From Chloroflexi bacterium CFX6 (GTDB taxonomy: Bacteria > Chloroflexota > Anaerolineae > Anaerolineales > Villigracilaceae), in assembly GCA_030263595.1 (NCBI GenBank), contig SZPG01000008.1, positions 1-64,000 of the forward strand: a stretch of DNA of 64,000 nucleotides, in the 5' to 3' direction. Under the pieces are notes generated by a model. That model did no database searches. It was given only the letters and a program-made list of their open reading frames with translations, and had not been told where the DNA came from. Positions 1 through 64,000 of this stretch are shown one piece after another. Numbering within the stretch: position 1 is the first letter of the stretch; the number at the start of each line of letters is the position of its first letter. The translations under genes and the position numbers were made by a program.

Positions 1-142
1 ACGCGGCGAAGGCGGTGAACGCCGAAAGGAGGATCGTCCCAAGCGGGGGAAACCCTCCCAGCCACAACAGGGCGACGAAGCCGGGCATGGCAAGGTCTAA
101 AACTCCGTGAGTGGTTCGGGAAAGCGCGAAGAAACGTTTCAT
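1..142 (-). CDS. UbiA-like prenyltransferase, N-terminal fragment
   Basis: Only the first 47 codons lie in the window; the gene runs off the left edge. The start is the ATG whose complement is at 140-142. The peptide opens MKRFFALSRTTHGVLDLAMP and continues into a hydrophobic helix. From memory this opening resembles one branch of the UbiA prenyltransferase superfamily, integral membrane enzymes that put isoprenoid chains on small acceptors. It lies downstream of the UbiG-like methyltransferase on the same strand, separated by a dispersed repeat. The diagnostic Asp-rich motifs are outside the window, so the family call rests on the N-terminus and on context. Confidence 0.55.
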   Translation of the reverse strand, partial: MKRFFALSRTTHGVLDLAMPGFVALLWLGGFPPLGTILLSAFTAFAA

Positions 143-163
143 TGAAAATATCTCCAGGGTCTT

Positions 164-273
164 TGTCGTTGCGAGTGAAGCGAAGCAATCCCCTCGTGTA
201 CGGAAGATTGCTTCGCCGCCCCGGTCTCGATACGGGCTTCGTCCTACTCGACCGACGGCGGCTCGCAATGACA
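164..273. repeat. Dispersed palindromic repeat, TCATTGCGAG family, copy 1
   Basis: The ends are inverted (GTCGTTGCGAG at left, CTCGCAATGACA at right), with inner arms GAAGCAATC and GATTGCTTC. It fills most of the spacer between the UbiG-like gene and the UbiA-like gene. Related copies occur at 17556-17650, 28646-28776 and 52909-53017. Confidence 0.8.
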
Positions 274-276
274 GAT

Positions 277-978
277 TTATTTCTTGAAATGCGCCATGTA
301 ATTCACGTCTTCCCTGTCCGCGGCGACCTTCCATTTGCGGGTAAGGGGATTGTACATCAGGCTGGCGAGGCGCACAAATTCCAGCCCCGCCCGGCGGTTC
401 CATGCCTTCATCTCGCTCGGGCGGATCAGCTTCGAATAGGTGTGCGTGCCGCGCGGCAGGAGGCGCAAAATGTACTCGCCTCCGACGATGGCAAACAGGA
501 AGGCTTTGGGCGTGCGGTTGATGGTCGAGTAAAAAGCACGTCCGCCGGGCTTCAGGGCTTTGGCGCACGAAGCGACGACCTTCGCCGGTTCGGGGACGTG
601 TTCCAGCATTTCCATGCACGTCACGGCGTCGTAGGTCCCCGCCTCTCTTTCGGCGAGGTCGTGGACGCTTTCGTAGCGATAATCAATTTGCAGACCCTGA
701 TCCTGCGCGTGCTGTCTTGCGACGTGGATGGACGCTTCGGACAAATCCAAGCCTGTCACCTGCCCCCCGGCCTTTGCCAACGCCTCGGAGAGGATCCCGC
801 CGCCGCATCCCACATCCAGGATCTTTGGGTTGGGCGGAAGTTGTTCCATGATGAAATTCGTCCGCAGCGGGTTGATGACGTGCAGTGTGCCCATCTCGCC
901 CTTGAGGTCCCACCAGATATCGGAGACGCGGTCGAACTTTTCGATCTCGTTGTGGTCTGCGTTCTCAAATGATTTCAT
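277..978 (-). CDS. ubiG: UbiG-like SAM-dependent O-methyltransferase
   Basis: A 233-residue class I methyltransferase. The SAM-binding motif I ILDVGCGGG is near residues 53-61, with VTGLDLS about 20 residues later and the post-motif MEMLEHVPEP. The N-terminus (FDRVSDIWWD, then LHVINPLR) is the signature of UbiG, which methylates hydroxyls in ubiquinone synthesis. The C-terminal YSKLIRPSEM and DVNYMAHF also fit UbiG. The start overlaps the end of the upstream cyclase gene by 14 bp, so the two are translationally coupled. Chloroflexota are generally menaquinone users, so in this operon it may methylate another phenol or cyclitol. The family call is strong; the substrate is unknown. Confidence 0.85.
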   Translation of the reverse strand: MKSFENADHNEIEKFDRVSDIWWDLKGEMGTLHVINPLRTNFIMEQLPPNPKILDVGCGGGILSEALAKAGGQVTGLDLSEASIHVARQHAQDQGLQIDYRYESVHDLAEREAGTYDAVTCMEMLEHVPEPAKVVASCAKALKPGGRAFYSTINRTPKAFLFAIVGGEYILRLLPRGTHTYSKLIRPSEMKAWNRRAGLEFVRLASLMYNPLTRKWKVAADREDVNYMAHFKK

Positions 979-2104
979 GTTCGATGTTTATCCTATCTTC
1001 TAAGGTTTTCACAGCGGACTCGATCTCCTCCGCGCGGACGTCGTTGAGAAAGACGCAGCCTCCGATGCCGCGCGGCATGGGGACGCGCTGCAGTCCGTTG
1101 CGGTGGTAGGTGCGCTCCGTCAGCGAAGCCCAGAGCAGGCGCGGGTCGAGGATCGAAGCGTCCAGTTCGAATCCCAGCGCGTCGGTCAGGCGGAAGATGC
1201 GATCCGTCTCTTCGTCGGATAAAAGATTGCGTCCGCGCGCGATCAGCGTGGAAATAAGAATGTCCAGCAGAACCGCCTCGCCGTGGAGGAGATGCGCCTC
1301 GTGCCGCGTCTCCAGGCCGTAACTGAAGGTGTGACCGAAGTCCACCTTGCGCGCCAAATCCTCCTCGAAGAGATTCGGTTCGAGTTCCTCCAGCATCCCC
1401 TCGATGGCGCGGTCGAGGATGACGCCGCCCTGCTCGTCCTGGAAATGCGCCTCCACGCTTTGCGCGCCGTGCGTTTCGAGCATTCGAAACAGGCAGGCGT
1501 CCTTGATGACGGCGAGTTTGATGATCTCGCACACGCCGTTCAGGATGTGGCGGCGCGGCAGGGTCTTGAGGAAGGATTTGTCGAGCAGGACGGTCTGCGG
1601 CGCGTGAAACGCCCCGAGTCGGTTCTTGTTGCCGTTGAAATTGAGACCGGTCTTGATGCCAATGGAGGCGTCCACGTAACCCATCAGCGTGGTTGGGACC
1701 TTGATGTAAGGCACGCCCCGGCGGTGACTTGCGGCGACGTATCCGACCAGGTCCGTCAGCACGCCGCCGCCGATGGCAATGATCGGCTCGTCGCGGCGGT
1801 GGATGGGGAAGGTGTCCAGTTCGCGCGCGAGGGCGAGATAACGGTCGAGGGTCTTGCTTTCCTCGCCGCCGGGAAAGGCGACGATTTTCGCCTCCACGTG
1901 ATGATAGGCAAAATACCCGCGGATCGCGGCGGCGTGATGTTTTTCCACGTTGCTGTCCACCACCACGAAGCGGCGGGCGTCTTCGATGCGCCCGGCGGAA
2001 AGCAACGCCCAGTTCTGCGGGTGGAAGAGGTTCGAAGCGGTGATGACCTCGTATTCGATGGTGTGCCGGTAGGCGACTCGTCGCGCGCTCATTCCATCCC
2101 TCAT
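965..2104 (-). CDS. Sugar-phosphate cyclase, 2-epi-5-epi-valiolone synthase-like
   Basis: About 379 residues of the dehydroquinate synthase superfamily, which binds NAD and a metal and cyclises sugar phosphates. IGGGVLTDLVGYVAA at 111-125, VPYIKVPTTL at 131-140 and KTGLNFNGNKNRLG at 151-164 resemble C7-cyclitol (valiolone-type) synthases more than AroB. Zinc-ligand candidates are the Glu in CEIIKLAVIKD and the His residues in VDFGHTF and LLHGEAV. Valiolone synthases use sedoheptulose 7-phosphate. The chosen ATG overlaps the luxS-like stop (ATGA); an alternative start four codons later (2092) has a better-spaced GAGGG. The downstream ubiG overlaps the stop. It could also be an EboD-type cyclase. 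No separate aroB is visible here, so a shikimate role is not excluded but looks less likely. Confidence 0.8.
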   Translation of the reverse strand: MRDGMSARRVAYRHTIEYEVITASNLFHPQNWALLSAGRIEDARRFVVVDSNVEKHHAAAIRGYFAYHHVEAKIVAFPGGEESKTLDRYLALARELDTFPIHRRDEPIIAIGGGVLTDLVGYVAASHRRGVPYIKVPTTLMGYVDASIGIKTGLNFNGNKNRLGAFHAPQTVLLDKSFLKTLPRRHILNGVCEIIKLAVIKDACLFRMLETHGAQSVEAHFQDEQGGVILDRAIEGMLEELEPNLFEEDLARKVDFGHTFSYGLETRHEAHLLHGEAVLLDILISTLIARGRNLLSDEETDRIFRLTDALGFELDASILDPRLLWASLTERTYHRNGLQRVPMPRGIGGCVFLNDVRAEEIESAVKTLEDRINIEHEII

Positions 2105-2580
2105 ACCACCTGCCGCCAGTTCGCTTTGGCGTCCAGCACCCTTCTGGCGAGCGCCTGCGCCATTTCGAGGCTGTGATTTTTGTAATTGCCGCATTGCGCG
2201 ATGTTGGCATAAGGGACCTCGCCCGCGACCAGGATGTCGTTCAGGATCTTTTCGTACGCGTCCAGGATGGCGTCGGCGCGCCCCTCGTTGAAGAGGATGA
2301 GGTAAAAGCCGGTCTGGCATCCCATGAGGCCGACGGAAATGAAATTCTGCGGCATGTACTTTTGAAACCCCCACAACAGGAAATGTTCGAAGGAGTGCAT
2401 TTCCGTGGAAGAAAGGAAGGTCGAGTTGGGCTGGTTGATGCGCAGGTCCACCGCGTAGACCGCGCCGCCGGTGGGTCCCTTTGTAGCCGCGCGCAATTTG
2501 ACGTGCGGGGCTTTCAACAGGCGATGATCCAATTCCCCAACCGCGCCGGCCTCCCAGCCGAGTTGAGTAACGTCTATCAT
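2101..2580 (-). CDS. luxS: LuxS-like S-ribosylhomocysteine lyase
   Basis: A 159-residue protein, the usual LuxS length. The zinc ligands are all visible: HSFEH (His62, Glu65, His66) and CGNYKNH (Cys130), plus the catalytic Cys88 in GCQTGFYL. LuxS cleaves S-ribosylhomocysteine to homocysteine and the autoinducer-2 precursor. The sequence is divergent outside these motifs. The start at 2580 follows AGGAGAGAGTT; an in-frame start 11 codons upstream lacks a ribosome site. The stop overlaps the start of the cyclase gene. Placement in a methyltransferase-containing operon may mean it recycles SAH-derived products, or that the fold has a new substrate here. Confidence 0.82.
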   Translation of the reverse strand: MIDVTQLGWEAGAVGELDHRLLKAPHVKLRAATKGPTGGAVYAVDLRINQPNSTFLSSTEMHSFEHFLLWGFQKYMPQNFISVGLMGCQTGFYLILFNEGRADAILDAYEKILNDILVAGEVPYANIAQCGNYKNHSLEMAQALARRVLDAKANWRQVV

Positions 2581-2606
2581 AACTCTCTCCTGTAAGTTGT
2601 TGTATC

Positions 2607-2628
2607 GCGACACGCTTCGCAGTGTCGC
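2607..2628. repeat. Small hairpin upstream of the luxS-like gene
   Basis: GCGACAC and GTGTCGC are inverted around GCTTCGCA. It lies 27-48 bp upstream of the luxS-like start, in the 119-bp spacer after the TIM-barrel gene. It could be a leader hairpin or a repeat fragment. Confidence 0.45.
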
Positions 2629-2681
2629 ATATTAAGCGCAAGATTTTGCAGATTAACAATTAAATCGGGCAATCCCCTTTG

Positions 2682-2750
2682 AACCACGGAGACACCGAGT
2701 CACGGAGTTTTAAATTCTTTATCTCTGTGTCTCCGTGTCTCAGTGGTTTT
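2682..2750. repeat. Dispersed palindromic repeat, CACGGAGACAC family, copy 1
   Basis: Inverted arms: GAACCACGGAGACAC at left and GTGTCTCAGTGGTTTT at right, with CACGGAG inside. A second copy is at 13611-13680. It overlaps the 3' end of the TIM-barrel gene and supplies its last residues and stop. Confidence 0.75.
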
Positions 2751-4013
2751 CTCTGGGCTTTTCCGTGCCAAGTTTATTGCTCGATTCAAATGCCTGTAAC
2801 TATCTGCGAGCGCCTTCTCCCACGAGGCGACGTGATGATACAGTTCGACGGAGGCGTAGCCGGAAAAGCCGTTGTCGGTCAGCGCCTTGAAACTTGCGGC
2901 GAAGTCCATCGTCCCTTCGCCGGGGATCTCGTGGAAGTGGACGATGCCGGTCAGCGTGTTCGCCACCATTTTGTCCATCAGCGGTTTGCCGTCCGCATCC
3001 TTCGCGCTGCGCAGGTAAATAACGATGGGACGCGCCCGTTCCAGCACGTCGTAACTCAGCCCCGGCACGGAGATGAGGTAAACGAAGATTTCACTGTCGA
3101 AGGGGGACGCGCCCGCGTACAGGCTGTTGTAATCCACGAAGGCGGGCGGCTTGGAAATGTCTGCCGACCCCAGGATGGATTCGATGCGCTTCCTTTGTCC
3201 TGCATCCGGCATCTCGTCGTGGAAATAGATCGGATGGTCGGGGTCAACCAGAAGATATTCGGCGGTCTCGGGGAAGTAGATCAGGTATTTGGCGAAGTTC
3301 AAATCCATCCTGAGACCGTCCGCCCATTTGACCAGTTTCAAGTTGTACCCCTCCCGCGAATCGGAAACGTGCAGGAATTTGGCGTGCGGAGCGGCTTTCC
3401 CCAGCGCTTCGAGATAATTCTGCTCCGAACAGTAGTTGTGATTCAAATCGAGGTGAAGTTGGAAGCGGGGCGAGCCGATCTCATTGACCAGGCTGATGCC
3501 CTGTTCGAGCGTCTCGATGTACATGCCCGGCTCCGGCTCGATCAGCAGGGTGATGTCCTCGTCGCCGCGCAGTTCCTCCAGGCATTGATGGATGCTGTCC
3601 ACCAGCAGTTCACGCGGGTTGACCGACGGGTTGCTCACGTGCTCGTCGCGGATGAATCCGCTTCCAAACGTGACGAGAGGCACGCCCAGCCTTCGAGCGA
3701 CCCGGATCCCGCGCTTGACCAGATCAATGCGCCGCTTGCGCCCCGCCAGGTCGGGACTCATCAACGACGGTTCGTGCGGACGCTGGGGCGTGAAGAAATG
3801 CGAGGCGGTCGAAACGCAGGCGGCTTTCACCTCGAGCGTATCGAGCCGCTTTTTGACCGCGTCGAGATACTCGTCGGTGATGTCGAACGGATTGAATTGA
3901 TCCCGGTGAAAGGAGAGTTCGATGCCCGGATACCCCGCCTCGTCCACGACCTCGATGGCGCGTATGAAATCCAGGTTCGTCAAGCCGAACGTGCTGTAAC
4001 TGAGTTTGATCAT
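2700..4013 (-). CDS. Sugar phosphate isomerase/epimerase-like TIM-barrel protein
   Basis: A 437-residue protein of the xylose isomerase-like (AP endonuclease 2) TIM-barrel superfamily. It opens MIKLSYSTFGL and has GYPGIELSF in the first repeat. Metal-ligand candidates are the Glu in LLIEPEPG, the Asp/His in LHLDLNHNYC, and the Glu in ASVELYHH. At over 400 residues it is longer than typical members (about 280), with an insertion around residues 215-330. The last 15 or so residues (TTETRRHRDKEFKTP) are encoded by a dispersed repeat and are probably not part of the fold. It is codirectional with the luxS-cyclase-ubiG genes 120 bp downstream and probably belongs to the same pathway. The substrate is unknown. 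Confidence 0.75.
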   Translation of the reverse strand: MIKLSYSTFGLTNLDFIRAIEVVDEAGYPGIELSFHRDQFNPFDITDEYLDAVKKRLDTLEVKAACVSTASHFFTPQRPHEPSLMSPDLAGRKRRIDLVKRGIRVARRLGVPLVTFGSGFIRDEHVSNPSVNPRELLVDSIHQCLEELRGDEDITLLIEPEPGMYIETLEQGISLVNEIGSPRFQLHLDLNHNYCSEQNYLEALGKAAPHAKFLHVSDSREGYNLKLVKWADGLRMDLNFAKYLIYFPETAEYLLVDPDHPIYFHDEMPDAGQRKRIESILGSADISKPPAFVDYNSLYAGASPFDSEIFVYLISVPGLSYDVLERARPIVIYLRSAKDADGKPLMDKMVANTLTGIVHFHEIPGEGTMDFAASFKALTDNGFSGYASVELYHHVASWEKALADSYRHLNRAINLARKSPEKTTETRRHRDKEFKTP

Positions 4014-4425
4014 CTCTGCCGCTCCAAAAATCGAAACCTTTCCGCCGCCGGTGTGGAGAAGCAGCCTCGCGCGAGTCGGAATCCATTCGGGTCGTGTTTT
4101 TCATCGCGTTTGGCGGCTTTCAGGCAAGGATGTTTGCGCCTCCTCCGTTGGCAATTGGCGATTTTACCATGCGGTTGCCGGGATTCTCTTCGACGCCCGG
4201 GGCGTCCCGCATCCTGAATATCTTTCCCTTTGACGTTCCCTTGCAGTGTCAATTTACCTTTTTGCCCTTCGCGGTGGAAAAAGACCTTTTGCAGTGGACT
4301 CATGCGGTTGAAACGGAGGATTCTCCGGTCGCTTCGCTCCCTCGGAATGACATTCATGCGGATGTGGGTAAACGCCGATGCAAATCACGCTTGCCGATTG
4401 ATTCCTCCTGTGTCATAATGAATAT
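4014..4425. other. Divergent intergenic region without a recognisable gene
   Basis: About 410 bp between the minus-strand TIM-barrel gene and the plus-strand membrane protein gene, so it should contain both promoters. A half-copy resembling the TCATTGCGAG repeat (CGCTTCGCTCCCTCGGAATGACA) is at about 4329-4351. Open frames crossing it have no ribosome sites or recognisable protein features. Confidence 0.5.
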
Positions 4426-7110
4426 ATGCACTGCCCACGGTGTAAGCATCCCGACTTCGTCTCGAGTGGGACTTGCCCCAAATGCGGCTTCCATGGGGAT
4501 CCCGATCAGATCGAAGAACTCTCGCGGCTGGAATGGCTTTTGAGGGAAATGGAAACGTGGGTCGGGCTGGGCATCCTCAAACAGACCCCCAAACGACTGC
4601 AAAAACATTACACGACCCGCCGGCAGGAACTCCTGACCGACCTGGGCTTATCCTACCTCCCCTTCACGCCTCGTGAAGCCGGGCAGGCATGGCGCGAACT
4701 TCGCCAGTATGAACTCCTCTTTGCAGAGATCGAAAAATGGCTGGCGAAGGGTTACGTCAAGACCGGCTTTCTCCCGGAATATCACGCCCGGTTGATCCTG
4801 CTGCGCGGTCGCATGGCGGATTATCGTGGTCCCCGGTATCCCGAATCCGATCGCGAAAGGCTGGACGAAATCAACTTCCTGCTGGAAGCCGTCCGGCAAC
4901 TCGAACGACAAAACGAGTTCACGTCATCGGATGCCGGATGGAACGTCGCCACTCCTCTTTCGGCTGAAAAAGCCAGACTGGAAAAGGTCCTTGCTCCCCC
5001 TCCCGAAATAAAGGAGGAAGTCAAAATCAAAACCGCCCCCGCGCAGGCTCAAGCCGCAGTCGCACCGGCAGCCGCACCAAAGCCCGCCGAGCCTCCCGCG
5101 CCGCGCCCGCCATTCAGGGAGTGGTTATGGCGTTCCATCCTCTCGGAGCGCACACTCCAGGCGCTGCTCTTCCTCGGCATCTTCCTGCTCTTCGTGGCGG
5201 GCATCTCCTTCGTCATCTGGGGCTGGGAGGATTTCTCCGCGCCGGTACGGGTGGCGATCCCGTTTGGGTTCACCGCGCTGTTCTTCGGTCTGGGCTGGAT
5301 CGTGCGCACCAGGACCCGCCTCTATCGTTCCGCCATCGCGCTCAGCGCCATCGCCGCGCTTTTGATTCCCATCGATTCCTACACCATCTACGCCAACTAC
5401 GGCTCGCCTCCTCAAGGCTTGCCCGAATTCTGGCTGATCACGTCGCTGGCGTGCCTGATCGCGTACATCCTTGCCGCCCTGCTCATCCAAAGCCGCTTCT
5501 TCGGATACATCACCGGCGCGGCGGCTGGCAGTACGATCCTCTCTCTTCTCGAAGTTTTCACGGACGTATCACAGGATTGGTATTCCGCCGCGTTATCCGC
5601 GCTTGCAGTCGGGATGATCCTTTTGGGGACACGGCTCTCGCGTCTGCCCCGACCCGGACGCTGGCGCGTGTTTTCCGAACCTTTTCGCTACCTGGCGCTT
5701 TGGATTCCCGCCGCGTCGATGCCTCTTTCGCTGGGGCTGCGACTCGTCACGCGCGACGCGTACGATTCCCTGCACTACGCCATGTCGGTGAATTGGTTCC
5801 TCGGCGGATTCATCTTCGCCTGGGGCGCGATCCATCATCGTTCGCGCAGTCTGGGGATTTTATCCGCCATGTCTTTGCCGGTATCCGTGTACATGGCGCA
5901 GGGCGCGCTCTTTTATCACACAGGGATCAACCCCGCCTGGCACGCCTTCGGGCTGGCATGTCTGACCCCGTTGTACTTGTACGCGGGTCACAGGCTCTTA
6001 TCGAACAAAGACGACCCCGTCCTTTCTTCCCACGGACAGACCGCCACGCGCTGGGGCGTTGTGTTGATCGTCGCCGCCGCGCTGCTTTCCCTCACCGACC
6101 TGAGAAGCGGAACCGCCGCGGCGGCGTCTCATACCATCCTGATCGGGAGCGCGACCCTGTTCGCCCTGCTTTGGCAACGACCTCGCTCCCTCTACGCCGC
6201 GTCCCTCTTCTCGTTCACCGCCTCCACCTTTGCAATGACGGAGTTGAACCTGTCGTTGAATCAACTGGGCGTGGGGTGGGCATCTGTGGCAATTCTTCTT
6301 ATTCTTCTCACGCTGAGACTTTCACGTAATCAGGAACAGATCGAGACGAGAAGACCCTATCTCCTTCCGCTCGTCACCTCTGCCTACGTTATCGCCGCGC
6401 TTGCAATCCTGCCCCCCATTTTCATTTATAACGAACACTTGCTTGCCTATGCCCTCGGCAACTGGATCGCCCTCTCGATATGGGGGGCGCATCTGTCCCA
6501 TCGCGGACAGCCCGGCTTTATCCCCATTCTCCAGACTGAATCAGGGAGACTGCGTTTCTTCAAACGCTTATCGAACACGGGGGCGATCTATCATTGGTTC
6601 ACGACATTGCCCCTTCCCTTCTGGGTGTGGATCGTCACGGAGAACAATGAATTCCCCAAACACATCCTGCCTTTGCTATTGGTCGCGCTCGCGTGGATCA
6701 TGGTCTTTGTCAGTTACTGGTTGAAGTTTACGAATAAAGCCTGCCGCCTCCCCTGGCGATTGACCGGACTGGCGGTCAGCGTTGCTGCGCCGATCGTTGC
6801 ATTCATCAATGCGCCGGATGGATACACCCCGGCGATCACCTGCTGGGGATCGGCATCCTGTATTTCGCCGACACGCTGGCGTCACACGCCTCTGCGGAGT
6901 TCTGCCCGGCCGGACTTGTCACCGCCTGGGGATTGTGGCTCATCCTCGACCGCGCGCGGGTGGATGGCGAAGTCGTCACGTTTGCGTTATGCCTCCTGGC
7001 GGCGATCTATTTCCTTGCGGGACTCGAAGCGGAACGCAGAAAGATTCCTATCGCGACTTACAAATTTCTGGCGCCCTTGTATCACACCGCGCACATCGTC
7101 TCCGTCGTGA
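4426..7110 (+). CDS. Giant zinc-ribbon multi-pass membrane protein, N-terminal part (frameshifted)
   Basis: Starts with a zinc ribbon (CPRC at 3-6, CPKC at 18-21), then a helical cytosolic region to about 170, an Ala/Pro-rich linker (about 195-225), and then one hydrophobic helix after another. The plausible protein stops near base 6840 (residue 805). Beyond that the frame gives Arg/Ser-rich sequence, while a different frame continues the membrane protein. One base appears to be missing around 6840-6841. With the next entry the intact product would be about 1955 residues with several dozen membrane segments. It recalls the large zinc-ribbon membrane proteins of Actinobacteria and Chloroflexota (SCO7613-like), of unknown function. 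Confidence 0.7.
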   Translation: MHCPRCKHPDFVSSGTCPKCGFHGDPDQIEELSRLEWLLREMETWVGLGILKQTPKRLQKHYTTRRQELLTDLGLSYLPFTPREAGQAWRELRQYELLFAEIEKWLAKGYVKTGFLPEYHARLILLRGRMADYRGPRYPESDRERLDEINFLLEAVRQLERQNEFTSSDAGWNVATPLSAEKARLEKVLAPPPEIKEEVKIKTAPAQAQAAVAPAAAPKPAEPPAPRPPFREWLWRSILSERTLQALLFLGIFLLFVAGISFVIWGWEDFSAPVRVAIPFGFTALFFGLGWIVRTRTRLYRSAIALSAIAALLIPIDSYTIYANYGSPPQGLPEFWLITSLACLIAYILAALLIQSRFFGYITGAAAGSTILSLLEVFTDVSQDWYSAALSALAVGMILLGTRLSRLPRPGRWRVFSEPFRYLALWIPAASMPLSLGLRLVTRDAYDSLHYAMSVNWFLGGFIFAWGAIHHRSRSLGILSAMSLPVSVYMAQGALFYHTGINPAWHAFGLACLTPLYLYAGHRLLSNKDDPVLSSHGQTATRWGVVLIVAAALLSLTDLRSGTAAAASHTILIGSATLFALLWQRPRSLYAASLFSFTASTFAMTELNLSLNQLGVGWASVAILLILLTLRLSRNQEQIETRRPYLLPLVTSAYVIAALAILPPIFIYNEHLLAYALGNWIALSIWGAHLSHRGQPGFIPILQTESGRLRFFKRLSNTGAIYHWFTTLPLPFWVWIVTENNEFPKHILPLLLVALAWIMVFVSYWLKFTNKACRLPWRLTGLAVSVAAPIVAFINAPDGYTPAITCWGSASCISPTRWRHTPLRSSARPDLSPPGDCGSSSTARGWMAKSSRLRYASWRRSISLRDSKRNAERFLSRLTNFWRPCITPRTSSPS

Positions 7111-10100
7111 TCCTGTTCCGAATCTACATTCGTCCGCTCGAGGAATTTGTCGGTGGATCCACGTGGACAGATGCGAGCCAACTCTGGGGCGCGGCGGATC
7201 AATTGCTTTTGGCGCTTGTCTATGGCTTGTTTGCCTGGGGACGCTGCCAGGAACGCTGGGGACACGTCGCCGCCTGGCTTGGGATGATCGGCGGCGGGTT
7301 CATCGCCATCGTCTACAGCCGCGGACACGGCTCGCTTGCCGCCAAAGGCGCGATCATCGCCGCGGCGATGGTGCTGGCGGAACGCGGACTGAATTACCTG
7401 AAGCAACGCGACACGCTTCGCAGGCGCGTCCGCGCGTTCTTCCGTTTGGCGTGGAGTTTGTTCCGGCGTCCGTTGCTCGTCGCGGGTTGGACCGCCTCGG
7501 TCGGGATCATCATCCTGGCTCTGGTCCGCAACCTGATCCTGCTGGGCGGCGGGCGGATTCAGCAAACCTGGGCGGCAATCGGACTCCTGATCGTCACCGC
7601 GCTTTATGCGCTTTCGGCGCGCATGTTCCGCAAGGCGCGCTTCGTCTGGTTCTCGGTCGTCGTCGTCTTTGCCCCGTGGACGATCCTCACCAACCTCGGC
7701 TGGTTTACGACGTTCGAGCCGACCCTGCCCGATTTCGCCGTCAGTTGGACGGCGCTGGCATGGCTGCTGTTCCTCGTCGGTTTGTGGGTGGCGCGCCGCG
7801 CGCCGCGCGCGTATGCAATCCCTTTGAAGACCGCGACCCACGTTTTGCTTCCCTTCTCGATGCTCTGGGCGGTCGCGAACACGGAAGCGAGTCTCTTTAC
7901 GGTTGGACTTTCGATTGCTCTTTACGTCCTCTCCGCGCGGTTCGATCACAACCAGTCCAAACAGTTGGGCGTGAAAGTAACCTCGCTTGGCGCGACCAAA
8001 TTCTTCTATCCCGCGCTGGGATTGATCCCCTTGTGGGCTGTGTATTGGCTGGACTATCTCTCGCCCTCCGCGCGGCACGAACATTTCGGCTTGATGCTTC
8101 TGGTCTTCGGCGCGCTGGGATTGGCATCCGGTCTCTGGCTGGAACGCATCGCGCCGCGCCCCGCCCGCCCTGAGCCTGTCGAAGGGTCCTTGAGACGCGC
8201 CTATGGATTGCCAGCCTATCTCACAGGCTACGTCTCGATCATCATCGGTACGATGCTGGTTGCCCATCTCTCGATTACACTGGCATGGGCGTTGCTGTAC
8301 GACGCCGTTTTGATGGTCGCGTCCGCGGTCATCTTCAGGAATTCATTGTGGCTGTATCCGGGAACGGCGCTTGCCGCGTTGTCGTTATTGATCGCGTTGA
8401 ATGAAGCGGGCGTTCCCGCCGAACGGCAGGGCTGGTGGCTGATCGGCTTGGCGGCGGTCCATCTGCTCATGGCTTGGGTCTTGCGCCGCGTTCGATTGAA
8501 TTCCTACGCTTCGGTCTTGATTGTCGCGGGCTTCGCGTTGACCGCGCTGGGCTTGCCTCCCTCGAGCCTCGATCAGACCGGCGCCATCTGGGGTTACGGA
8601 AGCGCGGCATTGCTCTACGCGGTCAGCGCCTTCTGGCTGCGCCAGCCGCTTCTCTTGACTCCCGCCTCCGCCTTGATCGTCATTCCGTATGCCAGCCTCA
8701 TCCAACGTTCGACGATCCCGAACGAATATTATGGCTTGAGTCTTTTCCCCGGCGCGTTACTCGCATTGTTCCTCGGCTGGGCGCTGGATCGCCGCTTCGG
8801 CGCGTGGACGGGCTTTCCCTGGAGAAGACCGAGCCTCTGGTTCGCGGAATTCGCAAAGAGATTGTTTCAATGGTGGGCGTTTCCGCTTTACGTTTTGGGA
8901 TTGGGATTGGCGACCGCCGCGCCCTTCTTTGCGGATGCGCGCGAGGACCTGATCGCCCTGAACTTCGTCCTGCTCGCCTCTTTCCACGGGTGGGCTGTGT
9001 ACCGTTTCAAATTGCGTTTCTGGCTTCTGACGGCTCTCCTCTCCGCGCATTACGCCCTGGGCTTCCTCCTTGAACATCTCGGATTATGGCGGAACGCCGG
9101 GGAAGCCTGGCTGCGCTTCCTGCCGTTGACCGTGATCCTGCTGGCCGGCGGATTGATCCTCGAAAGACGATTGAACGAGGGTTCGCCGCTCCACGCGAAA
9201 CGATGGTTTTGGGGATGGTCGCGTCCGTTTTATGTTTTCGTGATTCTCGATATTTTGCTCTCGCAGTTTGGCAGTCTGCGCGGGACGTTTGCCGGGGCGG
9301 AGGTATCGCTCGTCAATCTGCTGATGATCGCAGTGCTGGCGTCCGCGTGGAGGTCGTCGGGGCTGACGTATTTCAGCGCGTTACTCGGATTGGTCGCGTT
9401 GATGCAATGGCGCGCCGCGGCGGATTGGGCAGGCATCAACCTGCCGGCTCATCTCGCGGGGCTGGCTTTCGAGTACGGGGTTTTGGGATTTGGATACAGC
9501 CTTTTGAAACAGCGGTCAGGCTCGGGTGAGAACGAAGCGGAGTCCAATCCAATGCGGAGTTGGCATTCCGTATGGGAAATCCCATTGCAACGATCCGCGA
9601 TGCTCCTCTCCATCCTTTCGCTTGCGCTGGCGTTCATCCTGGGCATTGACCTTGCGAGTTGGAGCGTGCGCGCGCTCTTCGGGTTGCCGTTCCGCCAGAT
9701 CGTGGACGTGGAAACGGTTTACATGGCGATATGGACGCTGTCGCTGATCGGTCTGCTGTATGCGGCGGCGTCCGCGGTCTACAGGCGGATGAGGCTTGGG
9801 TATCTGGCGGTCGGGATGCTGCTGACGGGCTGGTTCCTGTATGCGTTCTACGTCAACGCGTGGGATAACCTCAGGCAGTTGCAATGGTATGCGCTGCCCG
9901 CCGGGTTGTATCTATTGGGGATCGGTTTTCTCGAATGGCAAAGAGGCGGCAGGACGCTGGCGCGCTGGCTGGATTACGCGGCGATATTGCTGTTGCTGGG
10001 TTCGCTCTTCTGGCAGACGCTCGTCTTTGGATGGGGGTTCGCGTTGATGCTGGGCGGCGAAGGGCTTGCGGCGTTCTGGTGGGGGAGCGCGCGGCGGTTG

Positions 10101-10295
10101 AGGCGATTCTTTTACACGGGCATGTCCGGCGTGATCCTTGCCGCGCTGGGGCAGTTGCTCAACGCGCTGCAGGAGGTGAACCAGTGGATCACGTTCGGTT
10201 TGATCGGCTTGATCCTGGTCGTGGCGGCGATCATCGTGGAGCGTAAACTCGAAGCGATCAAAGCCTGGCAACAGGTGTTGGAGACGTGGGAATGA
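6933..10295 (+). CDS. Giant multi-pass membrane protein, C-terminal part (frameshifted)
   Basis: Continuation of the preceding membrane protein in another frame. The coherent reading starts at about 6843 (LLGIGILYFADTL), before any start codon; the boundary given is a TTG that could serve as a start. Almost the whole 1120 residues are hydrophobic helices with short Arg/Glu loops. At 8168-8187 the gene contains the palindromic CCCTGAGCCTGTCGAAGGGT, read in frame as part of a PARPEPVEGS loop. The stop overlaps the start of the PrsW-like gene (ATGA), which suggests one operon. Either the genome copy is broken by a point indel or the assembly has an error. Confidence 0.7.
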   Translation: MWLILDRARVDGEVVTFALCLLAAIYFLAGLEAERRKIPIATYKFLAPLYHTAHIVSVVILFRIYIRPLEEFVGGSTWTDASQLWGAADQLLLALVYGLFAWGRCQERWGHVAAWLGMIGGGFIAIVYSRGHGSLAAKGAIIAAAMVLAERGLNYLKQRDTLRRRVRAFFRLAWSLFRRPLLVAGWTASVGIIILALVRNLILLGGGRIQQTWAAIGLLIVTALYALSARMFRKARFVWFSVVVVFAPWTILTNLGWFTTFEPTLPDFAVSWTALAWLLFLVGLWVARRAPRAYAIPLKTATHVLLPFSMLWAVANTEASLFTVGLSIALYVLSARFDHNQSKQLGVKVTSLGATKFFYPALGLIPLWAVYWLDYLSPSARHEHFGLMLLVFGALGLASGLWLERIAPRPARPEPVEGSLRRAYGLPAYLTGYVSIIIGTMLVAHLSITLAWALLYDAVLMVASAVIFRNSLWLYPGTALAALSLLIALNEAGVPAERQGWWLIGLAAVHLLMAWVLRRVRLNSYASVLIVAGFALTALGLPPSSLDQTGAIWGYGSAALLYAVSAFWLRQPLLLTPASALIVIPYASLIQRSTIPNEYYGLSLFPGALLALFLGWALDRRFGAWTGFPWRRPSLWFAEFAKRLFQWWAFPLYVLGLGLATAAPFFADAREDLIALNFVLLASFHGWAVYRFKLRFWLLTALLSAHYALGFLLEHLGLWRNAGEAWLRFLPLTVILLAGGLILERRLNEGSPLHAKRWFWGWSRPFYVFVILDILLSQFGSLRGTFAGAEVSLVNLLMIAVLASAWRSSGLTYFSALLGLVALMQWRAAADWAGINLPAHLAGLAFEYGVLGFGYSLLKQRSGSGENEAESNPMRSWHSVWEIPLQRSAMLLSILSLALAFILGIDLASWSVRALFGLPFRQIVDVETVYMAIWTLSLIGLLYAAASAVYRRMRLGYLAVGMLLTGWFLYAFYVNAWDNLRQLQWYALPAGLYLLGIGFLEWQRGGRTLARWLDYAAILLLLGSLFWQTLVFGWGFALMLGGEGLAAFWWGSARRLRRFFYTGMSGVILAALGQLLNALQEVNQWITFGLIGLILVVAAIIVERKLEAIKAWQQVLETWE
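8168..8187. repeat. Short palindrome inserted in a coding region
   Basis: CCCTGAGCCTGTCGAAGGGT contains near-inverted CCCT and AGGG ends. I know this motif as a dispersed element in many environmental genomes. Here it is read in frame in a loop of the giant membrane protein. Confidence 0.5.
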
Positions 10296-11695
10296 GCGAT
10301 AACGCGCAGAGCATGATGGCTGATATGAATCAAGTGAACTCCGCAGGCGGCGCGCCGCGCTGGTTCAAGCGCGCCGTGATGATCGCCGGCTTGCTCGCCA
10401 TGATCGTCGGGACTCCGCTTGCGATCAACCTCTTTTGCATCCTCCCGATGGCGCTGCTGAGTTCCGGCGGGACGGAGACCGCCATCTTTGGCGTGGTCAG
10501 CCTGACCATGGCGTTGCTCACGATGGGCGCGGGCGTTGCCGCGTTCTGGCACGCCAATCGCTCTTTGCAAAACAAACCCTCGAATCCATTGCGGCTTCCT
10601 TCGCCTGTGGCGTTGGTGGGCGTCTTCCTGCTTCTGATCGGGTTGGGATTGTCCATCACAGCGGGTAATATCGGAGTCGGGCTGTTCTTCCCGCCCATCC
10701 TATTGACCGCCGCGACCCTGCCTGCGTTATGGGCGGTCGCGTGGATGATGCCGCGCGCGCCCGCTCCGCAGGCTGGCGATCAAAAGAAAGAGGAAACGCC
10801 TGCTGATGAAGAACAACGCGCAACGATCACGGGCGCCCTGACCTGGAGGCGCGGTCTGCTTTCGTTCGCGGGCGGCGCGACGGTCGGCGTCTTCATCGCC
10901 ATCGTGTTGGAAATTCTTTTGCCGGTCATTGCGCTGTCGTTGGTCTTCAACCTGGCGGATACGCTGTCGGGGAATCTCCGCGATCTGTTCCGCGCCTTAT
11001 CGAGCGACGAAGTGGCGGACGCGTTGACCAACCCCTTCTTCATTTTCCTCTTCGTGCAGATCGCGATCATCGCGCCGCTCGCAGAGGAGATCGCAAAGCC
11101 ACTGATCACGTTACCGCTGCTGCGTCGCCTCGGCAGGCGGGAGGCGTTCTGGGTCGGCGCGATGGCGGGCGCGGGATTCGCCGCGCTGGAAAACGTGATC
11201 TACGCCACGGTCGGCTTTTCGATCTGGGGAGGCATCCTGCTCGTGCGCGCGATTGGAAGCGCATTGCATCCTCTCGGGTCGGGATTGGTGGCGCAGGGCT
11301 GGCGGGACGTGCTGCGCGGCGAAAAAGACGCGGGCAAAAACTGGTTGAAGCGATACGGGATCGCGGTGGCGGTCCACGCGGCGTGGAACGGAGGCTCGCT
11401 GCTCGTCATCACGTTGGGCGGGGCGCGCTTCTTCGGGGACCTGCCTCCCGAACTGGACGTGCTGGGTCTTTCCGCGGCGGGGACCACACTGGCATTCCTC
11501 ATTGTGTTGGGATTATCCGCTTTGTGGATCGGGCGCGCCTACGGACACGACAAACCGATCCTCCCGACGGAGGAGGCTGCCTCCACGGACGCCCGCTTCG
11601 TCCCCTCCGACCGGGCGGCTGCGATCTGGGCGCTTGCCTGTCTCATCGCCATCGTGCCGGCCGGCATCGCAGGATTGAAATTATGGCTGCGATAA
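10292..11695 (+). CDS. PrsW-family intramembrane metalloprotease
   Basis: A 467-residue multi-pass membrane protein. The PrsW motifs are present in order: PLAEEIAKP (two Glu), AALENVIYA, a His in GSALHPLGSG and a His in AVHAAWNGG. PrsW proteases cut membrane-anchored substrates such as anti-sigma factors. Residues 1-170 hold extra helices not needed for the protease. The start follows GGAG at good spacing and overlaps the stop of the giant membrane protein; the end overlaps the next gene by 13 bp. The three genes look like one operon. Confidence 0.85.
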   Translation: MSDNAQSMMADMNQVNSAGGAPRWFKRAVMIAGLLAMIVGTPLAINLFCILPMALLSSGGTETAIFGVVSLTMALLTMGAGVAAFWHANRSLQNKPSNPLRLPSPVALVGVFLLLIGLGLSITAGNIGVGLFFPPILLTAATLPALWAVAWMMPRAPAPQAGDQKKEETPADEEQRATITGALTWRRGLLSFAGGATVGVFIAIVLEILLPVIALSLVFNLADTLSGNLRDLFRALSSDEVADALTNPFFIFLFVQIAIIAPLAEEIAKPLITLPLLRRLGRREAFWVGAMAGAGFAALENVIYATVGFSIWGGILLVRAIGSALHPLGSGLVAQGWRDVLRGEKDAGKNWLKRYGIAVAVHAAWNGGSLLVITLGGARFFGDLPPELDVLGLSAAGTTLAFLIVLGLSALWIGRAYGHDKPILPTEEAASTDARFVPSDRAAAIWALACLIAIVPAGIAGLKLWLR

Positions 11696-12228
11696 GGTCG
11701 CGTTGGAATCTGTGGTTCGCGTTGGGGCTGGTCGCCGCCAACCTGTTCACCTGGGGACAGTTGCTGTTGGCGGCTTCCAACCCGTACGTGGTGGAGCCGA
11801 TCATGGACCCGGAGATACGGGCTTTGCTGGATTACATTCGTTCGGGGGAACATTCCGGCGAAACCTGGGAGGTGACGTTGACCGAACTCGAAGCGGAGCA
11901 GACCATCACGTGGTATTTGAATCGCTATCCGCAGATTCCCTTTGCGTATCCAAAGATCCGCATCACGCCCGATTCCATTTCAGGCGAGGGGGACGTCATC
12001 CTCACAGGTTTGCATTTTCACGTCAGCGGGGAGGCGCGCGTCACATTGGAAGATGGATTGCCGGTGGTGGAGATATTGGATTTGAACCTGCCGCTTCCAA
12101 CCTCGATGAGGGAGGCAATCGAACGCGAGATCCAGGTCCAATTGCAGCGCGCGGAACGATTGCCGGTGCGCTTCACTTCCGCGGAATGGGGCGACGGCGT
12201 GGTGGTGGTCAGGGGGGTGATCCGCTGA
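11683..12228 (+). CDS. Membrane-anchored protein of unknown function
   Basis: A 181-residue protein with one N-terminal hydrophobic segment (about residues 9-30), then an extracytoplasmic domain rich in beta-type sequence (PDSISGEGDVILTG, HVSGEARVTL). The pattern is that of a small lipid- or ligand-binding domain, but I do not recognise the family. The start overlaps the PrsW-like gene by 13 bp and has AGGA upstream. Being coupled to a PrsW protease it could be a substrate or partner; that is inference. Confidence 0.65.
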   Translation: MAAIRSRWNLWFALGLVAANLFTWGQLLLAASNPYVVEPIMDPEIRALLDYIRSGEHSGETWEVTLTELEAEQTITWYLNRYPQIPFAYPKIRITPDSISGEGDVILTGLHFHVSGEARVTLEDGLPVVEILDLNLPLPTSMREAIEREIQVQLQRAERLPVRFTSAEWGDGVVVVRGVIR

Positions 12229-12251
12229 AGCGGCGATTAGGATGGGAAGAA

Positions 12252-13541
12252 TCAGGGTGAGTTCTGGATGCGCCGGAGTTCATCCCCGGCCGGCGTGGAA
12301 TTGGGGTTGAGATCGAACGCCCGCGTCAAATCCTCGATCGCGCCTGCGCGGTCGCCCAAAGCCTCTTTCGCCATCCCGCGCCAATAGTAGGTCTCCTCGA
12401 GCACCGGTTTATCCACGTTGACCAGCGTAGCGTGCGCCAGGTTGATCACGTCCTGATAACGTCCCGTGTGAAAGTAGGCGGCGTACGGACCATCCTGATA
12501 CCACAACAGCCGCCAGGGACGTTCCTCGAGGGGCAGCGCCGCATACAAGGCGAAGGCGTTGTCGTACGCCTGCGCGGCGGAGGCGTAATCTCCAAGATGG
12601 ACAAGGTTCGCGCCGAGGTTGAACCAGGCGAAGAACTGTTCCCGTCCGCTCAAACTATTCGCCTCTCTTAATGCCAGTTCCGCGGCGGATTGGAAGTTCG
12701 CTTGCGGGTCGCTGTGCGGACCAAGGATCGAATGAACTTCCTCGGCGCGCTCCGGGGGAAAGACGACGATGTAGGTGAAATTGAAGTGCCGCCAGAACTG
12801 CCCCACGAGATCGTACGACACGCCATACGCCTCCGGCGGACCTTCGTACGAATCGTACACGAGGAACTGGCGGGCGTCGTCCCGGTATCCGCTGACGGTT
12901 TGGTAGTGACCGAGCCACGCGTCGTCGGAGGGGTCCAATCCCTTTTCGATCAGCACGGGGAAACCGGCCGCGACCAGTCGTTTGAGCAGTTCGAGGTCCC
13001 CGCCGACGCGCCACAAGGCGTCGAATTCGGTGAATTGCTCCACGTAATTCACGAGTTCGAAAGGGTTGACGTTCTTGTCGTCAATCTCATAAGCGGGGCG
13101 CAGGTAGGCGCGCGTCTCGAACTGGCTTCCCTTCCAGCCCCAATAGGACATCGCCATCGAAAGATTGGCGGGCGCGCAGTTGTTGAATTGCTGGTATTCG
13201 TGGCGGATGCCGCTCAGGGCGACGCGTTCCGGTATGGGCGTTGGAGTCAGGCTGGGGGTTGGGGTCGGAAGCGGGGTTTCAGTCAGGAGGGGAGGAGGGG
13301 GCGAAGCGGTCGGCGAGGGCGCGAGCGCCGTCAGCGTCGCATTGACGATGGCTTGCACTTGTTCCTGCGGCGTGAAAACCACCTCTTCCGGCGGGTTGAA
13401 GTATCGTTTGATCTGGACGAGCAGGGTTTCCACCCGCCAAGCCAGCCGGTCGTGGATCGGCGGCAGGTTGTACGCGAACGCCGCCAGCAGGCAGAGGGCG
13501 AGCATCCCTGCGACGAGGAGCGCGACGGGTCGTCTTTGCAT
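12252..13541 (-). CDS. C39-like cysteine peptidase with TPR repeats
   Basis: A 429-residue protein. An N-terminal hydrophobic segment (about 7-25) acts as signal or anchor, and a Pro/Thr-rich linker (about 75-105) suggests extracellular placement. The peptidase domain begins at FNNCAPANLSMAMSYWGW (candidate catalytic Cys), with the His in LGHYQTVSGY and the Asp in VYDSYEGP. The C-terminal 140 residues form TPR-like helices (FNLGANLVHLGDYASAAQAYDNA and YYWRGMAKEALGDRAGAIEDL). Convergent with the preceding operon. The substrate is unknown. Confidence 0.82.
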   Translation of the reverse strand: MQRRPVALLVAGMLALCLLAAFAYNLPPIHDRLAWRVETLLVQIKRYFNPPEEVVFTPQEQVQAIVNATLTALAPSPTASPPPPLLTETPLPTPTPSLTPTPIPERVALSGIRHEYQQFNNCAPANLSMAMSYWGWKGSQFETRAYLRPAYEIDDKNVNPFELVNYVEQFTEFDALWRVGGDLELLKRLVAAGFPVLIEKGLDPSDDAWLGHYQTVSGYRDDARQFLVYDSYEGPPEAYGVSYDLVGQFWRHFNFTYIVVFPPERAEEVHSILGPHSDPQANFQSAAELALREANSLSGREQFFAWFNLGANLVHLGDYASAAQAYDNAFALYAALPLEERPWRLLWYQDGPYAAYFHTGRYQDVINLAHATLVNVDKPVLEETYYWRGMAKEALGDRAGAIEDLTRAFDLNPNSTPAGDELRRIQNSP

Positions 13542-13610
13542 TTTGGGATTATAACATCCGGGGAGATCCGGCTTGTTTGGCGAATTGCTGCTGAAAAAAA
13601 CAACCTGTCA

Positions 13611-13680
13611 ATCACGAAGACACGGAGTCACGGAGTTTTTTCCTTCTGGATTTTTCCGTGTCTCCGTATCTCTGTAGTTT
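13611..13680. repeat. Dispersed palindromic repeat, CACGGAGACAC family, copy 2
   Basis: Similar in sequence and layout to 2682-2750: CACGAAGACACGGAGTCACGG at left and CCGTGTCTCCGTATCTCTG at right. It is in the 250-bp spacer between the C39 peptidase start and the cytochrome b561 stop. Confidence 0.75.
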
Positions 13681-13793
13681 GTTCCTGGCTTTTTTTCAGC
13701 GGAAGCCTCCACGTCCAGAATCACGGGAATTCTCAGGGAGCCGATTTTCCAGGATCGTCATTTTCCCGTCAATGACGGTGGAGCCGAAATTTT

Positions 13794-14330
13794 CTATTTT
13801 CCGTACCACATGCGCGCCAGCAATTTGTCTTTCAGTAACAGTTGGTGATAGAATGCCCCGCCGACGTGCAAAAGGACGAGTACCAGCAGCGCGGGCGCGA
13901 TGAATCCGTGCAGGAGGCGCGCCGCAAAGTCGTAAAAATCCGCAGGCAGGGGCGCGCCCGATCCGCCGAAGACGATGGATGCCAGCCCCGATTGCAGGGA
14001 AAGCGACAAGCCGCTGACCGCCATCAGCAGAACGACCAGGTACAACATGCCATGCACCGCCTTGCCGAGCCAATCGAGGAAGGCGCTGCCTGTCGAAGCG
14101 TAGGCGGGTTTGGGAAGTTTCATCCGCGCGATAATGCGAACGACGATCACGACCAGCGTGAGGATGCCGATGCTCATGTGGATCGTCAGCGGGACCAGTT
14201 TGGCGGAGTCGTCATTGGGCAGGCGGGTCATGGATTTGCCGATGAGGAACGCCGCGAAGACGAGCAGAACGATCAGCCAGTGCAGTGTGACCTGCAGGGG
14301 ATGGTAACGGGAGGGGGCATTTTTTGTCAT
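13794..14330 (-). CDS. Cytochrome b561-type membrane protein
   Basis: A 178-residue four-helix protein. Haem-ligand His residues occur in the expected helices: HPLQVTLHWL, TIHMSIGIL, HGMLYLVVLL and LHGFIAPALLVLVLLHVGGAFYH. Cytochrome b561 proteins carry electrons through the membrane between quinol and a periplasmic partner. The start at MTKNAP follows AAGGA; upstream codons would be repeat sequence. It is the last gene of a minus-strand redox block. Confidence 0.85.
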   Translation of the reverse strand: MTKNAPSRYHPLQVTLHWLIVLLVFAAFLIGKSMTRLPNDDSAKLVPLTIHMSIGILTLVVIVVRIIARMKLPKPAYASTGSAFLDWLGKAVHGMLYLVVLLMAVSGLSLSLQSGLASIVFGGSGAPLPADFYDFAARLLHGFIAPALLVLVLLHVGGAFYHQLLLKDKLLARMWYGK

Positions 14331-14342
14331 GGGGTTTTCCTT

Positions 14343-14420
14343 GAGATATGCGCCTCGCGGCCTAGCGTAGTTGGCGTTCTCTGCCTCGCGTAATCGGCGT
14401 TCTCTAACGCCAACGGGCGC
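14343..14420. repeat. Palindromic repeat of the GCGTT-CTCT-AACGC family
   Basis: TTGGCGTT (14371-14378) and AACGCCAA (14406-14413) are inverted, with a second GGCGTTCTCT inside. Related elements sit at 27361-27415, 32757-32806 and 58760-58798. It separates the cytochrome b561 gene from the small membrane protein gene. Confidence 0.6.
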
Positions 14421-14442
14421 GTTTTTATTTTCTGAAAAACCA

Positions 14443-14823
14443 TCATCTTGCAAGCGCGGCTGTTTGATTCCTGCGCGATCCGAAATACATCAGCGCGAGG
14501 ATGACGATCCATGCCGCCATACGGACGGTCATCGCCACCACGCTGTCCACCGCCACCACGTCGCGGTAGGCGGTTTGCAGGACGAGCATGACCAGCGTGT
14601 GAACCCCGAACGTGACGACGGCGATTGGCATGGCAAGTTTATGGTTGATCCAAATCAGGACGCTCGTGACCAGGACGGTCAGGACGCCGACGGTGTAGTT
14701 GTACACGGGGAGCCAGTTGATCACGTAGTAATCGGGGAGGATGCCAAGCAGGACCTTTCCGCCCGCAACGACAGCCATCGCGCCGATGACGAACGCGAGA
14801 ACGGATGCGATTTTTTGCAACAT
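14443..14823 (-). CDS. Small four-helix membrane protein, unknown
   Basis: A 126-residue, almost entirely hydrophobic protein with about four helices and no clear haem-ligand pairs. The start at MLQKIAS follows AAAGAGG. It lies 34 bp downstream of the haem-copper-like gene and 113 bp upstream of cytochrome b561, all on one strand, so a role in the same redox module is likely but unproven. Confidence 0.7.
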   Translation of the reverse strand: MLQKIASVLAFVIGAMAVVAGGKVLLGILPDYYVINWLPVYNYTVGVLTVLVTSVLIWINHKLAMPIAVVTFGVHTLVMLVLQTAYRDVVAVDSVVAMTVRMAAWIVILALMYFGSRRNQTAALAR

Positions 14824-14857
14824 TATTTTGACCTCTTTCGAAGTGACTGTCACTTCA

Positions 14858-16036
14858 TTATGCCAATTCGACTTTCTTCAATCCATCCCGCACGATATCG
14901 AAGAGTTCCTTCACGGGTTGGATCAACGACAGCGCGTAGAGCGCGAAACCGATTCCGTACAGCACGCCTCTTGCCGGGACGAGGAAAATGCTCACCCACA
15001 CGAACAGACTCCCCGCTGTGACCGCCGCGAGGGTCAGCCAGGAGCCGCCCAATTGCGGATTCTTTTCCTTGAGGAAGAATCGCCGCGCAATGTAGGGGAT
15101 GAGGGCAATGCCGAATTGCAGCACCCAGCCATAGATCAAGGCTTGAGGCGCAGTGGATTCGACGGGTCCGCCCGGGATGTATCCGAGCAGGATCAACGGC
15201 GCGACCAGCACGGGGAGCAAAATCCATGAATACGAGGCGAGCAGATGCCAGCCGCCCGCGCTGTTGAGTCGCCCATCCGCTTTGAGGGCGCGTCCCATCA
15301 GGACCATCAGCCAGATCGTCGCTCCGAGGTGCAGGATCAAACCTGATACGGTGGGAGGCAGGCTTCCGCCCAGCCACGGACCTAGCACGAGACCGAACGC
15401 GCCGAGCGTCATCCCCCAGTAGATCAGCGAAACGTCTCTCGCGCTTCCGAGCGCGCGTTTCGTGATCATCGGGATGAAGTCCACGAGCAGACCCGCGAAG
15501 ACCAGCGACATGAAGCCCCACGAATTGGCGTGGATGTGCACTTCGAGCGGGACTTTGATGCGGAGGGCTTCGCTCCAGTTGAGCCACAAGCCCGTGCCGA
15601 CGATGATGCCGAGCAACAAATAGGCAATGCCTGTGATGTAGAACTTGAGGCTGGCAGGCGTATCGCCTCCGCGTATGTTCCACAGTTGGAGGAGCAGGAG
15701 AGTCGCCGCGATGAAGATGAGCGTGCCGCCCGCAAGGATCATCGGATGGTTGACGCCCGCGAATCCCGCCACCAGCGCGACGAAACCGACGTTGAGCGTC
15801 AGCCAGATGTCCCAGCGAAAGGCGGGTTTTGGTTTTTTAGCCAGCGACGCAACGAGGAGGGGAAGCAAACCGAACACAACCTGCGAGACGATCCCCAGCG
15901 TGATGAAATGGACGCGCACCCAACGCAGCGCGGGAAACGCGGCGATGAAGTTGACGCTGACGAGCGAGGCGTCCGCCGCGGCGAACAGGGCGACGAAGGC
16001 GTAAAGCAGGGCTGTGAGAAGGTAGGGAATGGGCAT
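14858..16036 (-). CDS. Haem-copper oxidase subunit I/NnrS-like membrane protein
   Basis: A 392-residue protein with about 12 membrane helices. His residues recur at helix ends: VHFITLGIVSQ, VNHPMILAG, VHIHANSWGF, LHLGATIWL and WHLLASYSW. This resembles NnrS or the oxidase subunit I fold, which bind haem or copper and are linked to nitric oxide handling. The start at MPIPYLL follows AAAGGAACGACC; an upstream reading would translate the tandem repeat. It sits between a Crp/Fnr-cupin pair and cytochrome b561. No CuB-type HH pair is obvious, so a reductase role is not claimed. Confidence 0.6.
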   Translation of the reverse strand: MPIPYLLTALLYAFVALFAAADASLVSVNFIAAFPALRWVRVHFITLGIVSQVVFGLLPLLVASLAKKPKPAFRWDIWLTLNVGFVALVAGFAGVNHPMILAGGTLIFIAATLLLLQLWNIRGGDTPASLKFYITGIAYLLLGIIVGTGLWLNWSEALRIKVPLEVHIHANSWGFMSLVFAGLLVDFIPMITKRALGSARDVSLIYWGMTLGAFGLVLGPWLGGSLPPTVSGLILHLGATIWLMVLMGRALKADGRLNSAGGWHLLASYSWILLPVLVAPLILLGYIPGGPVESTAPQALIYGWVLQFGIALIPYIARRFFLKEKNPQLGGSWLTLAAVTAGSLFVWVSIFLVPARGVLYGIGFALYALSLIQPVKELFDIVRDGLKKVELA

Positions 16037-16064
16037 GGTCGTTCCTTTATGACTGTTCTGTGCC

Positions 16065-16196
16065 GCGAAATTCATTTCGCAATTTTGCGCGGGGCGAAAT
16101 TCATTTCGCAATTTTGCGCGGGGCGAAATTCATTTCGCAATTTTGCGCAGGGCGAAATAAATTCCGCAATTTTGCGCAGGGCGAAATGAATTTCGC
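16065..16196. repeat. Tandem repeat, 29-bp unit, about 4.5 copies
   Basis: Units begin at 16065, 16094, 16123 and 16152, with a partial unit at 16181-16196. The unit is GCGAAATTCATTTCGCAA followed by TTTTGCGCGGG; each holds the inverted pair GCGAAAT-ATTTCGC. Units 1-3 are nearly identical and units 4-5 have paired changes. It fills the spacer between the cupin gene stop and the membrane protein start. Confidence 0.95.
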
Positions 16197-16197
16197 G

Positions 16198-16509
16198 TTA
16201 CGACTCGCCTTTCGAGCCGAGAAAGACAATGCGCGTCTTCGCGTTCATGCCGCGCTTCGAACCGCTGGGCGCGACGACGGTCACGCCGGGTTTGATGGCA
16301 AAGATTTCCTCGTCAACGGTCATCAGCCCTTCGCCTTCGAGGAAATGATACATCGCCGCTTCGCCGGGGTGGAGGGGAATTTGCTGTCCCGCATCCAGAC
16401 CGACCACCAGCGCCTTGAACTGCGGCGTCTCGATCAGGAATTGCGGCTTGGGTCCATCCGCCGCGAAGACGGCTTTCGATTTTGTTTCGGGAAAATAGAT
16501 ATCGGGCAT
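16198..16509 (-). CDS. Small cupin-domain protein
   Basis: A 103-residue single cupin. The first motif is PLHPGEAAMYHFLEGEG, with His and Glu metal-ligand candidates, and the second is VVAPSGSKRGMNA, which lacks the usual second His. The start at MPDIYFP follows AAAGGAG. It lies between the tandem repeat and the Crp/Fnr regulator on the same strand. Small cupins next to Crp/Fnr and NnrS-like genes are often linked to nitric oxide or redox metabolism; its activity here is unknown. Confidence 0.78.
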   Translation of the reverse strand: MPDIYFPETKSKAVFAADGPKPQFLIETPQFKALVVGLDAGQQIPLHPGEAAMYHFLEGEGLMTVDEEIFAIKPGVTVVAPSGSKRGMNAKTRIVFLGSKGES

Positions 16510-16675
16510 GCTGCTCCTTTCTGACATGCCTCGACTTTACTTCTCTCCCCCATTCCGCGCCCCGACTTTTGTCGGGTCTTTACATCCAATCCTCGCCTGC
16601 CGCGCAAACCACCGGGACACGGGGAACATAAATTCTCCAATTCTCGATGTGGAAAACGCCGCGATCGTTTGTCCC

Positions 16676-17359
16676 TTATTCACCTTGAGCCATCGCCCGC
16701 GCCGATAATCCCGCGCGATCCAGAATGCGGATGTGTTGTTTGTCCATTTCGATGAGACCCGCCTTCGTCAACTCGCGGATGACGCGGCTCAACACGTCCG
16801 GGACGGTGCCGAGGCGCGCGGCGAGTTCAGTCTGGTTCGTCCAGCGACGGCGTTCGATCACATCCCCCTCGGCTTGCTCCAGCAGCAATTTGGCGAACCG
16901 CGCCTCGACCGTCTTCAACGACAGGTCCGCGGCGAGCGCGACCAGACCGATGATCTTGTCCGCCATGTTTTCGATGATCTGCATGGCGGTATGTGGATGC
17001 GCTTGGACGATCTCTTCGAGCGCGTGGCGCGGAATCAACCATATCCCCGATTCCTCCAATGCCATGGCGGTCGCGGGATTGGGTTTCTTCGCCAGCACGC
17101 CGATCTCATTGAATATCTCGCCCGCGCCGATGAACCGCAGCACCTGTTCGCGTCCGTCGGGCGAAGCCTTCAACACCTTGAGCGAGCCGTATTGCAGATA
17201 GAACAGATTCGATTCCACGTCCCCCTCCCAGAACACCACCGCGTTGGGCGCGAACACTTTCCACGTTGCGCTGTCCGCAAGGCGCGCGAGGGTCGCGTCG
17301 TCCAGTCCGCGCAGGAAGTCGAAGGCTTTCAGGCGTTTGAGAAGGACGTCGGTTTGCAT
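16676..17359 (-). CDS. Crp/Fnr-family transcription regulator
   Basis: A 227-residue regulator. A cNMP-binding-like beta-roll covers about 10-120 (FWEGDVESNLFYLQYGSLKV, DGREQVLRFIGAGEIFNEIG), then a dimer helix and a winged HTH (WTNQTELAARLGTVPDVLSRVIREL). It has no cysteines, so it cannot bind the Fnr [4Fe-4S] cluster and may sense another ligand such as NO-haem (Dnr-like) or a nucleotide. It is the first gene of the minus-strand redox block and the likely local regulator. Confidence 0.85.
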   Translation of the reverse strand: MQTDVLLKRLKAFDFLRGLDDATLARLADSATWKVFAPNAVVFWEGDVESNLFYLQYGSLKVLKASPDGREQVLRFIGAGEIFNEIGVLAKKPNPATAMALEESGIWLIPRHALEEIVQAHPHTAMQIIENMADKIIGLVALAADLSLKTVEARFAKLLLEQAEGDVIERRRWTNQTELAARLGTVPDVLSRVIRELTKAGLIEMDKQHIRILDRAGLSARAMAQGE

Positions 17360-17421
17360 GATTCAAGCCTGCGCGGAGGGAAGGGGGCGATCCCAGGATA
17401 TGTTCATGCCTCCATTTTATA

Positions 17422-17741
17422 GACGATTTCGATATTGCACAACCTTTACGCGGGGTTCTCTACCGTACACGGAAACCCTAAAGGTCCCCTTGCCCTTCGC
17501 AACCCCCCGATTTACAGGAAAGACCTTTAGGGTCAGTAAATTATTAACTTCCCTCATGTCGTTGCGAGTCTTCGAGAAGCAATCTCCTGTTGCCATAGAT
17601 TTTCCTGCAAAGTGGGAATTGCTTCGGGACGAACACCCTCGCAATGACATCCATTTCGTGGAAGGTGAGGGAGCTTATTTTTTTACGAACCCTTAGGTTT
17701 TTACGAGAGGTTCGTACGGTAGCAAAACGCGGGGAAACCTC
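17422..17741. repeat. Intergenic block of nested inverted repeats
   Basis: About 320 bp without a gene. It contains inverted ACCCTAAAGGTC and GACCTTTAGGGT at about 17474-17534, the outer pair CTACCGTAC (about 17460) and GTACGGTAG (about 17714), and a copy of the TCATTGCGAG element at 17556-17650. The layout suggests one repeat landing in another. Confidence 0.65.
17556..17650. repeat. Dispersed palindromic repeat, TCATTGCGAG family, copy 2
   Basis: ATGTCGTTGCGAG at left and CTCGCAATGACAT at right, with inner arms GAAGCAATCTC and GAATTGCTTC. Confidence 0.75.
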
Positions 17742-20495
17742 TCAAGAATGATGGAAGGGCGCGTCCGCGCTGGCGCGGAGGGTAAACCGGTCGGCCGGTT
17801 CGATACGGAAACCGAGTTTTTGAAAGATGTGCTGCATGACCTGATTATCGCTTGTCAGAACGGCGCTGAGGTGCTGGAGTCCCTCGCGTCCGGCCACCTC
17901 CATGGCGCGGCGGACCAACTCACCGCCAAGCCCGATACCCTGGTATGGATCGGCGATCAGGATGCTCAGGCGCGCCTCATCCGTGCCGTGCAGTTTGCTC
18001 AAACGAACCACTCCCAGGATGTTGCGTTCCCCTTCGTCGTTCCTGCTTTCGGCAACCAGGGTGATCTCGCGCTCGTAATCGCAATGGCAGATGCGCGCCA
18101 GGCGTTCATGCACAACGCGTTCCTGGAACATCATGGGTTGCAGATAACGCAGGAAGACGCTGCGGTCCGATAACGCGGCGTGAAACTTCACCAGCAGCGC
18201 CTCATCCTCGGGCAGGATGGGACGAATGGTCACCTCGGTTTTGTCTTTGGCGACCCACGTCCCAGCGTATTGAATGGGATAGGGACGGATGGCAAGTTTG
18301 GGCAATTGGTCATCCTCGACATCCGGGTCATAAAGCACGACGCGGGCATCCAGGGCAAGCAGGTTTTCGGGCGAAGCCGTCAGCGGATTGATGTCCAGTT
18401 CCTTGATCCAGCGCTGCTCCGTGACCAGTTGCGAGAAGCGGACGAGCAGGCGTTCGAGCGCGGCGAGATCCACAGGCTCGCGGCCGCGGACCCCCTTCAG
18501 GGCGGTGTAGATGCGGGTCTGTTCCATCATCCGCCGCGCCAGCGTGGTGGTCAGGGGCGGGAGTCCCAGCGCGCGGTCCTTGAAAACCTCCACCAGCTGA
18601 CCTCCCAACCCAAACAGCAGCACCGGACCGAATTGCGGATCAATGCTGCTGCCCAGGATCAATTCGTACCCTTCGACCTTCGCCATCGGCTGAACGGTTA
18701 CTCCCAGAAAATGCCCGGCTCCAGCCTTTTCCGTGACCGATTGCCGAATGCCCGCGTAAGCGTTTCTCACAGCCTGCGCGTCGGTCAGGTCCAATTGCAC
18801 GCCGCCGACATCGGTCTTGTGGGTGATCGTTTCCGAATGAAGTTTGAGGACGACAGGATAGCCGATATCCTCCGCAACCTCCACAGCCTCCTGCTCGGTC
18901 TTCGCGATGCGCGTCTCCACGGTGGGAATGCCGTAGGAAGCCAGAAGCAGTTTGGACTCGTATTCGGTCAGGATCGTGCGACCCGCATCGCGCGCGGACT
19001 TGACGATCTGCGCGGCGCCTTCGCGGTCGAGCGGATCTTGCACCTCGTCCCCGATCGGCATCGGCGTTTCGTACAAACTTCGCAGGTTTTCCGCGTAGTG
19101 CGCCATGTAATCGAAAACGCGCGCCGCCGTGTCGGGATAGGGAAAGGTCGGGACATTGGCTTTGTTGAGGATGGCTTCCCCCGGGGCGACTTCATCCCCG
19201 CCCATCCAGGAGGCGATCACCGGCTTGCCGAGCGATTGCGCGTACGGCTCCAATTCCTCCGCGGTTTTGGTGGGATCCGTCATCGCTTGGGGGGTGAGGA
19301 TCACGAGGATGCCGTCGCTGTTGGGGTCTTTGGCTGCGATTTCGAGCGCCTTGCCGTAACGCTCCGGGCTGGCGTCTCCCAAAATGTCCACCGGATTGTT
19401 GTGACTCCAGGCTGCCGGGAGCAGTTGGTCGAAGGCTTCCATCGTCTCTTCGGAAAGTTGAGCCAGTTCGCCGCCATTGGTGATCAGCGCATCGGTTGCC
19501 AGCACGCCTGGTCCGCCGGCGTTGGTGAGGATCGTCAGGCGACGACCCTTCGGGCGCGGCTGTTTCCCAAGCACCTCCGCCATGTAGAATAGTTCGGCGA
19601 TCCTGCTGACGCGCAGCACGCCGCTTCGACGGAAGGCGACCTCCAGCACTTCATCGCTGCCGGTCAGTGAGCCAGTATGGGAGGCGGCGGCTTTTGCGGC
19701 TCCCTCCGTGCGGCCGGGCTTGATGACGATGATCGGTTTCGCCAGCGCCACCTCACGGGCGGCGGAGAGAAACGCCCTGGCGTTCCCGATGGTCTCCATG
19801 TAAATGACGATGCTCTTGGTGTGCGGATCGTCGCCGAGATAATAGATCAGATCGCTCCAATCCACGTCCAGCATCGAGCCGATGGAAACGAACGCGCTGA
19901 ACCCGACGTTCTCGCTCAAACTCCAGTCGAGGATGGCGGTGCATAACGCGCCGCTCTGGCTGATGAACCCGACGCTGCCGCGCCGCGCCATCGCGCTGGC
20001 AAAGGTGGCGTTCAAACCGCTGACAGGACTCATCACACCCAGGCAATTCGGCCCGATGATACGCATGTTTCCGCGGCGCGCATGTTCCATGATCTGGCGT
20101 TCCAACTCCGCGCCTTCGGGGCCCGTCTCCTTGAACCCGGCGGAAATAATGATGGCGCCTTTTACATCCAGTTCCACGGCTTCCTTGATGATGTCTGGCA
20201 CGGTTGCGGCGGGGGTGACCACCACGACCAAATCCACCGCCTCCGGCACGGCGGAGAGATTGGGATAGGCTTTGATGCCCAGCACGCTCGAACGCTTCGG
20301 GTTTACGGGATAGATGGTCCCGCCAAAGGAACTGCTGATCAAATTCCAGACGATGGTGCGCCCGACGCTGCCGGGCGTTTCCGTCGCGCCGACCACCGCC
20401 ACGCTTTTCGGCGCAAAGATGGCGTCCAGAGGCTGGCGTCCATAATGCAGCACGTCGTGCGCGGGATCGAAACCGGGAGTGACAGGTGTATCCAT
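17742..20495 (-). CDS. ADP-forming acyl-CoA synthetase fused to GNAT acetyltransferase
   Basis: A 917-residue fusion. Order: a CoA-binding Rossmann domain ([16 protein letters not shown]), succinyl-CoA ligase-like domains with a His in ASHTGSLTG (phospho-His candidate), an ATP-grasp domain (about 480-715, DVGGVQLDL and ELDINPL), and a GNAT domain (about 740-900, [18 protein letters not shown] as acetyl-CoA loop). The same layout occurs in ADP-forming acetate-CoA ligases with GNAT tails and in the protein lysine acetyltransferase Pat/PatZ. The retained His favours a working ligase, but regulatory acetylation is possible. The start chosen follows AAAGGAAG; an ATG seven codons upstream has no ribosome site. 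Confidence 0.85.
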
Positions 20496-20678
20496 CTTTT
20501 CTTCCTTTCGTGACATATTCGCTTTGATTCTTCACAACGTTTTTTGCAGGGATCGTCACGAATTATATATCACAAAAAATGCGAGTCGCTTTTCCGGCGA
20601 TCGCCCGCAAATTACCATCCCTCCGGCAGGCTCAGGGTAAACGCCGGGACTCTGTTATAGCTTTTCGAACTTTCGATA

Positions 20679-20684
20679 TATAAT
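20679..20684 (+). promoter_or_regulatory. Possible -10 box of the P-type ATPase gene
   Basis: A TATAAT hexamer 38 bp upstream of the ATPase start, in the AT-rich part of a divergent spacer. The -35 match upstream is weak, so only the -10 box is proposed. Confidence 0.35.
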
Positions 20685-20722
20685 GATTCCAATGGAAAAT
20701 CGAAATAAAGGCTGGAGGCGCC

Positions 20723-23458
20723 ATGACCGAATGGCATACCCTTGATACGCAGGAAGCCGTCCGCAAAGTTGACAGCGACCTCGAAAACGGTTTGAGCGCG
20801 GCGGAGGCGGAACGGCGGCTCGCGGAACACGGACCGAACGAACTGGTCGAACGCGCAGGCAAAAGCCCCTGGGTGATCCTGCTGGAACAGTTCACGGGCG
20901 TGATGATCGTCATGCTCATCATCTCCGCCATTGTCTCCGCGTTCCTCGGCGAGACCACGGACGCGATCGTCATCATGATCATCGTCGTCCTGAACGGCGC
21001 GCTTGGCTTTTTTCAGGAGTACCGCGCCGAACAGGCGATGGCGGCTCTCAAGCGCATGGCGGTTCCGCACGTGCGCGTCCGACGCGACGGGCGCTTGCAG
21101 GAAGTCACCGCCCGCTCGCTGGTCCCCGGCGACGTCATCCAGTTGGAGACGGGAAACACCGTCCCGGCGGACGCGCGGTTGGTGGAGGCGGTCAATTTGA
21201 AGGCGCAGGAGGCAGTTTTGACCGGGGAGTCGGAGGCGGTCGAAAAGCACACCGATCCGCTCGCGGAGGAGAATCTGGCTCTGGGCGACCGCGTCAATTT
21301 GGTCTACATGGGGACGATCGTCACGTATGGGCATGGCCTGGCGCTGGTGACGGGTACGGGAATGAACACCCAGTTGGGCAGGATCGCCGACATGCTCCAG
21401 TCGGTTGGCGAGGAGAAAACTCCCCTTCAGCGGCGTCTCGATCAACTGGCAAAGGGGCTGGCGCTCGCCGCGCTGGCGGTGGTCGCGATCGTCTTTGTCC
21501 TCGGCTTGTTGCGCGGCGAAAACTGGATCGAGATGTTCAAGGTCTCGGTGGCGATGGCGGTGGCGGCTGTCCCCGAAGGTCTGCCCGCTGTGGTGACGAT
21601 CGCGCTGGCGCTCGGCGCGCAACGCATGTTGAAACGCAACGCCCTGATCCGAAAGTTGCCGGCCGTCGAAACGCTCGGCTCGGTGACGGTCATCTGCTCC
21701 GACAAAACCGGCACCCTCACCCAGAATCAGATGACCGTCACCTTCGTGGACGTGGCGGAGAACACACTCAATTTGCAGGCGCGCCTGCGCAGTTTCAGCC
21801 CGACGGTCAACGCCAACGATGCGCCCGAACCCCTGTTGCAGGAAAGCCCGCCCATTGTGCTGACCCTGGCTGGAGGCGCGTTATGCAACGATGCCGTGCT
21901 GGAAGCCGTCCCCGGCGAAGCGGGCGCGTTTTCGACCATCGGCGACCCGACCGAAGGCGCGCTGGTGATCGCCAGCGCAAAGGCGGGGTTGTGGAAAGCA
22001 GATTTGGAAAAGGCGTTCCCGCGCGTCGCCGAACTGCCGTTCGATTCCGATCGCAAACGGATGACGACCGTTCACCGCCCCGAGCCGGACCTGGTGCCTG
22101 CCCTGCTGAATCCCTATCAGGATTCCCGCCCGGACTTTTTCCAGCCGGGTCATTACCTCGTGATCACCAAAGGCGCGGTGGACAGCCTGATGGAAGTCTC
22201 GAACCGGGTCTGGGCGGACGGTCGGACCGTACCGTTGGATGAAGCCTGGCGGGAGCGCATCCTGAAGGCGAACAACGACATGGCGCAAAAAGGGATGCGG
22301 GTGCTGGGGCTATCCTTCTGTCAGTGCGATGAGCCCGAACCGCTCGAGCGCGATCTGATCTTCATCGGCATGGTCGGCATGATTGACCCGGCGCGTCCCG
22401 AAGTGAAGGGCGCGGTGGCGGAAGCCAGAACGGCGGGCATTCGCACTGTGATGATCACGGGCGATCATCCGCTGACCGCCGCGTACATCGCTTCGGAATT
22501 GGGGATCGCCGAAACAAACAAACCGCTCACGGGACGCGACCTGGATGAAATGACCACCGCGCAATTGGAAGCGGCGGTCGAGGAAGTGCCGGTCTATGCC
22601 CGCGTCTCTCCCGAACACAAACTCAAACTGGTGCAGGCGCTCCAAACCCGCGGACACATCGTCGCGATGACCGGCGACGGAGTCAACGACGCGCCCGCGC
22701 TCAGGAAGGCGGAGATCGGCGTGGCGATGGGGATCACCGGCACGGATGTCACGAAGGAAGCCTCCGATATGATCCTGCTGGACGATAACTTCGCCACCAT
22801 CGTCGCGGCGGTGAAGGAGGGACGCCGCATCTACGATAACATCCGCAAATTCATCAAGTACACGATGACCTCCAACGCGGGCGAGATCTGGGTGATGTTG
22901 CTCGCGCCGTTCATCGGCATGCCGCTGCCGTTGACGTCGCTTCAAATCCTGTGGATCAACCTGGTCACCGACGGGTTGCCCGGTCTGGCGCTGGCGGTGG
23001 AGCCTCCCGAACGAAACGTCATGAAGAGACCGCCTTATTCGCCGAGTGAAAACATCTTCGGGCGGGGCATGGGACGCGACATTATTTGGGTCGGCTTGTT
23101 GATGGGGTTGGTCTCTCTTGGCGTGGGGTTTCTGTATTACCGGCTCGACCCGTCCGCCTCGCCGGCCGTCTGGCAGACCGTCACCTTCACCACGCTCACC
23201 CTGGCTCAGATGGGCAATGCCCTCGCCACCCGTTCGGAGCGGGATACGCTCTGGCGGATCGGCTTGACCTCGAACAAATCCATGCTGGGCGCTGTGTTGT
23301 TGACGCTAATCCTTCAACTGGTTGTGATCTACGTTCCCTTTCTCAACAAGGCTTTCGCCACGACCCCGCTCAGCCTGCGCGACCTGCTGATCAGTTTCGG
23401 CTTCGGCGCGGTCGTCTTTCTTGCGGTCGAGTTGTTCAAGTGGATTCGGAGGAAATAG
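20723..23458 (+). CDS. P-type (type IIA, Ca2+-like) cation ATPase
   Basis: A 911-residue P-type pump. Actuator motif LTGESEAV, phosphorylation site DKTGTLT (Asp327) and hinge [11 protein letters not shown] (about 649-660) are intact. Helix 4 has [12 protein letters not shown] and helix 6 has [12 protein letters not shown], the signature of Ca2+-type (PMR1/SERCA-like) pumps, which export Ca2+ or Mn2+ at the expense of ATP. Length is normal. GGAGG is found upstream of the start. It is divergent from the acyl-CoA synthetase gene and followed by a terminator-like hairpin, so it is probably transcribed alone. Confidence 0.92.
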
Positions 23459-23813
23459 CCGTTTGTTTTAATGACCGATGTTACGCAATGATACCCGTAA
23501 CGCGAGACTGCGTAGCGTCTCGCTTTTCAGGCGTTTCCTGGGCAAGAGCGACATGAATGTCGCATTACCCAAGATGATCTTTTCTGCGTAACGTGAGTTA
23601 ATGAGTCTCCTGGGAGAACAAAATCCTCGCCGCGAGGAAGCGAAGTGCGCGAAGCGTTTTCCAATGGTGGTCGCCGGACGCGCCTGTTTCGATGCAGGCA
23701 GGCGTTTCGATTTTTGCCGCAAAAGGGGATGAATGTCATTTGCCTAACGCCTCCCAAAATGTCATAATCATTGTGAGATCATTCCGACGAATAAATTCAG
23801 CGAACCCAACGGG
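23459..23813. other. Repeat-rich intergenic region
   Basis: About 355 bp between the P-ATPase and the response regulator. It holds several small inverted repeats (GCGAGAC/GTCTCGC at 23502-23523, GCGACAT/ATGTCGC near 23550, repeated GTAACG fragments) and no credible gene. The promoter of the two-component operon should lie near the right end. Confidence 0.5.
23502..23527 (+). terminator. Terminator-like hairpin after the P-ATPase
   Basis: Stem GCGAGAC/GTCTCGC with an eight-base loop, followed by TTTT, 44 bp after the stop codon. Confidence 0.5.
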
Positions 23814-24527
23814 ATGGATGACGACATGAACAAATCCGGTTCCGGGGAAAAGATCCGCGTCCTGATCGTGGACGATCACGCCATGGTGCGCCAGGGGTTG
23901 CGGACGTTTCTGGAATTGCAGGATGTGTCCACTTTGCCCATTGAAGTGACGGGAGAAGCCGCCAACGGCGTTCAGGCGGTGGAACTGGCGCGCAAGACGC
24001 AGCCCGACATCGTCCTGCTCGACCTGGTCATGCCCGAAATGGACGGCATCCAGGCTACGCCGAAGATCATCGAATGCAGTCCGCGCACACGCGTCATCAT
24101 TCTGACCAGTTTCGGCGAGGAAGATAAAGTGCTGCCAGCCATCCGCGCCGGCGCGCAGGGATACTTGCTCAAGGACATTCCGCCGAATGAACTGGTCCAG
24201 GCAGTGCGCGAGGTGCATCTCGGCAAAGTGCAGTTGCATCCCGAAATCGCCAAAAAATTGATGTCGGCGGTGGCGGCAAAAAAGGAGGAACCAGCCGCAA
24301 CTCACGCGGCGACGCGTTCAGATGAAGGCTTGACCGAGCGCGAGCAGGAAGTCCTGCATTTGATCGCCGACGGGAGGAACAACCGCGAGATCGCTGAAAA
24401 ACTCTTCATCAGCGAGAAGACCGTCAAGACGCACGTCAGCAACATTCTCGGAAAATTGCACTTGGACGACCGCACGCAAGCCGCCATTTACGCGCTGCGT
24501 CACGGGTTGACATCGGACAAAAAATAA
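23814..24527 (+). CDS. NarL/FixJ-family response regulator
   Basis: A 237-residue regulator. The receiver domain has IVDDHAMVRQG, the phospho-acceptor Asp in VLLDLVMPEMDG, and Lys in YLLKDIPPNEL. The C-terminal LuxR-type HTH is LTEREQEVLHLIADGRNNREIAEKLF with SEKTVKTHVSNILGKL. A second ATG four codons in (23826) is an alternative start. The stop overlaps the start of the adjacent sensor kinase by one base, so the pair is a two-component system. Confidence 0.9.
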   Translation: MDDDMNKSGSGEKIRVLIVDDHAMVRQGLRTFLELQDVSTLPIEVTGEAANGVQAVELARKTQPDIVLLDLVMPEMDGIQATPKIIECSPRTRVIILTSFGEEDKVLPAIRAGAQGYLLKDIPPNELVQAVREVHLGKVQLHPEIAKKLMSAVAAKKEEPAATHAATRSDEGLTEREQEVLHLIADGRNNREIAEKLFISEKTVKTHVSNILGKLHLDDRTQAAIYALRHGLTSDKK

Positions 24528-25417
24528 TGCGCACGATCGGCGTGTATTTGATCTATGCCGCGGTCGTCTTGCGCGGCGCGGTGGTCTCCATTGACGAGAC
24601 CTACTTCATTGCGGTTCTTGGTTTGCTCGCGGCGTACGGTCTGCTTCTGTTCATCGAAACGTGGCTAACACATTCGGACTCCAAAGTCTCCCGACTTTGG
24701 AACTCGCGGCTTCAGGCAAAGTCAGGAGACTTTGCACTCCGATTCAGCGCGGCGATCTATCTTCTTCTGCAATCTGCCCTCGTGATCGGGTTGTTGATCG
24801 TTTCCGATTACGAGGACTTTTTTGCAAACCTGTTCATCCCGCTCAGCCTCGACGCGGTCGCTTTCTTCGGCAGGCGCGTCGGGTATCTTTGCATCGCGGG
24901 CTTTTCGCTGGCTCTCACCGGCGCGCTTTTATTTTCGAGCGAAGGTCAACTTTTCGGACTGGCGATGGGCGGGTTGTACAGCGGCGTGTGCTTCCTCTTC
25001 GGCGGTTATGCCAGCCAGGTGTTGAAAGCCGAAGCCGCGCGCCATGAGAATCAACGCGCCTTCGATGAATTGCAGAGCGCGCATCGTCAACTTCAGGGAT
25101 ACGCCGATCAGGTGGCGAGCCTCGCGGTGGAACGCGAACGAAACCGACTGGCGCGCGAGTTGCACGACTCGGTCACGCAGACGGTTTTCAGCATGAACCT
25201 GACCGCCCAATCCTCGCGTTTGTTATTGGATAAAGAGCCGCCCCTCGATACGGCTTCGCCACTCGGGACAGCGCTTCGCGCGTCGGGACAGTTGCTCCGC
25301 CTCGAGGAACTTGCCGCGCACGCTTTGAGCGAGATCCAATCCCTCGTCTCGCAGTTGAAGCCGCGCTCGATCACGGAAGAGGGATTACCCGCCGCCTTCA
25401 TTAGAAATGCACGGTGA
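24527..25417 (+). CDS. NarX-like sensor histidine kinase, N-terminal part (disrupted)
   Basis: 296 residues: about five membrane helices, a coiled coil (about 165-205), then the HisKA_3 dimerisation domain with the H-box ERNRLARELHDSVTQTVF (His213). The frame ends just after SLVSQLKPRSITEEGLPAAF, where this family continues into a short linker and the ATPase domain. The ATPase lies in another frame in the next entry, and about 15-20 linker residues seem missing. A dispersed repeat at 24675-24740 is read in frame within the membrane region. It is probably a damaged gene; a split kinase is the alternative. Confidence 0.7.
   Translation: MRTIGVYLIYAAVVLRGAVVSIDETYFIAVLGLLAAYGLLLFIETWLTHSDSKVSRLWNSRLQAKSGDFALRFSAAIYLLLQSALVIGLLIVSDYEDFFANLFIPLSLDAVAFFGRRVGYLCIAGFSLALTGALLFSSEGQLFGLAMGGLYSGVCFLFGGYASQVLKAEAARHENQRAFDELQSAHRQLQGYADQVASLAVERERNRLARELHDSVTQTVFSMNLTAQSSRLLLDKEPPLDTASPLGTALRASGQLLRLEELAAHALSEIQSLVSQLKPRSITEEGLPAAFIRNAR
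24675..24740. repeat. GGACTC-AAGTCTCC repeat inside a kinase gene
   Basis: Inverted segments GGACTCCAAAGTC and GACTTTG, then CAAAGTCAGGAGACTTTG. The same family is at 40610-40639 and 52433-52523. It lies in frame between predicted membrane helices of the sensor kinase. Confidence 0.65.
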
Positions 25418-25733
25418 GAAAACATTATCCGAAGCGGAAACGCTGGGATTGTATTCCATCGTCCACGAAGCGTTGACCAATATCGTCAAACACAGTGGAA
25501 CGAATGAAGCCATCGTCCGTTTGAATTTGAACAAGGATGTTTCCTGTCTTGAAATCGAAGATCACGGACGCGGCTTCGATCCGCAGGCGGCATCGAATCA
25601 ACGCGGACATTTGGGTCTGGCAGGCATGTCCGAGCGGGCGCGCGAGATCGGGTGGAGTCTGTCGGTGGAGTCGAGTCCGCACGAGGGGACGCGGATTCTT
25701 GTTAGGCGGAATCAGGCTGAGGCGTCGGAATGA
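25407..25733 (+). CDS. Histidine kinase ATPase domain fragment
   Basis: 108 residues forming a HATPase_c domain: N-box IVHEALTNIVKHSG, G1 box IEDHGRGFDP, G2 box GHLGLAGMSERA. It is the catalytic half of the preceding kinase, displaced to a new frame after an apparent deletion near 25400. The ATG at 25407 overlaps the stop of the N-terminal part by 11 bp, so re-initiation is possible, but no clear ribosome site is visible. The stop overlaps the next kinase start (ATGA). Confidence 0.65.
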   Translation: MHGEKTLSEAETLGLYSIVHEALTNIVKHSGTNEAIVRLNLNKDVSCLEIEDHGRGFDPQAASNQRGHLGLAGMSERAREIGWSLSVESSPHEGTRILVRRNQAEASE

Positions 25734-26509
25734 AGCGGACGCGTGGTTATCAGGGCAGTTATCTGATCGGTTTCATCGTCATCGGCGCGGTGGCGCTGCG
25801 CGCGATCCTTTTTTATCGGGATCAATCGAATCTCCTCCCTGTCGTTTTTCTCCTCGCCATTTATGCGCTGTTGTATGCTTTGGAGCCTGCGCTCTCGAGC
25901 CGTTTTTCCTGGCATAAATTTTTCTACTTTCCATTGCAGACCGCGCTTGCGGCGACGCTCTCCAACCTGTGCCCATTCCTGGATTTTCAAACCCTTTTGT
26001 ACATCCCGCTTTCCATGCAGGCATTTCATTTGTTATCGCGCCGAGCCGCGGCGATCTGGGCGATCCTATACGCGACCCTGCTCAGCGTAACCCTGATGCT
26101 CGGAATGACTTTTCTGGAAGGCTTGGCGTTCATCCTGCTTTACCTGGCTGTCGGCGCGTTTCTGATTTCGTACGATTTCATTTATGCGCGCACGCAAGCC
26201 GACGAGGCGGAAAGCCAGCGCCTGCTCGCGGATTTGCAATCCGCGCACGCGAAGTTGCAGGAGTACGCCGCGCAAGCCGAGGAACTGGCCGCGGCGCGCG
26301 AACGTAACCGTCTGGCGCGCGAACTGCACGACTCGGTCAGCCAGGCGATCTTCAGCATCACGCTGACCTCGCAATCCGCCCGCCTCCTGCTCGACCGTGA
26401 GCCTGCGCGCGTCCCCGAACAATTAGATCGCCTGCAAACGATGACCGGGGACGCGCTCGCCCAACTGCGCTCGTTGATCGCGCAGTTACGACCCCCGCAA
26501 AGTTCTTGA
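25730..26509 (+). CDS. Sensor histidine kinase lacking its ATPase domain
   Basis: 259 residues, a paralogue of the previous kinase: about six membrane helices (10-150), coiled coil, and the HisKA_3 H-box ERNRLARELHDSVSQAIF (His200). It ends at LRSLIAQLRPPQSS, immediately before where an ATPase domain should begin. No ATPase sequence follows in any frame; an 84-bp palindrome starts at the base after the stop. It is either a truncated remnant or a phospho-acceptor subunit that depends on an ATPase domain in trans. Confidence 0.72.
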   Translation: MKRTRGYQGSYLIGFIVIGAVALRAILFYRDQSNLLPVVFLLAIYALLYALEPALSSRFSWHKFFYFPLQTALAATLSNLCPFLDFQTLLYIPLSMQAFHLLSRRAAAIWAILYATLLSVTLMLGMTFLEGLAFILLYLAVGAFLISYDFIYARTQADEAESQRLLADLQSAHAKLQEYAAQAEELAAARERNRLARELHDSVSQAIFSITLTSQSARLLLDREPARVPEQLDRLQTMTGDALAQLRSLIAQLRPPQSS

Positions 26510-26593
26510 AATTGGACGCGGACGAGCGCGGATAAACACGGAGAGAAAAGAATTTATCCGCGTTTTCCGCGCGCGAAGCGTCCGCGTCCAATT
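26510..26593. repeat. 84-bp palindromic element abutting a stop codon
   Basis: Perfect 14-base terminal inverted repeats AATTGGACGCGGAC and GTCCGCGTCCAATT, with inner arms GCGCGGATAAA and TTTATCCGCG. It begins at the base after the TGA of the truncated kinase. It looks like a non-autonomous palindromic element. Confidence 0.8.
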
Positions 26594-26601
26594 GAGTTTA
26601 T

Positions 26602-26639
26602 CTACGACCTGCGATGTACTCCTACGTCCCAGGTCGTAG
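26602..26639. repeat. Small inverted repeat
   Basis: CTACGACCTG (26602-26611) and CAGGTCGTAG (26630-26639), perfect 10-base arms with an 18-base loop, between the palindromic element and the small gene downstream. No T-run follows. Confidence 0.6.
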
Positions 26640-26744
26640 TTCGTTAATCAGCCTCCAATCGCAGAGGGATTTCCATCTCGCGCCAGATGCGCTTTTTTCC
26701 CTCTGCGCGTATAGTGGGGGCGAAGTTACAAAAAGGAATTTCCC

Positions 26745-26981
26745 ATGAACGCCCAAACCCTGATCACTCCCGCACTGATCACTCCCGCAAAAACCTGCAA
26801 CTTCGTTGTCGCCGTCGAAGAACCGATCATCGCTTCCCCCCGCGATTACGGCTTCGACTTCGCCGAAGAGGAATTGGGGAACGAATTGCTCGCTCCGCTT
26901 CCCGCCGGTCTTGCCGACCAGCCGATCCCTGAAGTGGACGCGGACGAGTTCGAGAAGATCTTCCAATCTTTCCTCTCGTGA
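26745..26981 (+). CDS. Small acidic protein of unknown function
   Basis: 78 residues, start preceded by AAAAAGGAATTTCCC. It opens with a short internal duplication (TLITPALITPAK), has one Cys, and an acidic C-terminal half ending DADEFEKIFQSFLS. No membrane segment or known motif is seen. The next gene, a receiver protein, starts 12 bp after its stop, so the two are probably cotranscribed. Confidence 0.6.
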   Translation: MNAQTLITPALITPAKTCNFVVAVEEPIIASPRDYGFDFAEEELGNELLAPLPAGLADQPIPEVDADEFEKIFQSFLS

Positions 26982-26992
26982 GAGGCGAAACA

Positions 26993-27367
26993 ATGACTCC
27001 CACCCGCGTACTGATCGTGGACGATGTAGAGCAGGTCCGGCGTGACCTGTTCACGGCGTTGTCCCTCTCAGGCGAACTCGAAATCGTCGGCGAAGCCGCG
27101 AACGGACTCGAAGCGATCCGCATGACCGAGTCGCTGAAGCCCGATGTAGTTCTCATAGATTTGGAGATGCCAGTGATGGATGGGTACGAAGCGACGCGCA
27201 GGATCAAGTCGCTTTGTCCATCGCGCCGGGTGATCGCGCTCACAGTGCATGATTACGAGTCGGCGCGGGAGCAGGCGCATCGGTCCGGCGTGGACGCGTT
27301 CCTCGTCAAGGGCGCGTCCGTGGAAAGTATCGTTCAAGCCATTTTGAATTCAGCGCCTGCCGCGTAG
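26993..27367 (+). CDS. Single-domain response regulator
   Basis: 124 residues, one receiver domain: IVDDVEQVRRD acidic pocket, Asp in VVLIDLEMPVMDG, Thr in ALTVHD, Lys in FLVKGAS. There is no output domain. The start at MTPTRV follows AGAGGCGAAACA. The final Ala and stop codon (GCGTAG) lie in a palindromic repeat beginning at 27361. It probably signals through protein contact or phosphotransfer. Confidence 0.85.
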   Translation: MTPTRVLIVDDVEQVRRDLFTALSLSGELEIVGEAANGLEAIRMTESLKPDVVLIDLEMPVMDGYEATRRIKSLCPSRRVIALTVHDYESAREQAHRSGVDAFLVKGASVESIVQAILNSAPAA

Positions 27368-27415
27368 GCGGCGCGCTCTTGCGCCGGTATTGCGTTAGAG
27401 AACGCAACCTACGCG
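27361..27415. repeat. Palindromic repeat of the GCGTT-AGAG-AACGC family
   Basis: Outer arms CGCGTAGG and CCTACGCG, inner arms TTGCGTT and AACGCAA. It contains the stop codon of the preceding receiver gene. Confidence 0.7.
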
Positions 27416-27441
27416 AGACAATTTTGAAAAAGGAGTAAGCC

Positions 27442-28644
27442 ATGGACACAAAATCTTCTCAACGACGCTACGACCTCGACTGGCTGCGCGTGTCTGTCAT
27501 CTTTGCCATCTTCGCCCTTCACCACGCGGCGCGCTTTTTCGATACGGATGACTGGTTCATCAAGAACGCCACCACCTACCTGTCCATGCAGGTCTGGCTG
27601 GAGTTCTGCACCAGTTGGGGCATGCCGCTCATCCTGATCATCTCGGGCGCCAGCGCCTTCCTGGCATTGGATAAGTACCGACCCGGAAAATATGCGGGAG
27701 GCTTGGTTCTGCGCCTGTTCATCCCGCTGATCGTCGGCATGTTCACCCACGTTGCCCTCCATATCTACCTGTGGAACCTGCATACAGGCAGATTCAGCGG
27801 CTCGTTCTTCGCCTTCTATCCGCATTACTTCGAGGGCATGTACGGCTTCGGCGGCAACTTCGCCTGGATGGGCTCGCATCTGTGGTACCTGGAACTGCTT
27901 TTCATCCTCTCCCTGTTCTTCCTGCCATTCTTCACCTGGCTCAAGCGGACTTCCATTGGTCAGCGCGTCCTGCGAGGCATGGGTGATCTGCTGGCAAACC
28001 CCTTCGCGGTTCTGCTCCTGGCTCTGCCCGCCATCCTGTTGATCTTGAACCTGGACGAGGCGGGTCCCGGCAACACGTCGCTGGGAGGTTGGAGTCTCTT
28101 CATCTATCCGCTGTTCTACATTGCCGGATTTGTGATCCTCTCCAACGAGCGCCTGCAACGCCACATCATGCGGATGCGTTGGATTCACCTGGGGATGGGC
28201 GTGGTCTTCTCCATCGCATACCTGTTCGTCGAATTCCAGACGATTCTTCCCTCCCTCTTCCCGGTGGCGGACCCTCTGGGGAAAGTATTGGACTGCTTCG
28301 TAGTGTGGTCGTGGCTGCTGGCAGTGATGGGATTCGGCATGAAACGCCTCAACTTCACCAACCCGGTCCTGAAATACGCCAACGAAGCCGCGCTGCCCTT
28401 CTACATTTTGCATCAAACAGTGGTCGTCGTTCTGGGCTTCTTCGTGGTGGAGTGGGCGATCCCCGACCTGCTGAAGTATGCGATCATCCTTGTCGGTTCC
28501 TTCGCGGCGATCATGGGATTGTACGAATTCGGCGTGCGGCGCTTCAACCCGATGCGCTTCCTGTTCGGGATGAAATTGCTCGCCAAGCCAGTTGACCTTC
28601 GGACAAAAGAAACACAACTCAGGGAAGTTGCGAGAACGTCATGA
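27442..28644 (+). CDS. Acyltransferase 3-family membrane protein, paralogue 1
   Basis: 400 residues, about ten membrane helices. The opening RRYDLDWLRVSVIFAIFALHHAARFF has the conserved Arg-x-x-x-x-Asp-Trp-Leu-Arg and helix-1 His of the acyltransferase 3/OpgC-like family, which transfer acyl groups to sugars or cell-surface polymers. FGVRRFNPMRFLFGMK near the end is shared with the next gene. GGAG lies upstream of the start. Followed directly by a dispersed repeat. The substrate is unknown. Confidence 0.82.
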   Translation: MDTKSSQRRYDLDWLRVSVIFAIFALHHAARFFDTDDWFIKNATTYLSMQVWLEFCTSWGMPLILIISGASAFLALDKYRPGKYAGGLVLRLFIPLIVGMFTHVALHIYLWNLHTGRFSGSFFAFYPHYFEGMYGFGGNFAWMGSHLWYLELLFILSLFFLPFFTWLKRTSIGQRVLRGMGDLLANPFAVLLLALPAILLILNLDEAGPGNTSLGGWSLFIYPLFYIAGFVILSNERLQRHIMRMRWIHLGMGVVFSIAYLFVEFQTILPSLFPVADPLGKVLDCFVVWSWLLAVMGFGMKRLNFTNPVLKYANEAALPFYILHQTVVVVLGFFVVEWAIPDLLKYAIILVGSFAAIMGLYEFGVRRFNPMRFLFGMKLLAKPVDLRTKETQLREVARTS

Positions 28645-28645
28645 A

Positions 28646-28776
28646 TGTCATTGCGAGCGAAGCGAAGCAATCCCCTCTTGCCAGGGAGAGACTCCCAAAA
28701 TAAAGGGATTGCTTCGCCCTCCTTCGTCTGCGCCGCCAACGAACGGCGGCTCCGCTCAGGACGGCCCGCAATGACA
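28646..28776. repeat. Dispersed palindromic repeat, TCATTGCGAG family, copy 3
   Basis: TGTCATTGCGAG at left and CCGCAATGACA at right; inner arms GAAGCAATCCC and GGGATTGCTTC. It fills the spacer between the two acyltransferase genes. Confidence 0.85.
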
Positions 28777-28796
28777 TAACAAAAAAGGAGTAAATA

Positions 28797-29969
28797 ATGA
28801 ACGCCAAAACAATTCAACGCAGATACGATCTCGACTGGCTGAGAGTGCTGGGCATACTGCTCGTGTTTTTCTTTCACTCCAGCCGCTTCTACAACGTGGA
28901 AGATTGGAACATCAAGAATAATATCTGGTACCCCTCGGTGGAGGTGTGGGTCGGGTTCTCTTCCTCCTTTATGATGCCGTTGATGTTCGCCATTTCGGGC
29001 GCCAGCCTGTTCTACGCGCTGGGGAAGGGCGGGTTCGGAAAGTTCGTTAAGGACAAAGTCCTGCGCCTGTTGGTCCCATTGCTCGTGGGCGCGCTGACCC
29101 ACCTATCCTTGCAGTCCTATCAGTGGGACAAAACGCACGGGCTGTTCAGCGGCAACTACTTCCAGTATCTGCCGCACTATTACCCCAATTCCATCAATTG
29201 GTTCGGCGGGCACCTGTGGTACCTGTGGTATCTGTTCCTGTTCAGCCTCATCCTCTATCCGCTCATGCGTTGGATGAAGGGGGACGGTCTCCGCTTCCTT
29301 TCCCGACTGGATGGCTGGCTCAGCAAAACCGGAGTGTTATACACCCTGATGCTTCCGCCGTTCCTGCTGTTTGTCGTTGTAGGCGCAGACAGCCCGCTGA
29401 TGGAAGGGAATGGAGGCTATCCATACATCGCGTATTTGTGGATCCTTCTGCTTGGGTTCCTCATTGTCTCTGGCGAGCGGGTGCAGGAAAAGATCCGGCA
29501 GTTACGCTGGGTCTCGCTGTCGGTCGGTCTGGCGATGGTCATCGGATTCTGCGTCCTGTACACGCTGACAGCGGATAAAGATACCGTTTCATTGAACCTG
29601 ATCCTGGCGGTCGTGCTGCGCGTCTTCGGCGGCTGGATCTGCATTCTGGGATTCTTTGGCCTGGCTGCGCAGTATCTGACCGCCCCGAAACCCGGACTGA
29701 ATTATGCCAACGAAGCCGTCCTGCCGTTCTACATCTTCCACCAAACCGTCCTGCTGGCGGTCGGGTACTTCGTTTTGCAGTGGGGCTTGCCCGACGTGTT
29801 GGAGTGGGCAATCATCGTGGTGATCTCGTTTGCCGCCATCATGGCGTTGTATGAGTTCGCCGTGCGTCGCTTCAACGTGATGCGCTTCCTGTTCGGGATG
29901 AAGTTGCTGGACAGGGCTTCAATCGCTCGAGCCATGAACGTGAAAGTCACCAGGACGGCTCGACCTTGA
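28797..29969 (+). CDS. Acyltransferase 3-family membrane protein, paralogue 2
   Basis: 390 residues with the same layout as the preceding gene: RRYDLDWLRVLGILLVFFFHSSRFYN at the start, WFGGHLWYLWYL in the middle, YANEAVLPFYIFHQTV and FAVRRFNVMRFLFGMK near the end. The two genes are a tandem duplication that has diverged. AAAAAAGGAG lies upstream of the start. A strong terminator follows. The cell-surface acyl acceptor is unknown. Confidence 0.82.
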   Translation: MNAKTIQRRYDLDWLRVLGILLVFFFHSSRFYNVEDWNIKNNIWYPSVEVWVGFSSSFMMPLMFAISGASLFYALGKGGFGKFVKDKVLRLLVPLLVGALTHLSLQSYQWDKTHGLFSGNYFQYLPHYYPNSINWFGGHLWYLWYLFLFSLILYPLMRWMKGDGLRFLSRLDGWLSKTGVLYTLMLPPFLLFVVVGADSPLMEGNGGYPYIAYLWILLLGFLIVSGERVQEKIRQLRWVSLSVGLAMVIGFCVLYTLTADKDTVSLNLILAVVLRVFGGWICILGFFGLAAQYLTAPKPGLNYANEAVLPFYIFHQTVLLAVGYFVLQWGLPDVLEWAIIVVISFAAIMALYEFAVRRFNVMRFLFGMKLLDRASIARAMNVKVTRTARP

Positions 29970-29983
29970 GAATCCGCCGTATG

Positions 29984-30028
29984 ACTCCGCTCCCGATCGT
30001 CTTCGATCGGGAGCGGAGTTCGTTTTGT
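29984..30028 (+). terminator. Strong intrinsic terminator
   Basis: A perfect 16-base stem, ACTCCGCTCCCGATCG (29984-29999) with CGATCGGGAGCGGAGT (30004-30019), TCTT loop, followed by TCGTTTTGT. It ends the acyltransferase unit and separates it from the convergent cheW. Confidence 0.85.
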
Positions 30029-30058
30029 CCGCCCAATGCGCGGTTGAAAACGCGCTGC

Positions 30059-30517
30059 TCAAGCGACAGACGGCATGGCGCCCAACTCAGACCGCTCGTT
30101 TGTCGAGAGCGTTTTATCGAGATCGAGCAGGATCACCAGCCGCTCGGCGACCCTGGCAATGCCGCGGATGAACGACGAGTCCACCGTGGTCACGATGGGC
30201 GGCGGCGGCTCGATGTTCGCGGGGTTCACTCGCAGCACCTCGTTCACCTCGTCCACCACGATGCCCACTGCGACTTCGTTCATTTCCACTACAACGATAC
30301 GGGTATCCTTTGTGATTTCTTCGAGCGGGAAACCAAAACGCTTCCGCAGGTCAATCACAGGGAGGATCTTGCCGCGCAGGTTGGTAACGCCTTCCACAAA
30401 AGCCGGGGCGCGCGGGATGGCGGTGATGGCTTGCATCTTGATGATGCTTTCCACCATGGCGATATCAATGCCGTAGAGTTCCTCCGCCAGTTCGAAGATC
30501 ACCAATTGTTGTTCCAT
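30059..30517 (-). CDS. cheW: Chemotaxis coupling protein CheW
   Basis: 152 residues, one CheW domain: LVIFELAEELYGIDIAMVESI, then PAFVEGVTNLRGKILPVIDLRKRFG and the C-terminal ILLDLDKTL. CheW joins CheA to chemoreceptors in the signalling array. GGAGACGAACA precedes the start. It lies 24 bp downstream of the chemoreceptor gene on the same strand, so they form an operon. The other che genes are 22-29 kb away on the opposite strand. Confidence 0.93.
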   Translation of the reverse strand: MEQQLVIFELAEELYGIDIAMVESIIKMQAITAIPRAPAFVEGVTNLRGKILPVIDLRKRFGFPLEEITKDTRIVVVEMNEVAVGIVVDEVNEVLRVNPANIEPPPPIVTTVDSSFIRGIARVAERLVILLDLDKTLSTNERSELGAMPSVA

Positions 30518-30541
30518 TGTTCGTCTCCGTCGGATGCGCGG

Positions 30542-32692
30542 TTACCGCGCCTGCGCTTCTTCGCGTTCGAGTCCGTTGCCATTATCGCCGCCGACCTTGA
30601 CCGGCGCGCGGCGATCAGCCACGTACACTGTTTTCGGTTGATCGCCGCTGGTCGGGATTCGCCTGGCGTCGAATTTGAACTGCCTGACCAAGTCCTGTAA
30701 CGCCTGCGCCATCTCGTTCAGGGATTGGGCGCTGGCGGTCACTTCCTCCACCTGCGCGCTCATTTCCTCCGCGCTGGCGCTCACTTCCTCCACCGCGGCG
30801 CTGTTCTCCTCCGAGACGCTGGCGATGTTCTCGATTGCCTGGGTCACTTCCGTGGAACCGGCCGCCAATTCCTCGGTCGCTGCCGTGTTCTCTTCCACCA
30901 CCGCATTCACGCTGTCCATGGCGCTCACCAACTCATTGGCGGATGCGGTTATCTTCTGCACCGTCGCCGCCGCTTCCGCCGCTCCCTTCTGCACTGCCTC
31001 CACGGCGCTCAGGATGCTCGTCAATGCCTGACCCGACTCGTTTGCCTTGCCCACGCCGGTTTCGACTTCCACCGCGCTTTCATTCATCGCCGCCACCGCT
31101 TCGTTGACGGTGACCTGAATCCCCTTGATGAGCGCGGCGATCTCTTTGGTCGCCCTCGCGCTCTTTTCAGCCAGTTTGCGGACCTCATCCGCCACCACCG
31201 CAAAGCCTTTGCCGTGCTCGCCCGCCCGCGCGGCTTCGATGGCGGCGTTCAGCGCCAGCAGGTTGGTCTGGGAGGCGATGTCGTCAATCGTCTCCACGAT
31301 CGCGCCGATCTGGTCGGAACGCTGACCCATCTCCTTGACCTTTTCGACTGAGACCCCCACCTTGGAGCGGATGGTTTCCATACCTTTGATGGTTTCCGCC
31401 ACGGTCTGCGCTCCGGCGCGCGCTTCCTGGGCGGCTTGCGCCGAGCCCTGCGCGTCCGCCTGCGCGATGACTTGCACTTGTTGAATGGCGGCGGTGATCT
31501 GGGAGGTGACGATGGACGCCTTTCCAATGGCGGTTGCCTGTTCCTGCGCGCCATTTGCCACGCCGTCAATGGCGCGTTTCATCTGTTCGACGGAGGCGGC
31601 GGTGCGGGTAATATCGGAGGATTGCTGGGCTGTCCCCGATGCAACCTGTTGGATGGTGGCGGCGATCTGGTTGATAGCCTGGCTGGATTGTTCGGAGGTC
31701 GCTGCGAGCTGGGAGACAGCCGCGCCGACGATACCTGCGCTCTCCGTAACCTGACCGACCAGATTTCGCAGATTCGAATTCATGCGCGCGAATGCGTTGC
31801 CCAGCGTGTCCTGTTCGGATACGGGCGTCACATCCTCGGTCAAATCGCCTCTGGATATCTTCTCCGCCGCGCCAGCCATCTTATGGAGATAATCTATCAT
31901 CTGCGCGAACGCCGCTGCAATTTCGCCCACTTCGTCTTTTGCCGTCGCTTCCAGGCGGATATTCAGGTCTCCCCTGGTCAATTGTTGAGCGGCGCGGGTG
32001 AGCAGGCGCACCGGTTTGACGACGCGCTGGGAGAATTGCCAGCCCGCTCCAAGCGCAATCAGGCTGACCAGCGCAGCCGCAACGATCATTGCCCACCTCA
32101 CCTTGACGATGGCAGCCTGCGCCGACTGATTCGACAGATCGGCAAATTGGAGGTTGATGCGTATCAACTTCTCGAAGGCTGTTTCCATCCTGTTCAAATC
32201 CGCCTCCACCGATTCGGGGTTGACAGCCGCCCCGGAGAGGAGCGCTTCGCGCTTCGAGGAATAGTCCGCGTACGCCTCGTGAAACTCAGCCAGCGCGTCG
32301 GCTTCATCGGTCTGTAAACCCTGCATGCCCAGCGCGGCGAGCGTGGCTGTAAACTCAGGGCTGAGGGTGGTCAGCCATTCCGACTCGTATCGAGCGACGA
32401 TGCCCGCCATCCTGGCGTCCTCGCTCTGGATCGTCCCAGCCAGCCGGGCGCGCTCATCCGGCGGCAGGTTGGGATGGGCAAATTCATGCGTGGCGCCTTC
32501 CAGGCTTTCCCGCGCCAGATTGGCTTCATCGAGGTTTACGATGGGGATGAGCATAAAGCCGTACAGATTATCGTATTCGGCTTTCAATTTATCCGTTCCC
32601 TTGAAGGCGATCCCGGCGGTCGTGACAACCGCAAACGGGACCATGAATGCCAGTATCATCATCTTCCAGAATAATTTGAGGTTGCGAAACAT
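30542..32692 (-). CDS. Methyl-accepting chemotaxis protein
   Basis: 716 residues. Membrane helix 1 at about 8-30, a helical sensor domain (about 31-190, four-helix-bundle-like), helix 2 at about 200-220, a HAMP domain ([21 protein letters not shown]) with a second HAMP-like stretch (about 270-320), then the long coiled-coil signalling domain with the hairpin tip [20 protein letters not shown] and [13 protein letters not shown]. The C-terminal 40 residues are a flexible tail without a CheR-tethering pentapeptide. The start at MFRNLKL follows an AGGA; the 18 codons upstream look untranslated. The ligand is unknown. Confidence 0.92.
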
Positions 32693-33038
32693 GGTTCCTG
32701 TTACTCCTTTTCGATGCGGCGGGGTTTGGACAAACCTCGTCGTCACAGCGTGATCTGCGCCCTCTGGCGCAAGGGCGACGTTGGAGAACGTCGCCTACGC
32801 GTACGTTTTCACACACCCTCCCAGACAATGGCTGCGGGGGATTCAAATCGTTCGGTAATTCCTGCGACGCCGCGCAGGGAATGAAGAAACCGGCGAAGAC
32901 CGATTTTTTCGAACCGTGTATATTGTAGGGAAAAGCGGAATATCCGTAATAAAAACAGGGATAAGGCATCATAAAGAATGCGTGAAAATCGCCGTTTGCC
33001 CCTGCACAGCCGGGGACGATCTTGATAAACTGTTCCGC
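32693..33038. other. Divergent intergenic region upstream of the chemoreceptor
   Basis: About 345 bp. Contains a palindromic repeat (32757-32806) and an AT-rich stretch at about 32915-32970 where the promoters should lie. No convincing sigma-28 box was found in the chemoreceptor direction. Confidence 0.45.
32757..32806. repeat. Palindromic repeat of the CGTT-GGAG-AACG family
   Basis: GCGACGTT and AACGTCGC around GGAG, preceded by GCGC-CCTCTG-GCGC. Same family as 27361-27415. Confidence 0.6.
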
Positions 33039-33608
33039 ATGAACGAGAACAAATCCACTTCGGTCGAAACGGATGAAATAAAACGGGAACAGGCGGAGGG
33101 GCGGGGACTGCTCGGGATGTGGGAGACAGGCGCAGGTCCAGGGGTGAAGCGGGAGGATGAACGCCTCTCCCCGGACCCGGGGCTTGGCGCGCCGTCCCCG
33201 GCCGAATCCATCCCTCAAATCTCCTCCGAAATGTCGTTCGCCTGCATCCTGATCCCGCGCTTCAGCGACCATTACCTGGCGGGCGATATCGTCGAACGCC
33301 TGACGGAATGGATGAAGCAGGTTTGCGTTTCCTACGGCTGGCGGCTGGAGGCGCTTTCGATCCGCCCCGGTTACATGCAGTGGGTGATGCGCGTGCCGTT
33401 GAACGCGAACCCGGCCCAATTCATGCGGCTGACGCGGCGGCACACCTCCGGGAAGATCTTCGAAGAGTTCCCTCGTTTCAGGCGGGAAAATGTTTCGGGC
33501 GAATTTTGGGCGCCCGGAAACTTCGTCTTCCCCGGCGATCAATTGCAAGCGCCCGAAACGATCAATACCATGATCCTGCAAACGCGCAGGGGACAGGGGC
33601 TCGTTTGA
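33039..33608 (+). CDS. Degenerate IS200-type (Y1) transposase-like protein
   Basis: 189 residues. The N-terminal 70 or so are low-complexity. From SFACILIPRFSDHYLAG onward it follows the IS200/REP-associated Y1 transposase fold: VERLTEWMKQVCVSYGWRLEAL, then the strand where HUH enzymes have PDHVH, and later IFEEFPRFRRENVSGEFWAPG. The HUH site is replaced by PGYMQW and the catalytic Tyr helix reads INTMILQTR, so it cannot cut DNA. It could still bind hairpins. It has no clear ribosome site, but its own strong terminator. I recall similar sequences annotated as transposases in Chloroflexota. Probably exapted or decaying. Confidence 0.65.
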   Translation: MNENKSTSVETDEIKREQAEGRGLLGMWETGAGPGVKREDERLSPDPGLGAPSPAESIPQISSEMSFACILIPRFSDHYLAGDIVERLTEWMKQVCVSYGWRLEALSIRPGYMQWVMRVPLNANPAQFMRLTRRHTSGKIFEEFPRFRRENVSGEFWAPGNFVFPGDQLQAPETINTMILQTRRGQGLV

Positions 33609-33642
33609 GTTGATCGAACCTTCGGGACGTTTTGGGTTCCGG

Positions 33643-33681
33643 CGCGCGCCGTCCAATGCAGAACGGCGCGCGTTTTGTTTT
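33643..33681 (+). terminator. Intrinsic terminator after the transposase-like gene
   Basis: A perfect 10-base stem CGCGCGCCGT/ACGGCGCGCG, ten-base loop, followed by TTTTGTTTT. It isolates the gene from the flagellar operon downstream. Confidence 0.88.
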
Positions 33682-33839
33682 GAAGCGGGGAAACGCCGAC
33701 GCGCGTAAAAAAGATTTAGCGAATATTTACATCGCCTTCACGGTCAATTTACAGAAAAAAAGGCGCCCTTGCGCTAAAGTTGTGCGTGGAAACAACCCGG
33801 CTGAAAACCCAATTTGTCGAACGCACAAGGAAGAACGCT

Positions 33840-34049
33840 GTGATCTTTGTCACCCGCACGAACGGCTCGAAACTATATCTCAACCCTGAATTGATCCAGT
33901 CTGTGGAGGCGACCCCCGATACGGTCGTCACGCTGATGGATAACAAAAAGTTGATCGTAAAGGATACGCCCCGGGAAATTGCGGAACGGTTCATCGAATA
34001 CCGGCGGAAGACCCTGGCGTCGCCGTTCTCCGCTTCAGCCGATCAATAA
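33840..34049 (+). CDS. flbD: Flagellar protein FlbD
   Basis: 69 residues starting at a GTG preceded by AAGGAAGAACGCT. IFVTRTNGSKLYLNPELIQSVE and TPREIAERFIEYRRK are typical of the small FlbD/SwrD family, found next to motA in many bacteria and needed for normal stator output. First gene of the plus-strand motility run; motA begins 32 bp later. Confidence 0.88.
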   Translation: MIFVTRTNGSKLYLNPELIQSVEATPDTVVTLMDNKKLIVKDTPREIAERFIEYRRKTLASPFSASADQ

Positions 34050-34081
34050 TCCTCGAAGAAGGTCGTCATTTGGAGTAACTT

Positions 34082-34906
34082 ATGGATCTTGCAACCATTC
34101 TGGGTCTCATCGCGGGACTTGTGATCGTTGTCGTGGTTTTGATCATGGACGGCGGCACGCCGGCCGAATTATTCGCCCACCCCTCCGCGATCCTGCTGAT
34201 CGTCGGCGGGTCGTTGAGCGCCACGATCATTACAACGCCGCTGAAGATCGCGATGCAACTTCCCAAATTCATCCTTCAGGCGTTCACGACCAAAAGCCAC
34301 GACGCCGGGGCAACCATTGAACTGCTGACGAAACTGGCGGACCGCGCCCGCCGCGAAGGCTTGCTGGCGCTCGAGGAAGACAGCAAAAAGATCAAGGATA
34401 AGTTCCTTCAAAAGGGGATCATGATGGTGGTGGACGGCGTGGACTCGGAACAGGTCGCGGCGATCCTCGAGACCAGCATCGAGCAAATGCGCGCGCGCCA
34501 CAAACACGGGATCGGGTTCTTTGCGGCGGCGGGCGCCTTCGCCCCCACCTTTGGCATCATCGGCACGGTGATGGGACTCATCAGCGTGTTGAAGCAATTG
34601 GATAATCCGAGCGTGCTGGGCGAATCCATCGCGGGGGCTTTCCTCGCGACGCTGTGGGGTCTGTTCATGGCAAACCTGATCTACCTGCCGATTTCCGGCA
34701 AGTTGAAATCCAGGAGCGAGGAGGAAGCCCGCAACCGCTACATGCAATTGGAAGGCATCCTCGCCATCCAGGCGGGTGAGAACCCCCGCATCGTGCGCGA
34801 CAAACTGAACGCCTTCCTTGCCCCGGGAGAGATCCGGGAGGGAAGGGAATCGGGCAAGTCCGATCGTAAGGCTCCGGCCGGCAAACCTGAGAAGGCGCAG
34901 GCGTAA
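34082..34906 (+). CDS. motA: Flagellar stator protein MotA
   Basis: 274 residues, four membrane helices with the cytoplasmic loop between helices 2 and 3. KHGIGFFAAAGAFAPTFGIIGTVMGL and SIAGAFLATLWGLFMANLIYLP are the conserved helix 3-4 region that lines the ion path. The C-terminal 40 residues are charged. GGAG precedes the start. motB follows 2 bp later. MotA and MotB form the stator that drives rotation with ion flow; the ion cannot be told from the sequence alone. Confidence 0.95.
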   Translation: MDLATILGLIAGLVIVVVVLIMDGGTPAELFAHPSAILLIVGGSLSATIITTPLKIAMQLPKFILQAFTTKSHDAGATIELLTKLADRARREGLLALEEDSKKIKDKFLQKGIMMVVDGVDSEQVAAILETSIEQMRARHKHGIGFFAAAGAFAPTFGIIGTVMGLISVLKQLDNPSVLGESIAGAFLATLWGLFMANLIYLPISGKLKSRSEEEARNRYMQLEGILAIQAGENPRIVRDKLNAFLAPGEIREGRESGKSDRKAPAGKPEKAQA

Positions 34907-34908
34907 CC

Positions 34909-35685
34909 ATGTCACGCCGCAGGCGGCACGAAGAACACGAAGAACATCACGACGAGCGCTGGCTGGTCAGTTATGCGGATTTCATCACGTTGTTGATGGT
35001 CTTGTTCGTCGTCCTGTATTCGATGTCGCAGGTGGATATCGAAAAATACCGCCGCCTGGCGGATAGTATGCGCACCGCGTTCTCGGTGGGCGGACCTTCG
35101 CAGGTGGTGGACAGCCAGATCAATCAGGCTGGAGGCTCGAAGGAGGACGGCACCGCAAAACCGATCGTCGTGCCGGGCATTCCCGAGGGTCCCACGCAAT
35201 CGGAGGAGGTTGCCGGGCAGTTGACGAACATGCTTGCTTCGCAGCATCTGGGAAACGCCGTCAGCGTCCAGACCAACATCGAAGGCGTATTGATCTCGCT
35301 CAGCGAGCGCCTGATCTTCGGCGAGAGCCAGGCAGACCTGCCCGCCGAGGCGTATCCGGTTCTCGATACGATCGTCGAGATGCTGCGCCCGATTGACAAC
35401 AAGGTCCGCCTGGTGGGGCATACCAACGATATTCCCTCCTCCAATCCGCTCTACCCGACCAACTGGGAATTGTCGCTGGGACGCGCCTTGTCGGTGGCGA
35501 GGTACATGATGAACGCCGGCATTGCCTCCGAGCGTTTCATCATCGCCGGCTCGGGCGAATACGCGCCCTTGTTCCCGAACGACACGCAACAACACAGGGA
35601 ATTGAACGCCCGCGTGGAGATCATCATCGTTTACCCCGTGGAAAGCAACCTGATCAACCCCGGCATCCCCACCCTCGCGCCGTGA
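34909..35685 (+). CDS. motB: Flagellar stator protein MotB
   Basis: 258 residues. A His/Glu-rich cytoplasmic start, one membrane helix with the ion-carrying Asp24 in SYADFITLLMVLF, a plug/linker, and an OmpA-type peptidoglycan-binding domain (LVGHTNDIPSS, NWELSLGRALSVARYM, GSGEYAP). Anchors the stator to the wall. Overall length is normal. Confidence 0.95.
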   Translation: MSRRRRHEEHEEHHDERWLVSYADFITLLMVLFVVLYSMSQVDIEKYRRLADSMRTAFSVGGPSQVVDSQINQAGGSKEDGTAKPIVVPGIPEGPTQSEEVAGQLTNMLASQHLGNAVSVQTNIEGVLISLSERLIFGESQADLPAEAYPVLDTIVEMLRPIDNKVRLVGHTNDIPSSNPLYPTNWELSLGRALSVARYMMNAGIASERFIIAGSGEYAPLFPNDTQQHRELNARVEIIIVYPVESNLINPGIPTLAP

Positions 35686-35743
35686 TCGTTCCCAACGCAA
35701 GGTTGCCATGCCTCGTAAATTCATTGTTCGAAGGTGAAATTAT

Positions 35744-36322
35744 ATGCTCAGTAAAATCCTGAAAGTTCTCAATGCCGTCACACAAACGATTTTGATCCTC
35801 ACGTCGTTGATAGCGCTCTTCACGGCGTATATTGTTTTCGCGCCGGATAACCTGCCCAAGCCTTTCCGACTCGTCTACGATTATTCGGGCGACGCGCCGG
35901 TTGCCCCGATCGAGGCGGCCGTCAGCCAGCCGACTCCGGCGCCGGAACCGCATGCGTATCTGCCCGGGGAAGGCGTCATGGTCAATTTGTCCACCAAGAT
36001 CATTAACCTGGTTGACCCAGGCGGGCGGCGATACATCCGACTCACCGTAGTGGTGGAGTTCGCGCCGGACAACGAGGAATACGCCTCGATGCCGGAGGAG
36101 GAAAAGACAGCCTACCTGACCCAGTTCGAGGACAAACTCAACTCCCGCCTGCCCATCATGGACGACGCCGTGATCACGCTCCTCTCCACCAAAACGTACG
36201 AAGACCTCTATACAGCCGACGGGAAGGAAAGACTGCGCGCGGAGATCATGGATGCCCTCTCCAGCAAACTCCCCGACCTGCAGGTCATCTCCATCTATTT
36301 CACGGAATTCGTGGTTCAGTAA
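35744..36322 (+). CDS. fliL: Flagellar basal body-associated protein FliL
   Basis: 192 residues, one N-terminal membrane helix (about 12-33), a Pro/Ala linker, then the stomatin-like FliL domain with YIRLTVVVEFAPDN, MDDAVITLLSTKTYEDL and QVISIYFTEFVVQ. FliL rings support the stator. AAGGTG precedes the start; fliM starts 3 bp after the stop. Confidence 0.92.
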   Translation: MLSKILKVLNAVTQTILILTSLIALFTAYIVFAPDNLPKPFRLVYDYSGDAPVAPIEAAVSQPTPAPEPHAYLPGEGVMVNLSTKIINLVDPGGRRYIRLTVVVEFAPDNEEYASMPEEEKTAYLTQFEDKLNSRLPIMDDAVITLLSTKTYEDLYTADGKERLRAEIMDALSSKLPDLQVISIYFTEFVVQ

Positions 36323-36325
36323 CCC

Positions 36326-37366
36326 ATGTTGGCGCAATCTGAAATTGACGCTTTGTTGTCCGGAGCGATCGAAATGGACCAGAAGAACGGCGAGGATCGC
36401 GTCAACCTGGCTGGGATGATGAACCAGCAGGGCGAGCATCCGAAGGGCGAGGGCGAGGAAAACAGGCGCGTCCAGACCTATAACTTCTGGTCGCCCGCCC
36501 GCTTTTCCAAGGAGCAGATGCGCGCGGTCGAACTGGTCCACGAGGATCTGTGCGAGCGTCTGACGACCTCCCTGCCCACCTTTTTGCGAACCAACGTCCG
36601 CCCGCACCTGATCCACATGGAGCAGGGGCGCTTCCACGATTTCGTCAAGGACTTTCCTCCCAACACGCTCTTTCACCTGATTTCCCTGTCGCCCCTGCCC
36701 GGTCACATGGTCCTCACCATGAGCCTCAACGTCAGTTATTTGATCCTGGAACAGCGCCTCGGCGGGAAGATCGAGGGTCGTTTCACGGAACACGCGCTGA
36801 CCGAGATTGATCAATCCCTGCTGCGCGGACTCGTCGAGCACATGTTTGGCGACATCAAAGGCGCCTGGAGCAAGGTCGTGTCGCTTGAACCCTCCCTCGA
36901 GGACAGCACGGTCAACCAGCATTGGGTCCAGATGATGATGGGCAACGAGCGGGTGGTGCTTTTGACCGTCGAACTGGTCATCCAGGGCGTGACCGGCACG
37001 TTGAGCATTTTCATCCCGTTCAACACGCTGAAACCGATCACCAACGTGCTGAACCCGCACATCTGGATCGCCGGGCGCAAGGAACAGCAACAGGACCCGG
37101 CGGCGCGCCAGACCGCCCTCCAAACCATGATGAAGGCGGTTGTCCCGATCAAAGTGTTGTTGGGAAACGCCGACGTCTCCATGAAGGACCTGATGAGCCT
37201 GACCGTTGGAGATGTGATCGAACTGGAGAACAGCGTCGCCGATCCCCTCGTGGTGCAGGTGGCGAACAAGAAACAATTCTACGCCCGGGTCGGGAAATCC
37301 CGTAAACAACTTGGGATTCAAATCTGCGGCGTCTATCGCGATGAGTCAACCCAACCCGAATGTTGA
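36326..37366 (+). CDS. fliM: Flagellar motor switch protein FliM
   Basis: 346 residues. The N-terminal CheY-P binding peptide LAQSEIDALLSG is intact. The CheC-like middle domain and C-terminal SpoA domain (VLLGNADVSMKDLMSLTVGDVIELE) follow. FliM forms the C-ring with FliG and FliN and receives CheY-P. It overlaps the reading frame leading into fliN. Confidence 0.95.
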   Translation: MLAQSEIDALLSGAIEMDQKNGEDRVNLAGMMNQQGEHPKGEGEENRRVQTYNFWSPARFSKEQMRAVELVHEDLCERLTTSLPTFLRTNVRPHLIHMEQGRFHDFVKDFPPNTLFHLISLSPLPGHMVLTMSLNVSYLILEQRLGGKIEGRFTEHALTEIDQSLLRGLVEHMFGDIKGAWSKVVSLEPSLEDSTVNQHWVQMMMGNERVVLLTVELVIQGVTGTLSIFIPFNTLKPITNVLNPHIWIAGRKEQQQDPAARQTALQTMMKAVVPIKVLLGNADVSMKDLMSLTVGDVIELENSVADPLVVQVANKKQFYARVGKSRKQLGIQICGVYRDESTQPEC

Positions 37367-37380
37367 TGGAGGCGAATCAA

Positions 37381-37737
37381 ATGGAAAATACGGACCTGGA
37401 AATCAAGGAAACGACCGCCGGCGAACGAAACGAGACCCCGATTCGGAGTCCCCTCGAGGCGCAAAGCCCGTCCCCTTCCAATAATATTGACCTGCTGCTG
37501 GACGTTTCCATGCGCGTTACGGTCGAACTGGGACGGACGCGCATGCAACTGGCTCAGGTTTTGGAACTGCAGCACGGCTCCGTCGTGGAACTGGACCGGC
37601 TCGCCGGAGACCCGGTGGACGTTTTCGTAAACGACTGCATGGTGGCGCACGGCGAAGTGGTGGTCGTGGACGATAAATTCGGCGTCCGCATCACCGAGAT
37701 GGTCTCGTCGAAGAACGGAAAGGGGATGGCTTCCTGA
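37381..37737 (+). CDS. fliN: Flagellar motor switch protein FliN
   Basis: 118 residues. A short variable head, then a SpoA domain: LLLDVSMRVTVELGRTRMQL, GSVVELDRLAGDPVDVFVND, VAHGEVVVVDDKFGVRITEM. No CheC-like phosphatase domain, so it is FliN and not FliY. Start chosen for GGAGG at eight bases; an ATG at 37366 is possible. The stop overlaps the fliO start. Confidence 0.93.
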   Translation: MENTDLEIKETTAGERNETPIRSPLEAQSPSPSNNIDLLLDVSMRVTVELGRTRMQLAQVLELQHGSVVELDRLAGDPVDVFVNDCMVAHGEVVVVDDKFGVRITEMVSSKNGKGMAS

Positions 37738-38249
37738 TGGATCCATTCATTGCCCGCCTGCGACGCTGGTTCGAGACGAGCAGCCGAAAGCAAAAACTGA
37801 CCGCGGCGTTATTTGCGTTCAGCCTGATCTCCACGGCCGCCCTGCTCGCCATGAACGGAACGTCGAATCCGGCCGACGATCCCCTCGGTTCGACGCCGCT
37901 TTATTTTGCGGGCGTCTTTGCGAAACTCATCGGCGTACTGCTGTTGATCGTCGTCTGCGCCGTCCTCTTCCGCCGCTGGATGCAGCCCGGCGCCGGTCGA
38001 AGATCCACCCGACAGTTGCAACTGCTCGAAACAGTGCGCCTCTCCCCGAAACAGACTCTCCATCTGATCTCCGTAGGCGGCAGGCGGCTGCTGATCGGCG
38101 CGACCGACCAGAACGTTTCCCTGATCGCGCCGGTCGAAACCGACCCGAACGCCGCCGAGGCGGGGACGCCGGAGCCTCAGCCAGCCCTGGACTTCGGTTC
38201 ACTGCTTCGAACCTTTGAGTCCCCATCGCCCGCCGGACCTTCGAAATGA
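37737..38249 (+). CDS. fliO: Flagellar export protein FliO
   Basis: 170 residues. Two hydrophobic segments (about 20-40 and 55-80), then a FliO-type cytosolic stretch (LQLLETVRLSPKQTLHLISVGGRRLLIGATDQNVSLI). FliO helps assemble the FliP ring. Overlaps fliN and fliP by one and four bases. Confidence 0.88.
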   Translation: MDPFIARLRRWFETSSRKQKLTAALFAFSLISTAALLAMNGTSNPADDPLGSTPLYFAGVFAKLIGVLLLIVVCAVLFRRWMQPGAGRRSTRQLQLLETVRLSPKQTLHLISVGGRRLLIGATDQNVSLIAPVETDPNAAEAGTPEPQPALDFGSLLRTFESPSPAGPSK

Positions 38250-39076
38250 GAAGACAGCGTATGACCATGACCCACAGGTTATCTTCCAAATCTTCGCAGG
38301 GCGTAAAGGCTCTTTTCCGCAATCCGCGCTCGAGAGTCTTCCTTTACCTGGGCGCGCTGCTCGTTCTATCGGTTTTGTTGAGCGGATGTTCAGCCGCGCC
38401 GGGCGTCTCGTTGACCATTGACCCGCAGGCGTCCGAACCGCAACAGGTCACCTCGGGGGTGAAACTGCTGGTGCTGATGACGGTGCTTTCGCTTGCCCCG
38501 GCGGTCCTGATCCTGGCGACCTCGTTCACGCGCATCGTCATCGTATTGTCCATGCTGCGAAGCGCGATCGGGACCCCGTCTGCGCCCCCGAATCAGGTGA
38601 TCGTCGGGTTGTCCCTGCTGCTGACGTTTTTCATCATGGCGCCGGTCTACAAACAAATGGACGAACGAGCCATCCAACCGTTCCTCGCCGGTCGAATGGA
38701 CCAGGACGCCGCCTTCACGCAGGCGCAAAAACCCGTCCGGGAATTCATGTTCCGGCAGACCCGCGAGAAGGACATTCAATTGTTCCTCGATTTGGGACGC
38801 GAGCCCCAACCCGCCACGCTCGACGACATCCCCACCGTCACGCTCTTTCCCGCCTTCGTCATCAGCGAACTACGCACCGCCTTCACCATGGGATTCGTGA
38901 TCTACCTGCCCTTCCTGGTGATTGACCTGGTGGTGTCGAGCATCCTGCTTTCGATGGGCATGATGATGCTCCCGCCGTCGCTCATTTCATTGCCCTTCAA
39001 GTTACTGCTCTTTGTGATGGTGGACGGCTGGTATCTGATCGCCCGCAGCCTGGTTTTGAGTTTCATGGGAAGTTAG
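38246..39076 (+). CDS. fliP: Flagellar export gate protein FliP
   Basis: 276 residues, export gate subunit of the flagellar type III system. FTRIVIVLSMLRSAIGTP, PPNQVIVGLSLLLTFFIM, FPAFVISELRTAFTMGFVIYLPFLVIDLVVS and MMMLPPSLISLPFKLLLFV are the classic FliP motifs. The leader carries a signal sequence ending VLLSGC, which reads as a lipobox; most FliP have a plain signal peptide. A second ATG at 38261 is an alternative start. Confidence 0.95.
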   Translation: MRRQRMTMTHRLSSKSSQGVKALFRNPRSRVFLYLGALLVLSVLLSGCSAAPGVSLTIDPQASEPQQVTSGVKLLVLMTVLSLAPAVLILATSFTRIVIVLSMLRSAIGTPSAPPNQVIVGLSLLLTFFIMAPVYKQMDERAIQPFLAGRMDQDAAFTQAQKPVREFMFRQTREKDIQLFLDLGREPQPATLDDIPTVTLFPAFVISELRTAFTMGFVIYLPFLVIDLVVSSILLSMGMMMLPPSLISLPFKLLLFVMVDGWYLIARSLVLSFMGS

Positions 39077-39090
39077 CGAGGTCAACGACA

Positions 39091-39360
39091 ATGACGGAAG
39101 CCTATGTTCTTACCCTGGGACGGGATGCCATAATGCTTGCCCTTACCCTCTCCGGTCCCATCCTGTTGATCAGCCTCGTCTTTGGCAGCCTGGTGAGTCT
39201 CGTGCAAGCCGCCACGCAGATCAACGAATCCACGCTGATCTTCATCCCGAAATTGATCGGCGTCGTATTGGTCCTGCTTCTGCTCGGTTCGTGGATGCTG
39301 CAACAGGCAATGACCTACGCCTACGGGCTTTTCACGAGCCTGCCCAACCTGGTGCATTGA
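39091..39360 (+). CDS. fliQ: Flagellar export gate protein FliQ
   Basis: 89 residues, two membrane helices: LTLSGPILLISLVFGSLVSLVQAATQINE and KLIGVVLVLLLLGSWMLQQ, the standard FliQ hairpin. It follows fliP by 14 bp. Confidence 0.93.
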   Translation: MTEAYVLTLGRDAIMLALTLSGPILLISLVFGSLVSLVQAATQINESTLIFIPKLIGVVLVLLLLGSWMLQQAMTYAYGLFTSLPNLVH

Positions 39361-39371
39361 TCGGGAACGTT

Positions 39372-40235
39372 ATGCTGGCGCAAAAGGTCGAAGGTATCCT
39401 CCAATCGGTGTCGGGACTCAAGCCCATGCCCGCCAACGTGACGCGCATCCTGAGGGAGATCGAAAAACCGGATGTCAGCATCGGCATGCTTTCGGACTTC
39501 ATCAGCCTCGACCAGGCTCTGACCGCCCAGGTGTTGCAGATGTCCAACTCCGCCTCGCTCGGCTACGCTCGAACCTGCTCCACCCTCTACGAGGCGATCA
39601 TGCAGGTCGGCTTGGGACGCCTCAAAACCATCCTGTTGACCTCTCCCGCCGCCGACATGCTGAAGCGCAGTTTGAGCGGCTACCGGTTCGGGGAAGGCGA
39701 ATTGTGGCGTCACTCGCTGGTCGTCGCCGTCGCCTCGGAATGGCTGGCACAGGCGCTGCGCTATCCCAACCCGGAAGAGGCGTACGTCTCGGGGCTGCTG
39801 CACGACATCGGAAAATTATTCCTCGACCAGTTCGTGTTGAGCAACTACGGTCGGATCGTCGAATATGTGGAGCGGTATCGGGCGCAACTCTGGCAGGTGG
39901 AGGAAAAACTGCTCGGCATTGACCATGCCAAAGTCGGCGGGCTGATCGCCGAACGCTGGAACTTCCCGGTTCCGCTTGCGGACGCGATCCGCTTCCATCA
40001 TTATCCCTCGTTTGCCCGCGTCGACCCGCGCCTGCCCGCCATCGTAAACCTCGCCAATTCTTTTGCGGCGGAGTACCAGCCCCTCGACGCCAGCCTGGGA
40101 TTGTTCGGTTTTCAACTCCACCCCGAATCCCTGAACATCCTCAGGCTCGACGCCGCAAAAATGAACGAACTCAAAACGGGATTGAAAACCTCGGGCTTGC
40201 TCCCGGATCATGCCATGAGCGAGAAAAAAACATGA
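39372..40235 (+). CDS. HDOD-domain signalling protein
   Basis: 287 residues. The HDOD domain covers most of the protein: MPANVTRILREIEKPDVSIGMLSDFISLD, then the HD-like LLHDIGKLFLDQF and later HHYPSFARVDP. HDOD proteins are non-enzymatic relatives of HD-GYP phosphodiesterases and act in signalling scaffolds. Placed between fliQ and fliR inside the export gene set, with its stop overlapping the next receiver gene (ATGA), it is likely part of motility control. No c-di-GMP enzyme domain is seen. Confidence 0.88.
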   Translation: MLAQKVEGILQSVSGLKPMPANVTRILREIEKPDVSIGMLSDFISLDQALTAQVLQMSNSASLGYARTCSTLYEAIMQVGLGRLKTILLTSPAADMLKRSLSGYRFGEGELWRHSLVVAVASEWLAQALRYPNPEEAYVSGLLHDIGKLFLDQFVLSNYGRIVEYVERYRAQLWQVEEKLLGIDHAKVGGLIAERWNFPVPLADAIRFHHYPSFARVDPRLPAIVNLANSFAAEYQPLDASLGLFGFQLHPESLNILRLDAAKMNELKTGLKTSGLLPDHAMSEKKT

Positions 40236-40606
40236 AGCGCGAAACGCCCACCGTCCTCATCCTCGAACCGAACGCCCTGCAATGTGACCTCATCAGGATG
40301 GCGCTCCTGCGCGGCGGGATGAATCCCATCCTCTGCAGCCAGCCCGCCGACCTCCGCCGCCAATTGCTCGAGCGCGCGCCGGACGCGCTGTTAATTGACA
40401 CCTACCTGCCCGGCCGGAACGGCTTGGAGTTGATCGGCGAACTGAACTCGGAAACGCTCCTCGAACGGACGAAGGTTTTCTTCCTCTCCTCGCTGGGATT
40501 CCCGGAGATCGTCCAGAAAGCGGCGCAAATCGGCGCCAGCGGATTCTTCGTCAAACCCCTCGACCCCGACCTTCTAGTGTCGCGCATCCAAAAATGTCTC
40601 GTATGA
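40232..40606 (+). CDS. Single-domain receiver protein
   Basis: 124 residues. The phospho-acceptor Asp is in ALLIDTYLPGRNG and the Lys in FFVKPLDPD. The usual acidic pair near the N-terminus is replaced by ILEPN, with only one acidic residue, so Mg2+ binding and phosphorylation may be altered. Translationally coupled to the HDOD gene; the two probably work together. Confidence 0.85.
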   Translation: MKRETPTVLILEPNALQCDLIRMALLRGGMNPILCSQPADLRRQLLERAPDALLIDTYLPGRNGLELIGELNSETLLERTKVFFLSSLGFPEIVQKAAQIGASGFFVKPLDPDLLVSRIQKCLV

Positions 40607-40609
40607 CAC

Positions 40610-40639
40610 GGACTCGAAAGTCTTCCGACTTTCAAGTCC
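40610..40639. repeat. GGACTC-AAGTCTTCC repeat, flagellar operon copy
   Basis: GGACT-CGAAAGTC and GACTTTC-AAGTCC form a hairpin with TTCC as loop. Placed just after the receiver gene stop; same family as 24675-24740 and 52433-52523. Confidence 0.65.
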
Positions 40640-40672
40640 AATGCCGGGGACGGTTGGGAGTCCGTATTGCCC

Positions 40673-40699
40673 TCAAGTTCCAAACAAACCCGCCGATAA
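40673..40699 (+). promoter_or_regulatory. Sigma-28 (FliA) promoter upstream of fliR
   Basis: TCAAGTTC, an 11-base gap, then GCCGATAA: a perfect match to the -10 box and five of eight to TAAAGTTT at -35. It lies 117 bp upstream of fliR, inside a 210-bp spacer. Confidence 0.75.
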
Positions 40700-40816
40700 T
40701 ATGCTTTTGCCGTTGAATAATTTACGCCGTCTTTAGTTTGGCTTCACTTCGCTTTTACAGACGCATGGGGGCATATCCAGTATCATCCTTCGAAGAAATC
40801 GGAAATTATTTTTTAT

Positions 40817-41578
40817 ATGACGATCTCGGTCCCTCAGGCGCAACTCTTCTTTCTGGCGTTCACCCGCATCATGGCGATCATCATTCACATCCCGGCGCTG
40901 GGCGGTCAGAACATTCCGAACCAGGTTCGCATCGGGCTGGGTTTCATCCTGGCGATGGTCCTGATCCCGTGGCAGCCGTTACCAGCGGACGCCGCCGAAA
41001 TGGGATTCATCGCGTACGGCATTGCGATCGGCAAAGAGATCCTCATCGGCACGCTGGTCGGGTACGCGGCGGACCTGGCTTTCGGCGCGATCCAAACGGC
41101 GGGAGCCGCCATGGGTTTGGGCAGCGGATTCGAATCCAGCCGCATCTTCAACCCCGCCATGGGCGAGGCGGGATCGCCGTACGACCAGATCTTTGTGATG
41201 ACCGCGGCGATGATCTTCCTCATGATTGACGGACACCATCTCGTCCTCACGGCTCTCCAGCGGACCTTCGACCTGGTCCCGTTAAACGGACCTTTGCCTC
41301 TCGACAGCCTGGAAAACGTGATGACCGCCACCTCCGCCTTTATCGTCGCCGGAATTCACCTGGCGCTTCCGGTAATGACCGCCCTCATCCTCGCCGATCT
41401 CGTACTTGGATTGCTGGCGCGCATCGCCCCGCAGGTGCAGGTCTACTTTTTGGGTCTGCCCGTCAAGGTGGCGGCGGCGTTGCTGGCGATGAGCCTGATG
41501 TTCGCCAGCGCCCTTCCGTATCTGTCTTCGTTGTTCGAAACGATGACCGAGAACATGCTTTTATTTTTGAAATCGTAA
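40817..41578 (+). CDS. fliR: Flagellar export gate protein FliR
   Basis: 253 residues, about six membrane helices. Opens SVPQAQLFFLAFTRIMAII; NQVRIGLGFILAMVLIP, EILIGTLVGYAADLAFGAIQTAGAAMGLGSGF and PVKVAAALLAMSLMF are typical of FliR. First gene of the second flagellar block, downstream of a sigma-28 promoter. Confidence 0.94.
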   Translation: MTISVPQAQLFFLAFTRIMAIIIHIPALGGQNIPNQVRIGLGFILAMVLIPWQPLPADAAEMGFIAYGIAIGKEILIGTLVGYAADLAFGAIQTAGAAMGLGSGFESSRIFNPAMGEAGSPYDQIFVMTAAMIFLMIDGHHLVLTALQRTFDLVPLNGPLPLDSLENVMTATSAFIVAGIHLALPVMTALILADLVLGLLARIAPQVQVYFLGLPVKVAAALLAMSLMFASALPYLSSLFETMTENMLLFLKS

Positions 41579-41685
41579 CGCCACTTTCAAGTCGCGACCC
41601 TGCGTACTCCCACCGCCGTCTCGAAGACGCTGCAAAGCGGTACCGGCGGCGGGGAAACCAGTGAGCGATCATTATCAAAAACCTT

Positions 41686-42759
41686 ATGGCAGAAAAAACC
41701 GAAGCCCCCACCAGTTATCGCCTGCAGGAAGCCCGCAAGGAGGGACAGGTCGTCCGCAGCCAGGAGTTGAACACGGCGGTCGTCATCCTGATGAGCGTCT
41801 TCCTTCTGCGCGGACCGGGCAAACAACTTGTGACCTCCTTCCGGGACGTGATGACCGCCGCGCTCATTGACATTCCACGCGCCGACATGTCGGTCGAATG
41901 GCTGAGGCAGACCGCCTTTGCCTTCGGCGGGAAACTCCTGCCCTCGTTTGCGTTCCTGCTCGTCGGTCTGATGTTGACCGGCGCGGCGATCACGCTGGCG
42001 CAGACCCAGTTCCTGTGGGCGGGCAAGAGGATCGGGTTCGATTTCAAACGCCTGAATCCGCTCGACGGCTTCAAAAGGATTTTCTCGACGCACGGATTGA
42101 TCGAGTTATTGCGTTCGCTCCTGAAACTGGGATTGGTCTCGTGGGCTGCGTACGGTTTTTTGCGCTCGCATTACCACGACCTGTTCGCCTACACCCAATA
42201 TGACCTGGTCACGGCGATCGGCATGTTCGGCAACCTGTCCATCTCGCTCATCATCCGCATCGGCGGGGTCTACCTCGCGCTTGCCGCCGCCGATTACGCC
42301 TACCAGCGCTGGGACCTTTACAAACAACTACGCATGAGCAGGGAGGAGATCAAGGAGGAACTCAAACGCGCCGAAGGCGACCCGCTGCTGAAACAGCGCG
42401 TGCGCGGCATGATGCGGCAAATGGCGCGCGGGCGCATGATGGCGAACGTCCCCAAAGCGACCGTGGTCGTCACCAACCCGACCCACCTCGCCTGCGCCAT
42501 CGAATACCAGGATGGGATGCGGGCGCCAAAACTGCTGGCAAAGGGACCCTATCGCGTCGCCGAGCGCATCGTCAAAATTGCGAAGGAGCATAACGTCCCG
42601 GTCGTCCAGAACGTCCCGTTGGCGCGCGCCATTTACAAGACCATTGACATCGGGCAGGAAATCTCGCCCGACCTGTACCTTGCGATGGCGGAAGTTCTCG
42701 CCTACGTTTACAAACTGCGCGGCAAATTTTCCGCCCGCCCGCAGACAGCCGTTTCTTAA
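41686..42759 (+). CDS. flhB: Flagellar export switch protein FlhB
   Basis: 357 residues. N-terminal EKTEAPTSYRLQEARKEGQVVRSQEL, four membrane helices, then the cytosolic domain with the self-cleaving NPTH site (Asn264-Pro265) in VVVTNPTHLACAIEY. FlhB switches export from rod-hook to filament substrates. A 107-bp spacer separates it from fliR; the start has only a weak ribosome site. Confidence 0.95.
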   Translation: MAEKTEAPTSYRLQEARKEGQVVRSQELNTAVVILMSVFLLRGPGKQLVTSFRDVMTAALIDIPRADMSVEWLRQTAFAFGGKLLPSFAFLLVGLMLTGAAITLAQTQFLWAGKRIGFDFKRLNPLDGFKRIFSTHGLIELLRSLLKLGLVSWAAYGFLRSHYHDLFAYTQYDLVTAIGMFGNLSISLIIRIGGVYLALAAADYAYQRWDLYKQLRMSREEIKEELKRAEGDPLLKQRVRGMMRQMARGRMMANVPKATVVVTNPTHLACAIEYQDGMRAPKLLAKGPYRVAERIVKIAKEHNVPVVQNVPLARAIYKTIDIGQEISPDLYLAMAEVLAYVYKLRGKFSARPQTAVS

Positions 42760-42777
42760 TCGAATGGGAATGACTCG

Positions 42778-44874
42778 ATGACGATCACCACAACCGCAAC
42801 CCCTTCACGCAACCCGGTCCTGGCTGCTTTGGAAAACCTCCTGCGTTCCAGGGACATCGTGATGGCGTTCAGCCTCGTCATCCTGGTTGGGATGTTGTTG
42901 ATCCCACTTCCCGCCTTTGTGATAGACCTGGCGGTGGCGCTCAGCATCGCGATTTCCATCGGCATCCTGCTCCTGACCATGTTCATCAACCAGCCGATGG
43001 AGTTTTCGGTCTTTCCGACGGTGCTGCTGCTGGTCACGCTGTTCCGCCTGGGAATCAACGTCGCGGTCAGCCGCCTGATCCTGTTGAGCGGCGAGGCGGG
43101 AGGGATCATTACGACGTTCGGCAACCTGATCGTCGGCGGCAATTACGTGGTGGGCGTGGTCATCTTCCTTATCCTGATGGTCATCCAGTTCGCGGTCATC
43201 AACAGCGGCGCGGGGCGCGTGGCGGAAGTGGCTGCCCGCTTCACGCTGGACGCCATGCCCGGCAAACAACTCGCCATTGACGCCGACCTCAACGCCGGTC
43301 TCATTGACGAAACCCAGGCGCGTCAGCGCCGCAAAGCCATCGAATCGGAGGCGGATTTCTACGGCGCCATGGACGGCGCCAGCAAATTCGTCAAAGGCGA
43401 CGCCATCGCCGCCATCATCATCATGCTGGTCAACATCCTCGGCGGCTTCGTCATCGGCGTGGTGCAGCGCGGCATGCCGTTGACCACAGCGCTGCAAACC
43501 TACGTCCTGTTGACCATCGGCGCGGGGCTGGCGGTGCAGGTTCCTTCGCTGCTGGTCTCCGCCGCGGCGGGCTTGATCGTCACGCGCTCCACCTCCGAGA
43601 CATCGCTCGGCACGGAGGTCTCCAACCAGATCTCCAACTTCAATGTGCTGGCGGTGGGCGCGGTGATCGTCGCGTTGATGTCGCTGGCGCCGGGGCTGCC
43701 GAAGATTCCGTTTGCGCTCGTCAGCATTGGCTTGGGTGTGGGGGCGTTCTTCGTCAACCGCGCGCAAACCGCCGCGCTGGAGCGCGAAGCCGTCGCCGCA
43801 CAGCCCGCCCTTCCCGTCGAGCCGGAAACCCCCGAACAGATGCTGGAGATGGTGGTCGTTGACCCCATCGAACTGGAGATCGGCTACAGCCTCATCCCGA
43901 TGATTGACGAGGACAGCCAGGACAATTTACTGCGACGCATCACCGGCATCCGCCGGCAGTTGATGAGCGAACTGGGACTCATCCTGCCCGTCGTCCGCAT
44001 CCGCGACAACCTGCGCCTGACCCCGCAATCCTATCGCATCAAAATCCGCGCACAGGAGGTTGCCTCCGGCGAAATCATGCCGGATCGCCTCCTCGCCATC
44101 CCCGGCTCCGACGTGGAGGAAACCCTGCAAGGCGCGCCGACCACCGAACCTGCCTTTGGCCTGCCCGCCTTGTGGATCAACGAGCCGGACCAAAATCAAG
44201 CCGAACTCAAAGGCTATACGGTCGTCACGCCGCTCTCGGTGTTATGCACACACTTAACTGAAGTCGTGCGCGCCCATTCCTCCGAACTGTTGAGTCGTCA
44301 ACTCGTGCAGGAGATGTTGAATCAACTGCGCCAAAAGACCCCCGCTTCGGTGGAAGGCGTCGTGCCTGAAATGCTCAATCTCGGAGAAATTCAAAGCGTG
44401 CTTCGCAACCTGTTGCGCGAGCGAATTCCGATTCGCGATCTGAGCGGGATCCTCGAAGTGCTGGCGAACAACGCCGCCATGACGCGCGACCCGAACATCC
44501 TCGCGGAAGCCGTGCGGCAGAACATGGCAAACACGATCTCGAGTCAATACAAGGACGAAGCCAACATGCTGCACGTCTTCACCCTCGCGCCGCAACTCGA
44601 AGCCGCGCTGCGTTCCGCGTTGGTTTCCGCCGAGGGCGGTCCCGGGCTTCAGTTGGACGCCGGGCTGGCTCAGAAGATTCTGATCAAGACCGGCGAACAG
44701 ATGGAGGCGCTGGCGCAACTGGGACATTACCCGATCCTGCTTTGCCCGCGCGAGTTGCGCCTGGCGTTTCGCCGCCTCGTGGAACAATCGCTGCCAAACC
44801 TGATCGTCATGGCTTTCTCCGAGGTGGGGCAGGGCGTCAAGGTCAAAGCGCATGGCATGGTGAAGATGGAGTAA
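42778..44874 (+). CDS. flhA: Flagellar export protein FlhA
   Basis: 698 residues. Eight membrane helices in the first 330 residues; the FHIPEP-type loop gives GAGRVAEVAARFTLDAMPGKQLAIDADLNAGLI, and the cytosolic domain has the conserved RDNLRLTPQSYRIKI and ELLSRQLVQEMLNQL. FlhA forms the nonameric ring that docks substrates and chaperones. Length is normal. Confidence 0.95.
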   Translation: MTITTTATPSRNPVLAALENLLRSRDIVMAFSLVILVGMLLIPLPAFVIDLAVALSIAISIGILLLTMFINQPMEFSVFPTVLLLVTLFRLGINVAVSRLILLSGEAGGIITTFGNLIVGGNYVVGVVIFLILMVIQFAVINSGAGRVAEVAARFTLDAMPGKQLAIDADLNAGLIDETQARQRRKAIESEADFYGAMDGASKFVKGDAIAAIIIMLVNILGGFVIGVVQRGMPLTTALQTYVLLTIGAGLAVQVPSLLVSAAAGLIVTRSTSETSLGTEVSNQISNFNVLAVGAVIVALMSLAPGLPKIPFALVSIGLGVGAFFVNRAQTAALEREAVAAQPALPVEPETPEQMLEMVVVDPIELEIGYSLIPMIDEDSQDNLLRRITGIRRQLMSELGLILPVVRIRDNLRLTPQSYRIKIRAQEVASGEIMPDRLLAIPGSDVEETLQGAPTTEPAFGLPALWINEPDQNQAELKGYTVVTPLSVLCTHLTEVVRAHSSELLSRQLVQEMLNQLRQKTPASVEGVVPEMLNLGEIQSVLRNLLRERIPIRDLSGILEVLANNAAMTRDPNILAEAVRQNMANTISSQYKDEANMLHVFTLAPQLEAALRSALVSAEGGPGLQLDAGLAQKILIKTGEQMEALAQLGHYPILLCPRELRLAFRRLVEQSLPNLIVMAFSEVGQGVKVKAHGMVKME

Positions 44875-44881
44875 AGGACTT

Positions 44882-46087
44882 ATGCTCACGAAAACCTTTC
44901 AAGCCGATACCCCGCTCGAAACGCTGCAACTGGTCCAGGCGGAACTGGGCGCGGACGCCATCGTGGTTTCCATGCGCGACGTACCGGGAGGACCTCCGTG
45001 GAGTCCGTGGAAGAAAACGGCGGTGGAGATCGTGGCGGCGCTGCCCGAACCGCAGACTTCACAAACCGTATTACGGCAATCCGCCAACCCGTCCGGCGTC
45101 GAGTTCATCGAAGAGAGACCGGAGATCGAATGGGACTCTGAATCGGATCGTCAACTGGCGGAACTGCGCGCGAAACCGCATCCCAGGCTGAGGCTGAATC
45201 TCAATTCCGGGACGCAGAATCCGCTTCCGGCTTCGTCCGAGGCGGCTTCTCCTCCCAAAGCAAAATCCAACGCCCGGGCAGACGACAAATACATCCCGCC
45301 CGTCCTCAAGAAGATCCAGGGTCAATTGCTGGCTCAGGGCGTGGAAGCGGACCTGGTCGGGAATTTGGTGAGCCTGGCGCTCGAAACGCTCAGCCCTGCC
45401 ACGCTCGGAGACGGCGAGGCGTGCCGGAAGTCCATCATTCAACTGCTCGGCGCGGAGTTGCCCGTACAGCGCGGCGCGGGGAAATTTTTATCGGGCAACG
45501 TGGTATGTGTGATCGGCGGAAGCGGAGGCGGCAAGACGAGTTCGGTCGCGAAACTGGCGCTGTTCTTCAGCCGGACGATGAATAAAAATATTACCTGGGT
45601 GTGCGCCGATACGATTCGCTCGGGCGCGGTGGCGGAGGCGCGCGCCTACACCGACGCGCTGGGGTTCGATTTGAAGTTGGTTTACGCGCCGGAGGATTTG
45701 AAGGATTTGACGCTCGGCGCCGGCCCCGACGATCTGTTTTTGGTGGATACGCCCGGCTACAACCCGTGCAGCGAAAGCCAGATGGTCGAGCTGGGCGAGT
45801 TGCTCTCGGAATTGCCCAAGCGCATCACGTACCTGGTAGCCCCGGCGACCATCAAAGAGTCGGACCTGTTCCAACTTTCGGCGTCGCTCGGCGTGTTCAA
45901 TATTGACGGCGTGATCCTCACGAAACTGGACGAGACGCGCAGTTTCGGCGGCGTGTATAACTTCGCGCGCAGGAACAGAATCCCGCTGGGGTATTTCGCC
46001 GCCGGCCGGGACGCGGCTCGCGAGCTCGAAGCGGCTGACCCCCTCCGGCTGGCTGCGGCGCTGTTCGGAAAGGAGTGGAATAAATGA
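44882..46087 (+). CDS. flhF: Flagellar SRP-like GTPase FlhF
   Basis: 401 residues. An N-terminal B domain (TFQADTPLETLQLVQAELGADAIVVS), a Pro/Ala linker, the N domain and the SRP-type G domain with P-loop GGSGGGKTSS (about 212-221), DTPGYNP and TKLDETRSFGGVYNF. FlhF places the export apparatus and sets flagellar site. No flhG follows, which is unusual. AAAGGA precedes the start. Confidence 0.92.
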   Translation: MLTKTFQADTPLETLQLVQAELGADAIVVSMRDVPGGPPWSPWKKTAVEIVAALPEPQTSQTVLRQSANPSGVEFIEERPEIEWDSESDRQLAELRAKPHPRLRLNLNSGTQNPLPASSEAASPPKAKSNARADDKYIPPVLKKIQGQLLAQGVEADLVGNLVSLALETLSPATLGDGEACRKSIIQLLGAELPVQRGAGKFLSGNVVCVIGGSGGGKTSSVAKLALFFSRTMNKNITWVCADTIRSGAVAEARAYTDALGFDLKLVYAPEDLKDLTLGAGPDDLFLVDTPGYNPCSESQMVELGELLSELPKRITYLVAPATIKESDLFQLSASLGVFNIDGVILTKLDETRSFGGVYNFARRNRIPLGYFAAGRDAARELEAADPLRLAAALFGKEWNK

Positions 46088-46488
46088 AGAACGAAACTCC
46101 CGAAGAACTGGAAGGTCAGCCCAAGCCTTCCGATGAATCGAAGAAAAAGCCCGCCGAGGCGCAGAAGAAAAAAAAGGACCTGGATGGCGCGCGCCTGCCT
46201 GTGCTGGTCGAGTTCACCTATACCTTTTCCACTTTGGTCCTGCTGTTCATCGGACTGACGGTTGCCGTCACTTCCTTCTTGAATGGCGCAGGTTTGTTCG
46301 CCATCGTCCTGCGGACGGGCGTCGCAGTGGCGGTGATGGGCGGCTTGTTGATGCTGATCGCCTCGCAGGTCTCGTCCGGCATGTTGTTCGCGCAGACGGT
46401 CGAGCAGGAGGAATATCAACAGGCGGCGCGGGAAAGAGTCGAAGAACCCTCCAGCGCCGGGACTCGGGACAATACGGAGGCGTCGTAA
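46084..46488 (+). CDS. Small membrane protein between flhF and fliA, unknown
   Basis: 134 residues. A Lys/Glu-rich cytosolic head (about 1-40) and two membrane helices (about 48-70 and 76-98), then a charged tail. Overlaps flhF by four bases and ends 3 bp before fliA, so it is part of the flagellar operon. It takes the place where flhG is often found but is not related to it. No family recognised. Confidence 0.7.
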   Translation: MKNETPEELEGQPKPSDESKKKPAEAQKKKKDLDGARLPVLVEFTYTFSTLVLLFIGLTVAVTSFLNGAGLFAIVLRTGVAVAVMGGLLMLIASQVSSGMLFAQTVEQEEYQQAARERVEEPSSAGTRDNTEAS

Positions 46489-46491
46489 CCC

Positions 46492-47250
46492 ATGGTCATG
46501 CAAGCGGAAGCGGTGGACGTTTTGAGCGAATTCCTCCTGACGCGTTCGCCGGAAGCGCGCGAGAGGGCGGTATTGCAATCCGTACCGTTGGTGCATTACC
46601 TGTTGGCGCGGATGGGAATCACCCGGGAGATGGGCGGCGACTACGAAGACCTGGCGCATCAGGGTTTGATGGGCTTGATCGAAGCCGTGGATCAGTTCGA
46701 CCCGGATTTCAGCGCGCGCTTCAGCACCTACGCCAGCCTGCGCATCCGCGGCAAGATCCTGGATTACCTCCGCGCCTCCGATTGGATGCCGCGCGCCGCG
46801 CGCAAGCGGACGCGGCAGATCCAGAAGAGCATCGCTGCGCTGTGGTCCGGGAATCTGCGCGAACCGACGGAAGAGGAGATCGCGAAACACCTTGGGACAA
46901 CGGTCGAGGATGTCCAGCAGGGGCTGGCGGATTCCAACCGCGTGCTGGTCTCACTCGATACGATCATGGAGTCGGACCACAAGGATGACGGTTCCCTGCA
47001 CGAATACCTGCGCGACGAGAATCAGGACGATCCCTCCGACATCGTGGAAGAGGAAAGCCTGATCGGCGAAATGACGGATGCGATTCAAAACCTGTCCGAG
47101 CGCGAGCGCCTGATCCTGTCCCTGTATTACAACGACGAACTGACGTTCAAGGAAATTGGAAAGGTCCTCGACCTGACCGAGTCGCGGGTCTGTCAATTGC
47201 ACGCCCGCGCCATCCTCAACCTGAAAGCGATGATGACCGATGAGCAATAA
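46492..47250 (+). CDS. fliA: Flagellar sigma factor FliA (sigma-28)
   Basis: 252 residues with regions 2 to 4: DLAHQGLMGLIEAVDQFDPDFSARFSTYASLRIRGKILDYLR, then region 3 PTEEEIAKHLG and region 4 LSERERLILSLYYNDELTFKEIGKVLDLTESRVCQLHARAI. The RGKILDYLR and LSERERLI signatures are those of FliA/SigD. It should read the three GCCGATAA-type promoters in this window. The anti-sigma FlgM is encoded 2 kb downstream. Confidence 0.94.
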   Translation: MVMQAEAVDVLSEFLLTRSPEARERAVLQSVPLVHYLLARMGITREMGGDYEDLAHQGLMGLIEAVDQFDPDFSARFSTYASLRIRGKILDYLRASDWMPRAARKRTRQIQKSIAALWSGNLREPTEEEIAKHLGTTVEDVQQGLADSNRVLVSLDTIMESDHKDDGSLHEYLRDENQDDPSDIVEEESLIGEMTDAIQNLSERERLILSLYYNDELTFKEIGKVLDLTESRVCQLHARAILNLKAMMTDEQ

Positions 47251-47644
47251 CATCCCGAAAGTATCCCTCGAAGATTCGTTATACGTTTTGCAACTGGCGC
47301 GCGAGACGGCGCTTGCCAGGAATCGTCAGGCGCAAGCGGAGCGGATGAATCCGGTCGTGGAGCAAATGCGCGGGCTGGTCGCGAACGCGAACCAGTCGCC
47401 GACGACCGCGCCTTCCACCGGCGTGATGGGGCAGTCCGATTTCAAGGCGTTGTTGAACGTCGCCGCCTCGCGGACGAATGAAGAGCGCGCGACCGAATCG
47501 ACTTCGTCGGTCGCGGAGCGCAACCGGCTCGTCGGCGCAATGGCGCAAGCCAATATGTCGGAGGTGGACATCGCCCGTCAGTTTGGCATGAGCCGCGAGG
47601 AAGTCCGCTTGATCTTGAACGTGCAGCAGAGGAACAGGAGATAA
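47240..47644 (+). CDS. Conserved-position flagellar operon protein with C-terminal HTH
   Basis: 134 residues, overlapping the end of fliA by 11 bp. The N-terminal half is helical (EDSLYVLQLARETALARNRQ), the middle Ser/Thr-rich, and the C-terminus (MSEVDIARQFGMSREEVRLILNVQQR) looks like a helix-turn-helix. No named family recognised. Position between fliA and rod genes suggests a regulatory or assembly role. Confidence 0.68.
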   Translation: MSNNIPKVSLEDSLYVLQLARETALARNRQAQAERMNPVVEQMRGLVANANQSPTTAPSTGVMGQSDFKALLNVAASRTNEERATESTSSVAERNRLVGAMAQANMSEVDIARQFGMSREEVRLILNVQQRNRR

Positions 47645-47650
47645 ACCGCG

Positions 47651-48409
47651 ATGATCAAAGGTCTTTATTCAGCCGTTTCGGCGATGGTGATGAACGCTGC
47701 CCGTCAGCAGGCGCTCAGTCACAACATCGCCAACATGCAGACGCCCGGCTTCAAGCAGATTTTCACCTCCGCCGGCGACTTCATGCAGGAGCAGGCGGTG
47801 TACGTCAACGGCAAGCCCGGGACGAACTCCGTCAGGTACGTCGGCAATCTGGGGTTGGGCACGCAGATCGGTCTCGAATTTGTGGACTTCACCGAAGGCG
47901 GTTTCCAGCAGACCGATAATCCGCTCGACTTCGCGTTGCAGGGCAATGGTTTCTTCCGCGTGGAAACCCCCGACGGCGAACGCTACACGCGCGATGGACG
48001 CTTCCTGCGCGACGCGGATAACAATCTCGTCACGGTGGAAGGTTTCAGCGTGCTGGATGACGCGGGTCAGCCGATCCAATTACCGGACGGGGAGGTTGCG
48101 GCGGCGTCCGATGGGACGATCTTTGTCAACGGGGAGGAAGTCGCCCAATTGGGAATCGGCGTGTTCGCCAATCCCGAAACGGAGTTGCAGCACACCGAAG
48201 GGAATCTGTTCACGGGGCCCGCGGCGTCCACCGGCGAGGACGTTCCGCGCGTGGCGCAGGGCTATCTCGAAATGTCCAACGCCAACCCGTCGCAGGTGAT
48301 GACGCAATTGGTGGAAGTGGCGCGCTCGTATGAAGCCGCGCAAAAACTGGTGCAAAACCAGGATGAATTACTGGGCAAAGCCATCGCCTCGCTCGGGCGC
48401 ATCGGATAA
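47651..48409 (+). CDS. flgF: Flagellar basal-body rod protein, FlgF-like
   Basis: 252 residues of the rod-hook family. N-terminal MIKGLYSAVSAMVMNAARQ then HNIANMQTPGFKQ; middle DFALQGNGFFRVETPDGERYTRDGRF; C-terminal QGYLEMSNANPSQVMTQLVEVARSYEAAQKLVQ. AGGAG precedes the start. One of two adjacent rod genes; this one is assigned to FlgF/FlhO by position and the other to FlgG. The assignment between them is uncertain. Confidence 0.8.
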   Translation: MIKGLYSAVSAMVMNAARQQALSHNIANMQTPGFKQIFTSAGDFMQEQAVYVNGKPGTNSVRYVGNLGLGTQIGLEFVDFTEGGFQQTDNPLDFALQGNGFFRVETPDGERYTRDGRFLRDADNNLVTVEGFSVLDDAGQPIQLPDGEVAAASDGTIFVNGEEVAQLGIGVFANPETELQHTEGNLFTGPAASTGEDVPRVAQGYLEMSNANPSQVMTQLVEVARSYEAAQKLVQNQDELLGKAIASLGRIG

Positions 48410-48419
48410 GGAGTTTAAC

Positions 48420-49163
48420 ATGCCGTACTCATTGTCAGGCACTTTGAATATTTCCAGGCAGGACATGCTCAACCGCCTGCGCGACCTGGACGTGACCAGC
48501 AACAACCTGGCGAACGTCAACACGGCCGGATACAAGGCGAACCGTTCCAACTTTCAGGAGATGCTGAACCAGCGCCTCGAAGACGGGACGCGCCTGGTCG
48601 CCACCCAGTTGATGCCGATGCAGGGCTCCCTGCGAAATTCCGACAAGCCGCTCGATTGGGCGATCCAGGGCGAGGGCTTTTTCAGCGTGACCCTCCCGAA
48701 CGGCGACACCGGCTACACGCGCGACGGACAGTTCACGCTGGACGCGGAACGGAATATCGTCAACGCGAACGGGTATCCGCTCGTTTGGGAGGGCGAGATT
48801 CCCGAGGACACGACCGACATCATCATCCAACCCGATGGGACGGTCATTGCGTTGAATGCCGATGGCGAGAGCGCGGACATCGGCGCGATTCAACTCACGC
48901 GTTTCCCCAACCCCAGCGGACTGACCGGGTACGGAGACAACGTCTGGCTGGAGTCCGATGCGTCCGGCGCGGCGCAGGGGGGCGACCCGGGAACGGAAAA
49001 CTTCGGGATCATCGCCTCGCACAAGGTGGAGGAGTCCAATGTGGACCTTTCACGGGAACTGACGCATTTGATCACCCTGCAGCGCTCCTTTGGCATGTCG
49101 CTCGCCGCCTTCCAGCAGACGGATATGATGATTTCCCAGGCAATCAACCTGCGCAAGGCGTAA
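48420..49163 (+). CDS. flgG: Flagellar basal-body rod protein, FlgG-like
   Basis: 247 residues. N-terminal LDVTSNNLANVNTAGYKANRSNFQEML and C-terminal SNVDLSRELTHLITLQRSFGMSLAAFQQTDMM mark a rod protein. WAIQGEGFFSVTLPNGDTGYTRDGQF is the shared middle motif. AAGGAG precedes the start. Its last codon and stop overlap the -35 box of the flgM promoter. Confidence 0.85.
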   Translation: MPYSLSGTLNISRQDMLNRLRDLDVTSNNLANVNTAGYKANRSNFQEMLNQRLEDGTRLVATQLMPMQGSLRNSDKPLDWAIQGEGFFSVTLPNGDTGYTRDGQFTLDAERNIVNANGYPLVWEGEIPEDTTDIIIQPDGTVIALNADGESADIGAIQLTRFPNPSGLTGYGDNVWLESDASGAAQGGDPGTENFGIIASHKVEESNVDLSRELTHLITLQRSFGMSLAAFQQTDMMISQAINLRKA

Positions 49164-49187
49164 TGTTTTCACAAAACCTGCCGATAA
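49161..49187 (+). promoter_or_regulatory. Sigma-28 (FliA) promoter upstream of flgM
   Basis: TAATGTTT (49161-49168), 11-base gap, GCCGATAA (49180-49187): seven of eight to TAAAGTTT and a perfect -10 box, with the enteric spacing. The -35 box contains the flgG stop codon. flgM begins 41 bp after the -10 box. Confidence 0.85.
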
Positions 49188-49227
49188 TAGGATTGTGAAA
49201 CCATCTACCTTGCAGGAGGATCCGCGT

Positions 49228-49527
49228 ATGAAAATCGAGAATGCCAATTTATCGCCCCTTTCTTCCAAACCCGCCGACGCCGCCCGCCGCGTGGAAAGGA
49301 AGGATTCCCCGAAGGACGTCTCCTCCTCCGTCCGCGCCGGGCAGGACACAGCCGAAATGTCCGAGGAGGCGCGCCTGTTAGCCAAAGCCCGCGCCGCCCT
49401 CGGCAGCGTGGAGGAGACCGACGCCGAACGCCTCGCCGCACTCCGCAAGCAGATCGAGAGCGGCGATTACACCGTGCAGGTCAGCGAACTTGCCCGCAAA
49501 CTGATCGCGCGGCTGTATCCCAAATAA
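49228..49527 (+). CDS. flgM: Anti-sigma-28 factor FlgM
   Basis: 99 residues. A disordered Ser/Pro/Lys-rich first half and a helical second half, with VRAGQDTAEMSEEARLLAKARA and the C-terminal RLAALRKQIESGDYTVQVSELARKLIARLY typical of FlgM. It holds FliA inactive until the hook is complete and is then exported. AGGAGG eight bases upstream fixes the start. Confidence 0.9.
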   Translation: MKIENANLSPLSSKPADAARRVERKDSPKDVSSSVRAGQDTAEMSEEARLLAKARAALGSVEETDAERLAALRKQIESGDYTVQVSELARKLIARLYPK

Positions 49528-49545
49528 CCGGACAAGGACGCCGCG

Positions 49546-50061
49546 ATGGCAGACGACACATTCACGAACGACCTCTTCGAACTTGAAAAAACGCTGGTGC
49601 GGCAGTTCAAGATTCTGAAGGACATGCTCGCCCTCACCAAAAAGGAACGCGAGTCTTTATTGAACGATCCCGGCTCGGTTCTTCGCGTGGTCGAGGAAAA
49701 GGAGGCGCTGCTCGATGAGATGACCCTGCTGGAAGACCAATGCCGCAGGATCGTCCAGGGACTTTCCCTTTCGATGAAACTTCGCTCGGAAGTCACCTCC
49801 ATTCAGGAATTATTGCCGCACCTCCAACCCGAGGAGGCGCGCCGCATCCACACTTTATCGGAGGGGATCTCCAGCCTCGCCAGCCAGGCGCGCGAACTGA
49901 ACCGCGCCAACCAGGCGATTGCCCTCACCAAACTGGATTGGCTCAAAGCCACGCAATCATTCCTGCTTAGCGTCTTTCTGCCCGACCCCGGCTACCGTCC
50001 GCCGCAAAGCGCGTCGCCGCGCCAGGATGCCGCAGGTCTCGGCGTCGAGTTTCGGGCGTAG
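49546..50061 (+). CDS. flgN: Flagellar chaperone FlgN
   Basis: 171 residues, almost wholly alpha-helical (LFELEKTLVRQFKILKDMLALTKKERESLL, VVEEKEALLDEMTLLEDQC). FlgN-type chaperones deliver FlgK and FlgL, whose genes follow. Identified mainly by helical pattern, length and place between flgM and flgK. Confidence 0.82.
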   Translation: MADDTFTNDLFELEKTLVRQFKILKDMLALTKKERESLLNDPGSVLRVVEEKEALLDEMTLLEDQCRRIVQGLSLSMKLRSEVTSIQELLPHLQPEEARRIHTLSEGISSLASQARELNRANQAIALTKLDWLKATQSFLLSVFLPDPGYRPPQSASPRQDAAGLGVEFRA

Positions 50062-50070
50062 GAGAGTCCG

Positions 50071-51471
50071 ATGCCAACGATCTCATCCGGTATCTCCATC
50101 GCGCTGCAGGCGGTCCTTGCGCACTCGCAGGCGTTGGAAATCGTCGAGCACAACGTCGCCAACGCCAGCACGCCCGGTTATCGCAGGCAAAAGGCTTTGC
50201 TGGGGACCGCGGCGCCGTCGCCGATCGTCGCTTCAGAGCATGGGATCGGAGCGGGACAACGCGGCGGAGGCGTGATCGTCGAAAAGATCCAACGCTTCAA
50301 TTTGGAATTCTTCGACGCGCGATTCCGCTCCGTCTCTTCCGAAGCCGGTAACTGGTCGGCGCAGAGCGAGGTTTTGTCTCAGCTCGAGCCGCTCCTCGCC
50401 GAAACCACCGAAGACGGCTTGCTCCCCAAACTGGACCAGTTCTGGGCGGGTTGGCAAAAACTATCCGCCGACCCGACGGACACGAGTCTGCGAACCGTCC
50501 TTCTCGACGACGCCGGTTCATTGGCAAACGCCCTGAACCGCCGCGCGACCCAGATCAGGCAATTACACGCCGAACAGAATCTCGTAGTCGCCGACCGGGT
50601 CAACATCATCAATTCACTGGCTGACCAGATCGCGCAACTCAACGCAGAGATTTCCCGCGTCCTTTCCGTCGGCGAGCAACCCAACGATCTGATGGACAAA
50701 CGCGACCTCGCCCTCGATCAACTGGCTGAACTGACCGGCTCGGTCTCATTCAATCAAAAGAATGGCGAAGTGATGGTCTCTGTTGGCGGGCACGTGCTGG
50801 TGATGGGACACGACACCTTCAAACTACACACCCAGCCCAACGCCGTAGATTCCAGCGTGGTGGACGTGTATTGGAGCGACGGTCAAAAGTTGAATCCGCC
50901 CGGCGGAAAATTGAAAGGCACGCTGGAAGTTCGCGACGATGTTTTGGTGAATCAACTTGCGGGGTTGAACGCCTTGGCAAGCGGACTCATCAATCAAGTC
51001 AACGCCATTCACCGTACAGGCTATGGCTTGAACAACGCGACGAACATGGATTTCTTCTCAGGCACGAATGCCGGCGACATTGTTGTCAATCCGTTGCTCG
51101 ATAACGCCAGTATCGCTACATCGAGCGGAGCGAGTCAAGCCGGGAATAGCGACATCGCCCTGCAAATCGCTAATCTGAAAACCGTCAAAGCGATGAAGGC
51201 TGGGACCGCGACACTCAATGAGTTTTATAACTCGCAGGTCACTGACCTTGGCGTCGTCACGAAACGCGCCGCCGATAATTCCTACCAGCACGGACTGGTG
51301 GCAAAAGCCCTGGGCGACCAGCGCGAGTCGGCGGTGGGCGTCAATTTGGATGAGGAAGCCGCGGAGATGGCAAAGGCGCAGAAGGCGTATCAAGCCGCGG
51401 CGCGCGTCCTGACCGCCTACGACGACCTGCTCGATCTGGTCATCAATCGCATGGGCTTGGTCGGGCGCTAA
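50071..51471 (+). CDS. flgK: Flagellar hook-associated protein 1, FlgK
   Basis: 466 residues. N-terminal VEHNVANASTPGYRRQKALL, FDARFRSVSSEAG, LPKLDQFWAGWQKLSADPTD and C-terminal ESAVGVNLDEEAAEMAKAQKAYQAAARVLTAYDDLLDLVINRMG are typical FlgK. It forms the hook-filament junction. On the short side for the family. Confidence 0.94.
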   Translation: MPTISSGISIALQAVLAHSQALEIVEHNVANASTPGYRRQKALLGTAAPSPIVASEHGIGAGQRGGGVIVEKIQRFNLEFFDARFRSVSSEAGNWSAQSEVLSQLEPLLAETTEDGLLPKLDQFWAGWQKLSADPTDTSLRTVLLDDAGSLANALNRRATQIRQLHAEQNLVVADRVNIINSLADQIAQLNAEISRVLSVGEQPNDLMDKRDLALDQLAELTGSVSFNQKNGEVMVSVGGHVLVMGHDTFKLHTQPNAVDSSVVDVYWSDGQKLNPPGGKLKGTLEVRDDVLVNQLAGLNALASGLINQVNAIHRTGYGLNNATNMDFFSGTNAGDIVVNPLLDNASIATSSGASQAGNSDIALQIANLKTVKAMKAGTATLNEFYNSQVTDLGVVTKRAADNSYQHGLVAKALGDQRESAVGVNLDEEAAEMAKAQKAYQAAARVLTAYDDLLDLVINRMGLVGR

Positions 51472-51481
51472 GGAGTTCGAG

Positions 51482-52408
51482 ATGAGGATCACGCATCGCA
51501 TGATGGTGGATAACGCCATCCAGAACATGTCGGAGAATTTGGAAAAGGTGAGCAAACTACAAGGCAAGTTGTCCACGGGGAAGCAGTTCCAGGTCGCGTC
51601 GGAGGACCCGGCGCGGGCTTCTGTCAGCCTGAGTCTGAAGTCGAACCTGCGGACGCTCGAATCCTACGCCGACACCGCCGAGACCGCGAAGAACTGGATG
51701 ACCGTCACCGACAACGCCCTGGGCGAACTGGGCGATATCGGCATTCGCGCCATGCATCTGATCCTGCGCGGGATCAACGATACTTTCTCCGGCAGCGAGC
51801 GCGCCGCGACAATGGCTGTCGAGATGCAGGATTTATTGAACCAGGCGGTCGAACTCGGCAACACCTCTGTGAACGATCAATATATTTTTGCCGGGTATCA
51901 GGTGAATGCCAAAGCCTTCGAACTGGTCGCTTCGGCGACCGCGTTATTGGACTATCAGGGTAATCCATTTACTCCGAAAGTCGTGAACTATCTTGGGGAT
52001 GCGGGCGTCATGCAGCGCACCCTGGGACCCGACCAATCGGTCGCGTTGAACGTGCGCGGCGACCAGGCGATCAACGGGTTGTTGCAGAATTTGATCCTGG
52101 CGACCAACGCCCTGAAACAGAACGATACCGTCTCCCTGCAAAACATTTTGACGAACCTGCGTTCCTCGCTCGATATTATGGACCAATACCGCGCCTCCAA
52201 CGGCGCGCGGCTGAGGCAGGCGGAGTCGGCGGCGGATTTCCTCGAGACGATGAAGATCGAAACGCAAAGCCTGCTCTCCAGGAATGAGGACATCAACATG
52301 GCGGAGGGAATCTCCCTGCTTGCCAACCAGCAGACCACATACGAAGCCGTGCTGGAGGTCAGCCGGCGCGCCGTTTCCGCGCTCAGCCTTTTCGATTATT
52401 TGAAGTGA
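51482..52408 (+). CDS. flgL: Flagellar hook-associated protein 3, FlgL
   Basis: 308 residues. N-terminal MRITHRMMVDNAIQNMSENLEKVSKLQGKLSTGK, ASEDPARASVSLSLKSNL; C-terminal EDINMAEGISLLANQQTTYEAVLEVSRRAVSALSLFDYL is the flagellin-like end. The second junction protein. Starts 10 bp after flgK. Confidence 0.94.
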   Translation: MRITHRMMVDNAIQNMSENLEKVSKLQGKLSTGKQFQVASEDPARASVSLSLKSNLRTLESYADTAETAKNWMTVTDNALGELGDIGIRAMHLILRGINDTFSGSERAATMAVEMQDLLNQAVELGNTSVNDQYIFAGYQVNAKAFELVASATALLDYQGNPFTPKVVNYLGDAGVMQRTLGPDQSVALNVRGDQAINGLLQNLILATNALKQNDTVSLQNILTNLRSSLDIMDQYRASNGARLRQAESAADFLETMKIETQSLLSRNEDINMAEGISLLANQQTTYEAVLEVSRRAVSALSLFDYLK

Positions 52409-52432
52409 GGGTTACAATACTCAGAGTCGTAT

Positions 52433-52523
52433 GGACTCAAGCGTCTCCAGACGTTTGGGCATCGTATGGACTCAAACGTCTCCAGACGTTTGACTTTTCA
52501 AAAGTCAGGAGACTTTTGAGTCC
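52433..52523. repeat. GGACTC-AACGTCTCC repeat, double copy
   Basis: Two GGACTCAA-CGTCTCCAGACGTTTG units, followed by AAAAGTCAGGAGACTTTTGAGTCC. Related to 24675-24740 and 40610-40639. It separates flgL from csrA. Confidence 0.75.
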
Positions 52524-52547
52524 GTCTCGAATTAATGGAGTATCGCT

Positions 52548-52835
52548 ATGTTGGTATTGACCCGAAAAGTGGATGAGAGCATCGTGATTGGCGACTCGAT
52601 CGTCGTCACGGTGCTGGCGATCGAAGGGGAACAGATCAAGATCGGGATCGACGCGCCGCGCGACGTGCCGATCCTGCGGCAGGAAGTTTTCGATGCCGTG
52701 CAGGACCAGGCGAAGATCCAGGAATTGATGGCAAAGGAAGCGAAACCGGACGCGTTGGAGCAATTGCGGACTCTGTTGTCTTCTGAAAATGACAAGCATT
52801 CGGAGGAGCCAGGCAGGAAAAACGATGCTCCTTGA
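52548..52835 (+). CDS. csrA: Carbon storage/translational regulator CsrA
   Basis: 95 residues. MLVLTRKVDESIVIGDSIVVTVLAIEGEQIKIGIDAPRDVPILRQEV is a complete CsrA core including the Arg of RDVPILR that contacts GGA. The 35-residue acidic tail is longer than usual. CsrA binds GGA in RNA loops and blocks flagellin translation in firmicutes; two such loops are present before fliC here. No fliW is in the window. Confidence 0.93.
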   Translation: MLVLTRKVDESIVIGDSIVVTVLAIEGEQIKIGIDAPRDVPILRQEVFDAVQDQAKIQELMAKEAKPDALEQLRTLLSSENDKHSEEPGRKNDAP

Positions 52836-52860
52836 GTGAACTTGCCGCCTGACTCTATCG

Positions 52861-52898
52861 AGCGCTTCTTTCCCTACGAAAGAGGCGCTTTTGTTTTT
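52861..52898 (+). terminator. Intrinsic terminator after csrA
   Basis: AGCGCTTCTTTC and GAAAGAGGCGCT pair with one G-U, five-base loop, followed by TTTGTTTTT. Confidence 0.85.
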
Positions 52899-52908
52899 CC
52901 CGAATATA

Positions 52909-53017
52909 CGTCATTGCGAGACCTGCGGAGCAGGTCGAAGCAATCTCCTCCTTTTCCAAATGACTCTATGCAACAGGAGATTGCTTCGAGCGGACGAACA
53001 CCGCTCTCGCAATGACA
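52909..53017. repeat. Dispersed palindromic repeat, TCATTGCGAG family, copy 4
   Basis: CGTCATTGCGAG at left and CTCGCAATGACA at right, with inner GAAGCAATCTCC and GGAGATTGCTTC. It lies between the csrA terminator and cheA. Confidence 0.85.
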
Positions 53018-53140
53018 TTGACAAAGTGAAATAAAATTTATTCCTTTTTTCGTTTCTCTTTACGGGCGTTTTACCGGATAAACGAAGACCCTGTGCTATC
53101 TTTCAGGCGGGAAAAGGGCAGCCGCGCCGTTCCAACCATT

Positions 53141-55186
53141 ATGCAAACGGACAAACCGATGGAGATCACTTTCGATATCGGCAGGGACGAACTGCCGATC
53201 TTCCTGGCGGAGGCGGATGAGCACCTGCTGGCGCTGGATAATAATTTGTTGCGCCTGCAGAAGGAGGGGGCGGATTCCGGGATCGTTCAGGAGGCGTTTC
53301 GTTCCGCCCATACCCTCAAGGGCATGGCGGGCATGATCGGGCATCGCCGCATGACGGAGGCGACGCACGCGCTGGAAAACGCGCTGGACGGCGTCCGCAG
53401 GAACAGCATCCCGGTTTCGACCCGCCTGATCAATCTATGTTTGCAGGCGGTGGATTGTTTGCGGGCGCTGCGCAACGAAGTGGAGACTTCACGGGTGAGC
53501 GAGGCGGATGTCGAAGAGATCGTCTCTGCGCTCAAACAACTGGTTGACGAAAGGAAGGCGGAGTCGACGGGGGAGACGACTGACGCCCCGGCGATGCAAG
53601 TGGAAGATGGTTTGCCCGGCGGTTCATTTCGCATCCACGCGAAGATGGATACGAACGCCATGGCTTCGGCAGCGCGCGCCTTTCAGTTGATGCTTGCGCT
53701 GCAGGAGTTGGGCGAGATCGAAACGATGAGTCCCAGCCAGCAGGAGATCGAATCAGCCTCCTCGGTCGGGGAATTCGAGGCGCTCCTCGTCACGAGCCAG
53801 CCGTTCGAAAAGATCGGCGCGGCGTTGACGCGCATCTCCGGTGTGGATGAAATTTCCGTCAACGGGAAGGTCGTCCTATCGAGAGGAGTCCCCAGCCCGC
53901 AGGCGGAGGAAAGGAAAGGGAACGCGGACCAGCCTCAAGCCGGGAGCGATGCGGGTTCGGATCGCCGCTCCCGCGAAAGGCGCAGCGCCGATCCTGCCGG
54001 CAGGCGCATCACCGACCTGACCCTCCGCATGAACGTGGAGCATCTGAACAACCTGATGAACCTGGTGGGGGAACTGATCATTGACCGCAATCATTTGAGA
54101 CAGATCCACAGCCAGTTGCAGAGGCTCAACAGCAATTACGATGAGATCTTCGAGACCATCATGCACCTGGGGCAGATCGCGGATCAACTCCAGGAGGAGA
54201 TCATGAACATCCGCATGTTGCCGCTCGGCAGCGTTTTCGGCCGGTTCCCGCGCATGGCGCATGACATGTCGCAGAAGGTCGGCAAACTCGTCAACGTCGT
54301 CATCCAGGGTGAGGAGACCAGAATGGATCGTTCGTTGATTGACGAGATCTACGATCCGCTCATTCATTTGATTCGAAATTCGGTGGATCACGGGATCGAA
54401 TCGCCGGAGGAACGCCTCGCCGCCGGGAAGCCGGAGGCTGGCACCCTGACCCTGACCGCCCGCCACGAGCAGGGGCGCGTCATCCTTACGGTTGGCGACG
54501 ACGGACGCGGCATTGACGGGGAGAAGTTGCGCCGGAAAGCCGTCCAAAAGGGATTGATCCCGGCGGAGGAGGCGGCGGGATTCACCGGGCAGCAATGCGT
54601 TAATTTGATGTTTTTGCCGGGTCTTTCCACGGTGGAAAACGTCACCGAATTTTCCGGGCGCGGCGTCGGCCTGGATATCGTCAAGACCAACATCCAGCGC
54701 GTGAACGGTTCGATCCAGATTGACACCCGGCGCGGGGTGGGGACGCAGTTTCAGATCGTCCTGCCGCTCACGCTCGCCGTCGTGCCTGCCCTGCTGGTCA
54801 GGGCGCAGGGATCGGTCTTTGCCCTGCCGATGGTCACGATCACGGAGACGATGCGGCTGGAGAAATCGGAGATCAAATACGTCAACCGGAAACCCGTCAT
54901 CCTGTTACGCGAAAAAGCGCTGCCCCTGGTTCCCCTTGCCGAGGTTTTTCGAATTTCCCGGGGAAGCGATGAGAGTCGGCGTCCCTTCGTGGTGGTGATC
55001 CAGTCGGGGAATCGACAGGTCGGCTTGGTCGTTGACGCGCTGCTGGGCGAGGAGGAGGTGGTCGTCAAATCGCTGGGCGCGTTCGTCGGCGACATTCCGG
55101 GGATTTCCAGCGCGACCATCCTGGGCGACGGCCGGGTGGCGTTGATCGTGGATGTGTTCAATTTGTTCAAGCTGGTCGGAATGTAA
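53141..55186 (+). CDS. cheA: Chemotaxis histidine kinase CheA
   Basis: 681 residues. P1 phosphotransfer domain with His57 in RSAHTLKGMAG, a P2-like domain (about 165-245), P3 dimerisation (MNVEHLNNLMNLVGELIIDRN), P4 ATPase (HLIRNSVDHGIE, GDDGRGIDG, GRGVGLDIVKTN) and the P5 CheW-like domain. It phosphorylates CheY and CheB. The ATG at 53141 lacks a good ribosome site; 53159 is an alternative. First gene of the che operon. Confidence 0.94.
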   Translation: MQTDKPMEITFDIGRDELPIFLAEADEHLLALDNNLLRLQKEGADSGIVQEAFRSAHTLKGMAGMIGHRRMTEATHALENALDGVRRNSIPVSTRLINLCLQAVDCLRALRNEVETSRVSEADVEEIVSALKQLVDERKAESTGETTDAPAMQVEDGLPGGSFRIHAKMDTNAMASAARAFQLMLALQELGEIETMSPSQQEIESASSVGEFEALLVTSQPFEKIGAALTRISGVDEISVNGKVVLSRGVPSPQAEERKGNADQPQAGSDAGSDRRSRERRSADPAGRRITDLTLRMNVEHLNNLMNLVGELIIDRNHLRQIHSQLQRLNSNYDEIFETIMHLGQIADQLQEEIMNIRMLPLGSVFGRFPRMAHDMSQKVGKLVNVVIQGEETRMDRSLIDEIYDPLIHLIRNSVDHGIESPEERLAAGKPEAGTLTLTARHEQGRVILTVGDDGRGIDGEKLRRKAVQKGLIPAEEAAGFTGQQCVNLMFLPGLSTVENVTEFSGRGVGLDIVKTNIQRVNGSIQIDTRRGVGTQFQIVLPLTLAVVPALLVRAQGSVFALPMVTITETMRLEKSEIKYVNRKPVILLREKALPLVPLAEVFRISRGSDESRRPFVVVIQSGNRQVGLVVDALLGEEEVVVKSLGAFVGDIPGISSATILGDGRVALIVDVFNLFKLVGM

Positions 55187-55202
55187 GAAGGAGGAATGCC
55201 CG

Positions 55203-55817
55203 ATGGAAGAATACGCCCTGTTCGATCGCGAAGCGCTGGAGATGATGAGCGTCATTGCCGGTAAGGGGATCAATCATGCCGCAGACGGTCTTTCGGGGAT
55301 GATCGGACGCCGGATACAAGTCAACAGCCCCTCGGTGGAGGTGACGCCTGTATTGACCATCCCCGAACTCATCGGCAGGCCGGAGGAGGACGCGGTGGGT
55401 ATTTACCTGCGCTTCAAAGGCGACCTGGCTGGACAGATCATGATGATCTTTTCCCGCGCAAAGGCGGTGGATCTGGTTGATCTGCTCGTGGGCGTTCCCC
55501 GGGGCGCGTCGCAGAACCTGAGTCCATTGGAAAGATCGGCGCTGGGCGAGCTGGGGAATCTATGCGGTTCCTTCTTTTTGAATTTCATCGCGGGGACGCT
55601 CGAAATTGCCTTGCAGCCCTCTCCCCCGGTGGTAATGGTGGATATGGTCGGCGCCATGCTGGACGTTATCGTGGCAACGAGCGATAGCGTTGGCGAATAC
55701 GCCCTGTTGTTCCAGGCGAACTTTACGGATGGCGACCGCTGCGTGGACGCGGTTTTCTGGGTCATCCCCGAGATGAACTCCCTCCGCGCTTTGATAAGGA
55801 AGCATTCCGGTTCATGA
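55203..55817 (+). CDS. cheC: CheY-P phosphatase CheC
   Basis: 204 residues, CheC/CheX/FliY fold. The second active-site helix is intact (SALGELGNLCGSFFLNFIAG with Glu and Asn), followed by a Pro. The first, in MMSVIAGKGINHAADGLSGM, has lost the Glu and Asn, so only one site should work. AAGGAGG precedes the start. It is encoded between cheA and cheD, the usual CheC-CheD pairing. Confidence 0.88.
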   Translation: MEEYALFDREALEMMSVIAGKGINHAADGLSGMIGRRIQVNSPSVEVTPVLTIPELIGRPEEDAVGIYLRFKGDLAGQIMMIFSRAKAVDLVDLLVGVPRGASQNLSPLERSALGELGNLCGSFFLNFIAGTLEIALQPSPPVVMVDMVGAMLDVIVATSDSVGEYALLFQANFTDGDRCVDAVFWVIPEMNSLRALIRKHSGS

Positions 55818-56302
55818 ACGAGACCAACGTTGGGCTGGGCGAACAGGCGATCAGCCGGGACCCGGGGGAGATCCTCGTGGCGTATGGTCTGGGTTCCTGC
55901 ATCGGCGTGGCAATGACCGACCCGGTGGCGCGGCTTTCGGGCTTGCTCCACGCGGTGCTTCCCCAGGCGCACGGAAAAACGGAGAGCGACGGGTCGAATG
56001 CAAGCAAGTACGTCGAAAGCGGGATCGAACGCCTCGTCGCTGCGTTGGTTCGGGAGGGCGCGAACCGTACCAGGCTGGCGGTTCGAATCGTCGGAGGCGC
56101 GAACATGCTGACGTCAGGGGTGACGCGCTCCTTTGACATCGGCACGCGCAATATCGAGGCGGCGAAAACGACGTTGAGCCGCCTGAATCTCCCGATCTCC
56201 GCTTCGGAGGTCGGCGGAAACACCGGGCGCACCGTTCGCGTGTACGTTGCAAACGGCCGCGTGACCGTCAGGGTCATCGGCGAAAGCGAACGGGAAATAT
56301 AG
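55814..56302 (+). CDS. cheD: Chemoreceptor deamidase CheD
   Basis: 162 residues. Catalytic Cys29 in GLGSCIGV and His46 in LLHAVLPQ are present. The Thr usually six residues before the Cys is Ala23 (LVAYGLGSC). CheD deamidates receptor Gln residues and binds CheC. Overlaps cheC by four bases. The Thr-to-Ala change may lower deamidase activity and leave CheC binding as the main role. Confidence 0.9.
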   Translation: MNETNVGLGEQAISRDPGEILVAYGLGSCIGVAMTDPVARLSGLLHAVLPQAHGKTESDGSNASKYVESGIERLVAALVREGANRTRLAVRIVGGANMLTSGVTRSFDIGTRNIEAAKTTLSRLNLPISASEVGGNTGRTVRVYVANGRVTVRVIGESEREI

Positions 56303-56403
56303 AGATGCAAATCGTCCGAAGGTTTCCTCGAAAAACCTTGTTGAGTCTTTCGAGCCTGCGGGACGACGCTTGCATAAAGTTCGTAGTTTGAAAGGATATG
56401 CTT

Positions 56404-56760
56404 ATGGCAAAAATACTGATCGTGGACGACGCCGAATTCCTGCGCGTGAGGCTGAATAAAATGCTCGACACGGAAGGTCACGAGGTCTTCCAGGCGGGGA
56501 ACGGCAATGAGGCTGTTTCCTCCTACAAGGAGATCCATCCCGACGTGGTGCTGATGGACGTGACCATGCCCGAGATGGACGGGCTTGCCGCGCTGAAGGA
56601 GATCATCGGTTTCGATGCCAGGGCGCGGGTCATCATGCTGACCGCGCTGGGACAGGAATCGGTGGTGCTGGAAGCGGTCAAATCCGGCGCGCGCGATTTC
56701 ATCGTCAAGCCGTTCGAGCAGGACCGCGTGATGAAGGCGATCAACAAACTTCTGGGATGA
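56404..56760 (+). CDS. cheY: Chemotaxis response regulator CheY
   Basis: 118 residues, receiver only: ILIVDDAEFLR, phospho-acceptor Asp in VVLMDVTMPEMDG, Thr in VIMLTALGQ and Lys in FIVKPFEQDR. Sits between cheD and cheB, as in other che operons, and carries the signal to FliM. An ATG two codons upstream (56398) is possible; AAGGAT favours 56404. Confidence 0.92.
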   Translation: MAKILIVDDAEFLRVRLNKMLDTEGHEVFQAGNGNEAVSSYKEIHPDVVLMDVTMPEMDGLAALKEIIGFDARARVIMLTALGQESVVLEAVKSGARDFIVKPFEQDRVMKAINKLLG

Positions 56761-57881
56761 CCCCCATGATCGTTGATCTTCCGTCCCAAGCCGGAAAGAA
56801 GTCGAACGACCCGGTCAAAGTGTTGATCGTGGACGATTCCGCGTTCGTGCGTTTTTCCGTTTCGAAACAATTGAACGAGCATCCCGAGATCGCGGTCGTC
56901 GGCGTTGCGAACCACGGCCGGGACGCCCTGAGAGCCATCCCCGAACTGCAGCCCGACGTTGTGATCCTGGACGTCGAAATGCCGCACATGGACGGACTCA
57001 CAGCCCTGCGCCGGATCATGGCTGATTTTCCGCGTCCCGTCATCATGTTCAGCAGCCGCACCCGCGAGGGCGCGTCCGAGACCATCCAGGCGCTCATGGC
57101 TGGCGCGGTGGACTTCATTACGAAACCGGATAATCGCGCCGACATCAGTGGAGTCATGAAGGAGATGACGTGCAAGATCCTCTCCGCCGCCCGGGCAAAA
57201 GTCCGAAGCGTCGCCCCGCGCCGATCCCCGGATTCTGCCCCGAGGCGCGCGAATCGCCCCGAAGGAATGATCCGCCCCTACCAGGGAACGACGCCTGTGG
57301 TCCTGATCGGTTCCTCCACCGGGGGACCGGGCGCATTGAATGAAATCGTCCCCGCCCTGCCCGCCGATTTCCCGTCTCCGGTGTTGATCGTCCAACACAT
57401 GCCCGCCGGTTTCACCCGTTCGTTATCCGAACGCCTCGATTCATTTTCGTCTTTGAGGGTGAGGGAAGCGAAACACAACGACCCGCTCATGGTGGGCCAG
57501 GCTTTGATCGCGCCCGGCGGCTTTCACATGACCGTGGACGAAAACGACCGCATCGCCTTGAACCGCAACGCAACGGTCCACGGCGTGCGCCCCGCGGTGG
57601 ACGTCACGTTGACTTCACTGGTTCAGCGTTTCGGAGGGAACGTGGTCGCGGCGATCCTCACGGGCATGGGCAGCGACGGGCGATATGGCGCGTTCCTTTT
57701 GCGCAGCGACGGCGGTTACGTCATTGCCGAACACGAAAGCACCTGCGTGGTCTGGGGGATGCCGCGCAGCGTGGTCGAAGCCGGAGCCGCGAATGCGATT
57801 CTTCCCCGGCCCCAAATTGCCCCTGCCATCGAGGAGGCGGTCCGCACGCTGACGAATCGCCGCGTCCCCTCGAAGGGGTGA
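56757..57881 (+). CDS. cheB: Chemotaxis methylesterase CheB
   Basis: 374 residues. Receiver domain with VLIVDDSAFVRF and Asp in VVILDVEMPHMDG, linker, then the methylesterase with catalytic triad: Ser in GSSTGGPGAL, His in IVQHMPAGFT and Asp in GMGSDGRYGA. It removes methyl groups from receptors. The start overlaps the cheY stop; a second ATG at 56766 is possible. Confidence 0.94.
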   Translation: MTPMIVDLPSQAGKKSNDPVKVLIVDDSAFVRFSVSKQLNEHPEIAVVGVANHGRDALRAIPELQPDVVILDVEMPHMDGLTALRRIMADFPRPVIMFSSRTREGASETIQALMAGAVDFITKPDNRADISGVMKEMTCKILSAARAKVRSVAPRRSPDSAPRRANRPEGMIRPYQGTTPVVLIGSSTGGPGALNEIVPALPADFPSPVLIVQHMPAGFTRSLSERLDSFSSLRVREAKHNDPLMVGQALIAPGGFHMTVDENDRIALNRNATVHGVRPAVDVTLTSLVQRFGGNVVAAILTGMGSDGRYGAFLLRSDGGYVIAEHESTCVVWGMPRSVVEAGAANAILPRPQIAPAIEEAVRTLTNRRVPSKG

Positions 57882-57887
57882 ATCTGC

Positions 57888-58682
57888 ATGGACGCGGAAA
57901 TCTACACCCAGGTAAAAGCCTCGATCAAACGCAGGCTGAAGATTGATCTCGAGAATTACAAGTCCGAGCAGATGAAGCGCCGCCTGGATTCGTGGCTGGC
58001 GCGTTCCCTCTCGCCCGACTGGAACGATTACTTCGACCGGCTTTCGCGCGATGAAACCGAACTGGAGCGATTCCGCAATTACCTGACCATCCACGTCACG
58101 GAATTTTTCCGCGATCCCAGCCGCTGGAACGCGCTGCGGGAAACCGTCCTGCCATACCTGATCCGAAACTCATCGGAAGATCACCGGGCTGACGGGTTGA
58201 AACTATGGAGCGCGGGTTGTTCCACCGGCGCGGAAGCATACAGCCTGGCGATGCTGATGGCTGAAGCCGCGCCGCTGCAAAAATATTCCCTGCTGGCGAC
58301 CGACCTGGATCGCGGCGCGTTGCTCAAGGCAAGATCGCGCGGACCCTATACCCAGGAGGATCTTCACAGCCTGGGCGCGGCGCTCAGACGGAAATACGTC
58401 ACAACGACCGCGCCTTATCACGTCCGCGAGAGTTTGCGGAAGAATATCCGCTTCGAGGAACACGACCTGCTGGCTGACCGCTTCGAAGGCGGCTTCGATC
58501 TGATCGTCTGCCGGAACGTCGTCATTTATTTCACGGCGGAAGCGAAAGAATCCCTGTATGCAAAGTTTTCCGCGGCGCTGCGTCCGGGCGGAGCGCTGTT
58601 CCTGGGCGGCACGGAGATCATCCCCGGCCCGGCGAAGTACGGCTTTCAAAACTTCGGCGTTTCGTTCTACAATAAAACCTGA
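57888..58682 (+). CDS. cheR: Chemoreceptor methyltransferase CheR
   Basis: 264 residues. N-terminal helical domain, VTEFFRDPSRWNAL, SAM-binding WSAGCSTGAEAYSLAMLM, ATDLDRGALLKAR and DLIVCRNVVIYF. Adds methyl groups to receptor Glu residues. Normal length, no TPR extension. Confidence 0.94.
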   Translation: MDAEIYTQVKASIKRRLKIDLENYKSEQMKRRLDSWLARSLSPDWNDYFDRLSRDETELERFRNYLTIHVTEFFRDPSRWNALRETVLPYLIRNSSEDHRADGLKLWSAGCSTGAEAYSLAMLMAEAAPLQKYSLLATDLDRGALLKARSRGPYTQEDLHSLGAALRRKYVTTTAPYHVRESLRKNIRFEEHDLLADRFEGGFDLIVCRNVVIYFTAEAKESLYAKFSAALRPGGALFLGGTEIIPGPAKYGFQNFGVSFYNKT

Positions 58683-58759
58683 ATCGTCCCGAAGGTTCGG
58701 GCGGATCGAGTCTGTTTTGCCAATGAACCTTCCAGACGTTCTTCACACTTCGGACTTCC

Positions 58760-58798
58760 TGCGTAAGTCGAACGACGTTGGGGAACGTCTCTTACGCA
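58760..58798. repeat. Palindromic repeat between cheR and cheX
   Basis: TGCGTAAG and CTTACGCA outer arms; inner ACGACGTT-GGGG-AACGTCTC. Belongs with the 27361 and 32757 repeat family. Confidence 0.65.
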
Positions 58799-58856
58799 CA
58801 GCGCATTGCCCGCTCCCCGGCGCGCTCTTGCGGGAGGTCCATCGAGGCAAACATTC

Positions 58857-59369
58857 ATGGATGCGAAATTATTGAACCCGTTTCTTCAGGCTGCGTTGGA
58901 AGTGTTGGAAGTGGAGGTGGACGCCCATGCCTCGCGCGGCGAGATCCGCCTGGAGCGCTCCTCCATGACCTCGGACGACCTCACTGTGTTGATCAACCTG
59001 GTGGGGGACGTGTATGGCGTGGTGATGTTTGGGATGAACCTGTCCGCCGGGTTGAACATGGTCTCCAGGATCATGGGGCAGGAGTTCGGAGAGATGACTC
59101 CCCTCGCCCAAAGCGGCATTGCGGAACTGGGCAATGTCATCAGCGGGCGCGCCACCATCCGGTTTTCGGAGGCGGGTTATCGGTCGAACATTTCCACCCC
59201 CACGATTTTGATCGGAAGCGGGGTCCAAATCTCCACCCTCGATTTTCCGCGTATCGTCGTCCCCTTGCGGACCCGGTCGGGAATTTTTACTGTCCACCTT
59301 GCGCTGCGCGAAAGGGCGGGAGAAACTTCGCGGGAGCCGGATGAGTTTGCCCCGCGGATCAAGGAATGA
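58857..59369 (+). CDS. cheX: CheX-like CheY-P phosphatase
   Basis: 170 residues, CheC/CheX/FliY fold with one active site: SGIAELGNVISGRATIRFSEAGY carries the Glu and Asn, followed by STP. Unlike CheC it has a single site and no first helix motif. Phosphatase for CheY-P. GAGG lies ten bases upstream of the start. The 3' end overlaps an antisense gene by 11 bp. Confidence 0.85.
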   Translation: MDAKLLNPFLQAALEVLEVEVDAHASRGEIRLERSSMTSDDLTVLINLVGDVYGVVMFGMNLSAGLNMVSRIMGQEFGEMTPLAQSGIAELGNVISGRATIRFSEAGYRSNISTPTILIGSGVQISTLDFPRIVVPLRTRSGIFTVHLALRERAGETSREPDEFAPRIKE

Positions 59370-59754
59370 TGCCGGCGCAGGCGACGCCGTCTTTGGGCGC
59401 GGAGGTCGTGGCTGTCTTCCAAACTTTTTTATCGAGAAGGATGGCGCAAGTGAGATCGCCGGTCTGGGTGGGATTGGAGGCGGTGAGATAGACTTCGGTG
59501 CCGCTGGGGATTCGCAGGGATTTGCTCCAGGGAACGGAAACAGTTGTCGGCTTGGGGATCGAAGCGCTTCCGGCGTCCAGCGTGATGATCGCCACGCCGC
59601 CGCGCGCCTCCACGCGGAATTCCACACGATGGCTGTCCGCGGGAGATTCCATCAACCCCATGGAAACCAGCAAGAGGACCGCCCCCGCGCAAAACGCCAA
59701 TACGAAAAGCAGTTGCAGGACGACTCTCCATCGGTTGGACAGGCGGGAAACCAT
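59359..59754 (-). CDS. MmpS-like membrane-anchored protein
   Basis: 131 residues: one membrane helix (about 12-33), then an extracytoplasmic beta domain. VEFRVEARGGVAIITLDAG, VSVPWSKSLRIPSGTEVYLTASN and the Cys pair in LTCAILLDKK and GVACAGIIP match the Ig-like MmpS fold of Actinobacteria, accessory to MmpL transporters. It is the only minus-strand gene in the flagellar island and is convergent with cheX. The link to motility is not evident. Confidence 0.7.
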   Translation of the reverse strand: MVSRLSNRWRVVLQLLFVLAFCAGAVLLLVSMGLMESPADSHRVEFRVEARGGVAIITLDAGSASIPKPTTVSVPWSKSLRIPSGTEVYLTASNPTQTGDLTCAILLDKKVWKTATTSAPKDGVACAGIIP

Positions 59755-59869
59755 GATCTTCTCCTGGGTACGAATTCATTATATCAAGGGGCATCCTTGA
59801 AGGAGTTTCCGAAGGATTGCAAAACCGGGAAAATTCACGTTGCATTTACGCAAACTCCCGCCGGTTCGC

Positions 59870-59896
59870 TCAAGCGCGGCGCGGTTCTGCCGAATA
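59870..59896 (+). promoter_or_regulatory. Sigma-28 (FliA) promoter of fliC
   Basis: TCAAGCGC, 11-base gap, GCCGAATA. Six of eight in the -10 box and the exact spacing of the two other FliA promoters in the window. Gives a leader of about 160 bases. Confidence 0.65.
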
Positions 59897-60018
59897 TAGG
59901 GGTGTAGGAAAGATCACCCTTGTCTTGGAGGCGCCTATCGAACAAATGTAACGTCATCGCCAACCCGCAAGTCCAGTTCGTAACGAAAATCGTGCAAGTA
60001 AAAATCACAAATCCAAAC

Positions 60019-60036
60019 TTGGGGAAGGATCCCCAA
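60019..60036 (+). promoter_or_regulatory. CsrA-site hairpin 1 in the fliC leader
   Basis: TTGGGGA and TCCCCAA form a perfect seven-base stem with loop AGGA (60026-60029). GGA in a hairpin loop is the CsrA recognition element. Confidence 0.72.
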
Positions 60037-60044
60037 AAACTATT

Positions 60045-60060
60045 CAAACATGGAGGTTTG
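60045..60060 (+). promoter_or_regulatory. CsrA-site hairpin 2 over the fliC ribosome binding site
   Basis: CAAAC and GTTTG pair around ATGGAG, which holds the GGAGG Shine-Dalgarno element. The core ACATGGAGGT fits the CsrA consensus ACANGGANGT at all defined positions. fliC starts three bases after it. Confidence 0.75.
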
Positions 60061-60062
60061 AA

Positions 60063-61592
60063 ATGGCTACCGTAGATATCACTCGAATTGCGTCGAACAT
60101 CGGCGCTCTCAACGCTCTGAACTCGCTTCAGACGATCAACGCAAAACTCGCGACCCACCAGACCCGTCTTTCCACCGGCAAGCGCATCAACAGCGCGTCG
60201 GACGATCCCGCGGGTTTGACCATCGCCACCAAAATGCTCGCCCGCTCGGAAGGTTTGCGGACCGCGCTGGATAACATCAGCGACGCGAAGAACATGCTCT
60301 CCGTCGCCGAAGGCGGCTTGAGCAAGATGTCCGACATCATCGTGCAGATGCGCAACAAGGCTGAACAGGCGGCTTCGGATACGCTCGGTTCCTCGGAACG
60401 CGCAGCCATCCAGACGCAACTCTCGTCCTATGCCCAGCAATTGCAGGACATCATTGACCAGACCAAGTGGAACAGCGTCAAACTGCTCGACAACAGTTCC
60501 GGAAACAAGGTCTTCCAGACCGGTGTGGACGAAGGCGAAACAACCACCTGGACGCTGCCCAACAAACTCGACCCGACCACGCTGGGCTTGTCCGAAGTCG
60601 TTTCCGCGGCGACGGCGTCTTTCGTGGACGTGAGCGACTCCTTCACCGGCGGCACGACCAGCAGCCAATTGGGCAACATGTCCGCGCTCTCGACCGGCGA
60701 TTATTCCTTCGAAGTACTGGACAAAGCCGTCTCCGCCACGCAAGGCAAAGCCTCGCTCGACGTCGCCAGCACGCTGATCAACGGCGTGAACGCGCTCGCC
60801 ACGCAGGACAGCCCCACCGGGACGGAACTCACCTCGGGCCGCTACAACCTGAAGATCACAGCCGTCGCAGGCGCCGCCGATGTCTCGTACGTGTTGACCA
60901 ACCTGGACGACTCCACCTGGAACGGCGCCGGCTCGATGACGGTTTCCAACGCCGACATTTCGGCTGGCAACCTGCTGGACGCCGCCAAGACCGGCACGGT
61001 CGGCATTGCCCTGACCTTTGCGACGGACCCGAGCGGCTTGGTCGCAGGGCAATCCATGAACTTCGAATATATCCACAGCAACCAGGCGAAGTTCGAACTG
61101 AACGACGCTTCGGGCCAGGCTGTGCAGATCGCCCGCAATGCCTCCGGTTCGCTCTCCGGTTCATCCGCCTACGCGACCGCGGGCGCCACATACCAGTCCG
61201 GGCGCGGCGTCAGCATCACGATGGGCGCTTTTGCGAACATCGCGGCGGGCGAGACGGAAAACCTCACCTACAAGCCGGCGAACAACTTCTCTGTGGACGT
61301 TTCCACCGCCGCCAAGGCCGGCCGTTACATGACCACAGCCAACTACGCCCTGGACAAGGTCACCGGCGCCATTTCGGACCTCGGCTCGTTGATGGCTCGC
61401 CTGACCTTCAAAGAGGATGCAGTGACGACCGCGCAGGTGAACGTCGAAGCCGCTTACAACCGCATCATGAACGCGAACATGGCTGAAGAGCAGATGAACG
61501 CTTCGAAGTACTTCATCCTGCAACAGACGGGCATCGCCATGCTGGCGCAAGCCAACCAGGCGCCGCAGAACCTGCTGAGCCTCTTCCGCTAG
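60063..61592 (+). CDS. fliC: Flagellin FliC
   Basis: 509 residues. Conserved ends: IASNIGALNALNSLQTIN, LSTGKRINSASDDPAGLTIATKM, and the C-terminal NVEAAYNRIMNANMAEEQMNASKYFILQQTG, ANQAPQNLLSLFR. The central part (about 175-430) is a variable surface domain, Ala/Ser/Thr-rich. Only one flagellin gene is seen. Expression is expected to need FliA and to be held by CsrA. AGGAGG-like GGAGG lies in hairpin 2. Confidence 0.95.
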   Translation: MATVDITRIASNIGALNALNSLQTINAKLATHQTRLSTGKRINSASDDPAGLTIATKMLARSEGLRTALDNISDAKNMLSVAEGGLSKMSDIIVQMRNKAEQAASDTLGSSERAAIQTQLSSYAQQLQDIIDQTKWNSVKLLDNSSGNKVFQTGVDEGETTTWTLPNKLDPTTLGLSEVVSAATASFVDVSDSFTGGTTSSQLGNMSALSTGDYSFEVLDKAVSATQGKASLDVASTLINGVNALATQDSPTGTELTSGRYNLKITAVAGAADVSYVLTNLDDSTWNGAGSMTVSNADISAGNLLDAAKTGTVGIALTFATDPSGLVAGQSMNFEYIHSNQAKFELNDASGQAVQIARNASGSLSGSSAYATAGATYQSGRGVSITMGAFANIAAGETENLTYKPANNFSVDVSTAAKAGRYMTTANYALDKVTGAISDLGSLMARLTFKEDAVTTAQVNVEAAYNRIMNANMAEEQMNASKYFILQQTGIAMLAQANQAPQNLLSLFR

Positions 61593-61625
61593 GATCGAAC
61601 GATACTCATTTACCGGCGGGAATAA

Positions 61626-61656
61626 CTGGAGGAGGCGCCCCGAGCGCCTCCTCCAG
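61626..61656 (+). terminator. Strong hairpin after fliC
   Basis: Perfect 13-base stem CTGGAGGAGGCGC/GCGCCTCCTCCAG with loop CCCGA, 33 bp after the stop. There is no T-run, so it may protect the fliC mRNA 3' end or end transcription in part. Confidence 0.6.
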
Positions 61657-61673
61657 ATGGCGACTTAATTGCG

Positions 61674-61742
61674 ATGTCATTCTGAGCGAAGGATCCCGGA
61701 CGCCGAAGTAAAGACCCTTTGCTGCGCCCAGGGCGACATGAC
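61674..61742. repeat. Partial TCATTCTGAGCG repeat
   Basis: TGTCATTCTGAGCGAAGGATC at left and GGGCGACATGACC at right; a degenerate relative of the TCATTGCGAG repeats, in the fliC-fliD spacer. Confidence 0.45.
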
Positions 61743-61773
61743 CAGGAAAACATCCGCAAGAAGGAAATGAAGC

Positions 61774-63459
61774 ATGGCAAACACAGTTTCATCCATTGAC
61801 GCCTCTTTGCTGAATTTGGCGCCCACCTTTCAGAAGGCGATCAAGGCGATCATCGAGTCCGAATCCGCTCCATTGAAGCGGACGCAGAACCAGAGGGACC
61901 AACTCGATATCCGCCGGGGCGTGTACGCGGACGTCAAATCCAACTTCGATGCGTTGCAAAGCGCGATGCAGGCTTTGATCAGCGCGCAGGCGTCCTTCGG
62001 GTTGAAACTGGTCTCCAAAGCCGGCGTTACCCCGTCCACTGCCGGGACGACTGTGCTGACCGCAAGCCTTACGGATGACGGCGCGTTGACTGGCGGGTAC
62101 GATTTTTCCGTCACCCGTCTCGCAAAAGCGGAGAGCCGCGCCGCCGCCCCGGTCGCCAGCCCGGATGTGGCGTTGAATAAAAGCGGCGCGTTTTGGATGG
62201 GCGGGACGGGAATCGCCGCCCTTGATTTCACGCCCACCGGCTCCATGATCGCGGGCGCAGCGAGTTCGGCGGCGGGCGGTCAACGGGAGTTGGGGGAGGG
62301 AAACTATACGCTTCAATTCCGCGATTTGAACGGGATCCGCCAATTTCGCATGGTGGACGCGGACGGGAACGCGGTCTCGATCCGCAGTACGGACGGGTCG
62401 TCCGCTTACACCGCGAACTGGCAGAATGCGATGGACGGCAGTTACGACACCGGGCGCGGACAAATCTTCACGATGAGCAGCTCGGGAAGTCTCGAAAGCG
62501 CGACCTTCCATTACACCGCCAAGGGCGTTTCCATATCCATCCGCGCGGCGGACACCCTGAGGACGATTGCCGCGGCGATCAACGCGGCTGCTCAACCGGA
62601 GGGGCGCGATTTCAAGGCTTCGATCGTGGCGAACCAACTGGTGTTGACGGGCGCGCAGACCGGCGCGAACCATGCGTTGGTCTTCAACGACGGGGCGAAT
62701 CTGGGCTTCGATACGTTGCTGCAATCCGCGCAGAACGCGCAGTTCACGGTCAACGGGATGAATGTTTCATCCGCAAAAAATACGAACCTCACGGATATTG
62801 TGGACGGCGCGACGATCTCATTGGCTGGCGACGCGGAGGGCAAGAGCGCGCGCCTGAGCGTCAACGCCAGCGCCGATAAAGCCGCCGGTTTGATGAACGC
62901 GATGGTGAACAAATTCAACGCCGCGCTGACCCACCTGGCGGACAAACTCGCCTCGACCGCCAAAACAGACGGCGACAAAACCACGTACACGCGCGGACCC
63001 CTGACCGGCGACGTGACTTTCAGCGCTCTCCGCGCCGACCTGTTTCACCGCATGACCCGTAGTTACAGCAACAGCGGCAGTTACAGGCGGTTCGAAGAGA
63101 TCGGTCTGAGCTTCGACAAGGATTTGAAACTGACCTTCGACAGCGCCAAATTCCGCGAGGCGTTCGAGAATCGCACGGCGGACGTCAACGCATTGCTGGA
63201 CGCGGGCATGGGCGAGATCAACAGCCTGCTCTCGCGCTACACCGGTTCCAACGGCATCCTCTCCCGGTCGCTGAACTCCGTCGAAGACCAGCGCAAGGCG
63301 TACGATCAGCGCATCGAAAAATACAACCATTCGCTCACGATGCGCAAGCAGGCGTTGTACACCCAGTATATGGAATACCAGAACCAACTTGCAGACCTGG
63401 GACGCACGGCGCAGATGTTCGGCATCAATCTCGGTTCCAACGTGGATGCGTCGGGCTGA
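61774..63459 (+). CDS. fliD: Flagellar cap protein FliD
   Basis: 561 residues. N-terminal TFQKAIKAIIESESAPLKRTQNQRDQLDIRRGVYADV, central domains with VNGMNVSSAKNTNLTDIVDGATISL, and the C-terminal coiled coil YDQRIEKYNHSLTMRKQALYTQYMEYQNQLADL, typical of FliD. It caps the growing filament. AAGGAAATGAAGC precedes the start. Confidence 0.93.
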   Translation: MANTVSSIDASLLNLAPTFQKAIKAIIESESAPLKRTQNQRDQLDIRRGVYADVKSNFDALQSAMQALISAQASFGLKLVSKAGVTPSTAGTTVLTASLTDDGALTGGYDFSVTRLAKAESRAAAPVASPDVALNKSGAFWMGGTGIAALDFTPTGSMIAGAASSAAGGQRELGEGNYTLQFRDLNGIRQFRMVDADGNAVSIRSTDGSSAYTANWQNAMDGSYDTGRGQIFTMSSSGSLESATFHYTAKGVSISIRAADTLRTIAAAINAAAQPEGRDFKASIVANQLVLTGAQTGANHALVFNDGANLGFDTLLQSAQNAQFTVNGMNVSSAKNTNLTDIVDGATISLAGDAEGKSARLSVNASADKAAGLMNAMVNKFNAALTHLADKLASTAKTDGDKTTYTRGPLTGDVTFSALRADLFHRMTRSYSNSGSYRRFEEIGLSFDKDLKLTFDSAKFREAFENRTADVNALLDAGMGEINSLLSRYTGSNGILSRSLNSVEDQRKAYDQRIEKYNHSLTMRKQALYTQYMEYQNQLADLGRTAQMFGINLGSNVDASG

Positions 63460-63513
63460 GCGGCCGGGCTATCTCGATCCTGCATCCCGCGAGGGTTTGC
63501 AGAAAGGCGCGCG

Positions 63514-63834
63514 ATGAACAAGACCTCGATACTTCCAATTGTCGGCGTGCGGTCGGCGGAGTCGGTCCTGCCGTCCAATCCCCGACTTCCCATGCAGGAC
63601 GGGAACCGCGAGTCCCCTTCCGCCGCGCCGGAGAAACCAGCGCAACCGGCGAGGAATGAAGCCGCTCCTGTGGACAATCTGCTCGATATCTCAATTCACT
63701 TCAACGTTGACGATGAGACCGGGCAACTTATTGTCGTGGTGGTCGAGCGCGCGTCCGGGCGCGTCCTGCGCGCCATCCCAGCCAGCGAACTGCAAAAATT
63801 GCGGGTGGGCGAACTGTTGAAACGAACCGCTTAG
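63514..63834 (+). CDS. flaG: FlaG-like flagellar protein
   Basis: 106 residues. A disordered Pro/Ala-rich first half and a compact end, ISIHFNVDDETGQLIVVVVERASGRVLRAIPASELQKL, which is the FlaG domain. Placed between fliD and fliS as in many species. It affects filament length. Confidence 0.85.
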   Translation: MNKTSILPIVGVRSAESVLPSNPRLPMQDGNRESPSAAPEKPAQPARNEAAPVDNLLDISIHFNVDDETGQLIVVVVERASGRVLRAIPASELQKLRVGELLKRTA

Positions 63835-63945
63835 AACCCGGCGAAAAAATTCATGAGGAATTAATGACGGGACGCTCAAGTTCGGGATGGGTTTGTCGAA
63901 ACTGATTGCAGAAAACAACGCAGATATTTCACAGGAGTCAATCGC

Positions 63946-64000
63946 ATGTACCAGGAAGCGTATAAGAAATACAAACAGCAGGATGTGATGAACGCCAGCC
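63946..64000 (+). CDS. fliS: Flagellin chaperone FliS, N-terminal fragment
   Basis: Only 18 codons are in the window (MYQEAYKKYKQQDVMNAS). The start follows ACAGGAGTCAATCGC. The tyrosine-rich opening and the place after fliD and flaG fit FliS. Confidence 0.72.
   Translation, partial: MYQEAYKKYKQQDVMNAS

Follow-up and report, generated by a model that had tools for sequence, protein, structure and literature searches.

The window, a 64,000-nucleotide stretch of Chloroflexi bacterium CFX6, begins at base 1 of its contig (SZPG01000008.1, here C76). Its left end carries five co-directional genes on the minus strand. In order of transcription these encode a xylose-isomerase-like TIM barrel (2700..4013, 437 aa; Pfam AP_endonuc_2, 122.9 bits), which is the first gene of the unit, a LuxS-like protein (2101..2580, 159 aa; Pfam LuxS, 114.5 bits), a sugar-phosphate cyclase (965..2104, 379 aa; Pfam DHQ_synthase and DHQS_C), a UbiG-like O-methyltransferase (277..978, 233 aa; Pfam Methyltransf_11 and TIGR01983) and a UbiA-superfamily prenyltransferase (5′ piece, 1..142). 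The Pfam matches of the first four genes were all above their cut-offs. As the first-pass annotation had described, the LuxS-like and cyclase genes have an ATGA in common, the cyclase and UbiG-like genes overlap by 14 bases, and a repeat-bearing spacer (143..276) lies before the UbiA-like gene. The 16-mer of this spacer (177-192) occurs three times in the window, once with two mismatches, compared to 0.12 expected.

The UbiA-like gene runs off the contig edge after its first 47 codons, and this 47-aa piece matched no family among the Pfam and NCBIfam models. The remainder was found on contig C107 of the same genome, the terminal 99 bases of which are identical to the window start and which carries an open frame of 283 codons on its minus strand (4219-5070). 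The C107 piece alone exceeds the Pfam UbiA cut-off, and the two pieces cover profile positions 1-47 (window) and 16-297 (C107).

Gene order and distribution

Gene order was examined at the best 80 of 575 LuxS-like loci. The results showed that the complete five-gene order on a single strand is present at 15 of these 80 loci, in Chloroflexota and Pseudomonadota, so that the grouping proposed from the window proved to be conserved in relatives in two phyla. Among the same 80 loci, the cluster is interrupted by contig ends at L014 and L049, and the TIM barrel and LuxS-like protein occupy a single reading frame at L016 and L020. Of the remaining 61 loci, 60 had no cluster partners, and the sole exception (L079) gave a weak TIM-barrel match at 21% identity. 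The five proteins diverge in step, their pairwise distances correlating with r of 0.86-0.94 across 27 complete loci. This set includes the near-copies L007 and L128 and omits L003, L014, L016, L020, L049 and L137 as cut or short, together with L126, whose coordinates and identities equal those of L004. No additional conserved neighbour was found among 30 loci, any other family recurring at 7 of them at most, with families overlapping the five genes in other frames set aside.

The distribution of the cluster was surveyed in genome samples, each of which includes the genome on which it was centred. The cluster was present in 12 of 400 Chloroflexota genomes, all 12 belonging to the family of the window, from which 25 genomes were sampled, in 3 of 369 from the class of a Rhodanobacter MAG, in 1 of 299 from the phylum of Desulforadius and in 3 of 293 from the order of Zooshikella. 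Desulforadius (Bacillota) and Zooshikella carry a short form, consisting of a TIM-LuxS fusion plus the cyclase with UbiG and UbiA not adjacent; in Zooshikella the adjacency of fusion and cyclase is only suggested, from two contig ends. The TIM-LuxS single-frame fusion is found in these two isolates from different phyla, and a cyclase-UbiG single-frame fusion in one MAG. Both short-form loci have a further ORF nearby, named by eye: in Zooshikella, one resembling an MFS transporter comes after the cyclase, and in Desulforadius, one resembling a LytTR response regulator is placed upstream in divergent orientation.

A chance grouping was rejected, since the five-gene order occurs in two phyla and the short form in another. 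Together the genes make up a single unit, conserved far beyond chance. The first-pass annotation had located the TIM-barrel gene correctly just upstream but took it for a mere neighbour; it belongs to the unit as fully as the other four genes.

The cyclase

Profile comparison gave 405.6 bits to ValA (4p53), 330.9 bits to a DDGS (5tpr) and at most 190.9 bits to AroB. In the cyclase tree, the cluster proteins fall on the EEVS/DDGS side, split from AroB plus EboD at 99/97, and form their own clade (100/100), whose position relative to ValA, three annotated cyclases and two DDGS the tree leaves unresolved. The cyclase scored 225.4 on the AroB model TIGR01357, compared to a cut-off of 305. An AroB or shikimate operon was rejected, the cyclase lying outside AroB and 21 of 24 cluster genomes carrying a separate AroB above cut-off. 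These findings support a valiolone-synthase-type enzyme outside AroB, predicted from sequence as in the first-pass annotation.

The cyclase was also read at 25 columns that distinguish EEVS from DDGS references (four EEVS, three of them resting on annotation only, and two DDGS). A 14-site fingerprint for EEVS and DDGS is mentioned in PMC4426668. The result showed that 20 of the 25 columns are EEVS-like, one is DDGS-like and four are neither, indicating sedoheptulose 7-phosphate as the probable substrate; its conversion to 2-epi-5-epi-valiolone or a close isomer is a prediction well supported at the sequence level. Sedoheptulose 7-phosphate is a common metabolite that requires no special supply.

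The LuxS-like protein and the TIM barrel

The LuxS-like protein has in common with S-ribosylhomocysteine lyase the fold, the HxxEH motif and the catalytic Cys and Glu. In 15 of the cluster rows, His54, Glu57, His58, Cys84, Cys126, Arg39 and His11 were retained throughout, whereas Asp78 was lost in every row (Ser in 14, Cys in one) and Arg65 was kept in four. Both Arg65 and Asp78 are invariant in the canonical set of 24 rows (21 rows sampled as every third of 61, with three more taken from solved structures), and likewise in all 61. Glu57, Arg65 and Asp78 have been reported to be important for substrate binding in true LuxS (PMC2656534). The cluster proteins also differ from true LuxS in forming a separate clade in the LuxS tree (100/99) and in having a TIM barrel as neighbour or fusion partner. 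The window protein falls short of every cut-off among the ten NCBIfam LuxS models listed (best 125.4, compared to 208). A LuxS relative appears to have been put to a new job in this cluster, and the earlier suggestion of a new substrate fits the loss of Asp78. A clade in which the catalytic site is kept, substrate residues are altered and a fusion partner exists would be a ready system for testing LuxS chemistry on a new substrate.

The TIM barrel has an intact metal site (E159, D189, H192, H215 and E390 in 15/15 rows) and, relative to 2zvr, an insert of about 140 residues; its structure model has a pLDDT of 91.1. Matches in the PDB comprised keto-sugar epimerases, isomerases and one hydratase. 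Because epimerase matches outweigh dehydratase matches, any reaction named for the barrel is a guess, and the fold matches gave no more exact reading. TIM barrels of the IolE and AsbF types remove water. The streptol paper PMC8599487 was consulted for what TIM barrels in general do beside EEVS; the words isomerase and epimerase are absent from it, as is TIM barrel.

The UbiG-like and UbiA-like enzymes

The UbiG-like protein scored 262.7 bits on TIGR01983 (cut-off 102.95) and 310.8 bits against 4kdc, and the membrane-binding insertion of UbiG was found in all 27 cluster rows. Six UbiG rows of the ubiquinone type group in a clade to the exclusion of the cluster rows. Among proteobacterial genomes, G403, G406 and G411 have a second UbiG above cut-off besides that of the cluster, and in G404, G408 and G409 the cluster copy is the sole one; it might therefore additionally serve ubiquinone in the latter three, unless these MAGs are incomplete.

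Three full-length relatives of the UbiA-like protein scored 76-102 bits on Pfam UbiA (cut-off 34.2). The Asp-rich motifs are represented by N61, D62 and D69 and by D199 and D203 in 15/15 rows; position 65, where the common motif carries Asp, is Gly in 14 rows and Ala in one. The protein is far under the cut-offs for ubiquinone-type UbiA, and its model is closest to 6m31 and 7bpu, archaeal lipid synthases with an alcohol as the prenyl acceptor, so that an alicyclic ether would fit as well as an aromatic product. UbiA-superfamily matches number 5-10 per genome in 25/25 genomes of the window's family, with or without the cluster. The presence of UbiA is therefore uninformative on a respiratory quinone, and an argument for such a quinone from UbiA was rejected.

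Proposed pathway

The five genes look like an undescribed pathway from a sugar phosphate to a prenylated, methylated ring lipid; the prenylated and methylated cyclitol-derived lipid of the first-pass annotation is still the best general reading. The lipid, prenylated and O-methylated, would most likely be built from sedoheptulose 7-phosphate by way of a C7 cyclitol on which the LuxS-like protein acts. In the proposed scheme, the cyclase would form the ring, giving 2-epi-5-epi-valiolone or a near isomer from sedoheptulose 7-phosphate, and the TIM barrel and LuxS-like protein may then act successively on the ring ketone. In its usual reaction, LuxS shifts the carbonyl of a sugar chain from C1 to C3, after which a group on C5 is expelled. 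Since 2-epi-5-epi-valiolone has a run of the same type (ketone at C1, three CHOH, leaving hydroxyl at C5), an analogous walk of the ketone to C3 with expulsion of the C5 hydroxyl is chemically conceivable; counting against this step, a hydroxide leaves less readily than a thiolate. For the TIM barrel, the reaction could be an isomerisation of the ring or, as with IolE-type and AsbF-type barrels, the loss of a second water. The UbiA-like enzyme would add a polyprenyl chain and the UbiG-like enzyme, presumably last, would O-methylate the prenylated product at the membrane, both roles following from enzyme class. The LuxS step is placed before prenylation and methylation on the strength of the short form, in which UbiG and UbiA are not adjacent. 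For the scheme as a whole, in which the five genes would form one self-contained, horizontally spread pathway to a methoxylated, prenylated C7-ring lipid, we estimate a probability of about 0.5. Unrelated bacteria would then have this class of membrane lipid in common.

That the ring ends aromatic rather than alicyclic is rather unlikely. Two losses of water would yield a trihydroxybenzyl alcohol, and with it a head of ubiquinone type derived from sugar. The fuller version, in which LuxS has moved to a C7 cyclitol ketone and a TIM dehydratase completes a phenolic ring, to give a prenylated, O-methylated, ubiquinone-like redox lipid with a head from pentose phosphate and not chorismate, is a little less probable still. 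An aromatic head would mean a route to quinone-like lipids that is invisible to genome surveys of known quinone pathways.

Alternative explanations

The complete metal and catalytic site, the LuxS fold and the SAM-dependent methyltransferase within the operon are all consistent with a true S-ribosylhomocysteine lyase that clears the by-product of its neighbour. However, SAH hydrolase (AhcY) is above cut-off in 21/24 cluster genomes and Pfs in 1/24, and for this reason the recycling role offered in the first-pass annotation is unlikely. A diverged Pfs is possible, given weak sub-cut-off matches in 13 further genomes and a Pfs model that exceeds its cut-off in only 7/14 control genomes. Further points against a lyase are the loss of Asp78, the short form, in which LuxS has no UbiG or UbiA beside it (no UbiG above cut-off was found in the Desulforadius genome), and the robust LuxS fusion partner, which is the TIM barrel and not a methyltransferase. 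A true LuxS recycling SAH was rejected on the AhcY and Pfs counts and the short form, and a lyase of this kind is highly improbable. Scarcely more probable is a diverged ebo cluster, with the cyclase, UbiA and TIM barrel as EboD, EboC and EboE and the other genes exchanged. The three enzyme classes are in common, the proposed ebo product is an isoprenoid-cyclitol, and the tree of PMC5133447 puts EboD near EEVS and DDGS, contrary to the present tree. The cluster cyclase profile also matches EboD at 187-188 bits. Against this, the TIM, UbiA, LuxS and UbiG profiles had no match at E <=10 in three ebo loci, which do contain EboD, EboE and a UbiA-like gene near the EboC model, and profile comparison gave probabilities of 1.0% (UbiA-like) and 3.2% (EboE). 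On the EboE model, which has a cut-off of 250, the TIM barrel reached 10.4 bits, the cyclase scored 214.4 on PRK06203 (cut-off 333; EboD itself 578), and EboD, although a long branch, is split from the cluster cyclases at 99/97. The weakest part of the comparison is the EboC-like reference, which scores 120.5 on the EboC model (cut-off 250) and may be broken. An ebo variant was rejected on the profile results; the first-pass parallel holds at the level of enzyme classes.

Better placed, if still improbable, is the explanation that the TIM barrel and LuxS-like protein act upstream and convert a sugar phosphate to a cyclase substrate other than sedoheptulose 7-phosphate. The two genes lead the operon and are fused in two genomes, and relatives of the TIM barrel include sugar-phosphate epimerases such as UlaE; yet the EEVS letters at 20/25 columns point to sedoheptulose 7-phosphate, and on two rhizobial plasmids TIM-barrel genes lie near cyclases annotated as sedoheptulose 7-phosphate cyclase. 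It is more doubtful that the TIM/LuxS/cyclase core makes a small diffusible signal or antimetabolite to which UbiA and UbiG were added as a membrane anchor. The short form, with its transporter-like and regulator-like ORFs, would suit such a product, but it is known from just two genomes with putative neighbour linkage, and a signal from the core is compatible with a lipid from the five-gene form.

Relation to known systems

The lipid pathway proposed here has partial counterparts, and, as first noted, the gene set is unlike ebo, ubiquinone or shikimate operons. The ebo cluster, with its proposed isoprenoid-cyclitol product, shares cyclase, UbiA-like and TIM classes (PMC5133447), but the window cluster has LuxS-like and UbiG-like genes in place of other ebo genes, EboD sits in another branch of the cyclase tree, and EboE and EboC-like proteins show no detectable relation to the TIM barrel and UbiA at profile level. 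A precedent for prenylation is BE-40644 of Actinoplanes, an EEVS product prenylated later, presumably by a UbiA-superfamily enzyme; the account in PMC5133447 names no LuxS-like or UbiG-like part, which sets it apart by description. Gadusol and mycosporine pathways, like the window cluster, pair a sedoheptulose 7-phosphate cyclase with a following O-methyltransferase (PMC4426668), as does the Nostoc plasmid locus L174. They differ in that the window methyltransferase is UbiG-like, its cyclase letters are EEVS-like rather than DDGS-like, and prenylation is absent from the account in PMC4426668. Ubiquinone biosynthesis has prenylation and O-methylation (UbiA, UbiG) in common with the window cluster, and the UbiG insertion is present here; in contrast, the window operon holds a cyclase, its UbiG is outside the ubiquinone-type clade and its UbiA is under the ubiquinone cut-offs. 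We know of no chorismate-derived route with a cyclase in its operon.

LuxS counts as a family with a single reaction and serves as a marker for AI-2 signalling. Annotation of the cluster copies as S-ribosylhomocysteine lyase could mislead quorum-sensing surveys, and one LuxS copy from a Chloroflexota MAG is so annotated in Table A1 of PMC8756737. Among the matches listed from the open-licence literature, this table is the sole place where the five genes appear together in print: they are given there as neighbours of a nirS gene, and the matched text of the paper names LuxS and EEVS once each, both in Table A1.

Organization and conservation of the gene cluster

The window opens with five genes on the minus strand, which encode a xylose-isomerase-like TIM barrel (4013–2700), a LuxS-like protein (2580–2101), a sugar phosphate cyclase (2104–965), a UbiG-like methyltransferase (978–277) and the start of a UbiA-like protein (142–1). 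The gene junctions described in the first-pass annotation were confirmed: luxS and the cyclase gene have an ATGA in common, and the cyclase and UbiG-like genes overlap by 14 bases. The window start is base 1 of its contig (C76), and the UbiA piece inside the window (47 residues) alone matched no family. The end of another contig of the same genome, C107, carries 99 bases (C107:4974–5072) exactly identical to the window start, and a 283-codon frame on C107, scoring over the Pfam UbiA cut-off, is the remainder of the UbiA-like gene. Because this exact overlap joins C107 to C76, position 1 marks a break in the assembly rather than the end of a gene, and the UbiA-like gene is complete in the genome (G000).

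The LuxS-like protein was searched against one genome per species (575 relatives) and the best 80 loci were retained. The results showed that 19 of these loci belong to this cluster group and that 15 of the 80 carry all five genes on one strand in identical order, so the grouping proposed from the sequence alone is kept in relatives. Contig ends cut two of the 19 (L014 and L049); in two more, L016 and L020, one reading frame encodes both TIM and LuxS. None of the partner genes was seen at 60 of the remaining 61 loci; the exception, L079, matched TIM weakly, at 21% identity. The 15 five-gene loci, all from metagenome-assembled genomes (MAGs), as are most of the loci analysed overall, come from Chloroflexota and Pseudomonadota (Thermomonas, Rhodanobacter, Spongiibacteraceae and further Gammaproteobacteria/Proteobacteria). 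In genome surveys, which are samples rather than censuses, the TIM gene was found in 12 of 400 Chloroflexota genomes, every carrier in the window's own family. These are the window's genome and 11 others, and the flanks of all 11 show the five genes (L126, counted among the 11, and L004 are a single locus). The five genes were also found in two more members of the class to which the Rhodanobacter MAG belongs and in one member of the order of Zooshikella. In addition, Table A1 of PMC8756737 lists the same five genes, annotated as xylose isomerase-like, LuxS, EEVS, UbiG and UbiA, beside an unusual nirS in an Anaerolineales genome (SURF MAG 42).

Across 27 loci, the five proteins have pairwise distances that correlate with one another at 0.86 to 0.94, and any family other than the five recurs beside the cluster in at most 7 of 30 loci. 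Most proteobacterial cyclases are placed among the Chloroflexota copies in the tree, the pattern expected of lateral transfer; L017 and L018 fall outside. Judged by their sequences, the five genes form one co-inherited unit.

Predicted functions of the five proteins

The cyclase scored under the cut-off for AroB, the 3-dehydroquinate synthase (225.4 vs. 305). A 53-sequence tree grouped the cluster cyclases in one clade (100/100), which fell with the sedoheptulose 7-phosphate cyclase types EEVS and DDGS and was split from 20 AroB and three EboD (ebo cyclase) sequences (99/97). This placement, proposed as a check in the first-pass annotation, puts the enzyme outside AroB, on the EEVS/DDGS side; the tree does not resolve the order among the cluster, EEVS and DDGS, and the join of EboD and AroB, both long branches, may be false. 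PMC5133447 disagrees with our tree in locating EboD closer to EEVS and DDGS. At the 25 diagnostic columns, each uniform within four EEVS and within two DDGS and different between the two types, the cluster cyclase is EEVS-like at 20, DDGS-like at one and neither at four, with three of the four EEVS references being plasmid genes annotated 'sedoheptulose 7-phosphate cyclase' and known by annotation, not assay. By its sequence, the cyclase belongs to the EEVS/DDGS kind, and its letters are mostly those of EEVS. A separate AroB over the cut-off was found in 21 of 24 cluster genomes and was not seen in G000 (90.92% complete), G255 and G403. Annotated sedoheptulose 7-phosphate cyclases of Agrobacterium vitis and Rhizobium rhizogenes plasmids (L171, 10041–10883; L172, 8544–9365) are encoded near a ROK-family gene and a TIM-barrel gene, and the pairing of a cyclase with a TIM barrel thus recurs outside the cluster.

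The LuxS-like proteins formed their own clade (100/99), and that of the window scored under the cut-off of each of the ten listed NCBIfam LuxS models. His54, Glu57, His58, Cys84, Cys126, Arg39, Asp37 and His11 (B. subtilis LuxS numbering) are retained in all 15 LuxS-like rows. The position of Asp78 is occupied by Ser in 14 rows and Cys in one, and that of Arg65 by Arg in four, Lys in three and other residues in eight; both residues are invariant in 24 canonical LuxS rows and in a set of 61. Glu57, Arg65 and Asp78 have been reported to be important for substrate binding by LuxS (PMC2656534). By its sequence, the LuxS-like protein is catalytically complete, with one substrate residue changed, and it is the one LuxS-family gene product of G000. 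Of the 24 cluster genomes, 21 have a SAH hydrolase AhcY that scores over the cut-off (exceptions G405, G408 and G411). Pfs, the usual supplier of S-ribosylhomocysteine to LuxS, was over the cut-off in one of the 24 (G064, in two pieces), with weak matches under the cut-off in 13 others. The usual source of LuxS substrate was mostly not seen in the cluster genomes by these searches; a diverged Pfs may be present, as the Pfs model clears its own cut-off in just 7 of the 14 control genomes.

In the TIM barrel, Glu159, Glu161, Asp189, His192, His215, Asp218, His359, His361 and Glu390 are invariant across 15 rows, and by sequence the metal site is complete. Its structural model (pLDDT 91.1) matched keto-sugar epimerases and isomerases, a 2-hydroxy-3-keto-glucal hydratase and 5hmq, a fusion of a TIM barrel with a hydroxyphenylpyruvate dioxygenase; profile matches include IolI, UlaE and AsbF, and weakly IolE. 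AsbF and two-domain dehydroshikimate dehydratases built like 5hmq convert 3-dehydroshikimate to protocatechuate, an aromatization through water loss. The TIM barrel may be an epimerase or a dehydratase, two functions that the matches do not separate. An imperfect inverted repeat, CTCGGTGTCTCCGTGGTTC, lies at the 3′ end of the TIM gene (2681–2749; three near-copies vs. 0.01 expected) and appears to lengthen the reading frame, which is 437 amino acids in the window vs. about 413 in several relatives.

The UbiG-like protein scored over the cut-off of the NCBI UbiG model (262.7 vs. 102.95), and E. coli UbiG aligns with it along its length. All 27 cluster rows retain the UbiG insertion (residues 165–187), which binds membrane lipid (PMC4796655). 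The protein can be assigned as a UbiG-type methyltransferase with a membrane-binding insertion, the retention of which suggests that its substrate is membrane-borne, i.e. already prenylated. In a quick tree, six ubiquinone-type UbiG formed a clade (SH-aLRT 99) without cluster rows; viewed from two distant outgroup rows, the same six adjoin L017/L018 (87), and the cluster rows thus need not be one clade. Three genomes have a second UbiG besides that of the cluster. Three proteobacterial MAGs (G404, G408 and G409) have no UbiG over the cut-off other than that of the cluster; either these MAGs are incomplete or the copy in the cluster plays a wider role. The UbiA-like proteins carry the Pfam UbiA domain and lie far under the cut-offs of the listed NCBIfam models; the closest matches of the structural model (pLDDT 88.8) are archaeal lipid synthases. 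The sequences assign them to the UbiA superfamily. Each of 25 genomes of the window's family has 5–10 UbiA-superfamily matches, whether or not the cluster is present.

Short form and comparison with known systems

Desulforadius tongensis (Bacillota) has a single 592-amino-acid protein with TIM and LuxS domains, followed by a cyclase gene and then an opposite-strand gene, and no UbiG over the cut-off was found in its genome. Zooshikella harenae (Gammaproteobacteria) has a 535-amino-acid TIM–LuxS fusion at one contig end and a same-clade cyclase, followed by an MFS-like ORF, at another; the two probably adjoin each other. Its one UbiG over the cut-off is on a third contig. Given this short form in both species, the core seems to consist of TIM, LuxS and cyclase, to which UbiG and UbiA would add a lipid-making extension. 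At L049, from one MAG, cyclase and UbiG share a single frame, which could be a frameshift.

A cyclase, a UbiA enzyme and a TIM barrel are enzyme classes common to ebo and the cluster. The first-pass statement that the set does not match ebo held in three ebo loci of one Chloroflexota genus, where the cluster TIM, UbiA, LuxS and UbiG profiles had no match. Those loci contain EboE (468.6 bits), EboD (578 on PRK06203) and, in addition, a UbiA-like gene whose closest models are EboC and SCO3242, with scores under both cut-offs. Profile comparison with the ebo counterparts gave probabilities of 1.0% for the cluster UbiA and 3.2% for the cluster TIM. Ubi-297, an EboC homologue, prefers quinoline acids in vitro (PMC9235831). 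Nearest in logic is BE-40644, which involves EEVS and then presumably a UbiA-superfamily prenyltransferase (PMC5133447). Because of the comparisons with ebo and BE-40644, we call the five-gene unit a putative member of the isoprenoid-cyclitol kind, whose new feature would be a re-tasked LuxS; such a LuxS was found in none of the papers listed by the literature searches on this gene set.

Proposed pathway

LuxS acting on S-ribosylhomocysteine walks the carbonyl from C1 by way of C2 to C3 and releases the thiol from C5. The EEVS product, 2-epi-5-epi-valiolone, has a ketone at C1, hydroxyls on C2–C4, and a hydroxyl and a CH2OH on C5. We infer the reaction order cyclase, TIM/LuxS, UbiA, UbiG. By analogy, a LuxS-like walk on 2-epi-5-epi-valiolone would bring the ketone to C3 and expel the C5 hydroxyl. 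The C1 hydroxyl, then likewise beta to the C3 ketone, would if lost yield a trihydroxybenzyl alcohol; a halt after a single elimination would leave an enolone resembling gadusols. Gadusols are known to be O-methylated by a partner enzyme (PMC4426668). Both the aromatic and the enolone ends suit a UbiG-type enzyme, and we regard it as rather unlikely that the ring ends aromatic.

Other features of the window

A dispersed 16-base repeat occurs at 177–192, within the spacer that separates the UbiG-like from the UbiA-like gene, at 28659–28674 and, with two mismatches, at 58539–58554. Divergently from the cluster, two long overlapping membrane-protein-like ORFs of 894 and 1120 amino acids lie in different frames on the plus strand (4426–10295); by eye, these resemble a single protein interrupted by a frameshift or an error of assembly around 6.9–7.1 kb.
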